Source: Blakeslea trispora
Taxonomy: Eukaryota > Mucoromycota > Mucoromycetes > Mucorales > Choanephoraceae
Direction: 5' to 3'
Assembly (NCBI GenBank): GCA_025331445.1
Contig: JAIWNE010000104.1
Location: forward strand, 1-64,000
Length of the DNA stretch: 64,000 bases
Positions 1 to 64,000 of the stretch are shown here, in pieces. The notes under the pieces are model-generated. The model had not been told where the DNA came from, made no database searches, and saw nothing but the letters and a program-made list of their open reading frames with translations. The translations under genes and the position numbers were made by a program. Numbering within the stretch: position 1 is the first letter of the stretch; every line of letters starts with the position of its first letter.

Positions 1-517
1 AGTACAAGAGTAGGACTTGTCAATATCTAAACCCCTGCCTCGCTCTATATGCTTTTCTATACTTATGAATCAATAAACCTTCACCTTTAGCATATAGCTT
101 GTAATTTTTTAAAATTTTGCTAAGTCCTTTTAGAATTCAGATTGAAATATAGAAATAAAATCTATTGGCTACTTCTAAATAAATCGGCTTTAAACAATTT
201 TAGGGGGGCATACCCCAATTTAAACCAATCAAAATTACGGAAAAGTTAACTTTCCTTTTTTGCTACTCAATTTCCATGGTGGTGAAACTGATTGTCGGAG
301 TCTTAAAACGTTTATCGTGGAGCCGCAAGTTTGCTTTGCACAGAAACAAGGATCTGGCACTACTTTTAATTTTTAGAGTCCAGACTAAATTATAACTCCG
401 CTTTGGTCGGCATTTATCTCAATACTGAGGTGACGTTGTCTCACACGTTTTACTACTCTTATTATATATTTAAGAATAATTTTACATTACTTTATAAACA
501 TTTTTCTCTTCAAAAAG
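1..517. other. AT-rich leader, no gene seen
   Basis: No convincing coding sequence. The last 60 bases carry a run of TATA-like and pyrimidine-rich sequence leading into the decayed LINE ORF1 that follows, and a similar pyrimidine-rich leader is found at 16255-16280 in front of a related fragment. It may be the old 5' untranslated region and promoter of that LINE. Confidence 0.3.
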
Positions 518-1380
518 ATGTCAGACCTTCAGAAAGAATTCAACAACAACTCAACTCTGGTGCTTATTGTTACCTCCCTCCAAATATGGTGCTTTGTGCA
601 ACCACTTTTCTCCCCGCATTGCCACCCTAAGGTCATTGGGACTGAGGGTTTGGATCGTGCCCCTGGACGATCCGTCAAGATCGTCTTGGCTAATGATTCT
701 GTTGCTGCGCGCCTTTTGGCTCCCCTCTTCGCGTTGGTGAAGTTGAGCTCGTTTTCCGTCGTGTTGTTGCCTCGGTTGCCGCGCCCACCCATCGCTACCA
801 TTTGCGCCGCGTCCCGCGTGTGTCTGGTGACCTCCTCTTATGTCAGATTTTGGTAAGTGGGATCTCACGATCCAAGAGAAAGATAACAAGCCCGTTCCTC
901 TTTCCCTCGCCGTTCTCCCTGGAGTACGCCTGGAGTGTTTCCCTTTTGGTGCCTGCCGCCGTTGTGGCCTTCGCGGTCATAAACCTGATGTGTCCCTCTC
1001 CTTCTGTCATTTCCATTGCCGCAGTTACTGCGTCTATGGCTGGACTTTTTGCCCCCTCAGAGGTTGACTCTGCCGCTTCACCCGCTGTGGTTCACTCCCG
1101 CAAAGGACGGTCTAAGCGGAAGTCCAGAAGAATGGATTTGGACTTCTCCGCCTTTGGCGCGGGAAGCCAAAACTTTTTGTTTGAGGCTTCTGTGCCCCTC
1201 CTTCCCACTGCCAGTGTTGCCTCTTCAGCTTCCACAGTGCCTCTTTCTTCCGCCTCACCTTCTTCTGGCGAAGTTGATCCTCCATTTGGAGGATCAGCCC
1301 ATGGAAGAAGCTGATGCTTCCCCTTCCGCTGGTTATCCTGCCACGCGCGGGAAAATGATTGATGGAAAGAAGAAATCCTA
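518..1380 (+). pseudogene. Decayed LINE ORF1 (gag-like) protein
   Basis: This GC-richer island (about 600-1380) sits in AT-rich DNA and reads as protein only when the frame is changed several times. The first frame (518-856) begins MSDLQKEFN and contains a GLDRAPGRSVKIVLANDSVA stretch. A second frame (about 740-1314) and a third (840-1067) continue it. The third holds a zinc-knuckle-like CRRCGLRGHKPD followed by a second degenerate Cys/His cluster, and the C-terminal part is rich in Ser and Pro. This order (RRM-like region, CCHC knuckles, low-complexity tail) is that of nucleic-acid-binding ORF1 proteins of L1-type LINEs, which coat their own RNA. It is followed by an AATAAA at about 1476. 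No ORF2 follows, so this is a 3'-truncated or decayed copy. A related 5' fragment lies at 16255-16480. Family assignment is inferred from motifs only. Confidence 0.45.
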
Positions 1381-1449
1381 ATAAGTTTTGTGGCTTCTTC
1401 CCCATTTGTTTTTAAATCCATTTAATCATGTATTTCTTCTTGGTTTTCC

Positions 1450-4400
1450 ATACATTTATAAACCTTAAGCTTTTAATAAATGCTTTCTCTTATCTTGCCT
1501 GCCTAACATTCTTCTGTCGGAGTTAAGTAGATTTTTTCGGTTAATCATCAAGACAATCTGGAATTTTTTAAATTAACTAAAATACACAAACTTTTTGTAT
1601 TAGTTGCTTGATAAAGTAACGTTATTTTGTGTGAATTGTGAAGGCTCCAACATCATTGGTTGCCTATGAACAACATATTTTGAATTTTTGAACAGGATAC
1701 ATGATATTTTCAAGAATAGACTGATTTAAAGGTGTTGCTAACATGATATTCAACATCTTGACCATTTGTTTTAAGAATTAAAGTCAAGTCTTGATAGTCT
1801 CATATTTTAAACTTCTTTTTAATCATATTTCTAATTTAAAATGCAAAAAATGGCTTAAACCCTTTGCAGTATAATTTCTAGTGAATTTACAGCTTTAATT
1901 ACTTAACTCTTTTTTAGTTTACAACAAACGTTTGAAATAATTGATGAAAATAGTTTTTAAGGTATGTTCTTGATGTTATGTTGGCAACAACATAATTAGA
2001 TACTCGTGTTAAAATGACTCTAAAGTATTGAGTTCTAAATTAGTAAAAAGGATAATCGTTAATTTAACATAAAATTTGTATAGAATAGTCATAAAGAAGT
2101 TATAAAGCCTCATTAAATGAAACTATTCATTTTTTCTTTTTATCACAGCTACAACTTTTTTAAAAAGTTTTAAACATCAAATTGATAAGTACTTTATTTT
2201 TTGATGAATAATTCATCATTACAATAATAGTCTGGATCACGCGGGGTGTATGAGCACTGTCAATTTATTTATCTGCAAATGCACAGTTTTTAGGATAATA
2301 AAACATTTTGGGTACAGTTTCCGAGTAAAGAAAAAAATAAAATCTGTATTTTGATGATCTGCCATTAGATTAACTGATACCCATTTCAAACTACTTCTTT
2401 AACGCCACAGTGTCATCCCGCTTGCTTATTGGCCTTCGAGTTCCGCGTTTGATTATTGGAAGATCGTGAAAATTTTAAAATGATATCTAAGTTGGCTAAC
2501 AAAGGTTAATTTGAACAAATTTAGTTTATATTGTACTTTTGGAGTGAATTTTGTTTCAAACTTTAAGTTAGAGTTGTTTTTGGAGATAAAATTCAATAGC
2601 AAATGTTTGTATCTAGTCATACCAACAATCTTACAACTTTGACGAAATTTCATAGATGTAATGATATCTCTTGCAGATATATTAACTACATTTCAACAAT
2701 AACATGTAGGTTTACAGGTTCATCTAAGTCAAACTTTACATTGTCAATCATTTTTATATATATGAGAGCTTATCTGTCTCAGCGTTTAAATTTCAGGTGT
2801 CAAAATGTTTTTATGATCTTATAAATGGATTATCTGCATAATTTTTCTCCATATAAATTTTGCGTAAACGCATAGCATGCTTTTTTGTTTATTCAAATGG
2901 AGATACGCGCAACTTGGAGTTCCATATTCATTTTTGTTTTCAGAGTATGCTGTCTAAATCATTTGTTTATGTTTGATTTTGTTATATATAGTTGGACATC
3001 TTTAGAAGAAGTAATATCTTTTGAATCATTAACTGTTTAATCAGTAATAAATTGCCAATCGTCAGAAAGGTGTAAGTACGCCAAAAGTCAATATATATTG
3101 TGGAATCTTGACTCATATGTCGTTTGATGACATTCCTTGAAGTGATAACACATCGTCGAGGAACAATAACAAGAAAGCAGCGACGTTGAGGATATTATTC
3201 AGTACTTTCAATCAACTAATGCGTATCACGCAATGACGTTAATGGTATTTTCGCTTATCAAATTTAGACTTGTCAATTTCAGTCACGGTCCACTTCCCTA
3301 AGGATGAAAAACGCGGAAGTCGTGATATTAATAGGCTGCGGAGTTCAGATTCAAGCTAGTAGATATATTTTGAGCCTAGTTAGTCATGTTATTTGAAATG
3401 CTCTGAATTTTACAGGTTAAAAACCAATTAAAATTAAACTTTCTCTGTCAGTGGGGTTTTAATTAGTAGAATGTCAAGCGTAGGTTCGGTAGATTGTGTG
3501 TTTATATCACTTATCTCACAATTTTGTTTTGTTAATTCTTTGAAAAATTACGAGTTTCTCAAAGTTTTCGTTAATTTCTATTATATCATAAATTTTTCGA
3601 GGAAGGAATGAAAATGTAATGCTTATTTTGAATGAATTAATTAAAATGTTCAGAATGAGTTCTTAAATTTATTTAGAAAAAACGTAAATTTAAGTAATCG
3701 CTTCACCGTTGGACAAAATGCTTGCTTTGAAGAAGTCGTACAAAAAAAATTTAAATCTATTTATACAAGATTGGAAGTTGTAAATGTAACAAATAGAAGA
3801 TTGGTTGCGAAAACAAATCTCTCGTTTACTAAAACATCAAAATTTTACTAATGTATCAAATGTAACGCAAACATTCAGCAACCTTAATTTGAAAGTCAAA
3901 AATAACTTTTTTCAGCATTAATATTGTTTCTTGATTCAAAAATAATGTTATAGGACTTTCTTTTCCAACAGGTTTTAATGCAGATTTGATTCAGTAGTAA
4001 TTTTTAATTAAACTGATGAGTTACGAAGTTTCTCGCAATTTTTAAATAGCACGAATACAATAGTTAAGAAAAGTCACGCCTGTCAAAATAAGTTAGACTT
4101 TCTTTGCTTTTCAACAGAAATGCAAATCTACGATTTTCATGAAAAGATTTTTGATGTTTCTAAACGTGTAGTTAATGCAACTAGATGTTGTAAGTAAGCG
4201 TTGATAGTACTCAAGTGATGAAGCTTTGTATTTGGAAAATATTAACTGTGAAAGCGCAGAAAGACAAATGGGTAACTTATTCATTCTTTTATCTTGATGA
4301 CGAGAAACATGTCATCTATTTAATGAATTTACAACGACTATTGATAAAAAATGACTAAAAATTGGTACCTTCGAATATTTTACTTAAAGTTAGAATTGAC

Positions 4401-5090
4401 GGTTGATGATCAAGCTTTAGAAACTTGCTCTTGTTATAAAAGGAACTATTCTTATTAATGTATGACTTCTTTGAAGGTAACCTCAACCATTGATCAGCTC
4501 GATTTTGAGCTTAGTCTCTGCTGTCATTCATATCTAGAATATGCAATAAAGTCGATTGATACTCGGTCTAAACTAGGGTAGCTACATCTTGCATATTAAG
4601 GTGATTCACTTAATCTTTAATTAGCTAGATATTAATTCTAACTTTAATACATAAAGTTACTTTCATAAAGCAATTTTTCTTCTAAAATCAACGTTTAGTG
4701 AACTTTAATGATTAGTTAATTCTGGTGCACTTAACACATCCTTCAAACTAGTTAGTCTAAAACATTTAAAAGATTTATGACACTTATCGCTTTATAACAA
4801 AGCAACCAAAACCATGAATTGATTCTTTTTGTAAACAATAGGAAGGTCAACATTCTATTATATTATTTGAAGGGTAAATTTTAAAATTGCAGAAATTGCG
4901 ACACAATTATAGATATAATCCAAAAGGGTTTCCTGACAGCAAAACTATCAATAAGATCAAAACGTCTATCACTTGAAAACCACACAATGCAAAGCAAGAT
5001 ATAGTTGAATTATATTAAAAATATGACATTTTCTACCAAAGCATAACACTCTACTTTTTAAGACATCACTGAAATGAAAATACGTTTTAT
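1450..5090. other. AT-rich region without recognisable genes
   Basis: I see only short spurious open frames, A/T runs and no inverted termini. Probably intergenic or fully eroded repeat DNA. Confidence 0.4.
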
Positions 5091-5093
5091 AAC

Positions 5094-5414
5094 TTGCGAT
5101 CAACATATTTTGAATACGCAAGGTCATGTGACTGTCAAAGATCTAAACAAAACGTTCCTTATTTGGAGTATGATCATGCTTTAAAAAATGGCTTAAAGAT
5201 CTTGTGTAAAGTTACTCAAAAGCAACAAATAATTGAAGAGCTTGAAGCTAAGGCCTTAGCCACTGCTGTTATCGACAACGAAAGCGTTAGGTCTGATAAA
5301 GCGAAAACACTTGAGCTGCTGACTTTGCTTTTTACAGTGGACTCTTGCCTTTACGCCAAACAAAAAATCCACTTGGCGAATTCAAACAAGTTCAAATCTT
5401 TCATGTATTTTTAA
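5094..5414 (+). other. Possible small ORF, 106 codons, unknown
   Basis: An open frame that starts from TTG rather than ATG, in AT-rich DNA. The middle (EELEAKALATAVIDNES) looks helix-forming and the second half has Leu-rich heptads, but there is no recognised motif, no clear promoter and no neighbouring gene to give context. It may be an eroded exon of an element or chance. I do not assign a function. Confidence 0.15.
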
Positions 5415-6649
5415 GGTGTTAAAGACATTTGCTCTCACCAAAAACGTCGAATAAATTGCAATTTATTTTAAATGTTGTTTAATTCGATAAAGACAAACAA
5501 AATAGATTAACAAAAACGAACTAAAACATAAGTTTATTTGATGGTTTTAATTGAGACTCCGTCTTTTGCGTGACATTCAGTGCATCTATATCTTCTTGCA
5601 AGAAATAAACCAATTCCAAAACTTTGTCATTAATTGCAAAAGTTTCACAACTACTACATTTAAATGCACTTGTTGCAAATTTAAAGCGATTACACCAGAT
5701 TGATTCTCCTGAAATTTCAGCTTTGTTTTAGATTGTATATTTTTATGAAAATAAAAGAAACACAAGAGTACATTAAAGCTGGTAGTAGTCACTTTTTCAA
5801 TGAACTGCCAAATTTATGCTAACTCTCACTTAAAATGAGAGCATTTTGGATGAAATTCAAGCAGAGCTTATACCATCACTTGTTTTAAAAATTAACTTTA
5901 GATAAAGCAGCAATTGTAAGTAGCAAAAATATGTCACCATCCCTTTCAAGTAACCTCTTTGTTTGCAGAAACCATTTGTATGCAATCATGTATTAACATA
6001 TGCACTGGTAACCTCATTTATCGTTTTAAAATTAAGCAGAAGTTTTTATTTTAATCCGCTCTTTTACCTGCTTTACAGATGAATTACAACTTTATTGAGA
6101 TGGCTGTTGGGTATAGGTGGAGGCAACTCTATAAGTCAAATTTTTGAACCTAACACTACAGCGCAAGAAAATTTAATCTGTGGTAGTTTGGCCCAAACGA
6201 TAAGTTTTGGATAGCAGATTTGATGGATTTAGTAAATAAACGATTCGATTTTTTTAGTTCATTGTACTCCTACATGTTCAAGGTTGTTTAGTTAAAAGTT
6301 TGAAGCAGATTGGAAAGGTTGACCAAGTGCGTGCTATTTTCATCCATCGAATTTCTTTAAAATAAATTCTAAGTGCTAAAAAAAATATCAGACAAGCTGC
6401 TTTTTAACAGAAATATTAAAAACAAAAGAAAAAAAAAGTCATGCATGAGTGCGAAATTGCCATGAGCTAAAAATGGGGGACAAACAATGAGTATTTCATG
6501 CAAAAAGCATGCTAATTAGGAAATTGGGGGTTAGGCTATTTTGGGAGAATCGTTTTAGGCAAAAGAACTAAATACCATCATATTACATTGCTAAATGTGT
6601 TTAGCTCTTTATAGACAAAAATTACCATTCATTCTACAGTAAAAGTTGC
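5415..6649. other. AT-rich gap, nothing recognised
   Basis: No conserved motif, tandem repeat or element terminus was recognised. It ends where the 1.7-kb inverted repeat arm begins. Confidence 0.35.
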
Positions 6650-8405
6650 TCTTTATGCAAATCCAAGACATTTCCCATTTCAGTACAATTTTAGCTTGAA
6701 TCTGTCAATGAAATCATACTTTCTTCCCATCACTGTCATATTTCATATATATACTGGCTATTTTTTTCAATCCCCCATTTTCTTTTTTCTTTCTTTTTTT
6801 TTTTTTAAATGCACAGCAAACGGTAAGCACTTTTATCTTTTTTTTATTTTCTTTTTTTTTTACAAATATTTTATAATCCATCAACATTACTGACTCTCTT
6901 ATTTCACACTAGCTTCATGTATATCACCTTATTATAACAACATTCTAACACCTCGACTACGCTTCTCTTCTCATTTCTTTGCAGCTTCGATCTTCTTATT
7001 AGTATGCATTTGCTTGTCTTCAACATTTTATACATTTATACAACCACTTATCATGGATTCTAGTAGACAATCCCTTATTCATCTCACCCTCTTCTGTGCT
7101 ACTTTTTACCGCCTCATCCATGACTTTTTTATCCATGCTGTCTGCTTTATACCATGTTGCTCAAACTTATACTTCTTTGACTGAAACCTGAATACCATGT
7201 CTATCTATGCTGCCTATCAGGCTCGATGCCTCTGCTCAAATATTTCTTGCCCGAATTCCTTCGATTTCCTTAGTTATCTGTTCAAATGCTATTGTGCACA
7301 TTGCATTCACTAAATTTCTCTATTCGTAGTCATCGACATGAAACCTCTTCGTAACCAGATATTCAACTGCTTATTGTATTTCCATCCTATGTCTGATCTG
7401 TTCATGTCTGTCTTCTTTCTTGTGTGCTCATTTGGTCTGCCTGTTCCGTCATTATCACTGATCATTATCAAAGCTTCAAGAAATACTTTTCCTCTTTACT
7501 ATACCGTCGTTCAGGGTACTTGGTCTCTTCTCATGTCGCCATCTCTTTACCTCATCTTCAAGAAATGCTCTTTATCCGCCTATTCTCCTTCCACTACTAT
7601 GGTCTGTGCTTTTAAAGGTTGCCGAATCTCTTTTTGATCGAACTTGGGTTCCTTCCAACTTTACTGCTTATTTTTTTCTTCTTTTTGTGTCTTCTCGCCT
7701 TTGCTCATGCTTACATGTGTGTTTCATCTCAGATGAGGTTGCCTCATCTCTTTGAATCTCTTTCGTGACAAGTGAAATACGGCTTCCAGACTATTTTTAC
7801 TCTGCTATCTTATCAAGTGAATTCCTTTTTATCAACTGTTCACTTCTGACTGTTGCTCTCAGCGTGGCTGGACTCATGAGGTACCTAATCGCAACTAACG
7901 GAATCAACATGCTCATGACAAAGTACATGTGTAAAGGATCTCGTCTCATCTTTATTTTTTTTGTTTTTTAGACTTGCTATGCTATTTACTTTCTTCCTCT
8001 ATTGTTTCTGACTCTTGTGTATACTGGCGACGAGTGATCTCTTACTTGGTGTTGCTCATGACCTTGCATGTTGCTTCAAGTTGGCTGTCAAGAAAAAAAA
8101 AAATTTCGAAAAAAAAATCTTGATTAAGGCTGAATATTTTTTCAAGCGCAGCTACTGCAAAGCGATTAATGTGCTTACTGAAGGCTCTAGTCATGGAAAT
8201 TAACTCATTTCTGCTTCCTATACTGCTTCTTATGATCCCAAAAGGCACCTATATCAAAGCCAAGCATGCCAATCAATCTGAATACACCTGATGCAGCATT
8301 CCTATTGCCAAAAAGGACATCTGAGCTACAAATCAGCCTAAAGAAGAATCCATATATATCATTTATTTAATTCAAATTAATAAAATTAAAAAGCCTGATT
8401 TGCCT
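6650..8405 (+). repeat. 1.7-kb dispersed repeat, arm 1 (probable LINE remnant)
   Basis: The whole segment is repeated in inverted orientation at 24775-26470, including a pyrimidine tract near 6770-6870, the region around 7500-7620, and the block near 8230-8340 that reads TGCCAATC with GATGCAGCATTCC. The plus strand is T/C-rich, like the decayed LINE at 18240-19980. A short similarity (ATGGAAATYAACTCAT at about 8193 and 19918) suggests it is the 3' part of a LINE of the same type. Reading frames are broken throughout, so it is non-functional. Confidence 0.45.
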
Positions 8406-8639
8406 ACAATTATAAAAAAGACGCAATGTAACGAACATGATTGGCCTGTAATACTAGATGATCCAGTAGTATTCAAGCTTACTTAAAGGAATACCGACAA
8501 ACCATTAGTCTGTTTATTATTTATCCACATAGAACATGATTATTTAAACCTCTTTAATGTTTGCATTTTCATTTGATGCTGAAGCTCCACTTGAACTATA
8601 TAAGCGATCATCATTGGCCTTCATAGCGGTATACCAATG

Positions 8640-8830
8640 ATTTTAAGCAGTCAAAAAATGGGCCAACCTACCAAAATTGGGCCATCGGCAATGGGCCGAT
8701 GGCCCATTTTACTGCAAACCAAAATTGAGCTAAACGCATTTTAGCCCATTCGATTTGTTAGTAGACCGATTGGGCTGTAAGGCCCAAAAATTGGGCCATC
8801 AGCCCACCCGCTTGAGCCGTAGTGTAAGTT
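8640..8830. repeat. TGGGCC-rich palindromic element
   Basis: A GC-rich patch in AT-rich DNA. TGGGCCATCGGC (8678-8689) is followed after 5 bases by its exact reverse complement (8695-8706), giving a 12-bp stem. Further TTGGGCC or GGCCCA copies occur on both sides up to about 8808. It could be a foldback or MITE-like element or a protein-binding array. No flanking target duplication was found. Confidence 0.4.
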
Positions 8831-9565
8831 GTAGATATCAGATATATTTCATTTTTTTATTCTTAAGACAAACTTAATAATGCTTCATTTTAGCAGAAAT
8901 TTTAGGGTAACTTTTCATAGAACATGCTTTTTTTAATTAGCCATCACCTGAAAACGCTATACTATATAAAAAGTTGAAAATCAGCAATCAATAAAAACGA
9001 AAACTCAACAAACTTTTGAAAATGGGAAGGAATATCAAGCGTAAAATTAATGTGGAATCAACTATATCCAAGTCAAAAGCTTTACATCTTCAACTTTGAC
9101 TATAAACACAATTTAAGAAGTTATCTAGAGTTTACTTGCGCACTTCAAAATAAGATATGTCACCAGACCAGAGGAGTTTTAAATAACAGCTTCATTTATT
9201 CAGTATGGACTTCCTTTTTGATACGGGTCTTTTTATCCAGACAAATCGGCTAAGAAAGCCACAAAACGTTTTCAATTTATTTGTAAAATCTTTGTTTAAA
9301 ATAAGAGTGCAAATTAGAAACCAAACAGCACATAAATCACTAGTATCTTATAGAAATCTGAATATTCTGATTAATGGCATCTATCGTCGTACGGCGTTAC
9401 TAACATGGTAATTTTTTATGTAGAAAATCTCCTAGCATTTTACTGTTAATTGATGAAACTAAAAAATGCTTTGTCGACTAACAGGTGTAAAGATTTAAAG
9501 TTGTTCTAAGTGAGGAATCCGTATTTTGATGCTGCCGGCTTCGTCAAAAGAAGTCAACAAAACGT
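8831..9565. other. AT-rich gap, nothing recognised
   Basis: Short open frames on the plus strand lack motifs or homology to anything recognisable. It lies downstream of the helicase relic, so some of it may be that element's old 3' part. Confidence 0.3.
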
Positions 9566-10445
9566 TCATTTTTGTCGAAATAATTTAATAACAAGCAAAT
9601 AGCTTTTTAAAAGATCAGTCGATCTATGCATGCTTTGTTTTACCAAATTAATTTCCTTTGGTTTTGCAGTAAAGTCGAATGTCAATTTTTGATTTAAACT
9701 TGTTTCTGGAATTTGAAAGTGCATTCGAGTAGTTGATAGTAGCCTTGCAAAGACCAAATTTATTCTTGACAAACTTCTGCGTTTCAAGTATTTGAAAAGG
9801 TGCATTGATCTGTTGCCAGAAATGAGCTTGATTTGATTCAAGTGGTCATTGGCAACACCAAAGAAATACAGGTCAGAAGCATTTTTGACACGAGACATGG
9901 CAACATATAATTGACCATGGCTTTGCATCGATGTTAAATGCACAGCAACGGCGGCCAAAGTCATGCTTTGTACTTTGTGTATTGTACAAGCAAAGGCAAC
10001 AACAAAAGGAAATTGGTAGCGTGAATAACCGGTATCGGACACAGTTCTTCTTATTTTTTGATGATTTTAACGCTGTTATTTTGGACATTCCTTACTCTGA
10101 GGCCAGCCTCGTTTACTGCTAATAGAGTGCAGATGCTTCCGTTGGTCCAGCCATTTTCTACATCTGCATTATCTTTTAGCATGAGGGGAAGGTCAAGTTT
10201 CACTTCGAGTGTTTTTAATAGGTGCGTTTCTTTCGATGCCAATCGTGCTGCGGTTTGGCTGCCTACAAAATAATCTTGGCTTTCTAGATGATAAGAGGGG
10301 CCACTGATTTTTTTCAAAGCTTTTTTGTTTCCTCTATTGACCCGATCGTTTGTAGTATATAAGCGAACTGCATTTAAAGGAATGTTGTCTCGACTGACAA
10401 GACGATCCAGAAGAAAGTTTTGGATAATACTACGTCCACTCAGTT
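9566..10445 (-). pseudogene. Pif1-like helicase C-terminal relic (Helitron type)
   Basis: Two minus-strand frames give the C-terminal half of a Pif1/RecD2-type DNA helicase. The first, about 10445-10051, carries LYTTNDRVNRGNKKAL, then LPLMLKDNADVENGW and NGSICTLL, which is the conserved 'metal/ML.N.D...GW.NG' segment of the 2A/2B domain. The second, 10042-9566, carries FPFVVAFACTIHKVQSMTL and SHGQLYVAMSRV, the family's last conserved helicase motifs (the SH3-like insertion and motif VI, with the arginine finger region). The two are joined by a frameshift at about 10045. The N-terminal ATPase half with Walker A is absent. In fungi such fragments usually come from Helitrons; it differs clearly in sequence from the Helitron at 59513-63894. 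Upstream lie direct TTGTCCACTC repeats rather than the missing half, so the gene is truncated. It does not encode a working helicase. Confidence 0.7.
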
Positions 10446-10597
10446 TGTCCACTCGAAATTTCCCTACAGACACCCCAAAAACATTTTGTCCACTCACCCT
10501 TTCAAGTTACGATAGTAATAATCCTTGCTCCCCCCAACTTTTTTGTCCACTCGATGTACAAATTTCTAATAAAGGAAAGAGGGATACTTGTCCACTC
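10445..10597 (+). repeat. Four direct TTGTCCACTC repeats
   Basis: The 10-mer TTGTCCACTC occurs at 10445, 10486, 10543 and 10588 in the same orientation within 153 bases. Such clusters are typical of subterminal transposase-binding sites of DNA transposons. The junction with the truncated helicase at 10445 fits with an element end here. No matching second cluster or TIR was found. Confidence 0.4.
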
Positions 10598-10657
10598 AAA
10601 TTTAAAAATGATCACTTCAAGTATTGTTGTTTAGCGTTTGATAGTTAGTATTCTATT

Positions 10658-11419
10658 TTATTCAATTAAAATTGGGACAGGATGTGCATTATTTTTAGGC
10701 TTTTTGCGAAACTGGTGCCATTTGTTCCAGTACGATTCATATTCTTCCGACTTTCCTTTAATGTTAAAGTAAAAATGATAAAATGTAGGCAAGTTTGTCT
10801 GGTTGATGCCAAGCTTGATTGCATACCAGTGCCGATTGAGAGAATTTTGAATGTGAATGGCAACTGGCTTGGACTTTGTTTTTGGCATATTCAAAGGTAA
10901 ATAGATCAAAGCAGGATTTACAGAAGGATCCTCATCTTCTGATGAGGGATAGATACAGACGGGGATGTTATAAGTGTCTGCTGCTAGTTGAGCGCAATCA
11001 GGTTCATAGAACCATCCTGGTATATCAGTTTTTCTGAGGCCTTCCTTGAGAGTTTGTTCCAGTCGATTAATATCGAAAGCGGGGAAATGTTCTGTATACA
11101 ATTGCTTGTATCTCTCTAACGTTTCCAACATCTTACGTCTGACAGAGAGGTATTGGTCTCCATCTTCGTATCTTGTATTGTTCGAATCAACAAGAAAAGC
11201 AATAGATCGAAATCCACAGTTTCCGTCCGGTTTAGGATCAAGATATCCTACGATATCTGATTTGTTTATAGCTTTACTCAGAACATTGCTGATTGCCTGA
11301 GTAATTTTGCCTCTCGCACGCTTGTTAGCTCTGAATGATTTGTCATACACAAAATCATTCTTTCCATAGCTGACATCAGGAGCTGCTCTCTTTCGACTTG
11401 TTTTAGCTACTGCTAGCAA
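10658..11419 (-). CDS. OTU-type cysteine protease exon of MULE-1
   Basis: Last exon of MULE-1, open for 253 codons. OTU proteases cleave ubiquitin or related modifiers with a Cys-His-Asp site. The Asp/Cys box is DGNCGFRSIA (Asp65, Cys68 counted from the exon's first Met) and the catalytic His is in NRHWYAIKL (His197). The 130-residue spacing is normal for the family. DCAQLAADTYNIPVCIY between them matches the OTU core strand region and is shared with MULE-2 (CAQLAADT). The N-terminal 45 residues are basic (KRARGK) and may be a nuclear signal. The Met is probably not a real start: an acceptor TAG sits just upstream at about 11415 and the reading joins the preceding exon. Whether the protease processes the transposase, protects it from degradation or acts on host ubiquitin is unknown. 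Confidence 0.7.
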   Translation of the reverse strand: MLAVAKTSRKRAAPDVSYGKNDFVYDKSFRANKRARGKITQAISNVLSKAINKSDIVGYLDPKPDGNCGFRSIAFLVDSNNTRYEDGDQYLSVRRKMLETLERYKQLYTEHFPAFDINRLEQTLKEGLRKTDIPGWFYEPDCAQLAADTYNIPVCIYPSSEDEDPSVNPALIYLPLNMPKTKSKPVAIHIQNSLNRHWYAIKLGINQTNLPTFYHFYFNIKGKSEEYESYWNKWHQFRKKPKNNAHPVPILIE

Positions 11420-11446
11420 AAAGGTAAGTAAGTCAATAAATTAACT

Positions 11447-11998
11447 TTACCGCAAGCTTTTACCTATAACTTCATCTGCGCTGCTCTTACTTTTCTTCTT
11501 GATCATCGATTTACCAGCAGCTATCTTCATCTTCATCTTTTCCTCTTTCTTAGCCATCTTGGCATCTTTCTTCTCTTTTTCCAAAACATGCTCATAATGA
11601 ATCTTGCTTCGTTTTACATTTTTTGGTCGCCCTTTAATGCTGATGTTTGTTCTTGGAGGCAAAACCTTTTCAATCCTATTAGACTCTATCTTTTTCATTG
11701 CATTTTGAACTGAGTCAATCAAATTTTCTCTGTCTTGCTTTGTGGCAAGCGAGTCATGAAAGTCAACCAGGTCAGATGCAAGGGCAAGGATTGAAGCATT
11801 TTCCGTTGAATCAACATTGACTGTGCAGTCATCATCCTCATCATCCTCATCAACATCAGTCTCCCATAATTCTTCCTCTTCTTTTTCTTCTTTTTCTTCT
11901 TTTTCTTCTTTTTCTTCTTTTTCTTCTTTTTCTTCTTTTTCTTCTTTTTCTTCTTTTTCTTCTTTTTCTTCTTTTTCTTCCTCCAAATCAACTACATC
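11447..11998 (-). CDS. MULE-1 acidic/basic linker exon with EEK repeats
   Basis: An exon between the SWIM and OTU domains. It begins VVDLEEEKEEK just after an intron acceptor at about 11998, holds about twelve EEK triplets, an Asp-rich patch (DVDEDDEDDD), then a Lys-rich half (KEEKMKMKIAAGK) ending near a GTAAAAGC donor at 11449. It has no fold that I recognise, and probably forms a charged helical linker. In MULE-2 the same position holds a KEADKERVKKRKMDEK-type charged segment, so charge rather than sequence is kept. GRPKNVKRSK looks like an AT-hook-like motif (GRP flanked by basic residues), and MULE-2 has GRPKLSKRNK at the same place. Confidence 0.55.
   Translation of the reverse strand, partial: DVVDLEEEKEEKEEKEEKEEKEEKEEKEEKEEKEEKEEKEEEELWETDVDEDDEDDDCTVNVDSTENASILALASDLVDFHDSLATKQDRENLIDSVQNAMKKIESNRIEKVLPPRTNISIKGRPKNVKRSKIHYEHVLEKEKKDAKMAKKEEKMKMKIAAGKSMIKKKSKSSADEVIGKSLR
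11878..11982 (-). repeat. 9-bp coding minisatellite (EEK)n
   Basis: Plus strand reads (CTTCTTTTT)n, about 11-12 near-perfect units in tandem. Because the unit is a multiple of 3 it expands or contracts in frame and encodes Glu-Glu-Lys on the minus strand. Confidence 0.9.
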
Positions 11999-12599
11999 TA
12001 GTTAGACATTAGTTGGCTTTTATTCCATTGTTTGAAAGGCTAACGTTTTTGTATACAACATCAGGATGTAGTTACCATTATCATTCTTGGAAGAATTAAA
12101 TCTCCATCGATTGGCAACAATATCCAATGGTATCTGTCTATCGTAGATACTCAAAATGTGCTTGCAGGGCAGATCATATTGTAATCTGACCGAACACAAA
12201 CACGCGCAATAGCTAACTGGAGTTGTAGCTGATCGCAACTTCAGTAACTCCTTGAAAATCTTGCTGATAGCAAAAGAGTACGACTTTTGGAACAATGGTC
12301 TGATTAATCTGAACACATGTTCTTCTTGAGTGTACAAGCTACGGTACGAGAGTACTTCTTGGCTTGCTTTTTCATTCATATCATCTTCCTATTAACAATG
12401 ATTCAAATCTGAATTAGGTCTGCATAATTTTAAAAGAAAGTTTTAAAACTTACTCTTCTTTTATACCATTGATCAATCTTCTCTGTTATGAGAGCAATAG
12501 TATCCGAAGATGACTTGATAAATGGCTGCTCTCAACTCTGTTTGAAGAGCGGTTTCCCATATGAGGAAGCTTGTAGGTGTGGAAAGCTGTCCACTTTTC

Positions 12600-13072
12600 A
12601 GCCTCTTCTAATTTGCTATAAAAGAGTTTAGTGGCATCAATTGAAGGGCTGATTACTTTACCTTTCAATGAACAAAATTGCTTTTTTCTTGTCTTCCTCG
12701 CTTGCATAGTTAATGGGAGATTGACTACCATCATCTTGTGGTTTTATGCTTGCCTTAATTGATAGAATTTATTTTAGATAAGAGTCGTGTTTTTTGTCTT
12801 TCTTTACATTTGCTCACCTTGTCTTTTTCAGAAAAAATATTTGGCTGACCAAGAAAAAAGTCCTTCAATGATTGCACAGCTATGTCCATTTTCTCCCTCG
12901 TAATAGCCTTTAAAGCAATAGCTTGAAATCTCATCTTGATCTCTTGTCTGATAGCGTCTCTTCTATCTTTGTCTTTCTCAGTGATGGATTCCATCAGCTT
13001 GACTTCAAATCTCTTCTGCATATGTACAAAACATAGAATGTTATGTGCAGAAGAACACAGCTGCAATAGCAT
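12600..13072 (-). other. Spliced middle part of MULE-1 transposase
   Basis: Holds the C-x2-H motif and the helical insert of the MULE core. The exon ends near DKVSK with a GTGAGC donor (about 12822) and resumes after an AG at about 12735. The downstream exon carries the third catalytic residue. Frames 13041-13328 and 12755-13072 overlap by a single-base shift, so the ORF is broken at about 13055. Confidence 0.5.
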
Positions 13073-13941
13073 TTTTCAATGCTTGTTCATTGTCTGTAGT
13101 GACAGTGAGAGGACCACCAGCATTAGGCCAAACTGCCTTCTGTAAGCAACTGAGAACCCACTCATACTGAGTGTTACCTTCTTCGCTGATGAATGCACCG
13201 GCAACTTCGAAAGTCATCAAAGTACTGGGCTTAGTGCTTTCTACACTACTTGTACCAACAATGTTCACAAAGGTCAGTTTGTGAGCATTGATCTTGTAGA
13301 TAGAATCGATCACGAGATTTTCTGGCATGCATCTTGCTTTTTCAATACCTGATCTTGGTGCAAAGAAAACGGCATCGATTCTCTAATCATTGTTCACGGT
13401 GTAAAAGACTTCGTGATCTCTTTCTTCTAATCCAGTGATATACTCATACATTTTCTTACTACGCTCAGTACTGAGAAATCGGTACTGAAGATTTTCAAGG
13501 TCTTTTTTGAGTATATTCTTTATGTTGTCACCCTTCATGTGACAGGATACGCTTTCAGCATTCATTCCTGATTTAAAATAAGAAAAAACTTTCTCTTCGG
13601 ATTCAACTGACATCTTTCTGTTGATACTGTAAGCTGCTGGGCTATTAGGAATATCATGGTTGTGAATTCCATGACGACGACCGGCAACCGATTTTTGGAA
13701 ATATTTATCGTATTTGAAATTGATGAAAACATCACAAGAGGACTTCTTACTTCTTCTGGCATTTGTAGTTTCTGCTCGGTTTGATCTGACTCGCTTTTCG
13801 CCACCATGCTTACAAATATAATTGACAGAAGTGGATGTGGATGATTTGATGCTCATGATAACATTGTGCTCTTTTCCGAGTTGACGAATATCATCGCGTA
13901 AATCCTCTTTGTTGTTGTATTCTGTTGCTACAATCCTGTTA

Positions 13942-14106
13942 AAGAATTCCGGATCTATAAGGGCACAGCAACACCGCCCTAATATTGGAATATGATATAG
14001 AGGTAACTCGTAGCTTTCAATGAATACCACTTTCCTTTTTTGGAAAGGTCTAGAAGTGGAGAAAAAGCTCTTCAAAGTTTTTGACAGTATTGTATAATTT
14101 GCAATG
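13942..14106 (-). repeat. MULE-1 5' segment duplicated inverted at 15195-15352
   Basis: The first 50 codons of MULE-1 plus about 30 bases of leader reappear in the opposite orientation 1.1 kb away. Both copies lose similarity at nearly the same point upstream (AAATTATACA), which may mark the element's own end or an insertion boundary. Confidence 0.7.
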
Positions 14107-14124
14107 AGAAGAAGAAAATTAGTT

Positions 14125-14193
14125 GGGGCGGTTGGTGAAGTGGTATATTCTTCAAATTTGAAACCTCAGGTCATGGATTCGATTCCCAGGGTA
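14125..14193 (+). tRNA. tRNA-like pseudogene or SINE head
   Basis: A-box-like TGGTGAAGTGGTA and B-box-like GGATTCGATTCC are about 30 bases apart, the normal spacing of an internal RNA polymerase III promoter. The acceptor stem does not pair (GGGGCGG against GTAAACT) and the anticodon arm is poor (TTCAAATTTGAA). So it is not a working tRNA; a tRNA-derived SINE or relic is the best reading. Confidence 0.4.
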
Positions 14194-14419
14194 AACTATT
14201 TAAATTTTGTTATGAACCATTTTCAAATTGCATTTGAAAGCAATCTTTGTCCGGCATTTGGGTTTAAATGATTAATTTTAGTTTCTGAGCTTTTTTTTTC
14301 CTCTTTTCGCAAATGAATACCTTTAGTATAAAATTTAATCCAATCTCTTTGGATTCAGATCATGCAATGAACGAATAAATTATCTCTTTTCATGCTTATG
14401 CTAAAACAGTAGCACTGAA

Positions 14420-15010
14420 AGTCCTGATACACTATCACGCACAGGAAATTTCCTAGTACTCAATTATTTTCTGACTTCTTTTCGCTTCTTTGAATCCAAC
14501 TCTGTATTTCCTATTTGGTACTTTACTCATTTGACAGCTCCTCTTGATCTCTTATTACACAACAACTTTATTTGAGTCCTTCTCTGACTTTCCATATCAT
14601 AATGAATAAAACTATTAGACATGTATTAATGATCCATACATGATGACTCATTAGCTTAACTGTTTAAATTATTAGTTTGCAAGTCCAACATGACTTCTTT
14701 TAGAATAGTATATAAACTCTTCAATCTTCTCTTATCAATAAACTCAACTATTATCTCTCTTATTTACTTTACGCTTGGTTGTAGTTTGACACATTCATTA
14801 CCTAAATCCACATATTGTTATTAGTTCCCTTGATACTTAATACAGATCATTGTATTTATTTATTACATCTCTTCTTTTATATCACTTTATTTTCTTTACT
14901 TTACTTATATCTTTAGTTGGACGACTTAAAACCTTGCTGCCTGATTGCTCTGTTATATTTTTTTGTTCTCTTTCTCAAGTTACTGCAAAAACTATCCTTT
15001 GTCCTGTAAC
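14420..15010 (+). repeat. LTR-like repeat, copy 1
   Basis: A segment of about 500 bases occurs again, inverted, at about 51520-52060. It has a TATA-like TATATAAACTC (14708), AATAAACTC (14739) and GTTTGACAC, the layout of a fungal LTR (promoter, polyA signal, end). A further block (CTTGCTGCCTGATTGCTC, 14929) is adjacent upstream in the other copy but downstream here, so a partial second unit follows. No internal gag-pol is attached. Confidence 0.45.
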
Positions 15011-15194
15011 AACACAATTATTTTTTCAAAACTTAATAAAATACTGGTAAAAACAGGAAAAAATAAAAGTGGTCAAAACTTATAGTCTATTTATTTTTCC
15101 GCTAGCGTTTACCAGGGGTGGAACGCAGGTTGTTAGGACGAGAACGGAGTGTTAACGGTTATACTACGAACTCAATATATTTTGAGTATATTTA

Positions 15195-15352
15195 ATAAAA
15201 ATTATACAGTATTAACAAAAACTTTGAAGAGCTTTTTCTCCACTTCTAGACCTTTCCAAAAAAGGAAAGTGGTATTCATTGAAAGCTACGAGTTACCTCT
15301 ATATCATATTCCAATATTAGGGCGGTGTTGCTGTGCCCCTATAGATCCTTAG
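15195..15352 (+). pseudogene. Inverted scrap of a MULE-1 family 5' end
   Basis: Encodes the same first residues as MULE-1 (KSFFSTSRPFQKRKVVFIES and PLYHIPILGRCCC) and then stops abruptly at GATCC followed by TTAGTTAAT. About 95% identical to 13942-14106. It shows that a second family member existed here; it cannot be functional. Confidence 0.75.
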
Positions 15353-16189
15353 TTAATATTAATGTATTTAAGTCACACTTTATCTTATTGTACCTTTGAA
15401 ATCATAAGTTGTTACAATTTTTGGATTTCTAAATGCAAATGAAATGATAGTTACTTTCATGACACTTTTGAATAATAATTAAATTTTCTCTTTGTAACCC
15501 ATATAATATTAAAAACATTAATTACTGACAACAAACACACAACACTCGAAAATACAACTGGCTTACTTTGGTTAATAATTCACCATCATACCTTGACATC
15601 ACAAAAATTGAAAATTAATCACAATTGGTTTAAACTATGTGATTTGCAACGAATGTTCATTAACTTGAGACCCTGAACTTCTTAAAATGACAGACTTGTT
15701 TCACAGTGATTTTAAGACTCAAATCTAAGAATGAAACAAAAAAACATCCAGTGTGCATAGGCCCTTAGGATCTCAAATAATAGGATATCTTTAACCACGT
15801 TTGTCAATTCTTGTACTTAACTACCGCTTGTCACAAAGGACTTTGGTGCAGCTAGATATATAAGGTACGTGTTAGCTTAACTATTGTAGCTTTAGCACTT
15901 ATAACTTGCGACTTTGCTATTGACAAAAGGTTTTTCGACTGGTTTTTTGGACCAGTGCTTGTCACACTGTTCGTACTAAGTTCATCACCCACCCCAAGAT
16001 GAGGTTTGCGTCTTGTTTAGAAACATTGCTTACTTTTGACCGCCTCTTGTCTAATTAGTAACATAAAGACCCAACCCTTCAGACGCCTTCAACAATTAAG
16101 CGCTAGTTATCCTCTGATTGAAGTTGATAATACCTTTCTAGTGTTTAGTGTGCTGTTGAGGGCATATTTTTGTTGTCTCTGGATAATTT
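15353..16189. other. Gap between MULE scrap and LINE fragment
   Basis: AT-rich, no coding signal recognised. The last part (about 15780-16190) is less AT-rich and may be an upstream region of the LINE fragment. Confidence 0.3.
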
Positions 16190-16500
16190 GGTCTTTCTTT
16201 GGAAAATTGTTTTCCAGTCGAGTATAAAAGAGGCCACGCCCTCCTTTCTTTATTTCTTTCACTTTTTCTCTCTCCAAAATTGTCAGATTAACAAAAAAAA
16301 TTGACGGGCAACTGCGCCAGGCCAACGTCTTGACTTTGGTGCTAACCGTCATCCCCCTCTAAACGTCGTTCTTCATGCTGCAACTTTTCTCCCCGCTTTG
16401 CTATCTCGTGTTGCTGCCTCCCCAAATTCTTAGAACGGAATAATTGGATCATGCTTCAGGATGATCTGCTGGGATTATCTTGGTGTTTGAGCAATTCATG
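16190..16500 (+). pseudogene. 5' fragment of L1-type LINE (promoter plus ORF1 start)
   Basis: A TATAAAAG box (16223) is followed by the pyrimidine-rich leader CTTTTTCTCTCTCCAAAA and by sequence related to 598-690 (CAACTTTTCTCCCCGC, then GGATCATGC.TCAGGATGATC). This is the same region of the LINE ORF1 as at 518-690. It breaks off at about 16490, and the frame is not open. Confidence 0.45.
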
Positions 16501-18239
16501 GTTCATGGAAAACGAGCTTTGGCAAAGAAATACCTAACTAGAAAACTCCTTTGCTTGATTATCAACTCGTTCTGCTCATTAAGATCATTGAATTTTAATG
16601 ACAGTTCTTTGCAAATAAAATATTTCAAAAAAAATTTGCTACCTGTACCACCTTATATTTATTGGACAATTTGTTAATTAACTTATACCTTCAGTTTGTT
16701 TCAGCACAATTTAGAATCAAATATTACCGATGTTCATATGCTTCAATTTTTCTGATAAAGATTTATAATCAAAACCATACTGCTAATCAATTTCATTGTT
16801 GATTCTTGCATACAATTATCTGTAATTTAGTTCTTCATATGATAAAATCAAATAATTTTACTTTCAGCATTGCAAAAATAGCTCAACAAACATGAAGATA
16901 TCGTGACAAATACTTGAAATCGTCAGTTAAATTTTTGTCAATCATACAAACCATTTTAAAGAAGGTCCTAATAATAAAAATTAAGCAAGTCAAGCAAATT
17001 ATTTTGGAATCTGTTTAAAACTTGCTTCACGTAAATTGTATAAATTGTATCAAATCATACCTGATATATCGAACACTAATCAAGATTAAACATATCGTGG
17101 AGAGCGTAAATAATATCTCTCCATGATTTAAATCAAGTAAAAAATATATTTTCACCTTAATCAAGGCGTGAGATAAAATCTTGTTTCAGCCATCTTTTAA
17201 TTAAGGTAACTAGTCATCCTGAAAGGAATACTGCTTATGCAAATAAAGTTTTAACGGAGTGGTTAGTTGAAGCAGAAATAGAAATAATATATAAACATAA
17301 CATGGACTTGCATTAGAACTAGTTTGCTCTCTCTTTCTTTCGAATAGAAATACCAAGTTCCCTCTCATTAAATTATTCAGACCTGCATATATCACAACAT
17401 TAAGCTGCCGGTTTCATTATCGCTACAAGTGGATTATTATTGATGAACAAGCTGCAATTCGCAGGAAGATGAGATAAATAAAAATATTCAAACTTACTTT
17501 TGACGACGTTGAATAGTTCCAAAGGTATCAAAAATTTTTGGGAATTGATCACCAGAATGACAGCTCCAGTGCTCCAATAGTTTACAAAGTCTTACTGATC
17601 TACAGTTAGAATGTCTACGTCACTCAAAAGTTATTCAGTTCTGTGTTAGTAACTTTGAACATACCGATATTCTCTGCAATTGTAGCACTTTCTGTCGTAG
17701 TCAAATCGATAATAGCAGATGTCTTTCTGTGGCTTCTAACTTTGAGATCTTTAACGGACATGTCACTTTCATCGTGGTCTAAGTTCTTACCACTGTTTAT
17801 GTCGGTTCAAAGATCTCCAGAAAAGTTGACATTAATTTTAGTGGTTGAAGTGGATTTGTGATTTGACAATAATGAGTGGTTATTACCGGCTAACATAATT
17901 CGTTGTATTAAACGCGTGCGATTGTAAACAATAAATTATTGAAAGAAGAGACAAATAGAAATATAACTTTTAAAAATTTAAAAGTTTAATAATTTTAAGG
18001 GTGAACATAAAAGACGCACAAAAACGTACTTTAGAAGGTGTTGAATCACAGACCTCAAATATGGGCTAAGTCAACTCTAATCTGCGGGCCAAGAGCTATT
18101 TAAAACATTGGAATCTTATTTAGCTACTTACATTAAATCATACAAATTTTAATCTAGTAGTCTCAGAAACCCAGAGTTGGCTTAAAACGTATCTGATTTA
18201 GCTAAGAACATTTATGCAAAATTTAAAGCGATTTTAAAG
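16501..18239. other. AT-rich gap, nothing recognised
   Basis: Lies where the rest of ORF1 and the endonuclease of the LINE would be expected; I can recognise neither. It may be an unrelated insertion or eroded sequence. Confidence 0.3.
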
Positions 18240-19985
18240 TTTTACTTTTGTACCCGCCAAACTCTTCCATTAATCTATTAATTTAAATGCGGCACGCTCA
18301 TGTTTGGAAGCCATTCCTCAATCGTGTGTTCCCTCTGCTTATAACTCGTTTCTTTTCATAGAAAATATAATGTTTGACAAAATTGTTGAAGCTGTTTCTG
18401 ACTGTCCCAAACAAAGCGACCTGGCTTAGACTGTCTACCGTATTGCATTGTTCAACTCAATCTTCTCCATTTGGAATGCCAAATGTTGTGATGCAGATGT
18501 ACAATAACGCCCTCTGTTTAAGTGTTTTTTCTCTTTCCTAGTTTTCTACTTCATTTTACCTATTTCCCAAGAAAGGTGATTTATTTAACTTGCATAATTA
18601 TTGACTAATCCTTCCAATTAACACAAATGCCAAAGTACTCACTATGTTTCCGAATTCTCATTTTTGATGATTATTGCTCACATGACCCATCCGTATTAAT
18701 CCGGTTTTCTTCGCTGTCGTCTATTACAAAAATAGGCTATTAATGAAGTCGCTAATGGAAAATGCCCGTACATCAATTTCTCTTGTTGTTGCTCTCCTTT
18801 TAGACTAAAAGAAGGCGCAGCACCGTATTCATCCTCTGTATCTGCATCTTATTCTCAAAAACTTCTTTATTTCCTTCACCTATACTTTGTAGTATTAATT
18901 CCCTTTTCTCCTTTACTCAATTGTCATTAAATATTCGTGGTTTCCACTCGGTACCGTAGTGGAACGTTAGGGTGACCCTCTTTCGCTGATATTGTTCGAT
19001 TTGGCTTTTGAACCTCTACTGCGTTCCATCATTTGCCATTCCTTGATATCAGGACTAACCCTACCTGCGCCTTAGACACCAGCATCCTGTGTAGAGTCTT
19101 ATCCGGTTTAATTGCTGCAGTATGCTGATGATATAGCTTGTGTTCTTTATGATTATTTCAAACTGCAGAATCTGCTTAATCACTGGTCTATTTACTCCTA
19201 AGCATCTTAAGCTTCAATCAGCTACCATAAGACGCAGATTCTTTCTTCCTCAACTTCACAAAATAGCTTTTCTTTCCGTTGATTATCCGCTCTTTTGCAT
19301 CGCAACATCGTTTAATGACACAATTCTTAACTAGTCGCACCACTCACTCACCCATAACACCCTCTCTATACCGGCACATATCAAAGTAATTATTTTCTCG
19401 ACTCTTTACTGAATAATATTCGCGGGAAATGTCGTTTACAAGGTAACTGTCTTCTATTATTTACAAGGTCCCGCTACACTCCTCAACTCGCTTATACTCT
19501 CTAATCTTTGGCGTGTTCTGTGAGTGGTCTTTAAACCCTTTCCTTCTTTCACAACGTTCACTCACCAATAGTCGCATTTACCTCTTGCCAAATCTTCCTT
19601 CGTCTCAGCTTCTCTTCTATGGGTCATCCTCGCTCAAGTGGTGGCCCTGGCTTGCTTATTCACTTCGACAGCAAGGAGCGCTTCAGTTGAAATGGCTTAT
19701 TTTCTATTTGGCGATTTCTAAGGTTGCTTTAACTTATTTTTCCTTCTTTATCGCTACTGTGACTACTCCTGACTTTCCTGCCAATGTTTCTCGTAGATAA
19801 CGCTCATTTCTGCTATCTTGGATCTCGAAGTTTCCTTTCTGCCTATTTTTCTATCTTCCTCGCACTTCAGCCTTCCGGCTATTATTGGTGTGATTCTCTT
19901 TTGTATTGGCGCGCCTTATGGAAATCAACTCATAAGAACCGCCCCTCCTCCCCTTCTGTTATTTTAACTCACTGACTTTTGCTAT
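18240..19985 (+). pseudogene. Decayed L1-type LINE reverse transcriptase (ORF2)
   Basis: Frame fragments on the plus strand follow the order of a LINE reverse transcriptase. FPKKGDLFNL..NY appears at about 18560, followed by LILPINTNAKVLT. NRLLMKSLMEN and ALLLD..KA (first catalytic Asp) lie at about 18740-18810, GDPLSLILFDLAFEPLLRSI at about 18970-19030, and YADDIACVLYD with the two active-site Asp residues at 19121. The C-terminal part (19500-19975, SRWALWKST-like region) resembles a LINE tail. Stops are frequent, and several sit where the family has a fixed residue: TGA for Arg in NYRP and TAG for Gln in RQGD, both C-to-T changes. The PKKGD/NTDAK style is L1-like and unlike LINE-A at 43-48 kb. 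It resembles the LINE type known to cluster around centromeres in Mucoromycotina; that link is inference. Confidence 0.65.
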
Positions 19986-21060
19986 CTACAAACTATTTCT
20001 CATTCAGAAGTGCATTTCTCATCGCCAGCCACCTTTTTTTAAGGTCGACAATAGAATGAAAACATCGTATTCTCTGTAAATCTTTCTTTTCTCTATTTGT
20101 ACATAGCTAATCACCATCAAAGACCACAAAACCTCTTACCTGAAGATTTTCAGATTACAAAAAACCAAAACCATAGTTGCGACTTGCCATGCAAGCACTA
20201 GATAAATTGAGCCTTGCTACCTGTAAGAAAAAAAATGAAGTAATCCTAAGTAAAGAACCATTTTTTTTATTAGAGGTGTTTGTAAAAAGTTTCACCCCAA
20301 AAAATGGTGCTTGTAACATTCGGTACAATTTAACCAAGCAAAAATTGATCTGGTTTAAACAAGCTTGAAAGCTGAAAATTAAAACCGTCATTGTTGAATT
20401 CAAGGCTGATATAAATAGTCATATCAATATCCAAATTAAATAATCATTATCCTTTTCTATAATTCTCTTCTCTCTTCTTAAATTTTTTTCTCTAAGATCG
20501 GTCTTCTAATATCTAGCAAATAGAATCCCTTTTAAAATATTGTGACTACTTCACAAGGAACGGTTGCATTTAAATAATATGCATATGGTTGAGAAGCTCT
20601 TTTGATACTCTTTCATCTTTACTATAAGATAATTTTCTTAACCTGTTTTTTAAAGAAAATATTTTTGACATCAAAAATTTACCTCTGCAACTTCTGCCCT
20701 TCTGAGTCGGATTTAAGATAATATCCTCAGGAAGAACCTCGATCAACACAAGGTCGTGAAGCTTGAGCTCCTTGACATTACTAATTATACTGGTCAGATA
20801 ACGATTAATATATATTATAAACTTTGTGAACCTTCCAAAGACAACGTTTGGGTCGTCGTCTTCGTCAATTGAAGCCAGAATATATTCCTGCCGCCAAGGA
20901 AGTAATTGCCAAAAACAGTAACCAAAGACGAATGACTACAGTTAGAAGTTTTGCAATAGCACTCAAAAAAATAAAAACAGTGTGGTTAGCTATGAAGGAC
21001 CTACGCACTTTGTAATTGTCGCGAGTTGACTCAATTACGAATCGGAATCTTAATAAGTCC
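19986..21060. other. Gap, nothing recognised
   Basis: Mixed AT-rich sequence without motif. Open frames at 20155-20403 and 20177-20368 overlap on opposite strands and look like chance. Confidence 0.3.
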
Positions 21061-21069
21061 ACTTCTTTA

Positions 21070-21113
21070 CCGCAGTGAACAACCGCAGTGAACAACCGCA
21101 GTAGAACCGCAGT
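21070..21113. repeat. 13-bp tandem repeat (CCGCAGTGAACAA)
   Basis: Three and a half units, the third shortened, directly upstream of a TATAAATAG (about 21135) and AATAAAAAA. Could be upstream elements of an LTR-like promoter. Confidence 0.55.
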
Positions 21114-21439
21114 TTACAGTCAATTCTAAACGGTATAAATAGACAATTTATTATTATCAATAAAAAATTATCTTTATCTTTGTGAAAAATACAAGTCTTA
21201 GTTGTGGATTTATTTCTAGTTAAATATTGCCATTTTACTTCCACTATCAAATCTTCCTGCCAATCAGAAGGCTCCTAATCAACTACCGACTTCATCTTAC
21301 TTTATAATTAAATTACATAAAGGGTGAGCCAAGGAACATTCTTCACTACAGCCCTGCAAACATTGAACGCAGATACAGGTATTCAAGTGAATGATTGAAG
21401 ATTCATAATGACGAGATGCAGCCAATTCAATTAAAGTGT

Positions 21440-21830
21440 TTGTTGAAAAAATATATTATCACTTAGATCATCATGCAGCACAGACTTGGGCACTGGAGAA
21501 AGGCATAATGAATGGGAGGGGTTGAAAACAAATGATAATTATGTTTTCTACTTATGTGGTTTTAAATCACAAAGGAAGCTCGGTGCAAACATGGTTAAAA
21601 ACAGCATCCAGGTGTGGCTAGCGAAGAATGGTAAACAGCTCAATTAGAATTACCTTGGCAACTTCACATCAGAAATATTCCAAGATATGTTCAAAAGGCT
21701 TGGTCAATCCTTGGCTCCTTATGGTAGTTCCGTCATACACATGAATGGTGCATTTTACCGTAAGCGTTTAAAAATTCCTTCCTGAAAACTGGGTTTAAAA
21801 AAAGGAAACCGAGGAATGGCCAATTAAGAG
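21440..21830 (+). pseudogene. Short protein-like relic, unknown
   Basis: One frame with few stops reads MVKNSIQVWLAKNGKQLN, then YLGNFTSEIFQDMFKRLG and SLAPYGSSVIHMNGAF. It looks like real but eroded protein. It follows an LTR-like stretch, so a retroelement origin is possible, but I do not recognise the family. Confidence 0.25.
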
Positions 21831-23500
21831 AGGCCCATTGCAAGAGCAACATACACCCAAAAAACAAACATTAAAAGAGCTCTATAATATGGTGAAGTAA
21901 CTCGATATAAAGCCTGTATATACAACGTACGGGACTGCAGCCAAATACAATCACAAATTCCTGATCACGCGCCCCTACCGCTGTGAGTTTCGACTAATAA
22001 AAGAGGAGAGGTCATTGGTAAGAACCCAAATTGCTGTTGACCTTAACCTCAATGTAACATTGAAAAATCAGAAAACAAAACTCAGGAGTAACCTGAGAAA
22101 CATCGACAAAGAATCGTGAATATTGTTTTGGAACGATACAATAGACATTGCCAGACAGTATTTAAGGAAATTTGATAATGGTTGTGCATTTTAAAATGAG
22201 TTAAAAATAATGATGTTCAGAAAAATTATTTTCTTCAGAGTTTCAAATGGCCACAGTTTAATCAGAGTCGATGAAATTTACTCAAGATTCCCTCAACTTA
22301 TAATAACCAGAAATAAGCAAAACCTATCCTATGAATCTCAACATTTTTTTCATAAAATGGTACTACTTTTGCAAGAATTTGTTGTATAAGCTAGAGTATA
22401 TGAAAAACAGAGCAGAATGAAACTTTCGACATTCAATTTTAACTAAATGATTTCATGATCTGCTGATTTTGTTCCTTTTCTAATAGTAACCAAGATATTC
22501 AATCAAAAAGAGGACATCAAAAATCGCATTAAATTGTAATTTTGTTTAAAGTGATAATCGCAAAAGGTTTTGACATCAATCAAATCTGCAATCGCAATGT
22601 CTGTGCCGCGAAGTATGTAAGATAAAACTTACCAAAAATGACTACTTAGTTACACCAAATATTCTCCGAAATTTCATCGAATAGTGTTTTCGTCGAAAAT
22701 TTAATTATCTTTGATCAAAAATTATTCTTAAAAATATCAAACATTTTATTTAATCAATAATAAAACAGTGAAATAAAACCAAATATTTAAACAATTTATT
22801 TATTCCGCCGATTACATTCCCGCCAATTAGTACACATTAAAAATAAATTTATTATAATTATATAAATTTGTTCATAAAATTAAATATAAACAACCAATCC
22901 TAATTGCAGATTATATTTTTTTGTGACACCATTTATTTATTTATAAAAATTTTGTAATTATAGTTTTTATTTTTGTTAATTTAATAAATTTATCTATTAA
23001 ATAAATAACTAACGTTAATAATTTGCCCCAATTTACACAATAAAATTTTATTTTACTATTTTATTAAATTTAATTATATTGGCTGCTTATATATTTATCA
23101 GCTATTTTATTATCTTTTTTTTAATTTTTGATTTTTTATTGATCAGCTTAGTTTATTATATAATAATATTTATTTGATTGCTAAAATGGGTGACACAAAC
23201 GTTTCAAAGGGGATGCAAAAATATAACTATTTATTTAAAAAATCCAAATTCTTACCGACCGAACTCCTTACTAAGGTGTTAAGGAATTTTCCCAATCAAA
23301 AAAAGAGTATCAAAAGATTATGACCTAGCTTTAGAAACTATCTTGGAGAAACTTTGATAAAACTCTCCTTCTATCTAGAATAAAAATAGTTGATCAAGTT
23401 GATGTGAACTTTGTTCATTTGTTTGTTTTTGTCTTGGCATATCATATTAATTGTTGGTTTGGATCTGATTTTCTTGAGCACAAACAGACTAATCTATTCG
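21831..23500. other. Very AT-rich gap
   Basis: 22600-23200 is almost pure A/T with long runs. No gene, no repeat unit recognised. Confidence 0.35.
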
Positions 23501-23559
23501 AAGTTGATCTTTCTTGATTTGCCTTTAGTCTACAGCCAATGGTCCAAGAGTCGATTGTG

Positions 23560-24560
23560 ATCGCCTTCTCAATAATAGTCCAGCTTCTTCACAACTGGTC
23601 CTTTTTTAAGTGCATTATTTATATAAAAAACAATGTTCAGCCTTTCTTAAGTTTTAAGCACATATTTTTGATTCGGAGATTAGTAATGATCAAATATTTT
23701 GTTGCTATCGGTCAATAACAATAGTGTTCCTCGAATGCGTCCATGTACCACAAAGAAGGGTATGTAGTTTGTAACAGCGTGTACAAAACGAATGATTTGT
23801 AAGTGACTTGATCATCGTCAATTTATTGCTTGTTGTTCAGTGTATGTAAGAAGAATCATACGCCTCAACACATTTATAAGTCTCTCAACTAGCCCATTGG
23901 ACTGTGGACGTTACGCTGGTGTAAACTTATTATCAGCAACAAGCATTCAAATTACTTGCATATAAAATAAACTTCTAGAAGGCAGACCGTTATAAGATGG
24001 GATCTCCTTCGTCACACCATGCATCAATATAAACATACTGATATGAAGTGTGACTGGTTCCCCTGATTGTTATCCCTTTTTAATACATTTCGACTTATCT
24101 AGTAAATGTATTATTAGCTAATAATGTGAATTAAGATCTTGGGTTACAAAAATTAAGCACTGTGTAACGAAATTTCTCGTCACTGATTTTCCAAGTATTT
24201 CATTGGCAACAGACTTCTTCACTCGAAAAAATGTTTTCTGGCATAGGTCTCTTACCTTTTGTCACAACACCTATCCTTTTATAAAATTAGAACGATTTCG
24301 GACTGGAATCTTGGTGCTTTCTCAAAATCCAACATATGCATCTGGGACATGATTTTGTTAACTAGCATAATTAATAAAGATAACACTGCTTTTGTGCATA
24401 AATGAACGTATTGTGTCCACACCACGGCGTAGAGGGTGTATGTAGTGACTTGAATAGTTGTGAAATAACCTTGCAAATTTTTTTATTCATATCAGGTTTT
24501 AACGAAAAATAAGCAGGAACGCAATGAGAATCAATGCACAGACACAAAAATTGGGCCATG
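23560..24560 (-). pseudogene. Decayed Ty3/gypsy-type integrase region
   Basis: Reverse strand of 23945-23855 reads DNKFTPA, a TAA stop, then RPQSNGLVERLINVLRRM, the signature around the third catalytic residue (Glu in VERL) of Ty3-like integrases. Just before it (about 24020-23950) GVTKEIPSYNGLPSRSLF fits the family's GxPxxxxSDxGxxF segment in eroded form. Integrase inserts the retroelement cDNA into the host chromosome. The rest of pol is unreadable; open frames at 24279-24559 may be its upstream part. LTR-like DNA at 21100-21260 or at 14420 could belong to the same family but cannot be linked. Confidence 0.55.
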
Positions 24561-24774
24561 GGTAAAGTATTATACGAGCTTACATTGAATAGGAGTGGTT
24601 TGTAGTCAAACCATATCTAGCTTAGGTCTCAAAGGGGGGTTAAAGTGACAAATCGCTTTTAGCATATATAACAATGATGATTTAGCATGTTCTACATGTA
24701 TAAACAATAAATGAGCAAATAGTATCGCTTTATTTTGGATGAGCTTGGCATATTATTAGATCTTTTGCGTATAA

Positions 24775-26470
24775 CGGTCAAATCAAGCTTCTTCAATTTT
24801 ATTAATTTGAATCAAATATATGCTATATATGGGTTCTTCTTTAGGCTGATATGTAGCTCAGATGTTTTTTTTTGTGATAGGGATGCTGCATCCGGTGTAT
24901 GCAGATAGATTGGCATGCTTGGCTTTGACTTGGGAACCTTTTTGGATCATAGGAAGCAGAAATGAGTTAATTTTCATGACAAGAGCGATCAATTAGCACC
25001 TTAATCGCTTTGCATTAGCTGCGCTTGAAAAATATACAGCCTTGACCAAGAGTAATTTTTTTCGTACTTATTTTTTTCTTGACAGCCATCTTGTAGCAAC
25101 ATGCAAGGTCATAAGCAACACCAACTGAGAGATCACTTGTTAACAATATACACAAGAGTCAGAAACAAAAGAGGAAGAAAGTAAATAGCATAGAAAGTCT
25201 TAAAAAACGAGTAAAAAAATGAGACGTGATCCTTTGCGCATGTACGTTGTCAAGAGCATATTGTGTCCTTTAGTTGCGATTAGGTACCTCATGAGTCCAG
25301 TCAATGGTGCGAGCAACAGTCAGAAGTAAACATTTGATAAAGAGAAATTCATTTGGTAAAACAGCCAAGTAAAAGTAGTCTGGAAGCGATATTTCACTTG
25401 TCACAAAAGAGATTCAAAGCGATGAAGCAAACTCATCTGGGATGGAGTACACATGTAAGCATGAGCAAAGGCGATAGGACACAAAAAGAAGACAAAATTA
25501 AGCAGTAAAGTTGGAAGGAACCCCAAGTTCGATCAAAAAGAGATTCGGCAACTTTCAAATGCACAGATTATAGTAGTGGAAGAAGAAAAGGCGGATAAAG
25601 AGCATTTCTTGAAGATGAGGTAAAGAGATGGCGACATGAGAAGAGACCAAATACTTTAAACAATGGTATATTAGAGAAAAATTGTAATCCAAAAAGCCAG
25701 GGCAACAACCAGAGACAATACTTAGAGAGGTGGACCACATGTGCACGTAAGAAAGAGGACAGACATGAATAAATCAGACTTGATATGTGAGCATAATAAG
25801 CAATTGGATTTATGTTATCAAAAGGTTCAAGGCAATGACTACAAATAGAGCAAGTTAGTAGATGCAGTGTATACAAAAGCTTTTGAACATAAAAATAAAG
25901 AAATCGGAGGACCTTAGGCAAGAGCAATTTGAAAAAGACGCATCAACCCATAAGGCAGCAATTATATAGACGATATTCAGAAAACAGTTAAAGAGGTATA
26001 AGTTTGTACAACCTGGTATAGAGCAGGCAGTTAAGATAAAGAAGTCATTGATGAGGTGTAAAAAGCTATACAGAGAGTGTGACATGGATAAAAGATTGTT
26101 TGTCAAAGCCAATGATGAGTATTTACACATATATATATAAAGTGGATGATAAACAGATATATACAGATGCTAAGTCTAAAGATGCAAAAGAACAAGAAGA
26201 GAAGCGTAGTTGAGTTGTTGAGATGCTTTCATGAAAACATGATATACATGTAGCTATTATAAAGTAAAAGAGTTAGTGATGATGATGGATTATATGATAT
26301 TTGTAAAAAAAAAGAGATAAATTTGCTTACCGTTCGCTGTGCAATTAATAAAAAAAAATAATGGGGGATGAAAAAAATGGCCAGTTTATATGAGAAATAT
26401 GGCAGTGATGGGAAGAAAGTATAATTTTATGGACCGATTCAAGCTAAAAGTGTACTGAAATGGAAAATGT
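24775..26470 (-). repeat. 1.7-kb dispersed repeat, arm 2
   Basis: Reverse complement of 6650-8405, with indels, estimated by eye at 80-85% identity. Ends correspond at GCTTGATTTG (24790) and TTCAAGCTAAAA (26428). The two arms face each other over 16.4 kb. Confidence 0.6.
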
Positions 26471-26894
26471 CTTGGATTTGCATAAACAGATCTTATCAGT
26501 GATCAATCAAGGGAACACTTTGATAAAGGGGATGTTAAAGAAGTACTCAAAACAGAATCTACAAAGAAAGTTGATAGCAAAGAGTCAAGCTGTCTTAAAA
26601 CTATATATGTATACAAATGAACCATTTTTCAACATACAAGTAACTAACTTAAAAATAAAATGTATCATGAGCAACCCTTTTAAATAGTGTCGCTCTTGTT
26701 AGAGATATAATAGATTATAATAATAGGATGGCACATCAGAAGCCAAATGTAATAAGATCATTTATTTATTGTAAAGGCTCATTGACACAAATACTTCTTA
26801 TGACACCCTTTGAATCCATTTAAAAATCGAACATTTAAAGATCCTAACTTCAATTTGATTGTATTGTCATTTTATGATAATTTCAAATGACCCA
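26471..26894. other. Host-like spacer before MULE-2
   Basis: AT-rich, one short frame (26460-26687) without motif. It ends in AAATAGTA, the target duplicated by MULE-2. Confidence 0.3.
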
Positions 26895-26902
26895 AAATAG
26901 TA

Positions 26903-27014
26903 GGTGAATACTTGGCGCACTCCGGTAGAACACTCCGGTGGCTTAGATATTATAGGTAGTGGCTTATGAGGACGTCCTCATTCTTAGTTATGATAGTAAT
27001 AAAATATGTGTGTA
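26903..27014 (+). repeat. MULE-2 left TIR
   Basis: Matches 31132-31021 in reverse complement. Two direct CACTCCGGT units at 26921 and 26932 are candidate transposase-binding sites. Confidence 0.9.
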
Positions 27015-27096
27015 ACATGTACCTGAAAAGATCATGTCAATGATGCAATGGGCCCTGGAAAGCCCTTTGTCAACACTTGTTTAAATAATTTTGTAG

Positions 27097-30000
27097 ATGA
27101 ATCAAGACAGTTTGCTTTATATTGATATTGAATCCTCGGATGATGAAATATCTATCTGTAGTGCTGGTATCGACATCAAACCTTTTGAAAACGAGCAAGT
27201 CAAAGCTGAGACGAGTTGTCATCTCGAGATTCAAGAAGAAGTCATCACTATTGACACTTCTGATTCTGAAGTCGATGTTGAAGATATATCTGAAATTCAG
27301 TCTGAAGGTGTGTAATAGCACTTTATGTTAGATTCTCTGGAATATGAAGTTGCCTGTTGTGTTTAAATTTAAAAATCAATATTAGAGCTACTTGTCAGTA
27401 AACGTGTCGAGTATGAGAGCAACTTAGAAGATTCTTCAACCGATGAGGAAGAGTATGAAGGAAAGACCAGTAAGGAAAGTTTCCTTCACTGCACGGATAA
27501 GGACTTGCAGGTCTGTGCATTGATGAAAGAAGAAATGGAGAAATTGTTTTCTGTCGGCACAGAATTTTCGGATATTGATGAATTACGTATCCGTGCTCAA
27601 GAATCTGGCAAAAAATATAATTGCCCAATCACAACTGACAAATCAATTCAAAAAGAGCAAAGAATTAGAATGATTTGTAGACATGGAAAGGACTACAGAC
27701 GCTCCAAGAAAGTTACTAATGTTGATCTTGTCAACAGTAACAAAAATTTAAAGTCCAAAGAATACAAGAAAGAAAGCCTCAAGTTCGATTGTCCTTGTTT
27801 TATTGAGGCTAGACTATGCCCCATCAGAAGAGTTGTCACTGTGAGAAGTGTTGATGGCAGTCATAATCATCGTATTGTGAACGATTCTCTCACCTATCAC
27901 TTGCATCGAAAGCTTGATGCTGATATTTTTGAAGCGGCAATTTTGCTATTGCAAAAAACAAACCTTCTATTGTTCAAGAGGTATATTCTTTGGAACTATT
28001 ACTAGAATGAAAAATAGCTTGACTAATGTGACACTTAAAAAAAAGATGCTTCAAATCAAAAACATCAACTATATGAAAAAGAAGGATTTGGAAAACATGC
28101 AACAGCAATTTCGCTCCGGTTCTGATATGACTTCGTTTGTTACTGATTTGCAACGCAAACAATACAACGTTCGTTACACTACTAATTTAGAAAACAGAAT
28201 TACGGCTGTTTTCTTCATCAGAGACAGCGCGATTAAAGAATCGCGTAAGCTTCCCGAGTCTGTCATTGTAGATGTCACTTACAAGAGCAACTGTTATTTG
28301 TATGCTCTTGTCAATTTTGTCATTGCTAGAACGGTTGCTAGTAGAGAAAGACCACAGCAATTGGCAACTATTCCTGTGGCTGCCGCTTGGATGGAAAGAG
28401 AAACGAAGTCCAACTACAAGTGGGCTTTAGGACAATTGAGAGAAATTGTTTGGCCATCTGGACCAGCAGCTGAGCAGTTCGACTTGCCTAGTGTCTTTGT
28501 AACTGACAATGACGCTGCTTTAAAAGGGGCTTTAAGTGATGTATTTCCTGAGTCTTCTCAATTGCTCTGCTATATTCATATAGAACGACATTTCAGAGAT
28601 AAGTTTTTGAAAGAAACTAACCTCAATTTTACTGGTAAGCGAAATAATCAGTTGATACTTTAAGGAAATCTAAAACAAAATCTATATATCCTGTCATTGC
28701 TTAGTGGATATTCGTGACAATTATGAGGCAGAGCACAGAAACTTGCTTTTTGCAATTGCTCGTGGTTGTACCACGAAAGAAGGCTATGAAGAAGCCAAGA
28801 AAGCATACATGAATTTTTTGAACCAGGAGGGGCTTTTGATCAACAAAAACACATGCCTAGAATACTTCGATTTGTAAGTTGTGCTGTTCATATTCAATTT
28901 AGAAATAATTTCAAGAACTTGTTTCTATTTTACATGAAGGATAATGAAAGTAGAAGTTCAATGGGGAAGCTATTATGCAAACAAGCATCCTCATATGAAC
29001 AACAGGTCTACAAACAGAGTAGAGGGAACCCTTTCAGCAATGAAAGGCTATATTGGCTCGTCAAAAGGCAAGCTGGGTCCAGTGACTGACACAATTGATG
29101 AATGGTACAAGATAAGGGTAAATTTTACTATATGTTTGTAATTTTCAAGAATTGCTAATTTCAAGTCTGAAGGAGGACTACCTGAAGTTTCAAATGGAGA
29201 GAGAAAGTACGTCTATCCCTGTCTCTCTTCTTACTAGTGAAGTTAGTGATATGCTCAAGTCTATATACAGAGCTATCACTAAATTCGCATTAATCAAAGT
29301 AAAGAATCAATTAGTCAAAGGACTAAAAGAGAAGCAAGAAGGCATATTGAGTCCTGTCTGCTCTTGCTTTGTCAAGGTATGGGAATTACCTTGCCGACAC
29401 GAGCTGGTCAAATGTGTCGAAGAACACGGACAAGTCAAGCCTGACTTGGTTCATCCTAGATGGCACATCTTTTTCATGAACGAAGATGGTACGATAATAA
29501 TGATAAATAAATATTTATGAATCGCTACTATAGACTAACAATTTTACTAGTTCAAAAAGTTGGTCATCTTGAAACTAGAGCAATTACCGAAGGGAATGTC
29601 TCAACAAAGTATCAAGATGTATTTCAAAAAGAATTTTCTATTGAGTACGAACACTTGCGAAACCAATTAGACGAAGTTTTCTTGAGTAGCAAGACATACC
29701 AAGAAAAACAAGACATTCTTGATAGTATGGAGGAGCTTATTGAAAGATTAGCTCCAAACGATATCAGTAGTGTGAAAGCACCTACTCTGGCTAGTGTTCA
29801 CAAAGGAAGGCCAAAACTTTCAAAGAGAAACAAAATTGGTATTGAGATTACCAAAGAAAAATTGAAGGAGGCTGATAAAGAAAGAGTAAAGAAGAGAAAG
29901 ATGGATGAGAAGGTAGAAAAGGCAGAAAAGGATAAAAAACAGAAGATAAGCGGTAATGAAACAATAAAATGTATGTTACTCGTTAATATTCTGGCTTCTA

Positions 30001-30863
30001 TTAACTCGCATCTAAAACTTGTATCGTCAGTAAAAGTAGAAAGAAAAGAAGTCGAAGAAAGCAAAAGTGATGATGAATTGTTGAAGGAAGAAGAAGAGGA
30101 GTATCTGTCTCTTATCGAGCAGATACATCTACCTATAGAAAAGAATTGGCACACTGCTGCTATCAATGTACGTGCTGACGGATTCTGTGGCTTTAGAGCT
30201 TTAGCAGTGCAGTTGTACGGCGATGAAGAGAAGTTTGGGAGGTGAAGATGATGATGAGAAACTTTCTCTTGACGATGGACGAGGGTAAAGACGAAAGCAC
30301 AGGCTTTTACAAGAAGCACCTGAAGGGGTTCATAGATTACCAAGAGCTGAAGTCGATCGTTTGTTTTGGTTTGCAAGCCAAAGTTGGTTGCAAAAAAAGT
30401 CGACAAATCGCTTTCTTATGCAGGCCAAGACTATTGGTTTACCCTACCAGGATGTGCACAGTTAGCCGCTGACACATCCCAAAGGTTAGTGGCTACCTAT
30501 GCAGAGAAAAAGTACATGAACACGCCACCATGTACTTTTGTGCCCCTTATTGTCAAGCAAGAAACGAAGAAAAAGAAGGAGATGCCTCTGCTTATGCAAA
30601 GAGTTAATGACAATCATTTCATTACTTTAAGCATGAAAAGAGCAATCAAACCAACTTGGCCATTGCCACAACCCAGTCTGTATGAAAGCGCATGTGAGTC
30701 TCTTGCTATTTCTTCTAATTTCAAGCGCACCTTCTGGAATCACTATTTGTTCTTTCAAAGCAGAGAAAAAAATCCAGGTAAGATTACATTAAATAACTGC
30801 AAGTTCCTTTTATTAATTTTTATGACAGATAATGGCAATAGTGAACTACTTTTTCTAGATTAG
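27097..30863 (+). pseudogene. MULE-2 transposase with OTU domain
   Basis: Spliced gene with an acidic N-terminus (27097-27307), an intron to 27385, and a FAR1-like region (27386-27960; ICRHGKDYRR, DCPCFIEARL, SHNH). The MULE core follows at 28005-28634, with Asp in VIVDVTYK, Asp in VTDNDAAL and C-x2-H in CYIHIERHF. Short exons follow: 28705-28873, then about 28938-29116 with the catalytic Glu in NRVEGTLSAMK. A SWIM finger CSCFVKVWELPCRHEL lies at about 29362-29405, then a charged linker (29551-29967), an intron ending at about 30030, and an OTU domain with Asp/Cys in ADGFCGFRALAV (30175-30215) and His in NDNHFITL (about 30610). The introns match those of MULE-1 in place. Frameshifts fall at about 27960, 30236 (GGG run), 30330 and 30390 (A7 run), so the copy is broken or carries sequencing errors at homopolymers. 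Confidence 0.8.
30033..30860 (+). other. OTU protease domain of MULE-2
   Basis: Starts after a CGTCAG acceptor. An acidic lead-in (KSDDELLKEEEEEYL) precedes DGFCGFRALAVQLYGDEEKF (Asp, Cys) and later GCAQLAADTSQR and VNDNHFITLSM (His). The catalytic triad positions are all present but in three different frames. The shared AQLAADT with MULE-1 and the same place behind the SWIM finger show common descent, though overall the two are far apart. Confidence 0.65.
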
Positions 30864-31020
30864 ACAAATCCTTTCTCTTTTACTTTTTTTTGTTCTTTAT
30901 TTTATTAACACATAATTATTCATATAAATTACCAACACACTTTCAATCGATTTTAAACATGCTACCTTGTCTTCGGATTGTCAATCCATAATAATTATGC
31001 AACAGTGTCTAGTGGAGTGT

Positions 31021-31132
31021 TACACACATATTTTATTAATAGCATAACTAAGAATGAGGACGTCCTCATAAGCCACTACCTATAATATCTAAGCCACCGG
31101 AGTGTTCTACCGGAGTGCGCCAAGTATTCACC
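31021..31132 (-). repeat. MULE-2 right TIR
   Basis: Inverted copy of 26903-27014. It is followed at once by the target duplication AAATAGTA, whose last two bases are also the TA of the neighbouring mariner. Confidence 0.9.
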
Positions 31133-31140
31133 AAATAGTA

Positions 31141-31281
31141 TCGTATTTTCAGGTCAAACCCGGGAAAATTTATATTAGTGCCGGGATTTTGGCCATATCA
31201 ATTCAGGAAAAAGTCAGCTCAATTACGTGAAAGTAAAAGTTCAAATTCGGGAAAATTAGCTGATTTAAAAACGTGAAAACT
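31141..31281 (+). repeat. Mariner left TIR
   Basis: Inverted match to 32677-32816. Contains AAACCCGGGAAAATTTATAT near the tip and a second CGGGAAAATTAGCTG further in, which could be the two transposase sites of a long-TIR element. Confidence 0.88.
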
Positions 31282-31296
31282 GCAGAAGAAATTTTA

Positions 31297-32382
31297 TTAA
31301 TTGTTAAATGTAATATCATCTCCTCTGATACACTTATTGAGATTTTCAATGCAGTGCTTGGTCCATGCTTCACAGTCATCACCAGTAGTTGTTCTTTCAG
31401 CTTCTTTGATCAGATCAAGCATGTTGTCTTTATCTTCTCTGGGTGATCTTTTCACAAAGTTCTTTAGCTTGCTGAAGCAAGTTTCAATAGGGTTGAACAT
31501 TGGTGTGTAAGGAGGCAAGAAAACGCACGCATGTCTTAAGGTCTTGAAAAGATCCTGTACCTCCTTGCTATGGTGGAATCTTGCATTGTCCATAATAACA
31601 AACATCGGCTGGTCATACTCTTGATCGAGCCATTCCAACAATTGCTTGATAAATTCAGCGAAAATAAACCTGTTGGTGGAGGTATTTATCATTACAGCTT
31701 GGAGAGATTCAACCCGTATTGATGACATGGCTGCGATGATTGAAATGTTCTTGCTTCGTTTGACTTTTGTAAGGACATGTACCTTTTTACCTTTCTGGGA
31801 TCTAGCTTGTCCTGGAACCATGCAAGCGTTGAACCCGCTTTCATCAACAAAAATGCAGTTGTTGAGGTAGTTGATCCCATCCAACTGCAAGCTTTCGGCA
31901 TATTGTCTTCGTTTCTCATTGGTGGCTAGTTGCAGCCGAGCCATTTCCAGAGGTGAAGTTCTTTTTAACGTGAGCTTCAAATGATCATTCACGTGGTTGT
32001 GGATAGCAGCGATGCTGATTGACTTTTCATTTGAAAAGTCTTCAGGAAATCTATCCATCAGTCTTTCCTTGAGCTTTTCAAGACTAAAGATGTTGCCATC
32101 AGGTTCTTCATCAATTAGGTCTCTCAAGAAATCGGAATGGTTGCTTTGGATCTTAACGTTTCTTGCGCCACCACGCTTCTTGTATTCTACAGTGTCTATG
32201 AGGCGGAAACGGGTAGTAATGTCATCCACAGTATTTTCAGAAAGTCTGTACTTTCTAGCAACTTCAGAAATTTTCATTCCTTTTGCAAAGAAGTCATGAC
32301 AAACAGCCGTACGAATCGCTTCAGTTGTCTTAGTGTATGTGCGCTTTGAGTTTTGATTGGCGTTCTGTTGAGTTCTGGGCAT
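31297..32382 (-). CDS. Tc1/mariner (IS630-like) DDE transposase, DD34E
   Basis: 361 codons, ATG to TAA with no intron or break, the normal length for the family. It cuts the element out at its TIRs and inserts it at TA. An N-terminal helix-turn-helix (about residues 28-55, with ISEVARKYRLSENTVDDI) binds the TIRs, and a second winged-helix region follows (85-135). Catalytic residues are Asp180 (IFVDESGFN), Asp265 (FVIMDNARFHH) and Glu300 (YTPMFNPIETCFSKLKNFV); the 34 residues between the last two define DD34E. MPRTQQNANQ begins the protein, and the ATG at 32382 is the first in frame after the right TIR. A basic N-terminus may serve nuclear entry. This is the only clearly intact transposase in the window. 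Confidence 0.93.
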   Translation of the reverse strand: MPRTQQNANQNSKRTYTKTTEAIRTAVCHDFFAKGMKISEVARKYRLSENTVDDITTRFRLIDTVEYKKRGGARNVKIQSNHSDFLRDLIDEEPDGNIFSLEKLKERLMDRFPEDFSNEKSISIAAIHNHVNDHLKLTLKRTSPLEMARLQLATNEKRRQYAESLQLDGINYLNNCIFVDESGFNACMVPGQARSQKGKKVHVLTKVKRSKNISIIAAMSSIRVESLQAVMINTSTNRFIFAEFIKQLLEWLDQEYDQPMFVIMDNARFHHSKEVQDLFKTLRHACVFLPPYTPMFNPIETCFSKLKNFVKRSPREDKDNMLDLIKEAERTTTGDDCEAWTKHCIENLNKCIRGDDITFNN

Positions 32383-32676
32383 CGTTAACTTGAATGAATA
32401 GCTTTATAAAATAACTTGAGTAATAAGAAAATCTAAAGCTTCTATCTTAATTCACTAAAGACTATTTATATGATTTTGTTACGTTCCTGAAGTTGGGTGA
32501 TCATATAATTTCCGATAGTTCCTGAGCATAATCTCATATTGTTTATAATAATTGCAGTAATAACTATCATTCCTATTTTCTCTGCTGTTCTCTATAACAT
32601 CATGTTAAAGTTATCTAAGTGTTCTATATCCGTTGGTATGTAAATAGCTATTTCTTTAAATCTTTCTGTTGAGGTA

Positions 32677-32816
32677 TTTTTCACGTTTTTGAAACAGCTA
32701 ATTTTCCCGAATTTGAACTTTTATTTTTACGTAACCGAGCTGACTTTTTCCTGAATTGATATGGCCAAAATCCCGGCACTGATATAAATTTTCCCGGGTT
32801 TGACCTGAAAATACGA
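32677..32816 (-). repeat. Mariner right TIR
   Basis: Inverted copy of the left TIR, followed by TATA. Few differences, mostly transitions. Confidence 0.88.
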
Positions 32817-32818
32817 TA

Positions 32819-35800
32819 TAATATGGTGAACATCAAAACCATCGAAATGCAGCATATAAATAGATCTCTTAGACGCACAAAACGTCTCTTGCTTAAGTGT
32901 AACTCACATATGGTTAAGTACTGGAAAGCAATTGAACGAGTATAGTTGTTAATAATTTCTCAGTTGATTTTTTTGGCTGAAGAGCAAATGTAATTACAAG
33001 CAGTTTGTTTATGATTTGGCATTATTGTAAGTGGTAAAAATACTTTGAATGGTACTGTGCTACTTTGTAAGGTTGTCAACTTTACTTCAAATATAATTGT
33101 ATAGAGAAGTAAATAGGAAATTTAGATGATTTGGAATAACAGTTTTTATAAATCATAATCAAAACCAGGAACATTTGTATATTTCATTATGAGAGCTTGA
33201 AATAACTTTTACTCGAAATCAAATGCGTTTCCATAAGCAGTTTGAGATCATCAAACTTTTATCTCGATTGTATATTGTCTTAAGCATACATTCATCGTCA
33301 TATATCTATCTCTTTGATTTAGAGGTATACCTTTTTTAAGTATCTCTTTAAGAAACTGATCAATCGCATTCCAGATCTTTAACTTTTATTAACTAACCAT
33401 TCGCTTCCTAGGGTAATTGTAGGTGCTTTTTTATTTTACTGTGTTTTTCTTCAACCTTTTCCAAGATGACTTACCATCTTGCATGCTCATGTAAGTTTGA
33501 GATGTCGACATGCAGAACAGATGAGCAGCGAGAAAGCTAACATGTGCTCATAGAAGCCAACTTTTTTAACTATAGGAATATATATTTTTTACTGGCTATA
33601 ATTATTCTAGCCAGTTCTTAATATGTAAACGCAATTCAGAGCATATGAAATCAATGCTTCTTGAAAAAGATATTTTTATTGAAATCTAAGGATTGTGTCT
33701 TTTTTTTTTTATTATTCAAACGGGATTATCTTCTTGACTACATCTTATTCTTTTTAGGTGAATAATCAAATTCATTACTATTATGAAAACTTTTTTTTCT
33801 TTGTTAAAGCATATGATGCAAAGAGAGGAAATAAGCCAAATCATCAATAATTACCTTCTTTTTTTCTTAATAACGGAAAATTCAGTGCTCTGATTGGCCA
33901 ATTTCTAAATAGGTTCCAGGTCTTTTCTCTCTTTACCTATATGAAGGTAAATGACATACTTTAAAAGTAAATTGACCCCCCAATATTCCGTGTTATTTAT
34001 GGGGGGCGACATTACTCTCTCTCTCTCTTTATTTTCATGTCTTCTGTTTCTTTTTCTTTCCTTAACTCTATTGATTACTAAATACCTTTTATCCTGAATC
34101 TCGACAGTATTTTTTTTCTAGTCTAAGGTGATTGATTCAGGCCATGCTACATGATCGCAAACTTATCCATTTTTTTATCTGTCTAGAAAGAGGCTTGTTT
34201 TTTAGGTTTGTTCACGATCAATTTGGGCAGCTCAAGTCTTTATCATACAGTCACTCATCTTACCATCACAAAGCAGACAATGCAGTTTTTAAACACGCCA
34301 CCACTAAACCACTTGAAAAAGATCAATAATTACACTTTCTTCCAAATTATCAGTGATGGAGATGCTTACATTAACATGCGAATTCTTTTAGTCGCGTCTA
34401 ATATAAAGCAAAGGTAAGCAACTCGATGGTATTACATATGGCTTTATAATCTAACATTTTATGAAATAGATAATGTATTAGTCACACTGTTAGATGATTG
34501 CTTTATGATGAAGCCCAATGGATTTTTGAAGCATGGTAAGGTATTGTTCAGATTCTACAATTGATTACCTGACTCACATATAAACTTTTGAAAATAGTAT
34601 GGAGCCATTATCTTCTCTGATTGAATCAACCTAAGCATACTGATTACACCTTCAACCTTTTATCACTTAAACTTATCGAAAACAATACTTTCACCCTCCA
34701 AATAACAACATATAGCCAAGTTTACATCTGATTTACTAGAAATCAATCCTATCAATGACAAAATGAAACTAGGAGGTGAAGCTATCAGTAATAGTTAGCA
34801 GTTTTAGTCAAAGAAAGATACCATCATTGTCAACATCATTTCCGGTGAAAGAATCATATCAAATTACATATTAGCGGCACTTTGGATGATCAAAGGTTCT
34901 TCAGAGAGTATCACGGTTTTTGAGAGGCAAGCATCTATTTTGTAGATTGCATTATAGCTAGATGGACTATTTTTTTTATCATTTTGGAAATAAAAACGTA
35001 TTATGATGAATCTATCTGAAAAACGAGTGTTGGATTATTGCTAGCATTGACCGAAAATGTTGATGATTGTTGCTGATACTTTATTACGATAAAAATGTAC
35101 AACTATCGATTGTCTTGATAAAAGAAGAGAATGGATCACTTTTCTAGAGTCTACAATTACTCTCTCTATTCCTTCTTATGACTTCTCAACAAGTGATTCT
35201 ATTTCACCATTAAGTCTAATATCTATTTCAAAGGCTTTGTAACTGTTTGTTCATACTGTTGATTCGCTTAGTCTCAAGATTGAATTCTAATATATGACAC
35301 TAACAGTTTTTAAAAAAGACTATCAAACATTTCATCCTTATTTAGTGAGAGTCATTAGCAAAAGATAAAATAGCGATTTGATAGGAATTGGAATCAGTTC
35401 TCTATTTATTTTATTTTTTCCTTTTGACTACCTTTTAGTTTACATAAAATTCTTTCTTCCTTTTCAGACGTCTCTCTAACTTGCCGTTTCTAGTCTCACA
35501 CCTGTATCAGACTTTTCCATCTTATTTATGCTTCATTTTCGCCCATGAATGGCAACTTGACTTAGACCATCTTATACAATCTCACTTTATATAGAGATGA
35601 TAGTGGTTTTTTTATTTATTTAGCTGCTGGAATGTCTGTTATTTATTTTACCTAATATTATTTACCTAGGGACACTTACAGCAACATGGAGTCCTTCTCC
35701 ATGTGCTCATGTTGCTTCGGTGATGGTAATGAGAGATCTCAAGATTGACAATCAGTCACGATCGTAACTTTCTTGTACCACTATCTTAGAAATTAAAATT

Positions 35801-36470
35801 ATGAATAGCAAACACCTTCTCTCAACCTTATTGTTTTTTTACTACCTTTTTATACACTTCTTTAGCTTTCTACACCTTGTTATGATTACACAAAAAATTA
35901 AAAGTTGGCTCCTTAACCTTTGGCTGTATAAATTTAATTGCCTATGCTTCCTTTTCTTCTCTTTCAGCCTGCCACTTTTTTCTTATAAAATATCTGAGTA
36001 AACTTCAAGAAATTGCCTTCCTAATACCTCTTCTTTGCCTTTAAATTACATTTACATACATCTTTACTTTTTGCACAGATTGTTTCACCTCACTTGGCCT
36101 ATCCCCCTATTTACCATTTTTGTACAAATTTTCTGCATAAGATCTGAAATCAATCCCCCCCATTTGATTGTCTCTTCATTTTCATTGCTATTGTTTTTCA
36201 AATATCTTTCTCACAGAATATTTTTCTTGGTCTTTTTATTTATTTTATAGCCTTTGACATGTAAAAAAAAATCGAGATCAACTCATCTCTTCAGATCAGC
36301 TTCAAATTCAAAACTAACCTCCCATTACCCTTTATATCACACTTCGACAAAAAAACAGTTCCTTTCATCATTCATTCTCTCTGTATAGCCAAACTCTAAA
36401 AGCAAAGTGAGTCTAAGCTCACTTATTTTATCCTAGACTCAATTGCTGGGTTTTTAAAAACTCCTCTGCG
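32819..36470. other. Long AT-rich stretch without clear genes
   Basis: 33880-36400 is T/C-rich on the plus strand like the decayed LINE and LTR regions, but I could not read a conserved domain. At 33976-34009 a CCCCCC run faces a GGGGGG run. Open frames such as 35801-36001 and 36035-36250 are low-complexity Phe/Leu/Ser and look spurious. Confidence 0.35.
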
Positions 36471-36479
36471 CTGTGGTGT

Positions 36480-36660
36480 TAAATAACCGGATAAACCAAT
36501 CTCATATCATTTTGTATAAATAGTCGTTGTAAATTCATTAGATAGAGAACTTATCTCTCTTTATCAGAATAAAAGGATTATCAAAGTACTCACTTGTCTT
36601 TTTATTCTTGCATATTACCCAATCTCTACAACTATCAATTGATTATCAGCATGGTGACAC
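36480..36660 (+). repeat. LTR-like 3' part (copy a)
   Basis: TATAAATAG (36523), AATAAAAGG (36568), a stretch similar to 52615-52690 (AATAAARRGATT.TCAA.GTACT..CTTGTCTTTT), and an end followed by TGGTGACAC, which looks like a tRNA primer site start. No gag follows. Confidence 0.4.
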
Positions 36661-37090
36661 AATTCTCCTTTGGCATTATTATTCGAAAAACTCTAAAACT
36701 TTAACTGATATAACCGAGATAGGGCTGAAAGCTATTCGTAGATTTCCAAATCTTATAGTTATTGGTGTATAACATTATGCCAACACTGTTACGTTACAGG
36801 CAAAAGACAATTGTAACAAACAAAACATAAACCAAAAATGGTAAGAACGTATCACGCTCTGTTTAACTTTGAAGCAGAAGTTTAGTTTTAGTCTGGTTTC
36901 TTTTGGCTTTTTTGTTTTCTCTTTTTTATGTATTAGCTTCTCTTTAATGTTGCATCTTTAATAGGCATGCCAAACCATACACTATGCGTAGTAAATCAAC
37001 CATAAACTTGGTATGCATAGGCAGTAGAAAATAAAGGTGATAATAATGTAAGCAAATATGTTGATTTTTTTGTCTTTGTTTTAAAATTTT
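36661..37090. other. Gap before tnp2-like pseudogene
   Basis: AT-rich, nothing recognised. Confidence 0.3.
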
Positions 37091-37186
37091 TTTAATGATG
37101 TTGATAGGAGTATATAGATTGATGATAATAATAAAAGAAGAAAATACAACTAAGAAAGTTTATTGAAGGAGGTGATGCCAGCATCG

Positions 37187-39200
37187 TTAGAAAAGATAGT
37201 TGCTTGCATTTTGCGCATGTAAGTTTTTCAAACCTATGCTTGTGATTTGTCTTGACATTTTTGAGGAAAAGGTTGTTTCTTTCGAAGTCAAATGCCCAGA
37301 AGCAAGAGATTGGACCCCATTTGCGCATGCAATCGCGGAGATGCAGCATAAAATGAAAATTGGGCCGGACAGATTCAGAGCCGTAGGCTCGTTCAAATTT
37401 TTCGCAAAGTTTAAGAAATGAGTGTGAACTATATCAATATCAGCTATTTTTATCACGCCAGAATCAAGGATTCGTAGAGCATGGATCAACTCCATCATGT
37501 GCATGTAAACAGAGGCATCAAGAGTGGGAGGACAAAGGAGAGCATGGGCCATAGAGGTCATGAAATCTTTAAATTCGATTGCTTTGACATATGGGAACCC
37601 AGTTTTAGTGATTTTCTTAGACATTGGAATACCAGGAGCTTGAGGATTGAAGTCCATATGATATTGCATGATCTTTTAAACCTTCAGATAAGCATCTTCC
37701 GGCATCATTTTGATCAAAGCGGTCTTGGCAGCACCCAGGTATAACACGTGCATAGGCTCAATAGTCAGCAGGTCGTAAGAGAAGTAAGGCAGTTTAAAAA
37801 GCACCGAAAAACGAACACCACTTCCTTGCTCTGATTCTTGTCGCTGTTTTATTGTCACAGCCTTCTTCCATGCACGAGAGCTAGCCCTTGTTTCTTGGTT
37901 GGTTCTTCTTCTCCGACTGTCACAATTCCAATTGCACTAATTTCTTTGGTTGCCAGGTTCTGCAAAACGGGGAAACTGCGTATGGCACAAGTGACAACCG
38001 AAATTACTGTTGAACGATATACTACTTGCTAACTTTTTTGTTGCTGGAAGATCCGAACAGATTGTAGACAAGCACGCCCCTACATTGTTCTTGACAACTG
38101 AACCATCTTTCATCACCATTGTCATCTCCACACCATTCAACAACACGAGCAACTCATCCACCAATGGCTTCAAGTAATGATTGAATGCGGTAGTAGGAGG
38201 TTCTTTAGGACCAGGAATGACTCCTACGAGTATTTTGTTCTTTTTGAGGTCACGGCCGTTGGCTTTGGGCAAGTTTTGTATAGTGAGGTATATGCACCCT
38301 ACACTATAATGGGCACTAAATGAACCAAACCAGTCAACGTTCAAAGTGAGGAGCAGGTTGTAGTCACCGAGGAAAGCAAAAGGAAGAGGATCGTTTGGAA
38401 GTGCTTTGAACTCGGAGAAACCGGTACCATCGTAAATATCAAGCATGTAGCCAGAAACAGTCTCACGTCTTCTCCATTCGTTAATCTGATCAGCAAAACC
38501 TTGACGCAGAAAAAACTTTTGGAGTGTGGAAAAGATCGAACAGTATGAATACTCGTTTGAGGCACAAGTTTTGCAACCTCTCTCGTATAATCGTAGTCAT
38601 ACACTTTTCCTGTACAGTATCTTTCAGACTTCTTTGGCTTGAATACTGCATTTTGAAGGTCTTGGTTGGAAACAATATCCCCGCCTCCAGGCTCGTTCTT
38701 CTATTCATAGAGATGGCGGCAACTTGTACAGACATTGTAGTATTTTATACCATCATTACTAAGTTTGAAAAGTTGGCTTCTTTTCAAGAACGTTGCCAAT
38801 GTTCTTGGAAAGCGGAATACATCGTTTTAAATTTCCAACAAGCGGTTGAGGTCCTGCATATACTTTTCGATCTGGTTTCGAGGAGTACTGTTGTTGAAAA
38901 TGTCAGTAACCAGCTGAAAGAGGATCTTAGAAGAAGGGCTTTGAGGAAGTTTATCAGCTAAGTTGAGAAAAGAAGCGAGTTGGTATTAGACTACTTGCAC
39001 TAAAATAGGGAATAGACAACACTCCAACACCAGTAATAGACCTACTTGATAGACACTTAGAGCCATTTTTATTCCTAATCAATTGATTTTCCGACCAGAA
39101 GACACAAATTTTTCTTTGACGGGCTTTTTCCTCTTCATCACACTTCAACACCAACTTGTTCAACATCACTAATATAGAACTCAACACCATTACAACCACC
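37187..39200 (-). pseudogene. tnp2-like (CACTA) transposase pseudogene 1
   Basis: Minus-strand frames in order. From about 38961 there is a helical region with IFNNSTPRNQIEKYM, then YYNVCTSCRHLYE and KKSERYCTGKVYDYDYTR. 38446-37937 reads DIYDGTGFSEFK, LLLTLNVDWFGSF, SVGCIYLTIQNLP, LVGVIPGPKEPP, FNHYLKPLVDELLVL and FGCHLCHTQFPR. 37858-37676 reads VRFSVLFKLPYFSYD, then TIEPMHVLYLGAAK, and 37669-37187 gives the C-terminal helical part. This is the transposase_21/tnp2 family of CACTA (En/Spm) elements, whose RNase-H-fold catalytic core spans the LNVDW, PGPK and EPMH blocks. Frame changes and stops occur at about 38850, 38700, 38480, 37930 and 37672. The 5' end runs into the TA-flanked element at 39203, which may have cut it. 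Confidence 0.7.
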
Positions 39201-39214
39201 ACTACACCTAATTG

Positions 39215-39405
39215 GTCGTCCATTGCATTAAGTTTTTGCAATGGACAAGCTGTCTTTGTACAACGCCAACTTGCCCATTGCAATGAAATGGTCGCACAGT
39301 CCTATTGCTGCAATGGACGAGCAATCCAAATGCGTTTATTGGACAAGCTTAATGGATACCTTGTCCATTTGCATTAATTTTGTAACAAACATCTTGTCCA
39401 TTGCA
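39215..39405. repeat. TTGTCCATTGCA subterminal repeats
   Basis: Copies at 39217, 39236 (inverted), 39273, 39310 (inverted), 39357 and 39391, likely transposase-binding sites. The same motif is at 41788-41810 on the other end. Confidence 0.6.
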
Positions 39406-40126
39406 TTGATTGAAGCTTCGCGATTGGTTCATTTCTTAAAATCATTTTCTTCAATTGGTCAATTATGATCATTTCACATCAATTCCTTTGTTTGATTGGC
39501 TTTAAAGTTGACATTTTATTTAGATGTACATTTATCATTGGATGAAATAGACTTCTTTACACAAATATACTTCTTTACGATTGGACTATATTAGACAGAT
39601 ATACAGGATTAGAGACATAAAAAAGTGGCCTTTTTTTATTGGAAAAACTTTTTTCTGCTGAAAATAATAGCTATATTATGGGTCAAATAATTAGGGAAAA
39701 TGACAGGCACCGATTACAGAGATAGGTAAAATATTTAAGAGGAAAAGATGGCAGGGGAAGCTAAAATACTGGCAAAATCGAGCTGAAATTTTGCCACCAG
39801 TACAGGTAAAAACCATAAAAACAACTGAAGAGAGACAACGATAACGAGGTAGAATTCAAGGGTTATAAACAGACAGAAATAGTGGAGGAACAGAGTAAAC
39901 AAAGAGTTCACATACGAGTGCTAAAGTAATAAAGCGATTAATGAAACTGAAAGAAAAATGAAATCAATGAGTAACTTACATTAAATCAATAAAGAATACT
40001 GTAAGAATAAGAGCATACAGCCAAATCAAAACGAAGTCTTCTTTAAAAGGACCTATAAACAAACTATGAGTTTTTTAGATTCTGTAAGTGTTCAATTGAC
40101 AACTTACAGTCCAAAAGAAGAGACTG

Positions 40127-40339
40127 ATGCTTGAGACTTATGAGAAAGACCACATAGAGTATGTAAGAGATAATTGTCAGGACAGTTGTTGGACTATGTG
40201 TTACTTGTTAGTTACCTTTAAACCATTTCATACAAGAAAAAAAAGGGAGGCAGAGAGACTTAGGTCAAGGGGCTTTTATAACACAAAAAGATTAGAGTGC
40301 ATCTATTTTATGGTCCGAAATTTTTTGCAATTTTTTTAA
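40127..40339 (+). other. Small ORF inside the TA-flanked element
   Basis: 70 codons, MLETYEKDHIEYVRDNC and a Lys/Arg-rich second half, within the element interior. No family recognised. May be the start of an old second gene or chance. Confidence 0.15.
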
Positions 40340-40660
40340 CTTTTTTAGAAACGCATAGGGAAGTGGGGAGTTGACTTTTTTTCGTTCCTGTTAACACTAT
40401 TCTGTTCAGAATGTAATTCTCAACAAGATGGTGGACGAAAAGTTACAAAAACTTGATTTTTTATAAAGTGAATTGTCTTCAAAGATGAGTGTCTTAAGCA
40501 GGGAGGCCAGGATATGTCCTCTTAATTTCAATATATTAGCCAATAATATTGCTTTATTTTAAGCGGCGACTTTGTTCACAATGTAGTACAGAGGACCATC
40601 TTAATGCTTTCTTTTTGTGACTTGACAGAATAAACATCTTTTCATCTAATTACATTCAAA

Positions 40661-41087
40661 ATGCCAAAAATTTCAAAGCAAAAGCAAAGATTGAGACAAA
40701 TCATTAGACTAGGAGCAGCCATTAGACTTTGCCAATCAAAAGTTCATTCTTGCAGAGGTTATAGAAGCCAACAGCTTTATTTTTGAGCTGTACCCCAAGT
40801 ACCATTGTGAATGTAATTGGATTGAACGGTACTGAGGTGCAGCCAAAAAAGAAGCTCGCCAAGAATGCGACTATTCGTTCGAAGGTCTAAATGGCAACAT
40901 TGATCGTTTCTTGGACAGTGTCTGCCCAATAGGAGAAGCTTCCCTGACAATTAGGAGATACTACAACAAGAGCTTCTCCTACATTAATGCCTACGGCCAA
41001 GGCAACAATGTTCAAGAGGCCTTTGTTCTTGTGGAGCAATTCTCCAAGCTCCGCAAGTCTCACCGAAAGCTCAGAATGAACCAATAA
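40661..41087 (+). pseudogene. Internally deleted fungal DDE transposase
   Basis: It starts ATG with MPKISKQKQRLRQIIRLG, but the frame is lost at about 40740. A second frame from 40743 then reads to TAA at 41085 with FELYPKYHCECNWIERY, a TGA, GAAKKEARQECDYSF, SLTIRRYYNKSFSYINAYGQG and SKLRKSHRKL. The PK-x-HCE-x-N-x-IE-x-YWG block is the third catalytic (Glu) region of a DDE transposase group widespread in fungal genomes, and the helical tail with the final SHRK is its usual C-terminus. About 250 middle residues with the two Asp positions are missing, and the Trp of YWG is a TGA (40833-40835). So it is a deletion derivative that needs an enzyme from elsewhere. Confidence 0.65.
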
Positions 41088-41834
41088 AAACTATTTCTGA
41101 CTTTTAAAATGTCTTCTTATGGGTTCGGAGTCTGTAACTCTCGAAAATGTCCGTTTTTCAAAAAATTCTGATTATAAAATTGATGCACTCTAGTCTATAA
41201 GACAATAACATGTTTGCAGTTCATTACCTCAAGCAGTTAGATACAATACAAATGATTCCACTAAAACCATATCTTAGCTAAAGAACTTTTGTTAGCATTT
41301 ACTCAATCAAATCAGTACCAACTTACTTATTATTTTTAAAAAATTAAAAAAGAAAAGAAGCTTAAATGTATTTTATTTTTTTGAAGCCTTTTTTTTTTCT
41401 TGAAATCTTTTTTTCAAGATAGGTTTTTTATTGGGATAAAAAAAAAGTACTCGAATTTCGGACATTTTTCTTAGAAATTTTTTTTTATGATACCTCTGAT
41501 GCAGCACAGACAAAAAAATTTAAAGTCCTCAGCTTAAAAAATAAAAAAAAAGCAGGGAAAATCAGACAGAAAATAAATCACTGCCAAAAATTTCAAAGAA
41601 GCGGAATTCTTTAAGCACTAAAGACATGCTCAAAAAGATAAATGGGTATAATTCGATGAAAACGCAACTGATTTCAATTCTGAAAGAAGTTTTCAATACC
41701 TGAACCAACCTTCAACATTTTCAGCTAGAAACATAGCAAGTTCTATAAGCAAAATAGAAAGTTGTAAATTTGGATATATTGGACATCTTGTCCATTGCAC
41801 TTGTCCATTGTACATTGGACAACCATTAGGTGTA

Positions 41835-43313
41835 GGGCGCAAATAGAACGAAAAGCGACACAAATCAAAATATGACATGTATCAAATATAACAACTTAAT
41901 ATCCGTCCAGTATGTTACCTTTGATTCGAACAAGTAAACAATAAGAAATAACAAAGGAGATAGCCGACTGTAAAAACTACCAATAAACACAAAGGAAGAT
42001 ATAACAATAACAAGATTTAGGCACTTGTAAGCTCCAAAGACAGAATTTGAAGGTAGTAGTAAATATAAAAGAGAAAAGACTCGATTAGGTTTATTATGAG
42101 GCACGAAGCACTCTATTTAAAGTGATAGACTAATAACTTAGTCAACAAAAATAATTTCTACAATCACCAATAAAACAAATCACAATAGTGATTTCAACAA
42201 CTTTTTCTAATATCTAGCGGAACCTTTCTTGAGAGTACTTCCAAAAATAGAGACAACGTGAACAATAGCCAAGATAAACTGTCAAATTGTAATATTAACA
42301 ATCTTCAGTGACACCGACATTGATCGCTAATTCAGTAATAAATTAAACGTAGCATCATTTAAGCACAACAGAGAGATATCAGAACAATAAGATCGGAATA
42401 ACCAAAAACGAAAGAGAGAGATCCCCAACAATGATTTCTAATGGACTTGCTAGTCATACCAGAGTAACACCAGAGACAGAAATAGCGCCATCAGTAACAG
42501 TAGAGAGGATAGAGAAAATAAAATAATAAAAGAAATAACGGTAATTCAAAATAAAAATAAAATAAAGGAAATCAATACAATAAAAAAATAAAATAAACAA
42601 AGAATCAAAACAAGAATAGAGTGAACAAGACAAGAAAAGAGGAACAGAGAGTAACGATTACTATAAAATGGTATATGCTTCAACAACCTAGTCATGACAA
42701 CCAGAACAATACAACGAGGACTTGACTTGCAATCAATAATTAACCGGATAGTGTTTCTATTGGCTACAACTGTTGCCAGCTATTACTCCTCTCATAACGG
42801 AGTAATACAAACCAGACTTGTACCTCAAAACACCTATCCACAACACACAAGAACCAAAGCAACTTCATCATAATCACCAGTCAGCACAACCTTAGAGAAC
42901 AGCATATAGAGTGAGAAAAGCAACACAAACAATCTAGACATACGTCAAAATAATGATACGTTTACGGTGCTTTTCTGTGAAATGTAATTTCTTGAGTGAA
43001 AGGTTGATCTTTTGTGAATTTGACTGAAATCTCTTTTCTGTAAATTCTGGTGTTTTCGAATCAATGATAACTTTTACTGTTGTTCTTCCAATGTTGTTAT
43101 CGGTTATCTTTTCAAACCCTTTTTCTCTCACTAACAATTGATATAAAACCAGACAAGTAACTGTCAAAATAAATTACTAAAGATAAAGATGATTTTATTT
43201 ATTTTTCTAACTGTCAAAAATATATTCTAAGAATTGTTTGTATTATGTAATGTTCCGGCTCGGAACAGGCTACTAAAGATTTCACTTCTTCATACTTCGT
43301 ATCAATAACTCCT
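41835..43313. other. AT-rich spacer, nothing firm
   Basis: Purine-rich on the plus strand. A minus-strand frame at 43167-42934 (MTVTCLVLYQLLVREKGFEK) has no known motif. The last 60 bases (to 43313) are the original upstream flank of the tRNA-Asp gene before LINE-A inserted. Confidence 0.35.
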
Positions 43314-43328
43314 TCTTCGGTAGTATAG
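43314..43328 (+). repeat. LINE-A target duplication, distal copy (tRNA-Asp nt 1-15)
   Basis: TCTTCGGTAGTATAG, identical to 48697-48711, the first 15 bases of the tRNA-Asp gene. It lies at the 3' end of the minus-strand LINE. Confidence 0.88.
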
Positions 43329-43525
43329 GCAAAAGATTTTATTAAATAATGACTTGTAAGACTGATCCCTATGGGGCAAGTGTCTAATCATAAGGGCAAG
43401 CCAAAATAAGGATTATTCTAACTGGATCAAAAGGAACAAAAAAATAAACTAGCAGAATAGAAAAAAAGGAAAAAGAAACCAAGAGAGACAATATAAAATA
43501 AGAAAGAGAGAAAGCAAAAAGGGAA

Positions 43526-46500
43526 TCAGACTACACTAAGGTAGTTGTAGAGAGTAGAAGTAACAGGAGGAGCAACTTGCTTGTAAAAGACAGGAAGCAA
43601 CCAATCCAAAAGAGTAAGACCACGGATATCCTGAGAACAGGGACTGAACTCGGCATCAGGGAGACAGATCATGTCCATGTCCAGCATAATTGAGCAGATG
43701 GTAGGCCACCAAGTTGACCAACGCAAAAGAGAGACAGAATGACGCTGGTCATTGGGTGAAGGAGCGGAAAAAAGTCGAGGGAGTTGGTTCAACACAAAAT
43801 CCAAAGGATTGGGCTGAGCATCAACAGCAACACCAAGACGAGAGGCAACAGAGAGACAAGAAAGCAAATGGTTCCGCGAGCATGTGGATGACCACAACGA
43901 CAGGGAACAGGACGAGCAGGTAACCAACCCATCTTCCAGCGAAGAAGACGACTACGCTCCCAAACGGACATTGGCAGCACAGGATGGGATCAACACCCAG
44001 ACAGGACGACAAGCACGCAAGAGAACCAGACCATCAGGTTTGGCCAAAAGGCCAGCCAGGTAGGCACGACGATAACGCCTAATGACAGGCTTGGGATCAC
44101 CACCAGAGGTAGCAATCCACTGCTGCAAGGAAGAGAAGCTAGGCACAGAGGGAGAGACAAAAGAGTGGCAGACCAGTTTCCACAGAGAGTTGTTCTTTAG
44201 CAGCTTAGGCCAGCGGAAACGAGGGGCAACAGAGGTAGAGGCAATGTGGGCAAGCAAACAGCGAGCAAAGTATCAGCAGGAAGCTGTTGCATCCGCACCA
44301 ACATTTTGAACCCGAGGATCGAGACACGCTCCTTCATACAAGGCAAGTGGATCAGTGTTTGAACACCACTGTTGAAGCCTTAGAGTGGCCACCAAAGGCA
44401 AGACGAAGACACTGATCTTGAGCACGCTCAATAACCCGGAGGTCACGAACCAAGAGAAAGAGACAGCAAGACCATACTCTAGCTTTGGCCGGATGAAGGT
44501 GGCATACAGCCGAGCAGAGGTCAAACGAGAGAAGCCAGTCGAGTGAACACCCAAAGGTTGAAGACCAGAGCGCATGGCCACCAAGGCAGAACGAGCGTTG
44601 CGTTGGACAAGGAGAGTAGCATCCAGTTGAGCTTTGCTGTTGAAGGGCAAGCCCAAATAGTCAAAAGACTCGGCAACAGGGAGAGCAGTACCATACAGGC
44701 GTAAGGGAGTAGTACGACCAGTATACAGCGGGGGTTACCACCACACACTTGGCCGGGTTCCACCGATACCCAAGAGACAGAGAGTGTTCTTCAGCTTTCT
44801 TCAACAAGCGGGGCATGGTCTCAGCAGTGCCGATCAAGACAACATCGTCAGCATAGAGTAGTGAGTTGATCCAGAGGCCATCATACAGACGTTGAGGCAT
44901 GGATCCAAACACACGAGAGCGAGGCATTGAGATGGACCGCAGGACGGCAGGGAACGAGTTAATGTACACAGAGTACAAGTAGGGAGACAAGATCGAACCT
45001 TGCAAGACACCAGTACCAGGCCAGAAAGAAGGAGAACGAGCACCAGAGACCAGTACCTCAACTTGCACATTGTCAAAAAGACAACGCAGCAGGCCAAGAA
45101 GAGGATCAGAGACATAAGTCTCAAGAGCACGCCAGACAATGTTACGATCAACACTATCGTATGCTTGCTTAATATCCAAGAAACAAAGGACAGGAGGTTC
45201 ACCAAAGTGATCATCAGCGTGCTGACGACACAACTCATGCAAAGACAGAGCCTGGTCAAGAGTACTACGATGAGCGCGAAAGCCACCTTGAACGATATCC
45301 AGAGGAGGACCAGATTCCAAGAGCTCAGGATACACGCACAACTCCAGCAACTTACGCATGACCGAAGTCAAGCTAATGGGCCGGTAGTTGGCTGCACTCA
45401 GAGGATCACCCTTCTTGTAAATGGGCACGACCTGGGCAGTACACCAATCGCGAGGGATTCGAGACCAGAACCAGCAAAGAGAAAAGAGCAAGACCAAGAG
45501 AGGAGACAAGTCATCGACAATGGGCAATAGCATCTCGGTTCTCAGATGATCAACACCCGGAGCTTTACGACGAGAGAGCTTCTTCAAGAGAGTGTCAGAC
45601 ACCAACTCGACCATAAAGGGACAGTCCTTATCAGCAGCAGTAGTAGCACCAACAGGAAGGGAGAAAGACAAGTCAAGACCAAACTGGTTCTGAAGATACC
45701 TAGCAGTATCAACCGAGACACAAGGACCAGAAGGCAAAGGGGGAGCAGTAGGCCGGAGAGCAGGCAGGTGATCACCAGCAAAGACAGACCGAAGATGACT
45801 TGACATCACCGTAGCAGCAACAGCAGGACCTTCAGGATGCGAGAACCCAGGAGAGGTAGTACGACCACGCCGTAACCTCTTGATGGTGGCAGTAGTGTCA
45901 GAGAAAGGACCAGAAGAGAGCTTGTCACAGAACTGCTTCCATGTTTCACGCCTACGACGCTTGAGCTCAGCATTGAACCGGTCACAAGAAGAGAGATACG
46001 CACGCCACAGAACAGCCTTACCAACGCCGTCAGAAGCTCGTCGCCAAGCTCTTCGGGCGTCCTCACGAGCATCCACAAGAGACTGCAGAGAGCAAGTCCA
46101 GAACCAGGTGTTACCAGGAGGTCGTGGCTGTTTGCGACCAACAGACTCATCGAGGCAACGGTGGATGGTATCAGTGAGGCTACTAGCAATAGAATCAACA
46201 TCAGGGATAACCCTTTCAGTTGGGAGAGTTGCGTGAGTAGAGGTACGACTGCTATGTTGCCCGAAGGCTTGACAAATAGAATACTTAACTTCTGCCAAGA
46301 GTGTATTTTTGATAGGTGCGCTATGCAACCTGAAAAGAGACTGATACAGCTCTACACTCTTGTGATCATCCAGACAAGACAGTTTCCATAAAAGACGCGG
46401 ATGAGCAACTGGAGCAGGAGGCAGAGAAGACAGAGAACAAGACAGAGAGACAGGAACATGGTCAGAACCAAGGCCGGCATCACGGACAACAAGAGAAGGA

Positions 46501-47122
46501 GCAACCAGATCATCAAAGCTGATAAAGAGATCAATTACGCTACTCCAACTCGAGTGACCAGGCTGAGAGTTAGCCATGCGACTTTGAGAGAACAGAGTTG
46601 GAACACCTTTTGCCAAGAGAGAGTTCCAACAGAAAAGACCAGCTTCCTCAACCCATTCGGCCAGACGAGTACCACGAGTGTTACTTCGAGAGTCACCAAG
46701 AAGAGGAACACTACGCGCATTCAAATCGCCACAGATGAATGCGTTGGTCTGAGAGGCATGAGTACGAGAAGGGAGAGACATAATGAGAGACATAAACTCA
46801 TCATCGGACAGAGAAGGAGGGGCATAGACACAATGAATGAGAAAGGTAGAGACTTGACAAGAAAAGACATAAGGAGAGGAAGAAAGGAGAGGAGTAACTG
46901 GGTAAGGACAAGTAGGATTACCAAAAGAGAGATACCCATCTTGCCACGGAAAGAGTCAGCAACAGGTTGACCATAGGTATGATACTGTTGCCAAGAGGTA
47001 GGGAAACGAAGAGGAGAGAGTAGCCAAGTCTCGGTGATGAAGATGAGGGAAGAGTCATATAAGTAGTCAGTAACAGTACTAATGGCTTGACGAGCAATAC
47101 CGTTAGCATTCCATATAGTCAT
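43526..47122 (-). pseudogene. LINE-A ORF2: endonuclease and reverse transcriptase
   Basis: Begins MTIWNANGIARQAIS (47122), the N-terminal Asn box of an AP-like endonuclease. ITETWL (catalytic Glu) follows, then ICGDLNARS and, further on, GLGSDHVPVSL (the SDH motif). A one-base frameshift at about 46930 splits this domain. The 46793-44661 frame holds the reverse transcriptase: VPIYKKGDPLSAANYRPISL, GGFRAHRSTLDQAL, FLDIKQAYDSVDR (first Asp), GVLQGSILSPYLYSVYIN and LLYADDVVLIG (Asp pair, about 44845). More shifts at about 44690, 44270 and 43950 separate the C-terminal part, which ends with RWKMGWLPARPVPCRCGHPH and NHLLSC, a CCHC-like zinc site, and a tail to 43526. The protein nicks target DNA and copies its RNA in place. 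As read here it is inactive unless the shifts are sequencing errors. Confidence 0.85.
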
Positions 47123-47189
47123 AGTAAAGTCATAGGTAGAAGGAAAGGAGGGGGCATAGGTTCATAAGAAGGCATAGGATTGGTACTCA

Positions 47190-48326
47190 TTAAGAGGATG
47201 AGACCGGTTCACCATCACCGGCCAAGGCAATTTCCATATCAGTAGAGGGAGCAGAGTCAACACCAACTACAGAAGAGAGAGGACCAACTACAGTACCAGC
47301 CTGTTCCTTTGACAACCAACCTTGACGGACAAAGTCGTAGGCCACCAGTCTACGCGTTTGTTCACGAACATAGCCAAGAGCACGAAGAAGACGAGCTTGT
47401 TGCAGTTCACGAGCCTTGGCAGTGAGAGCATCGGCATCCAGAGAGGCAAAAGCAGGATCAAAGACATTGGATCCAGAGAAAGGATCAAAGTCTGTCAAGA
47501 CCGGGAGAGAATACTTGTCCATGACCTTGAGAAGATCAGCTTTGTAAGCAGTGTGAATGAGCAAAGCTACAACGTTACGAGCTGGGTAGTGCACATCAAG
47601 GACACGGCTGTTATCCAACCCGATAAGTCGCAGCTTATGACGGAAAGCAGAGAGACGGTCCCGATACTTGTTTGGCAAGTAAACATACTCAAAGAGAGGT
47701 GAGTCTACTGAAGAGCCAGCCGGAGAAGAAACAAGAAAGATACGAGCAGCGGCCTTACGTTGGCGAGGCGTGATCTTTTTCTTGGGCTTGGCCTGAACAG
47801 CCAAAGAGGAAACCGACTTGTTGGACTTACCATAGGCCTCAGCAGGTGTAGGAGCAGCAGCAGCAACATGAGCCCATTTAGACACGGCGGCCGAAGGAGA
47901 GACAGAAGGAGCAGGCAAGGAAGAAGGAAGCAAGTCATCATCCATTGCTACATCAACAGACGGGGACAAAGAGAGAGAAGGACCAGACTTGTTCTCAAGT
48001 TCCAAGATCTTGGCACGAGTAGCGGCAAGCTCTTTCTTGAGTGCCGAGTTCTCAGCAACAAGAGACTCCAACTGAGAGAGACGCTCTTCATACTTTTCAA
48101 ACTTGGCCTGAAAAGCAGCAAACCAAGCAGGAGGAGCAGAGGAAGAGGGAGAGGCCGACGAGAGCAAAGAAACATTACTTACCTCTGGCAAAGAATCAGC
48201 ACCGGAGAGGGAAGGAGCAACAGAGAGACCAAAGTCAAAGACAACGTCTTTGTTCAGCTCAAGAGGAGCAGATGTCGAAGAGATGCTGACGTCATCAACT
48301 CGAGATCTTGGTAAGGTACGCGTCAT
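47190..48326 (-). CDS. LINE-A ORF1: coiled-coil RNA-binding protein
   Basis: 378 codons from ATG 48326 to TAA 47190 (the frame is open upstream too, into the tRNA gene, but without a plausible start). The N-terminal 75 residues are Ser-rich. A coiled coil follows (AKFEKYEERLSQLESLVAEN and KKELAATRAKILELEN), then basic KKKITPRQRKAAARIF. The conserved C-terminal domain has FEYVYLPNKYRDRLSAFRHK, LRLIGLDNSRVLDVHYPARN and VVALLIHTAYKADLL, and ends with the helical QARLLRALGYVREQ. LINE ORF1 proteins trimerise through such coils and bind element RNA. Only 67 bases separate it from ORF2. The C-terminal domain looks typical of fungal LINEs that I associate with Mucoromycota; that is from recall, not a search. 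Confidence 0.75.
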   Translation of the reverse strand: MTRTLPRSRVDDVSISSTSAPLELNKDVVFDFGLSVAPSLSGADSLPEVSNVSLLSSASPSSSAPPAWFAAFQAKFEKYEERLSQLESLVAENSALKKELAATRAKILELENKSGPSLSLSPSVDVAMDDDLLPSSLPAPSVSPSAAVSKWAHVAAAAPTPAEAYGKSNKSVSSLAVQAKPKKKITPRQRKAAARIFLVSSPAGSSVDSPLFEYVYLPNKYRDRLSAFRHKLRLIGLDNSRVLDVHYPARNVVALLIHTAYKADLLKVMDKYSLPVLTDFDPFSGSNVFDPAFASLDADALTAKARELQQARLLRALGYVREQTRRLVAYDFVRQGWLSKEQAGTVVGPLSSVVGVDSAPSTDMEIALAGDGEPVSSS

Positions 48327-48696
48327 GTCGGCAGGGATCAAGGGTGACGAAAGTGAACTATGCAAGCGCTTACCGGAGAGACTTGAAACTTTAATAGGTG
48401 ATGTTTCTAATACAGAGATAGATTCTGATAAAGTTTCAGCTGGTTCTGATGCTAGGTTCTTTGTAGATGAGGCTTCAAAGTCGAGATCTTTAGTTGAAGA
48501 TGTCGAAATGTCGTGAATCGCGTTGGTGAATGTGCTAGAGTTGTCGGATTGGGACACTTTGGGTACCAAAATGTGCGGACGAGATTGGGGAATAATAATT
48601 GATAAAGAAATACGCTGGTTAATAAGGAGAAAGTCGAGCTTTTTACAAAAACAAAATGTGAATTTAAAAATAATGATTAAAAGGAGAAAAAAAGGC

Positions 48697-48768
48697 TCTT
48701 CGGTAGTATAGTGGTGAGTATCCCCGCCTGTCACGCGGGAGACCGGGGTTCAATTCCCCGCCGGAGAG
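48697..48768 (+). tRNA. tRNA-Asp (GTC)
   Basis: 72 nt without intron. The acceptor stem TCTTCGG pairs fully with CCGGAGA (one G-U), the discriminator is G, and the anticodon arm is CCCGC-CTGTCAC-GCGGG with GTC at 48730-48732. A box TAGTATAGTGGTGA, B box GGTTCAATTCC, and a TTTT terminator at 48771. The gene is intact because LINE-A duplicated its first 15 bases on inserting, but its natural upstream sequence is now 5.4 kb away and replaced by the LINE 5' tip (GAGAAAAAAAGGC). Confidence 0.97.
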
Positions 48769-48770
48769 AT

Positions 48771-48774
48771 TTTA
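48771..48774 (+). terminator. Pol III T-run terminator
   Basis: TTTT two bases after the discriminator of tRNA-Asp, the normal place for RNA polymerase III termination. Confidence 0.75.
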
Positions 48775-48857
48775 GTTTAAGCTTTTTGTTTTACGATTTT
48801 CAGCTAAGAACCTACTACAAAGCTTTTTTGATTTTAGTGCCACCAGACAAAGGATAG

Positions 48858-48980
48858 GAATCTACTTAAATGTTCCCGCCGGGATTTGAATGATAGGCAT
48901 AAATCCTCAGTGGCTTTGGTGGCTTACTGATTTCTTCACTTGTGATTTTACTTTTGTTCCTGAAGAAGTTTTTTGTTTTA
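48858..48980 (+). repeat. MULE-3 left TIR
   Basis: Inverted match to 51498-51376; carries TGGCTTTGGTGGCTTACTG as its best conserved inner block. Confidence 0.88.
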
Positions 48981-49008
48981 TTTTCCAAAAGTTTCTTAAA
49001 CATCAAAC

Positions 49009-51363
49009 ATGTCAACCTCTCCTACCAGAATCGTATACAACTTAACCAACATTGAGACCGCTCTTGTCAGTACTGAAGTACCAGGAGTTTTAAGTCTCCC
49101 TTTGAACGAGACTGTATGTGTAGTAGCAAACGAGTGGAAAGAATGCTTCAACCGCATCAGCGAGTTGAGTGCAACCAAGTGAATCAAGAAGCGTAGCAGA
49201 AGTGCCGAAAACTTGATCATGGGTGAATCCCGTGAATGTCACCATAGAGGTCAACACACCCCTACTAGAACTGTGCGTATCAGTCAAAAAGATCCGAAGA
49301 AAATTGGATGCACAGGAACTTTGAGCATCCTTCAGTATGTTCAAAACCCTAATGTTGTTGAACTCAAGATGTCGTTGGGCCATGCCAACCATGTCTCTGG
49401 CAGCAACAGCGACATCAGAACTCTTCCTCTGACCAGGGAGACCATAACGGTCATCGAAAGAAACTTGAGAAATGGCTCAAACTGCAGAGACATTAGAACT
49501 GCAGTTCTTCGCCAAATTGAGCAGTGGGAATGTGGCAGAAGAAAGCCCACTTATGAAGATGTTTACAATCGCATCAAGAAGGTGCGAAATAATGAGTTAC
49601 TTTTTGAACATTTGAGTTGAGCAATAATTCTTCTTGAGTAGATTAAAGAGACTCTTTATCGCCTTGATAAGAACGATTTAATTTCTTTTGACGCCTGGCT
49701 TGATCGTCAATTGCCAATGAAGAACTATGTTGTCTTCAACGGCAACTTGCAATTGTACAGTCAGAATGACAAGCTCTTTGCCCGTGGGTTTCAATCCCCT
49801 GTCCGAGTACGAGAGATGTCTCTCAATAAGTCTTTCTGTCTTGATGCAACACATGGCATCTCTCCTAGAAGTACTGAGGTGCTTTACAGTCTTGTTGCTC
49901 GGGACTCTCAAACCCACAAGGGATATCCTGTTGCCTATATGGTAACCAACGATCAAACCGTTGGCCCATTGAAGCAATGGCTTACCTTCTTGAAGCAACA
50001 AGGTAGCTTCAATCCTGAGGCAATCACCATTGATTGTTGTGTGGCCGAGCTTAATGCCATCCGCAGTGCATTGAATGGCACCTATGTCCATTACTGCGGG
50101 TTCCATGTGTTGAAGGCTTGGAGAAAGGCCATGGACCAAAAGGTCACTCTTACTGGTGCTCACACCCAAGAACAGGTAGGGCAGTACAAGAAGCAATTGG
50201 AGCAATTGCTGGGTCAGCTGCTTCTCACAAGCGAAGTTGCTGAATTCAACGAGCTTCTTGCTCAATTCGAGTCGAAGTTGGAACAAGAGAACCAGGCTGG
50301 CTTTCTGGCTTACTTTCGTAGACGCTGGACTCAAACTGAGGAGCTGAAGGGTCGATGGAGTCAATCGTACATGCCGGAGACACATAGAAGCATGCTCACT
50401 AACAATTATATCGAGTCGTGGCATAACCAGCTTAAGACCGTATATTTTAGTCGACGCAGAATCAACCGACTAGATCATTTGACTTTCGTCTTGGTTAATG
50501 ATGTCGAATTTCACTTCGCAGAGGAACGAGAATGTATCATGTTCAACAATGGCAGAATGGGGCCGGAGTAAAACGAACAAGCTAAACGTTCATTCTTTGC
50601 GAGAGAGGTTCCTGCAAGCCAATTGCCTTCTCTTATTGAAAACCCATTGAGCACCAATAGCAGTGATGTTGCTGTTGTCAATGGGAATTGGTTTGTAGGC
50701 TCCTTAACTTCCCCGTCTGTTAAGTACTCTGTTAGTGTTAAAGATGGCTTTATTAGCAAATGTACGTGTCCTGATTTCAGGAAGAGAAGTTTGCCTTGTA
50801 AGCACATGTATCTCTTAAAGAGATACACCTCAGTTCCTTTGTTCTACGATCGTGTCAGAAATGACCAACTGGTTGCTTTCAGAACTCAGGAAGCAACTCA
50901 AATTGACGAAGAAGGTATTACTTTCAAGGATAGAAATAGGATTGCTCATGAGAAAAGACTAACGTTGATCTTTTTTTAAGATGAAGAGATAGATGTAGTT
51001 GGTGATAGTGATGAAGAGATAGATGTTGTGGATGAAGATGAAGCTGAAGCCAGCACTGTCAACTATCAATCGGAGAACCTCTTTGCGTTTGATGAAGTTG
51101 ATGTTGACTTTGTTGGTGGAAGCGATGAAGAAGTTGAAGAAGGAGGCGAAGAAAGGAGTGCAGCTTGGGAACGTGTCAAGTCTTTGATGTCGACACTGAA
51201 CCATCAGAAAAAAAAAGTGCGCAAGGCATCAAGAGCTGTGTCCTTTGAAACAGAAGCTGCAGAAGATATTGTAAAACACCTAGAGCATATCTTAGAAAAA
51301 CTAGACGGGGTTGTGGCAAGAAACCCCAATCTCTATAGAAATCCTGAAAGACAGTTGCATTAA
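49009..51363 (+). pseudogene. MULE-3 transposase, one frame with five stops
   Basis: One frame runs 785 codons from ATG 49009 to TAA 51361 without any frameshift, but contains TGA at 49180 and 49618, TAG at 49639, and TAA at 50569 and 50977. Core residues: Asp279 (SFCLDATHG), Asp342 (AITIDCCVAEL), C363-x2-H366 (YCGFHVLKAWRK) and Glu469 (NNYIESWHNQL), the MULE DDE set with its C-x2-H insert. The SWIM finger KCTCPDFRKRSLPCKH is at 50757-50804. An acidic C-terminal tail (DEEIDVVGDSDEE) is followed by a coiled end, with no OTU domain. The N-terminal third with TRKPTYEDV-like helices probably binds DNA. It belongs to a different MULE branch from MULE-1 and MULE-2. The stop at 50569 lies between E and NEQAKR, so translation cannot reach the SWIM finger. 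Confidence 0.82.
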
Positions 51364-51375
51364 AAAAACTTAGAA

Positions 51376-51498
51376 ATAAAACAAAAACTTCTTCAGGAAC
51401 AAAAGTAAAATCACAAGTGAAGAAATCAGTAAGCCACCAAAGCCACTGAGAATTTACGCCTATTATTCAAATTCCCGCGGGAACATTTAAGTAGATTC
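51376..51498 (-). repeat. MULE-3 right TIR
   Basis: Inverted copy of the left TIR, followed by AAGGATAG. Confidence 0.88.
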
Positions 51499-51519
51499 AA
51501 GGATAGCTTTTGCATTATC

Positions 51520-52060
51520 TGAAAAAGAGAACAAAGTAATATAAAAGAAGAGGTGTAATAAATGGATACAATGACCTGTAATAAGTATTAAGGGAATTAA
51601 TAACAATATGTGGATCTAGGTAGTGAGTATGTCAAACTACAACCAAGCGTGAAGTAAATAAGAAAGATGTAAGTTGAGTTTATTGACAAGAGAAGATTAA
51701 ATAGTTTATAAACTATTCTGAAAGAAGTCATGTTGGACTTGCGAACTAATAATTTAAAAGTCAAGTTAATAAGTCATCATGTAGGGATTATTAATACATG
51801 CCTAATAGTTCTATTTATTATGATATGGAAAGTTAGAGAAGGATTTAAATAAAGTTGTTGTATAATAAGAGATCAAGAGGAGCTGTCAAATGAGTAAAAT
51901 ACCAAATAGGAAATACAGAGTCGGATTCAAAGCAGCGAAAAGAAGTCAGAAAATAATTGAGTACTAAGGAAATTCCTGTGCGTAACAATTTAGTTTTTGC
52001 AGCAACCTGAGAAAAAGAATAAATAGATATAACAGAGCAATCAGGCAGCAAGAATATGAG
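51520..52060 (-). repeat. LTR-like repeat, copy 2
   Basis: Reverse complement matches 14420-14900 closely (ACTCAATTATTTTCTGACTTC, TTGATCTCTTATTA.ACAACAAC, GACTTCTTT.AGAATAGT) and includes the CTTGCTGCC block in contiguous order. It has TATA and AATAAA-like sites on the minus strand. It lies 14 bp beyond the MULE-3 target duplication. Confidence 0.5.
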
Positions 52061-52579
52061 TGATAGGCACCAGGTTCCAAAGTAGCACGGCAGCGCAAGA
52101 TGTTTATTTATATCCCCGTTTTTTTGTGATTATAGATACGTTTTTTTGTATATACATAACTTTTCGCTTTATGCGTAGTTTTATGTTAAATGGATGAAGA
52201 TGTGGAGATTTCATTATATGATAAATAAAAGTAGATACTGAAAATAATATTAAGTAAAAGAATCGCTTATTTAAAATAAGATATACAACTCAAACTACTA
52301 GAAGCTCAACATAATTTAAAGAGTGAAAGCTAATATACACGTAAGACAAAGTAAGCAGTAAATGCTTACTCAGAAGAAAAAGGACAGAGAAAATTACACA
52401 AGTTCCAAATCAAGCCATCTCAGATTTAAAGTCCTAATCCAGCTGTATTCAGTAATGGTAAAAATACAGGACAATGGTAGAACACTGGAAGAAAACCTCA
52501 ACCGTCATATCAAAATTATTTGCCTTATATTTTATAAGAATAAAGATTAGTAAAATCCATTCACGTTCGAGTAGACAAA

Positions 52580-52735
52580 GACTTTAGAAATTGTATAAAA
52601 ACCACTGTATTATTTAGTTTAGAAGCATTATTCCACTTTTTAAGAATAAAGAGATTGTCAACGTACTTCCTTGTCTTTTATTTATTTAACCAACCATAAT
52701 TACCACGGAAGAATTCGTCGGTTTTTTAGTCGCAT
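52580..52735 (+). repeat. LTR-like 3' part (copy b)
   Basis: GTATAAAAACC, AATAAAGAG and TACTTCCTTGTCTTTTATTT align with 36523-36620. Ends with ATTACCACGGAAGAATTC. Probably a solo LTR remnant. Confidence 0.4.
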
Positions 52736-54055
52736 CATAGTTAGAGACGTTGAATGAGGGTATAGTGAGATTCTGAGGGCGATACATGGAAAAAAGTATT
52801 CAAGCTGTTCTTCTTAAGTCGATTTTTTGTTAACAAAGGTGAAAAAGAGGGCAAAGATCCCCTAAAATTGGTTTGATCAAAGACAGCTAAAAATTAAAAA
52901 AGTGAAAGCAAGACCCCCGTTAGATTGCAACGGGGGCAAAATGGGGAGAAATCATCTCATTATTTATGCGAAATTCTTATGACTAAAAAGGAAAATGGGG
53001 ATGCATTAGTTCAAGGTAAAACAATTTGGACGAATAGCAAAGACTCACATTTTAGTTTAAATTTAAAGATAAAGACAATCATAAGGAAGACAATCCCTCA
53101 TAGCAAAAGTAAAATTAAAGTCGATAGAATTAGAGGGTAAAGATTATTGTTGATATAATAATATTTACAAAAGCAAATTTAATAGTTTTGAATGTTTTTA
53201 GGTGAGCCCTGGAATACTAAGAAATGTAGCAAAGGTAAAGAAGTTAGGAAAGATAAAGCATAGAGACGAAGTCATTTTAATATTTTATTATTTGCAAAGG
53301 CTCGACAAAAATTTGTGTTCTCGACTTTTCACCATTTAAGACCATCTCTATCCCATCTGTGAACATCAATTGAGCACATCGGCAATGACACCCCTAATGA
53401 TGATGAAAGTGGACATCTCAAGTGACTCAAGTAGGCAAAAGCAAATAAGATGTGTCCAGATATAATGTTTGCTTTAAAACAAAAGATACTAAGGTAAAAG
53501 TTTTTCTGATGTGCTAGATCATTGTAACGCAAATAGTACCAATTATCTTAGAATATCTCCAAGTTAAAAGAAAAAAAAATAGCTTAAAACATAAGGAAGA
53601 TATAACAGATAAAGTGGAAGGTTAGGTATTCAAAAAGACAAGCTAACAATTAGTCGACTGCCAGTCTTGTTGAAAAATATTTAAAGAGGAAGAAATGGTA
53701 AGAAAAAAAGTGTTCAAACTAAGTCAAACGGATATTTAAATAAGTATGAAATGTTTCATAAATCAGTCTTACCGACTGTACTGAATTCCGAATAAATCTC
53801 AGTCGTGATACTAGAATAATCAAGTTTTGTTTAAAAAGTGAAGTGAGATGTCGTAGACAAAACAAACTCTAAAAAAGGGATGATAGTTTTTATTCTGAGA
53901 CAAGTTTTTAAAATTAGATGTATTGTAGATTTTTAGAAAAAAAAGAGGCAAGGTAAACAGACTTCTTAGAAGAGACGAAAAAGATAAAGAGTAACTAAAA
54001 TTTAATTCAAGGCTTATTCTGTTCGACTTCAAACAAGGTTAGCAATGGAAATTTA
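52736..54055. other. Gap with a small perfect hairpin
   Basis: CCCCCGTT (52914-52921) and AACGGGGG (52929-52936) form an 8-bp stem with a 7-base loop. Otherwise AT-rich, with no gene recognised. Confidence 0.35.
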
Positions 54056-55000
54056 ACCGTGTAAGGTGGCATAACTAGATTTGCTGGACTTACTGTCCTC
54101 TTCCTCTGCCTGTCTTTTGTCACCTACTTGCTGCAGATTCATTACACTACTGGATACAGCATCTATATCAGCCGAGTAAGATGGCTCTCCTTGACCAAAT
54201 GGAGTAACCTCTGCTGGTTTTTAAGATATAATATTTTAGATAAGTAAACGCATTTCGACTTAGAACTATCCAAACACTTACATTGGGTTTGACAAGTCTT
54301 GCACGGTTACGATATGCAACAGCCAGATGATCCTCTTCCAACCAAAAATTTCTGCATCGGTTGATAGGAATCTTCTGGCATACAGCCAATGCTCTCAGTT
54401 CTTGTTTCTCTTTTCCTCGAAGGTAATCAGGCAACTACTTGTATGTCAAATCTCTAAACAGTTGCTGGGTATCCCGTGCAGCTCTTGAATAGATTACAAG
54501 AGGTGTTACCACTACATTGGCTAGTTGGGTAAACACTTCTTTATATGCACTTAGCTGCTTAATTTTTGCTTCACTTGCTGCATAATCTTCATCATCAACA
54601 GGTGTTGCTTCGCTATCCAATACAATGATAGCAAAACAGTAGATTCTATGAGTCAGATTGTTTTTTTGTGAATAGCAATCGCTCTTTCGTGGTCTTAATA
54701 TCATAGCAGCAGGAGGAACATAGTCGAATTCTTCAATTCTTGAGGTGCCCTGAGACTAATTAACTATAACGTGAAGCAATGAGGTGTGATATTAAGGTAA
54801 AAGAAATTATAGATAACCATATTATCATTTGTTACAATTTTCTCTACCAATGCTTGTTGTTCCTTAACAATTGCTTGTAACATATCAATTTTCTGCTCCA
54901 AAATATCAATCTTGTCTCGAGTTTCTTTCGCGTATCTCTCTGATGCTTCAATGCCTCTCAAAATTGCAGTAGTTTGTCTGTCTCTTGATCCTATTTTCAT
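54056..55000 (-). CDS. Spliced gene of unknown function with N-terminal coiled coil
   Basis: Exon 1 (55000 to about 54822) starts MKIGSRDRQTTAILRG and is a coiled coil (DKIDILEQKIDMLQAIVKEQ). Exon 2 (about 54760-54287) reads SRIEEFDYVPPAAMIL, RIYCFAIIVLDSE, AYKEVFTQLANVVVTP and LPDYLRGKEKQELRALAV, and ends LVKPN before a GTAAGTG donor. Exon 3 (about 54216-54056) is PFGQGEPSYSADIDAV and a Ser/Glu/Lys-rich tail ending SSYATLHG. A TAG at 54435-54437 interrupts exon 2 between YK and LPDYL, most simply a CAG-to-TAG change. No known domain seen. It could be a host gene or an accessory protein of an element; the gene inside the CACTA element at 56.7-57.5 kb has a similar coiled coil and the same strand. 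Confidence 0.45.
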
Positions 55001-55990
55001 TTAATTAGTGTGATAATGAAATGCTTAGCAGAACATGTTGACAAAGTAAGACTTATATATCAGAAAACATACCAACAAAGTTTGGAATATCTTGGTATTT
55101 CAAAATCGTGTGTCATCAATGTTATTATTTGTAGTCCGAGCTTTAGTTATAGAAGAAGTACGCTATTTTAACTTGGAGAATCAAACAACAAATCAATTAA
55201 AAAGACATGCTAGTTACAATTTTTTCAAACATTTTAAAATAAACAAGTTTACCTCTTAAGATATGTCAGAAAAATCAGGGTCTGTCATACAATTGAGTCA
55301 AAGATTTGAAATAAATTGATTTCAACAAACACATCTCTTTTAGGTCGATTATATGAAACTTTTAATTATTGGTTTGTTATGTCCTTTGATTAGACCCATT
55401 CTTGCCTATTGTTTTTTTTACATGAATCATAAGATATGAGTCGAATGTTGTTTCAAAGACCTAATTTTTAACTACGTTTGACATGCGTCTCACAAGAAAC
55501 TTTTATTTTGATATAACATGCGAACAAAACAATGAGAATAATGAACAAGGTGCGTTACTAACCAGGAATGTTGAATTTTGAAAGCAAAGTTTTGTCAAAT
55601 TACAACAAGGAGTCTGAAATCTATATGAAAATCAATCTGTTGCTAATGCGGTTGTTTTCAAAATCTGCGTATGCTGTCCATAGAGTAACTGATATCGTTA
55701 GACTAACATTCAGACATTAAAGAATGATAGATATGGTAAAAATATAATTGGAGAAGAATTTGTAAGCGGCTTCATTCAAACTGCAACAGAACTAATTAGT
55801 AATCGATAAAATGAAATTCCTGAATCAGATATTATAATTCTCAGAAACACAGCCTTTAAATGGATTGTGTTTGAGCGGCAATGAATTTACAGTTTTCATA
55901 AAAATAGTCAAGACTTTAATTTTTGTTATATCTTTGTCTTAAAATAAGTTCTACAAACATCAATTATTAACATGTTCAATTGTCAACTTT
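55001..55990. other. AT-rich gap
   Basis: No motif seen. An upstream exon of the tnp2-like gene 2 should lie here or to the left, but I could not define it. Confidence 0.3.
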
Positions 55991-56330
55991 ACTCCCAAAT
56001 CTTTCTTTCAGAAAGCAGCATGCAAGTTCATATTCGCCATGAACAATGTGCTTTTAGAGACGCTGTAGTTGCTTTAGAACAGTTACGTTAACAAGAAAAT
56101 GTTGGCATTAGTATTGATATCACAACGGGAATTTTGGCTGGAATTTTTATTTTTTTAAAATGAAGTAACCCCGATGCAGATCCGGCTCATTTTGAAGTAA
56201 AATGCTTTCGATCTGCATGCGTTTTTTCATTCGTGTAGTTATTTTTCACCAAAAAATAAGTAAACCTGACGCAAGTGAAATAATTTTACCTCAAAAAATA
56301 AGTAAAACTGAAGTGAATTAAAAAACCTTC

Positions 56331-56432
56331 CTTCGCTCTACAACACTCTACAGCACTCTACAACACTCTACAACACTCTACAACACTCTACAACACTCTA
56401 CAACACTCTACAACACTCTACAACACTCCTCA
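56331..56432 (+). repeat. 10-bp minisatellite (CAACACTCTA)n
   Basis: About nine units, one with CAGCACTCTA, ending in diverged CAACACTCCT and CATCACTCTC. Inside the CACTA element; internal minisatellites are common in such elements. Confidence 0.85.
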
Positions 56433-56689
56433 TCACTCTCCATCATACAAAAAAATAGGTCAAATTGAGGCTTCTTTTAGTTTTTCTTTTTTTAAACCAA
56501 TAGAATTGCATTATATTTATTTGATTACATTCGTTTATGGTTGTTTATTGCATTGCAATACATTATAGAATAGGCAGCATCGTTTATTTGAATAGAATAT
56601 ATATTCAAGCTTAAAGCAAAAGACTACAATAGGCAATACTTAACTTTGTCATCATCATCTTGTCTTGAAATGATCATCGTGCAATGCTA

Positions 56690-57450
56690 AAGCTTGGAAA
56701 ATAGAAGCTCACCTCTTAACAATATACCTACCGTACCTTATCTTCTAAATGTTCTTATTCTTTTGCTTGCACTGGGCTTCTAGTAACAATACACCAGTTA
56801 TTAATATAGTATGTGTGAGTATGTTGTTGCTGCATAATCCATTTCCTACCTTTTGTTGAAGAGCATCCTCTCTTTCTTTAGATAAGAATTGTCAATAGTT
56901 CTATCTACTACATATAGAAGAAGTCAAGTTAGTACAATCAATAATTTAAAAAATAAGAAATAAGATATACCTTCAGCATGGTATTGCATATAGCTCTCAA
57001 CAAAAGGGTACTCTATGCTTGGATCCAATGCGAGAAGTGACTAACCTAAAGACACATCCCTATGAGTAGAGCATTAGTAATTTGAAATAGCAAAAGTAAA
57101 ACGCCTGTAACTTACATTCCATAACAAGTCATATCAATATGTTCTTCATGTTCTTTGTCAAATTTACACAAGGACAAGACAAGGTACTGCTCTGCCAAGG
57201 GGCTCAAGTTGTCCAAGAGTAGACCGTTGATTGCGACATCAGACGTCGCGTTATTTTATGTAGACAATGCAAAAGTGAACCTGTTGTTTACTAGATTTCA
57301 AAATATTATTTTTCAATAAAGTCATCGTTTCCTTTAAGGAACTGCCATCTTGTTTTAACTTGTTGACTGTTTTAGCAAGTTCATCTAGCTTTGAAGAGAT
57401 GCCTTAAGACTCAATCACAAGGACTCTTTGGAGCATGAGTTGCTGTTTAA
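56690..57450 (-). pseudogene. Spliced gene fragment inside the CACTA element
   Basis: Minus-strand exons. About 57445-57290 reads QQLMLQRVLVIES, a TAA, then SSKLDELAKTVNKLKQDGSS and LKETMTLLKNNILKS (coiled coil). About 57245-57117 is SDVAINGLLLDNLSPLAEQ and YLVLSLCKFDKEHEEHIDM, followed by a GTAAGTT donor. About 57045-56972 gives SLLALDPSIEYPFVESYMQY before GTATATC, and an exon from about 56908 gives DRTIDNSYLKKERMLFNK. Splice sites are good, so this was a real gene. No domain recognised. It may be a captured host gene or an accessory protein. The coiled coil resembles that of the gene at 54056-55000. Confidence 0.4.
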
Positions 57451-59331
57451 AGTGTTATTGATAAAAGGGTTATTCGTGTAAAAGCGTGTGAATTGCGTAA
57501 GGACTTGGTGAAAAGTAAATAAAACGAGAAAAAAAGACAACTGAGCATTTAATGTGATTGGCTCAAATTTAGAATTACAGCTACAAACACGACAATCAAA
57601 GTCCCAAAAATAAAAAAAACTTTTTTTTGGTGCAAATCCGACGCATTTGAATTATTTTGTTGCAAATCCAGCGCATTTTGAAGTAATCACAAAAAATTTC
57701 CCATAGTGTATGATTGATGTCGAAACAATAAACGGGAATGGTATGACAGTATCATCCTCTTCTGATGATGAATCTACAGGTAAAAAAAATGTTTTAAAAT
57801 TGAACTATGACCTACCCATTGATTTGAGACGGAGCAGTAAATTATGATTAGATGACAACTGCTCCCGTAAGCGAACTTAAACTAGCTTACGAAGTCATGG
57901 CTTTGATGAATAAAGCTAAAACACCAAGATGCTATTAAAGAGAGATAGCAAACCTGTTAAACAAGTTTTTGATAACACCTGTTGATGATGAGGGTAAAGT
58001 AGTTACTCTTTATCAGTCTGTGATCGTCTCTCACATTTTTTTGTCTGATAAGATGTCATTTCCCATCTCCTGATATTTTTTCGCAGTCCGTCATTAAGAG
58101 TAACACAAGCGTAGTTAAGCATGATATCTGCTTAACCTGCTGTTATATGTATCCGGTCAATTGACCTGATATTGAAGTATGTCCCAACAAAGATTGCAGA
58201 TTGCCTAGATATAGCAATAAAGCTGAAATCGAAGCAGAAGCAGCTGATGTTGACAGATCTGAACAGATGCCTTGGTTGGAATTAAGACCTACTCGACAAT
58301 TGGCATATACTTTTTCAGGCAAAGCATTGGCAAACCTTTGGATAGATGATAGCAAAGAAGAAATTTTGAGGTATGGCAGCCAGATGACACAGCTTCAAAG
58401 AGATGGCATTGCACATTACCTTGATGTTTATTAGAGTAAAAAATTTTACCAACTTCTGGAGCGTGGTGTCGCTGACGAAAACACCATTTGTGTTGCACTT
58501 TTTGTGGATTGCTACCACCTAAAAAACATGCAAAAAGCACATCAAGTGATGATCAGTTATATCATCTTGAATGTTCAGCCCCTCCAACGGTAATTTCTCT
58601 ATAATATTGTGAACAACCTCTGCAAATAAAGTCTAACATTTGCTTTAGCACCAAAGACGAAAACATGATTCAAATAGCTGTTTGTCCAGGCATACCCCAT
58701 GATATAGTCTCTTTCTTGAAACCACTCATAAGTGAGTTCAACGAAGTGTATTAGAAAGGCTTCGTTTTTAAAAAGCAAGGATTTGGGAAGTTTCGAGAAT
58801 GTGTAGCTATCCCGGGTGCCACTGGTGATACTCCTAGTATTTTTGAGTTGATGGTGTTTGCTGGTCATACTAGTACGTTTGAATGTCGCGCCTGCAAGAC
58901 CCGGGCTACCCTAACTTTTCTATTTCGAACCATGGAAAGTATTTCCCTGATAATGGCCCTGTCAGAACTCGGGATAAGCTTATCGAGGGAGATTCTGTAG
59001 GTGATTAAATCAAATATACTCATGTCTGTAATGCTAACATCATTGTCAAAAGGTGCATGGGATGCCAGGTGTACCTTCATTGTTTACCTCTTTACCAACC
59101 TTTTCCGACAGCTTCTTTTTTTTTAGGTTATGAGTTGCATATGTTGGGCCATAGTATAGGTCACTTGGTATGCAAGCTTCTGGATCATTTGACTTGCGAT
59201 TACTGCAAGGCCATAAACAGCAATGAATACTCTTTCGGTTTGGCAAACCGCACGTCTCACAGAGCATTTATGGGCAAGTTTGGTGTGTGGATTGATCAGA
59301 GCAAACCGACTACTTCTTCAGTATTCAAGTA

Positions 59332-59400
59332 CTAGCCGTTCTACTCGCTACGCTCGCTTTACGGTCGTCGTCGCCTCACGGCTACGATCCTGACAAACCC
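59332..59400 (-). other. Helitron 3' terminal hairpin region
   Basis: GC-rich island with TAGCCGT/ACGGCTA inverted repeat enclosing GACGACGACCGTAAAGCGAGC; the final CTAG abuts the T of the host. Confidence 0.55.
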
Positions 59401-59512
59401 CCAATCCCCTCCCTCATTTATGAAATTTTAAGACCATTGAGAATAAACTATGTTTTTATGAGAAATTTCTAATTGGATAGTCAAAAAATATTAAAATAAG
59501 GTTGAATGCGCT
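59401..59512. other. Helitron 3' UTR
   Basis: Between the RepHel stop and the terminal hairpin; AT-rich. Confidence 0.4.
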
Positions 59513-62500
59513 TCAGCGAAGTAAGATTTCAGGATAAACTATGTTTTCAGTATGTGTTGATTTTGCACCGTTTCTTTTGTCAAGCAAAATAGAAAGGCCG
59601 GATACAGATGTTACTCTCGATAAAGCAACATATAGCTGACCATGCGTGAAAACAGGTGAGCGAAGATCTATTCCAACAATTTTGAGGGATTGCCCTTGTG
59701 ACTTGTTGATAGTCATTGCGAAGGAGGGTCTTACAGGGAACTGCTTTCTTGTTAAAGTGAATGGGTATTCATTTTCAAGGGTAGAAAGAGTAAAGCGTGG
59801 AATCACTTCAACACGGCCATCAACACCTGGTAGTTTTACTTTCAGAAGATACTCACCAATGCTCAAAACAGTTACTCGAGTACCATTGCATAGGCCTTTT
59901 TCAGCACTAATATTTCTTAGTATCATGACAGGCGCTCCAACTTTCAATTCGAGCACAGAAGGAGGAAGCCCAGAAGGATTTAAACTCTGAAGATATTCAG
60001 CTGGCATTTGACTGTCTTCTGCTCCAGTGGAGTCTTCTTGTGAGATACGATCAACAGCAAACAACAGAACCTTATCACCAGGCATTTGATCTAATACATA
60101 TCTATTGATCTCATCTACTATGTCATTTCTAGGTGCAATAATAGCTCTTTCTTGAAAGAAAGTAGGATCTAAGGTTTGATCCATAGCCTCCTTAGGATAG
60201 ATGGAATCAACAAACTCAGGAAGGGAGTGACACTGCGGAATATATTGTAGTAAGGATATTCTTCCATTTATTAAAGAGTTGTAAGACAAATTACCAATCC
60301 ATTGAGAAAATGCTTGATCAATAGGGCTGCTACCTGATAGGCGCATGTTTTCTGTAAGCTTGAGTTTCTTGAGGTTAGGCCAAATTTCTAACGACTTTGC
60401 TAATGAAGCCTCAACGATATGGTGACGTTGACCATGCTTTACAACAGGTCCAATTTGAGCAAAATCGCCCCCCAAAACAACAGGAATACCACCAAACAGC
60501 GAATCAGAGTTCGAGCAAATGTCTTGTAGGGTTCCACTTACTGCTTCAAAACAGTATCTATGCTGCATAGGGACTTCGTCTCAGATTATCAAGCTACATT
60601 GCCTTAGCATATCAGCAAGGTCACTATTTTTTCTGATTGCACAGACAGAAATGGGAAAGATATTTAAGGGAATCTTAAATATAGAATGTGATGTACGACC
60701 ACCAGGAAGCAAAAGAGAGGCAATACCAGATGAGGCAACGCAGACAACAACTTTTCCTTGACGTCTGAAATAATGGCATAGGGTATTGTAGACGAAAGTC
60801 TTACCGGTGCCAGCTGAACCTTGAAGAAAGAAGTGCGCAGTGGAAGAATTGGTCAATATGTTATCAATTATCTCATCAAATGCAGCTCTTTGTCCAACAT
60901 TCATCATGGCTATCTTCTGTTGGTAGTTCTGCTCTTCAATATCTCTGTCATAACCAATTTCAGCTTGAAAAATTTGATTACTGCCAATCTCACCCATTCG
61001 TTCAAGCAGATGTCTCCAATTAAACATCGGTAGAGGCATACCAAAGCAAGAAAGAGTCTTACCAACATCTGTGAGAGCCTGCTCAAGCAGATATAGGCCG
61101 TAATCTAATTTTGGCAAATCTTGATAAAAAGCATATGATACATCAAGATTACTCAACTGAACATCAAGACCAAGTCGTGCCATACGAACATCCAAATCAT
61201 CACATATGTTTAAGCAGAATCTATCCCAAAGGGCTCTTGGTTGATTCAATTCCTGAAATAGAACCGCAGACACAAAATGGGAACGCAAACTTGACCTAGA
61301 AACAAATTCAATAGCTTCTGAAAAGCATTTAAACCATTCTTGGTCATCTTCAATCAAGTGCAGTACTTGACATGCCTCACGGAACGTAGAATAAACTACA
61401 TCGTTGACGGTTCTCAGATCTTGAAAAGAAGTGGGACCTCGAACAACGGTGAGCAATAGATGCAAAAAAAATCTTTCGCCTGCAGTAAGCGTACAGTAGT
61501 ATATTCTACCAACAGAGAATCCCTTTTTACGGATCTGCCATTTCCTTTCTTGCGCTTTTCATGTAAAGTACGAAGGAAATTCTTGATAGAGATATCGGCG
61601 ACCATCTTCATTTGTCAAGTTGTACTTGAAGAAACCCATCAAAGTGAAACACGTGTTGTCGAGCACTTCCTGAATTTCTTCAGCACTGGACTCAGGATCG
61701 AAGTATACGGGCTGTTCATTTTCAAGGTGAATGGCAAGTGAAGTGACCGAAGGATCTTCTTCATGCGTCGAGTATTCGAAGAGACGCCATACAGCTTCAG
61801 TAGAGCCAATGTATCTGCTTGTGAGATATCTTTCAATCTCGTCATTTTCGTTTTTCAAGTGTACAGTAGTACGGTCAAGGCCTTTATAAACATACTTGTT
61901 TATATACTTGATTGCATCAACACTACCACACAGCTCTACATTGATGTGCGCCTTATATTTCTTGGTCAAAAAGGATTGTAAGGTACAATATGCTGGTTAG
62001 TCAGATACACAGACTTCATCTCGTTGGTATCTTTGTCTCTAATTTGTACACGATGAGACCTCCCATCCATTCGTCTGCGATACAAAGGGTATATATTAGG
62101 CATGACGACAGTAGTTGATTGGAAGGGCTTGGGGAACTTTTTAGTACACTTCAAGACACCGTATGCATCAGGAACCATACACGGACACTTGGGATTGATG
62201 TTTCCACAAGGACCATGCATCATCTGTCCAGAAACTAACTCCAAGAGCTCGTGATCTTCCTCTGAAGGCAACTCAGCGCAAATCACATCGTCGATCTTCT
62301 CAAGATCACGAAAAGTTGCATCTTCACCTTCGAGAAATAGCAACAGATGGCAATGAGGCAAACCTCTTTTTTGATATTCAATGGTTTGAATTAAGCTCTT
62401 ATAGCTGCCAAAGATTTTCTTTTTCTTGAGATCATGAATGAACTCACGTAGCTTAAGATTGAAGACCCGAGCAACCAAATCTGGACGATCTGCTGCAGTC

Positions 62501-63894
62501 TGAATGGGTCTTTGATTACTTGGATTCTTGATAAGCTCATTAGTGATTTCTTCCCATTTTAGATTTGCTGTGAACGTGATGAAGAAGGTGGGTTTACCAA
62601 AATGTCTTACTAAAGCCAAGGAGTCTTGGTAAATTTTGGCCATAAATCTTGGACCACCTGTGTAACTACTTGGCAAGACAAACTTTGTGCTAATTGAGCT
62701 CAAATCTCTGTTGTCGTAGGCCAAAGCATCAGTCAGGTCGTTATACACATCTGCCCGCAAACTGCTTTGGTTATCTCTGATCCATTCAAGCTTATTCTGA
62801 TCACAGATTGCCCAGGCATCAACAATATACTGTTGAAACAACTTTTTAGAAAGAAAAAGAGTAGGAAACTCATTTGCTCTAGTGTGAAGTCTGAAGCGAT
62901 AATAAGCTCTTTGAGGGAGTCTGTCTCTCTGACGCTCAACCACAGCAACACTGTTAGGACGACTAACAGAAGTAAGTCTCAATCCCCAATGCCATCCATA
63001 ATCACCACGCGGAAAGAGCAAAACATAATGTAAAGGCATATATGCTGCATGCGTTTGGTTGATTTGCATGAAATTGCCACTGTTGTTCTCATCATGGTGA
63101 CGATAAGTGATTCTAATGTCTCTGAAGCTGAATCCAGCAAACTCAGTGGGAATTACAGCTGCTATCTCGCTTGTAGTAGGTAAGTTTTCCGTTCTTCTAT
63201 CATTTCCTTTAACTAATTCCATAGTCATTTGAGGACTGAGTCTAACGTGGAATGGAATTGGCTCCTCTTCACTCAACGTCTGTCTCTCGTATTCATCCTT
63301 CAAAATCTCATGTGCATGCTTGTAAATACTGATGAAAGGATTGACATTCTCAACATGAAGCATGCGAGTGAGCTGCTCAATCAAATCAACGTTTAGGTCA
63401 GGATTGTTGACGGCTCTGTTGCTAACACCGAAAGCAGGATCGTAGATATACAGCTGTGCATATGAAGGGACATCACCTCCGTTGTTGAATGCACTCAGCG
63501 GAACAACATGGTTCACAGGTCCTTGCAATTGATACAGCTCACCATGTATCATAAATGAAGAAGGGCCAGAACCAGATCGACCTGTTGCATTCACAGTATT
63601 GCAGCCAACCGAGGTAAAAGCAAAAGCCATGTTGAATTGCCTGATATTTTTCAAGAAGTGAGTAGATAGCTCATGGTTACCAACAAACAAATCTTTTAAA
63701 AGCTGAGGTGGTTCCCTCAAGGTATCCAACTTAACGGCACCATGCTTGCAACAGGACTCCCAACTCCAAGTAGAAACGGGAACTTCGGTTGGCTTTTCGG
63801 CTGTCCAATGTAAAGCACCGCAATGTGGGCACACCTTGTCCATACGGCCAGGCGTCCAAGAGTTAAATCTATTCAATTCAGAGATATAAGCCAT
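59513..63894 (-). pseudogene. Helitron Rep/helicase (RepHel)
   Basis: About 1460 codons. 63894-61966 has an N-terminal zinc site (CPHCGALHW, ESCCKH), the Helitron-like N domain and the HUH metal site GLPHCHLLL (H514-x-H516, about 62350). After a one-base loss at the T5 run near 61975 comes YINKYVYKGLDR, the Y2 nicking tyrosines (about 61895). 61465-60581 has Walker A GSAGTGKTFVYNT (about 60820). Walker B (SLII, TGA, DEVPMQ) is split by TGA at 60581. 60568-59513 has GGDFAQIGPVV, KLTENMRL, FAMTINKSQGQSLK and HGQLYVALSRVTS. The TGAs at 61559 and 60581 both stand where the family has Trp. Rep nicks and rejoins single strands and the Pif1-like helicase unwinds, for rolling-circle transposition. 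The frame stays open above ATG 63894 to an AG at about 63956, so an upstream exon is likely. Confidence 0.88.
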
Positions 63895-64000
63895 AGGTTT
63901 TCTGGCTACGGAAGCTCTTATGTTTCGAGTGCGATGAGTGTTCGTTCGACGTGCCTATTATATAAATCAGAGAAAAAGTTTTAATTCATAGGTTTCAAGT

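Follow-up and report, generated by a model that had tools for sequence, protein, structure and literature searches.

The window analyzed here, the first 64,000 nucleotides of a Blakeslea trispora contig, contains an intact tRNA-Asp(GTC) gene (48697 to 48768, plus strand) that matches 12 other genomic tRNA-Asp genes at 72/72 positions. The 15-mer TCTTCGGTAGTATAG that begins this gene (48697 to 48711, plus strand) is also found at 43314 to 43328 on the same strand, and a LINE of 5,368 bp (43329 to 48696, minus strand) occupies the space between the two copies. A preliminary description had reported the 15 bases on both sides of a LINE, identified them as nucleotides 1 to 15 of a tRNA whose complete sequence was rebuilt by target duplication, and described the element as pointing away from the tRNA and encoding an AP-type endonuclease; each of these statements was borne out. 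The copy at 43314 is an orphan, the outer half of the target-site duplication, which borders the 3′ end of the LINE and is truly 14 or 15 bases long; the inner copy is the start of the rebuilt gene. Since the 5′ end of the LINE adjoins the tRNA, the two are arranged head to head.

The window LINE belongs to a family that we call family 1 and is full length but decayed. ORF1 (47190 to 48695, minus strand) matches no Pfam family and gave a weak, subthreshold coiled-coil match; its open frame extends upstream into the antisense tRNA, as far as 48734. The N terminus of a Choanephora-like public ORF1 protein is likewise antisense tRNA-Asp, i.e., the same junction. ORF2 lies on the minus strand. Its N-terminal piece (46721 to 47122), assigned as the start of the AP-type endonuclease by comparison with open copies, has no Pfam match alone. 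The main part (43526 to 46793) is broken into a frame that holds the endonuclease's C-terminal portion together with the reverse transcriptase (RT) (44661 to 46793; RT, 44733 to 45416) and three C-terminal pieces (44273 to 44656, 43952 to 44257, and 43526 to 43927). This splitting into several frames indicates that the window element itself is a decayed copy. In six other copies fetched, ORF2 is intact as a single frame of 1,230 codons. Open-copy ORF2 matched PF14529 (E = 1.6e-11) and PF00078 (E = 1e-20) and contains WNANG, ETW, GDLN, and SDH, which we take to be endonuclease motifs, and YADD, which we take to be the RT motif. A Pfam scan of ORF2 found no RNase H family at E values up to 0.1 and no zf-RVT match.

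Over the final ~1,500 bp, the window LINE is 95.9 to 97.6% identical to its three nearest copies. Its 3′ terminus, AATAAAATCTTTTGC (43329 to 43343, minus strand), has no poly(A), and almost every copy in which the 3′ end is preserved finishes with AATAAA(A/C)TCTTTTGC. A tail test gave the exact end ..TCTTTTGC(C), with neither a poly(A) nor a simple-repeat tail. Such tails are common in LINEs but not universal, and they are not known to be required of site-specific LINEs. The family as a whole displays target-site duplication, a constant 3′ end, and variable 5′ truncation.

The preliminary description had proposed gathering the copies of this LINE and looking for tRNA genes with a shared start. 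The outcome favors targeting: 18 of the 22 family 1 copies collected by their 3′ ends were found at tRNA-Val, -Asp, or -Gln genes. Of the other four, one (C73) lies on a tRNA-like sequence, so called because neither ARAGORN nor Rfam gave it a tRNA score, and another (C213) lies near tRNA-His. The last two, C278 and the diverged C239, have junctions without a tRNA and count against targeting. In the 37.2-Mb genome, the 15-mer TCTTCGGTAGTATAG has 18 occurrences: 13 belong to intact tRNA-Asp genes, 1 to a partial tRNA-Asp match, and 4 to family 1 LINE 3′ junctions. The reversed 15-mer does not occur at all. The corresponding tRNA-Val 15-mer occurs 21 times (8 genes, 12 junctions, and 1 unexplained site), again with 0 occurrences of the reversed control; at the unexplained site, on C24, there is neither a LINE nor a tRNA within the 301 bp fetched. 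All eight tRNA-Val(AAC) genes found bear a LINE at nucleotide 1, and the eight are identical to one another and look intact. Because the RNA-family search scored 63 of 1,905 candidates and the ORF2 search 63 of 193, the tRNA gene and LINE totals are at least those counted here. The association of the window LINE with tRNA is confirmed as exceeding chance. The probability that an unselective LINE happened to land on one tRNA is negligible; it finds its sole support in the two copies, out of 22, whose junctions lack a tRNA, and it is contradicted by the genome-wide 15-mer counts, set against zero in the controls, and by the 18 copies on tRNA genes.

Segmental duplication could in principle have produced the same pattern by copying LINE and tRNA as a unit from a few ancestral insertions. 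Some outer flanks are indeed related (C69 and C188, 99.6%; C104 and C213, 90%; C27 versus C104 and C213, 78 to 80%). However, the remaining outer flanks, the majority, have no mutual match, the 5′ truncations differ, and a single family occupies several tRNA isotypes at the same position, with duplicated bases that match each local tRNA. These isotype-matched duplications largely refute joint duplication, which we consider very improbable. Chance placement and joint duplication were both rejected on the basis of the junction census, the 15-mer counts, and the outer-flank comparison.

The tRNA position is shared by sister families with 40 to 44% ORF2 identity, whose targets are Thr, Phe, Cys, Tyr, Lys, Met, Ile, and Gly genes. 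For families 2 and 3, GCTCAG was present at all 15 located 3′ junctions, and 14 of the 15 junctions correspond to the start of an identified tRNA with at most one difference, at nucleotide 15. One 15-mer (L037) matched no gene and differs from the tRNA-Tyr on the opposite side. The predicted 5′ windows of four family 2/3 loci (L058 to L061) contained no tRNA; at three of these loci (two on C280 and one on C240), a tRNA sharing the first 15 bases lies farther upstream. Family 4 targets tRNA-Gly. Its copy on C29 has a duplication of 24 bp, indicating that the second cut is sometimes made away from nucleotide 1. No junction was obtained for the family 4 locus on C110 (L042), and the portion of C261 (L041) covered stops short of its 3′ end. 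A 5′ piece from C36 (L066) contained no tRNA. In an RT tree lacking R1, Tx1, and L1 clade references, a 40-row group stood apart from distant outgroups with an SH-aLRT value of 100. The peptide patterns matched nothing in viral contigs.

Where the tRNA is matched on both sides, the 3′ junction falls at nucleotide 14/15, and nucleotide 1 is the usual place of the 5′ junction; the resulting duplication of 14 to 15 bp leaves the tRNA entire. The preliminary description had placed the insertion at nucleotide 1. The edge of the duplicate and the usual second cut do lie there, but the fixed point is nucleotide 14/15. The A-box classes differ between families (TRTA versus GCTCA). In three genes, nucleotide 15 is A (Gln on C277 and Lys on C271 and C124), yet G is found there in the junction copy. 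This difference puts the nick after A14, but copying of read-through RNA is another way in which the G could arise.

We assign a probability of roughly 90% to the reading that these LINEs form a lineage of Mucorales with site specificity for the tRNA A box, self-healing and capable of stacked reinsertion, and that the window element is one family's copy. The ORF2 endonuclease would nick the sense strand behind the conserved A14 in the A box, at predicted sites ..TRTA/R in family 1, ..GCTCA/R in families 2 and 3, and ..GTTAA/G in family 4. The freed 3′ end would prime reverse transcription, starting at the exact 3′ end of the RNA; the second strand would be cut at nucleotide 1, and fill-in would restore the gene. 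The LINE would thereby become the new upstream flank of the tRNA gene, reading away from it. A rebuilt gene is open to new insertion, so tandem stacks should arise with the newest element beside the tRNA, and stacked tandem insertions are present at C190 and C112. The unchanged tRNA sequences fit the earlier suggestion that such a site may serve as a safe harbor.

Recruitment by chromatin or a polymerase III factor, followed by cutting at a preferred sequence, could also bring LINEs to tRNA genes; the TRE5 ORF1 protein of Dictyostelium binds TFIIIB. The C213 copy is suggestive of such tethering, lying 14 bp upstream of tRNA-His with its nick site 2 bp before nucleotide 1, at TGTAG/TTG. So is a copy of family 5, whose end lies 36 bp before the start of an intact 5S rRNA gene; the pieces of this family fetched (C2) yielded no convincing duplication or tRNA. 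In contrast, the junctions are base exact (nucleotide 14/15), and the families hold to their A-box classes, whereas known tethered elements scatter over a range of positions: TRE5 inserts 40 to 54 bp upstream and TRE3 40 to 150 bp downstream of tRNA genes (PMC5911963). Tethering as the explanation seems unlikely, with some weight left to it; it is compatible with A-box recognition by the endonuclease, and the two can work jointly.

The likeness to the tRNA-linked LINEs of Dictyostelium drawn in the preliminary description holds in part. TRE5 and TRE3 are also AP-type endonuclease LINEs at tRNA genes that spare the gene, but they insert at a distance, while the present LINEs lie within the gene at a fixed base, with junctions at nucleotides 1 and 14/15. 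R1, a LINE of insect 28S rDNA, has an AP endonuclease, an exact site, and a 14-bp duplication; unlike the present LINEs, which use many tRNA isotypes with a common A box, it uses one rDNA site. The closest known insertion position is that of NLTR-A of Dictyostelium purpureum, 2 to 6 bp upstream of tRNA nucleotide 1 (PMC5006619). NLTR-A has an RNase H domain downstream of the RT, in contrast to the present ORF2 as scanned with Pfam, and the part of its account at hand gives no nick inside the tRNA.

Zebrafish LINEs target the tRNA-Leu spacer (Dewa), 5S (Mutsu), and U2 (Keno) (PMC3706591). By description, these are likewise sequence-specific LINEs of multicopy small-RNA genes, but Dewa uses a spacer, whereas the present LINEs lie inside several tRNA isotypes. 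The same source describes Dada DNA transposons at fixed sites inside tRNA genes, with a TAGCTC duplication that resembles the family 2 A-box class; Dada elements have a DDE transposase and are not retrotransposons. Among Mucorales, Rhizopus Ty3-type retroelements often colocalize with tRNA genes (PMC2699053), but these are LTR elements, and the portion of the account available gives no within-gene position. Mucor Grem-LINE1 is described as pericentric and as having a zf-RVT domain (PMC7377519); the Pfam scan gave no zf-RVT match in the present ORF2. The available text of PMC6875170 contains nothing on LINEs inserting at tRNA genes, and a literature search conducted mostly at the listing level, with subscription papers largely outside it, found no LINE precedent of fungal origin.

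The known tRNA-seeking LINEs met in this literature insert outside the gene, while the present lineage appears to cut the internal promoter and leave the gene whole. A broader proposal, which we regard as tentative and rather doubtful, is that the lineage may be Mucorales wide, its endonucleases each reading one A-box class at the invariant A14 and so dividing the tRNA genes among families. At least tRNA-Val(AAC) would then be saturated, with every gene rebuilt, the upstream flank replaced, and an essential tRNA expressed from LINE-supplied 5′ DNA in an obligate transposon-tRNA partnership. The findings raise the questions of how an AP-type LINE endonuclease acquires a new strict specificity, the A-box class varying and the position being common, and how every gene found for a probably essential tRNA can harbor a LINE. 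Compact endonucleases naturally specific for tRNA genes might find use in harmless multicopy gene insertion.

A few individual family 1 copies depart from the standard arrangement. The C27 copy has tRNA-Val on one side and shares only CTACA on the other, the C149 copy has lost its 3′ end, and the 5′ side of the C270 copy has no tRNA. The C282 15-mer is one base off that of tRNA-Val and occurs nowhere else. Exact matches to the LINE 3′-end 15-mer at C11 and C255 were set aside as chance, their flanks not being target-like, and the same search gave 41 one-mismatch matches besides the exact ones.

The window tRNA-Asp(GTC) gene (48697-48768) lies on the strand opposite to a 5368-bp LINE (43329-48696) whose 5′ end abuts tRNA nucleotide (nt) 1. 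At the far (3′) end of the LINE, tRNA nt 1-15 recur as an orphan copy (43314-43328). The preliminary description had proposed that the 15 bases flanking the LINE are tRNA-Asp nt 1-15 and that the element is of the AP-endonuclease type. Both points held: the 15 bases were seen at both ends beside a complete tRNA, and the LINE carries ORF1 together with an ORF2 that encodes an AP-type endonuclease and a reverse transcriptase. ORF2 of this copy is split among multiple frames; in six other copies fetched, it is a single open frame of 1230 codons. The tRNA gene is identical (72/72) to 12 further tRNA-Asp genes of the genome.

A census with the LINE 3′ end gave 23 matches. C97, short and diverged, was excluded, leaving 22 family-1 copies including that of the window, and 18 of the 22 lie at tRNA genes. 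Junctions with tRNA-Asp were found at four copies, exact junctions with tRNA-Val at ten, a tRNA-Val junction with one mismatch at C282, and a tRNA-Gln junction at C277; at C27 and C149, tRNA-Val was seen at the 5′ side only. One copy (C73) is at a tRNA-like sequence that did not score as a tRNA, one (C213) lies directly upstream of tRNA-His, and a tRNA is absent at two (C278 and the 88% identical C239). At C213, a 12-bp duplication begins 2 bp upstream of tRNA-His nt 1 and the LINE lies 14 bp upstream; this is an off-target site still matching the core motif. The site outside tRNA-His (L021) reads TGTAG/TTG. Five copies (C188, C104, C282, C193, and C62) end at contig borders, with the 3′ side alone visible, and C270 has the Asp duplication at its 3′ side without a tRNA at its 5′ side. 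C69 and C188 have a common outer flank (99.6%) and may represent a single event. C104 and C213 share an outer flank at 90%, and the C27 flank shows weaker similarity to both.

The 15-mer of tRNA-Asp (nt 1-15) occurs 18 times in 37.2 Mb: in 13 intact tRNA-Asp genes, one partial match (C236), and four LINE 3′ junctions (C7, C19, C60, and C270). The 21 occurrences of the tRNA-Val 15-mer comprise eight tRNA-Val(AAC) genes, ten family-1 junctions, two junctions of the diverged relative at C97, and one at C24, where neither a LINE end nor a tRNA was found within the 301 bp fetched. The reversed Asp 15-mer was absent from the 37.2-Mb genome, and the reversed Val control likewise gave 0. The alternative that the window insertion is a chance hit, with other copies in unrelated DNA, is contradicted by these counts with their controls and by the 18 of 22 copies at tRNA genes.

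All eight tRNA-Val(AAC) genes found, mutually identical (74/74), have a family-1 LINE standing at nt 1. Six of these 5′ junctions were seen in the census; C256 and C26 were read separately, with ORF2 matches located at the expected distance. Since tRNA-Val(AAC) is presumably essential, we infer that its LINE-flanked genes must work; Pol III would use the LINE-flanked tRNA genes. Re-reading of eight LINE-flanked genes revealed a full LINE 5′ end at nt 1 in six (C19, C27, C69, C25, C112, and C149), a somewhat shortened one at C190, and a heavily 5′-truncated LINE at C60. For three of 13 tRNA-Asp genes (C7, C19, and C60), occupancy was observed at both sides. In another, at C260 (L089, C260:155436-157600), nt 1 adjoins a 56-bp piece of the LINE 5′ end, beyond which the DNA is unrelated; this piece is a relic or non-autonomous derivative. 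The unrelated DNA opens with a GATGAGACGG inverted repeat. For the remaining nine, a family-1 end was not found in the 70 bp inspected by eye.

C190 and C112 hold stacks, arranged as tRNA, LINE, 15-mer, LINE, 15-mer. A rebuilt tRNA would have been struck again and older copies displaced outward. At C112, ORF2 is open in the tRNA-proximal LINE and broken in the distal one, as expected if the rebuilt tRNA was hit again. Insertion is recent, given that certain copies located at different tRNAs agree at 99.9% over ~1500 bp. The window copy, whose nearest relative is 97.6% identical, is older.

An ORF2 search (63 scored of 193 candidates) identified further LINE families at ~40-58% ORF2 identity, and the predicted 3′ region was fetched for 20 sister-family elements. 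In families 2 and 3, the 3′ ends read ..ATCTTTTAC or ..ATCTTTAAC (one copy is shorter by a T); at all 14 junctions located, the next bases are a tRNA start ending GCTCAG, in reverse complement. C266, located later, brought the total to 15. In 14 of the 15, the bases agree with an identified tRNA start of the genome, either fully or with nt 15 as the sole difference [Thr(TGT), Thr(AGT) twice, Cys, Tyr, Lys three times, Phe three times, Met, and Ile twice]; no matching tRNA gene was found for the L037 junction. In nine of 13 regions inspected, a tRNA gene adjoins the LINE 5′ end, and among those nine the duplication is identical (15/15) in six and 14/15 in two Lys cases; at C279 (Tyr), the tRNA at the 5′ side does not match the 3′ side of the LINE. 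tRNA-Ile flanks C266 on one side, with its 15 bases repeated on the other. In family 4, C29 lies on tRNA-Gly with a 24-bp duplication made up of nt 1-15 and the 9 bases upstream of them. C36 has the 15 bases of C29 at its 3′ end, with no tRNA found in the 5′ piece fetched, and no junction was found for C110. Of the last three elements, L041 stops short of the 3′ end, and L044 and L047 belong to family 5. In family 5 (L047, L065, and L074; C144:7654-12300, 20700-22300), the shared 3′ part of one copy stops 36 bp upstream of a 5S rRNA gene that is intact; another copy is followed by a 5S gene with an altered 5′ part. The 5S rRNA gene is possibly another Pol III-linked target.

Wherever the duplication matches the tRNA gene, the shared bases stop at A14 or R15. 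In three cases (Gln C277, Lys C271, and Lys C124), nt 15 is A in the gene and G in the junction copy, suggesting that A14 is most likely the last base of the primer, that the LINE ends in CC, and that the true duplication is 14 bp. The nick would lie in the sense strand, within the tRNA A box. The D-stem letters directly before A14 differ among families (TRTA in family 1, GCTCA in families 2 and 3, and GTTAA in family 4); on this sequence evidence, the families seem to read the A box, one tRNA class each.

Among the 34 best ORF2 relatives, the minority with organism names all belong to the Mucorales (Choanephora, Gilbertella, Mucor, Rhizopus, Phycomyces, Circinella, and Lichtheimia). Far weaker matches (P0035-P0054) extend to animals, an oomycete, and a plant. 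The 34 and six rows of the B. trispora genome form a 40-row group (SH-aLRT 100) in a tree made by a quick method, with several open forks and long branches leading to the distant outgroups. A public protein related to ORF1, P0055 (source ena), shares 71% identity with the window ORF1 and matches Choanephora proteins at 89-90% over the main aligned blocks and 74% in the second block. Its N terminus (MTGGDTHHYTTEEPFF) begins with 13 residues that correspond to tRNA-Asp translated in antisense, after which the LINE start follows; the window shows the same arrangement. This would point, indirectly, to a tRNA-Asp junction outside the B. trispora genome; alternatively, the N terminus may come from another LINE of the same species. 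P0055 alone had such a start among the eight N termini read (P0055, P0056, P0058, P0060, P0062, P0065, P0066, and P0067) of 22 proteins listed.

Among known systems, TRE5 and TRE3 are described as inserting at a distance from tRNA genes (PMC5911963) and NLTR-A, which carries RNase H, 2-6 bp upstream (PMC5006619); reported targets are a tRNA-Leu spacer for Dewa and tRNA interiors for Dada DNA transposons (PMC3706591). A fungal LINE with tRNA targets was not found in the literature searched, which covers few subscription papers and was screened mostly at the level of listings. We judge the window lineage to be a new variant of target-specific LINEs.

Other repeats also lie near tRNA genes. Stretches of as much as ~540 bp on the downstream side of tRNA-Asp, -Val, -Gln, and -His genes (L011, L014, L019, L021, L022, and L027) are mostly 90-96% alike between loci, which suggests that a second repeat may settle downstream of tRNA genes. 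Flanks of tRNA genes or LINE ends in L079, L082, L083, L021, and L035-L040 share repeats, several ending TGTAGTG-like. These are perhaps solo LTRs, comparable to tRNA-gene neighbors in Rhizopus, where Ty3-type LTR elements are reported to co-localize frequently with tRNA genes (PMC2699053).
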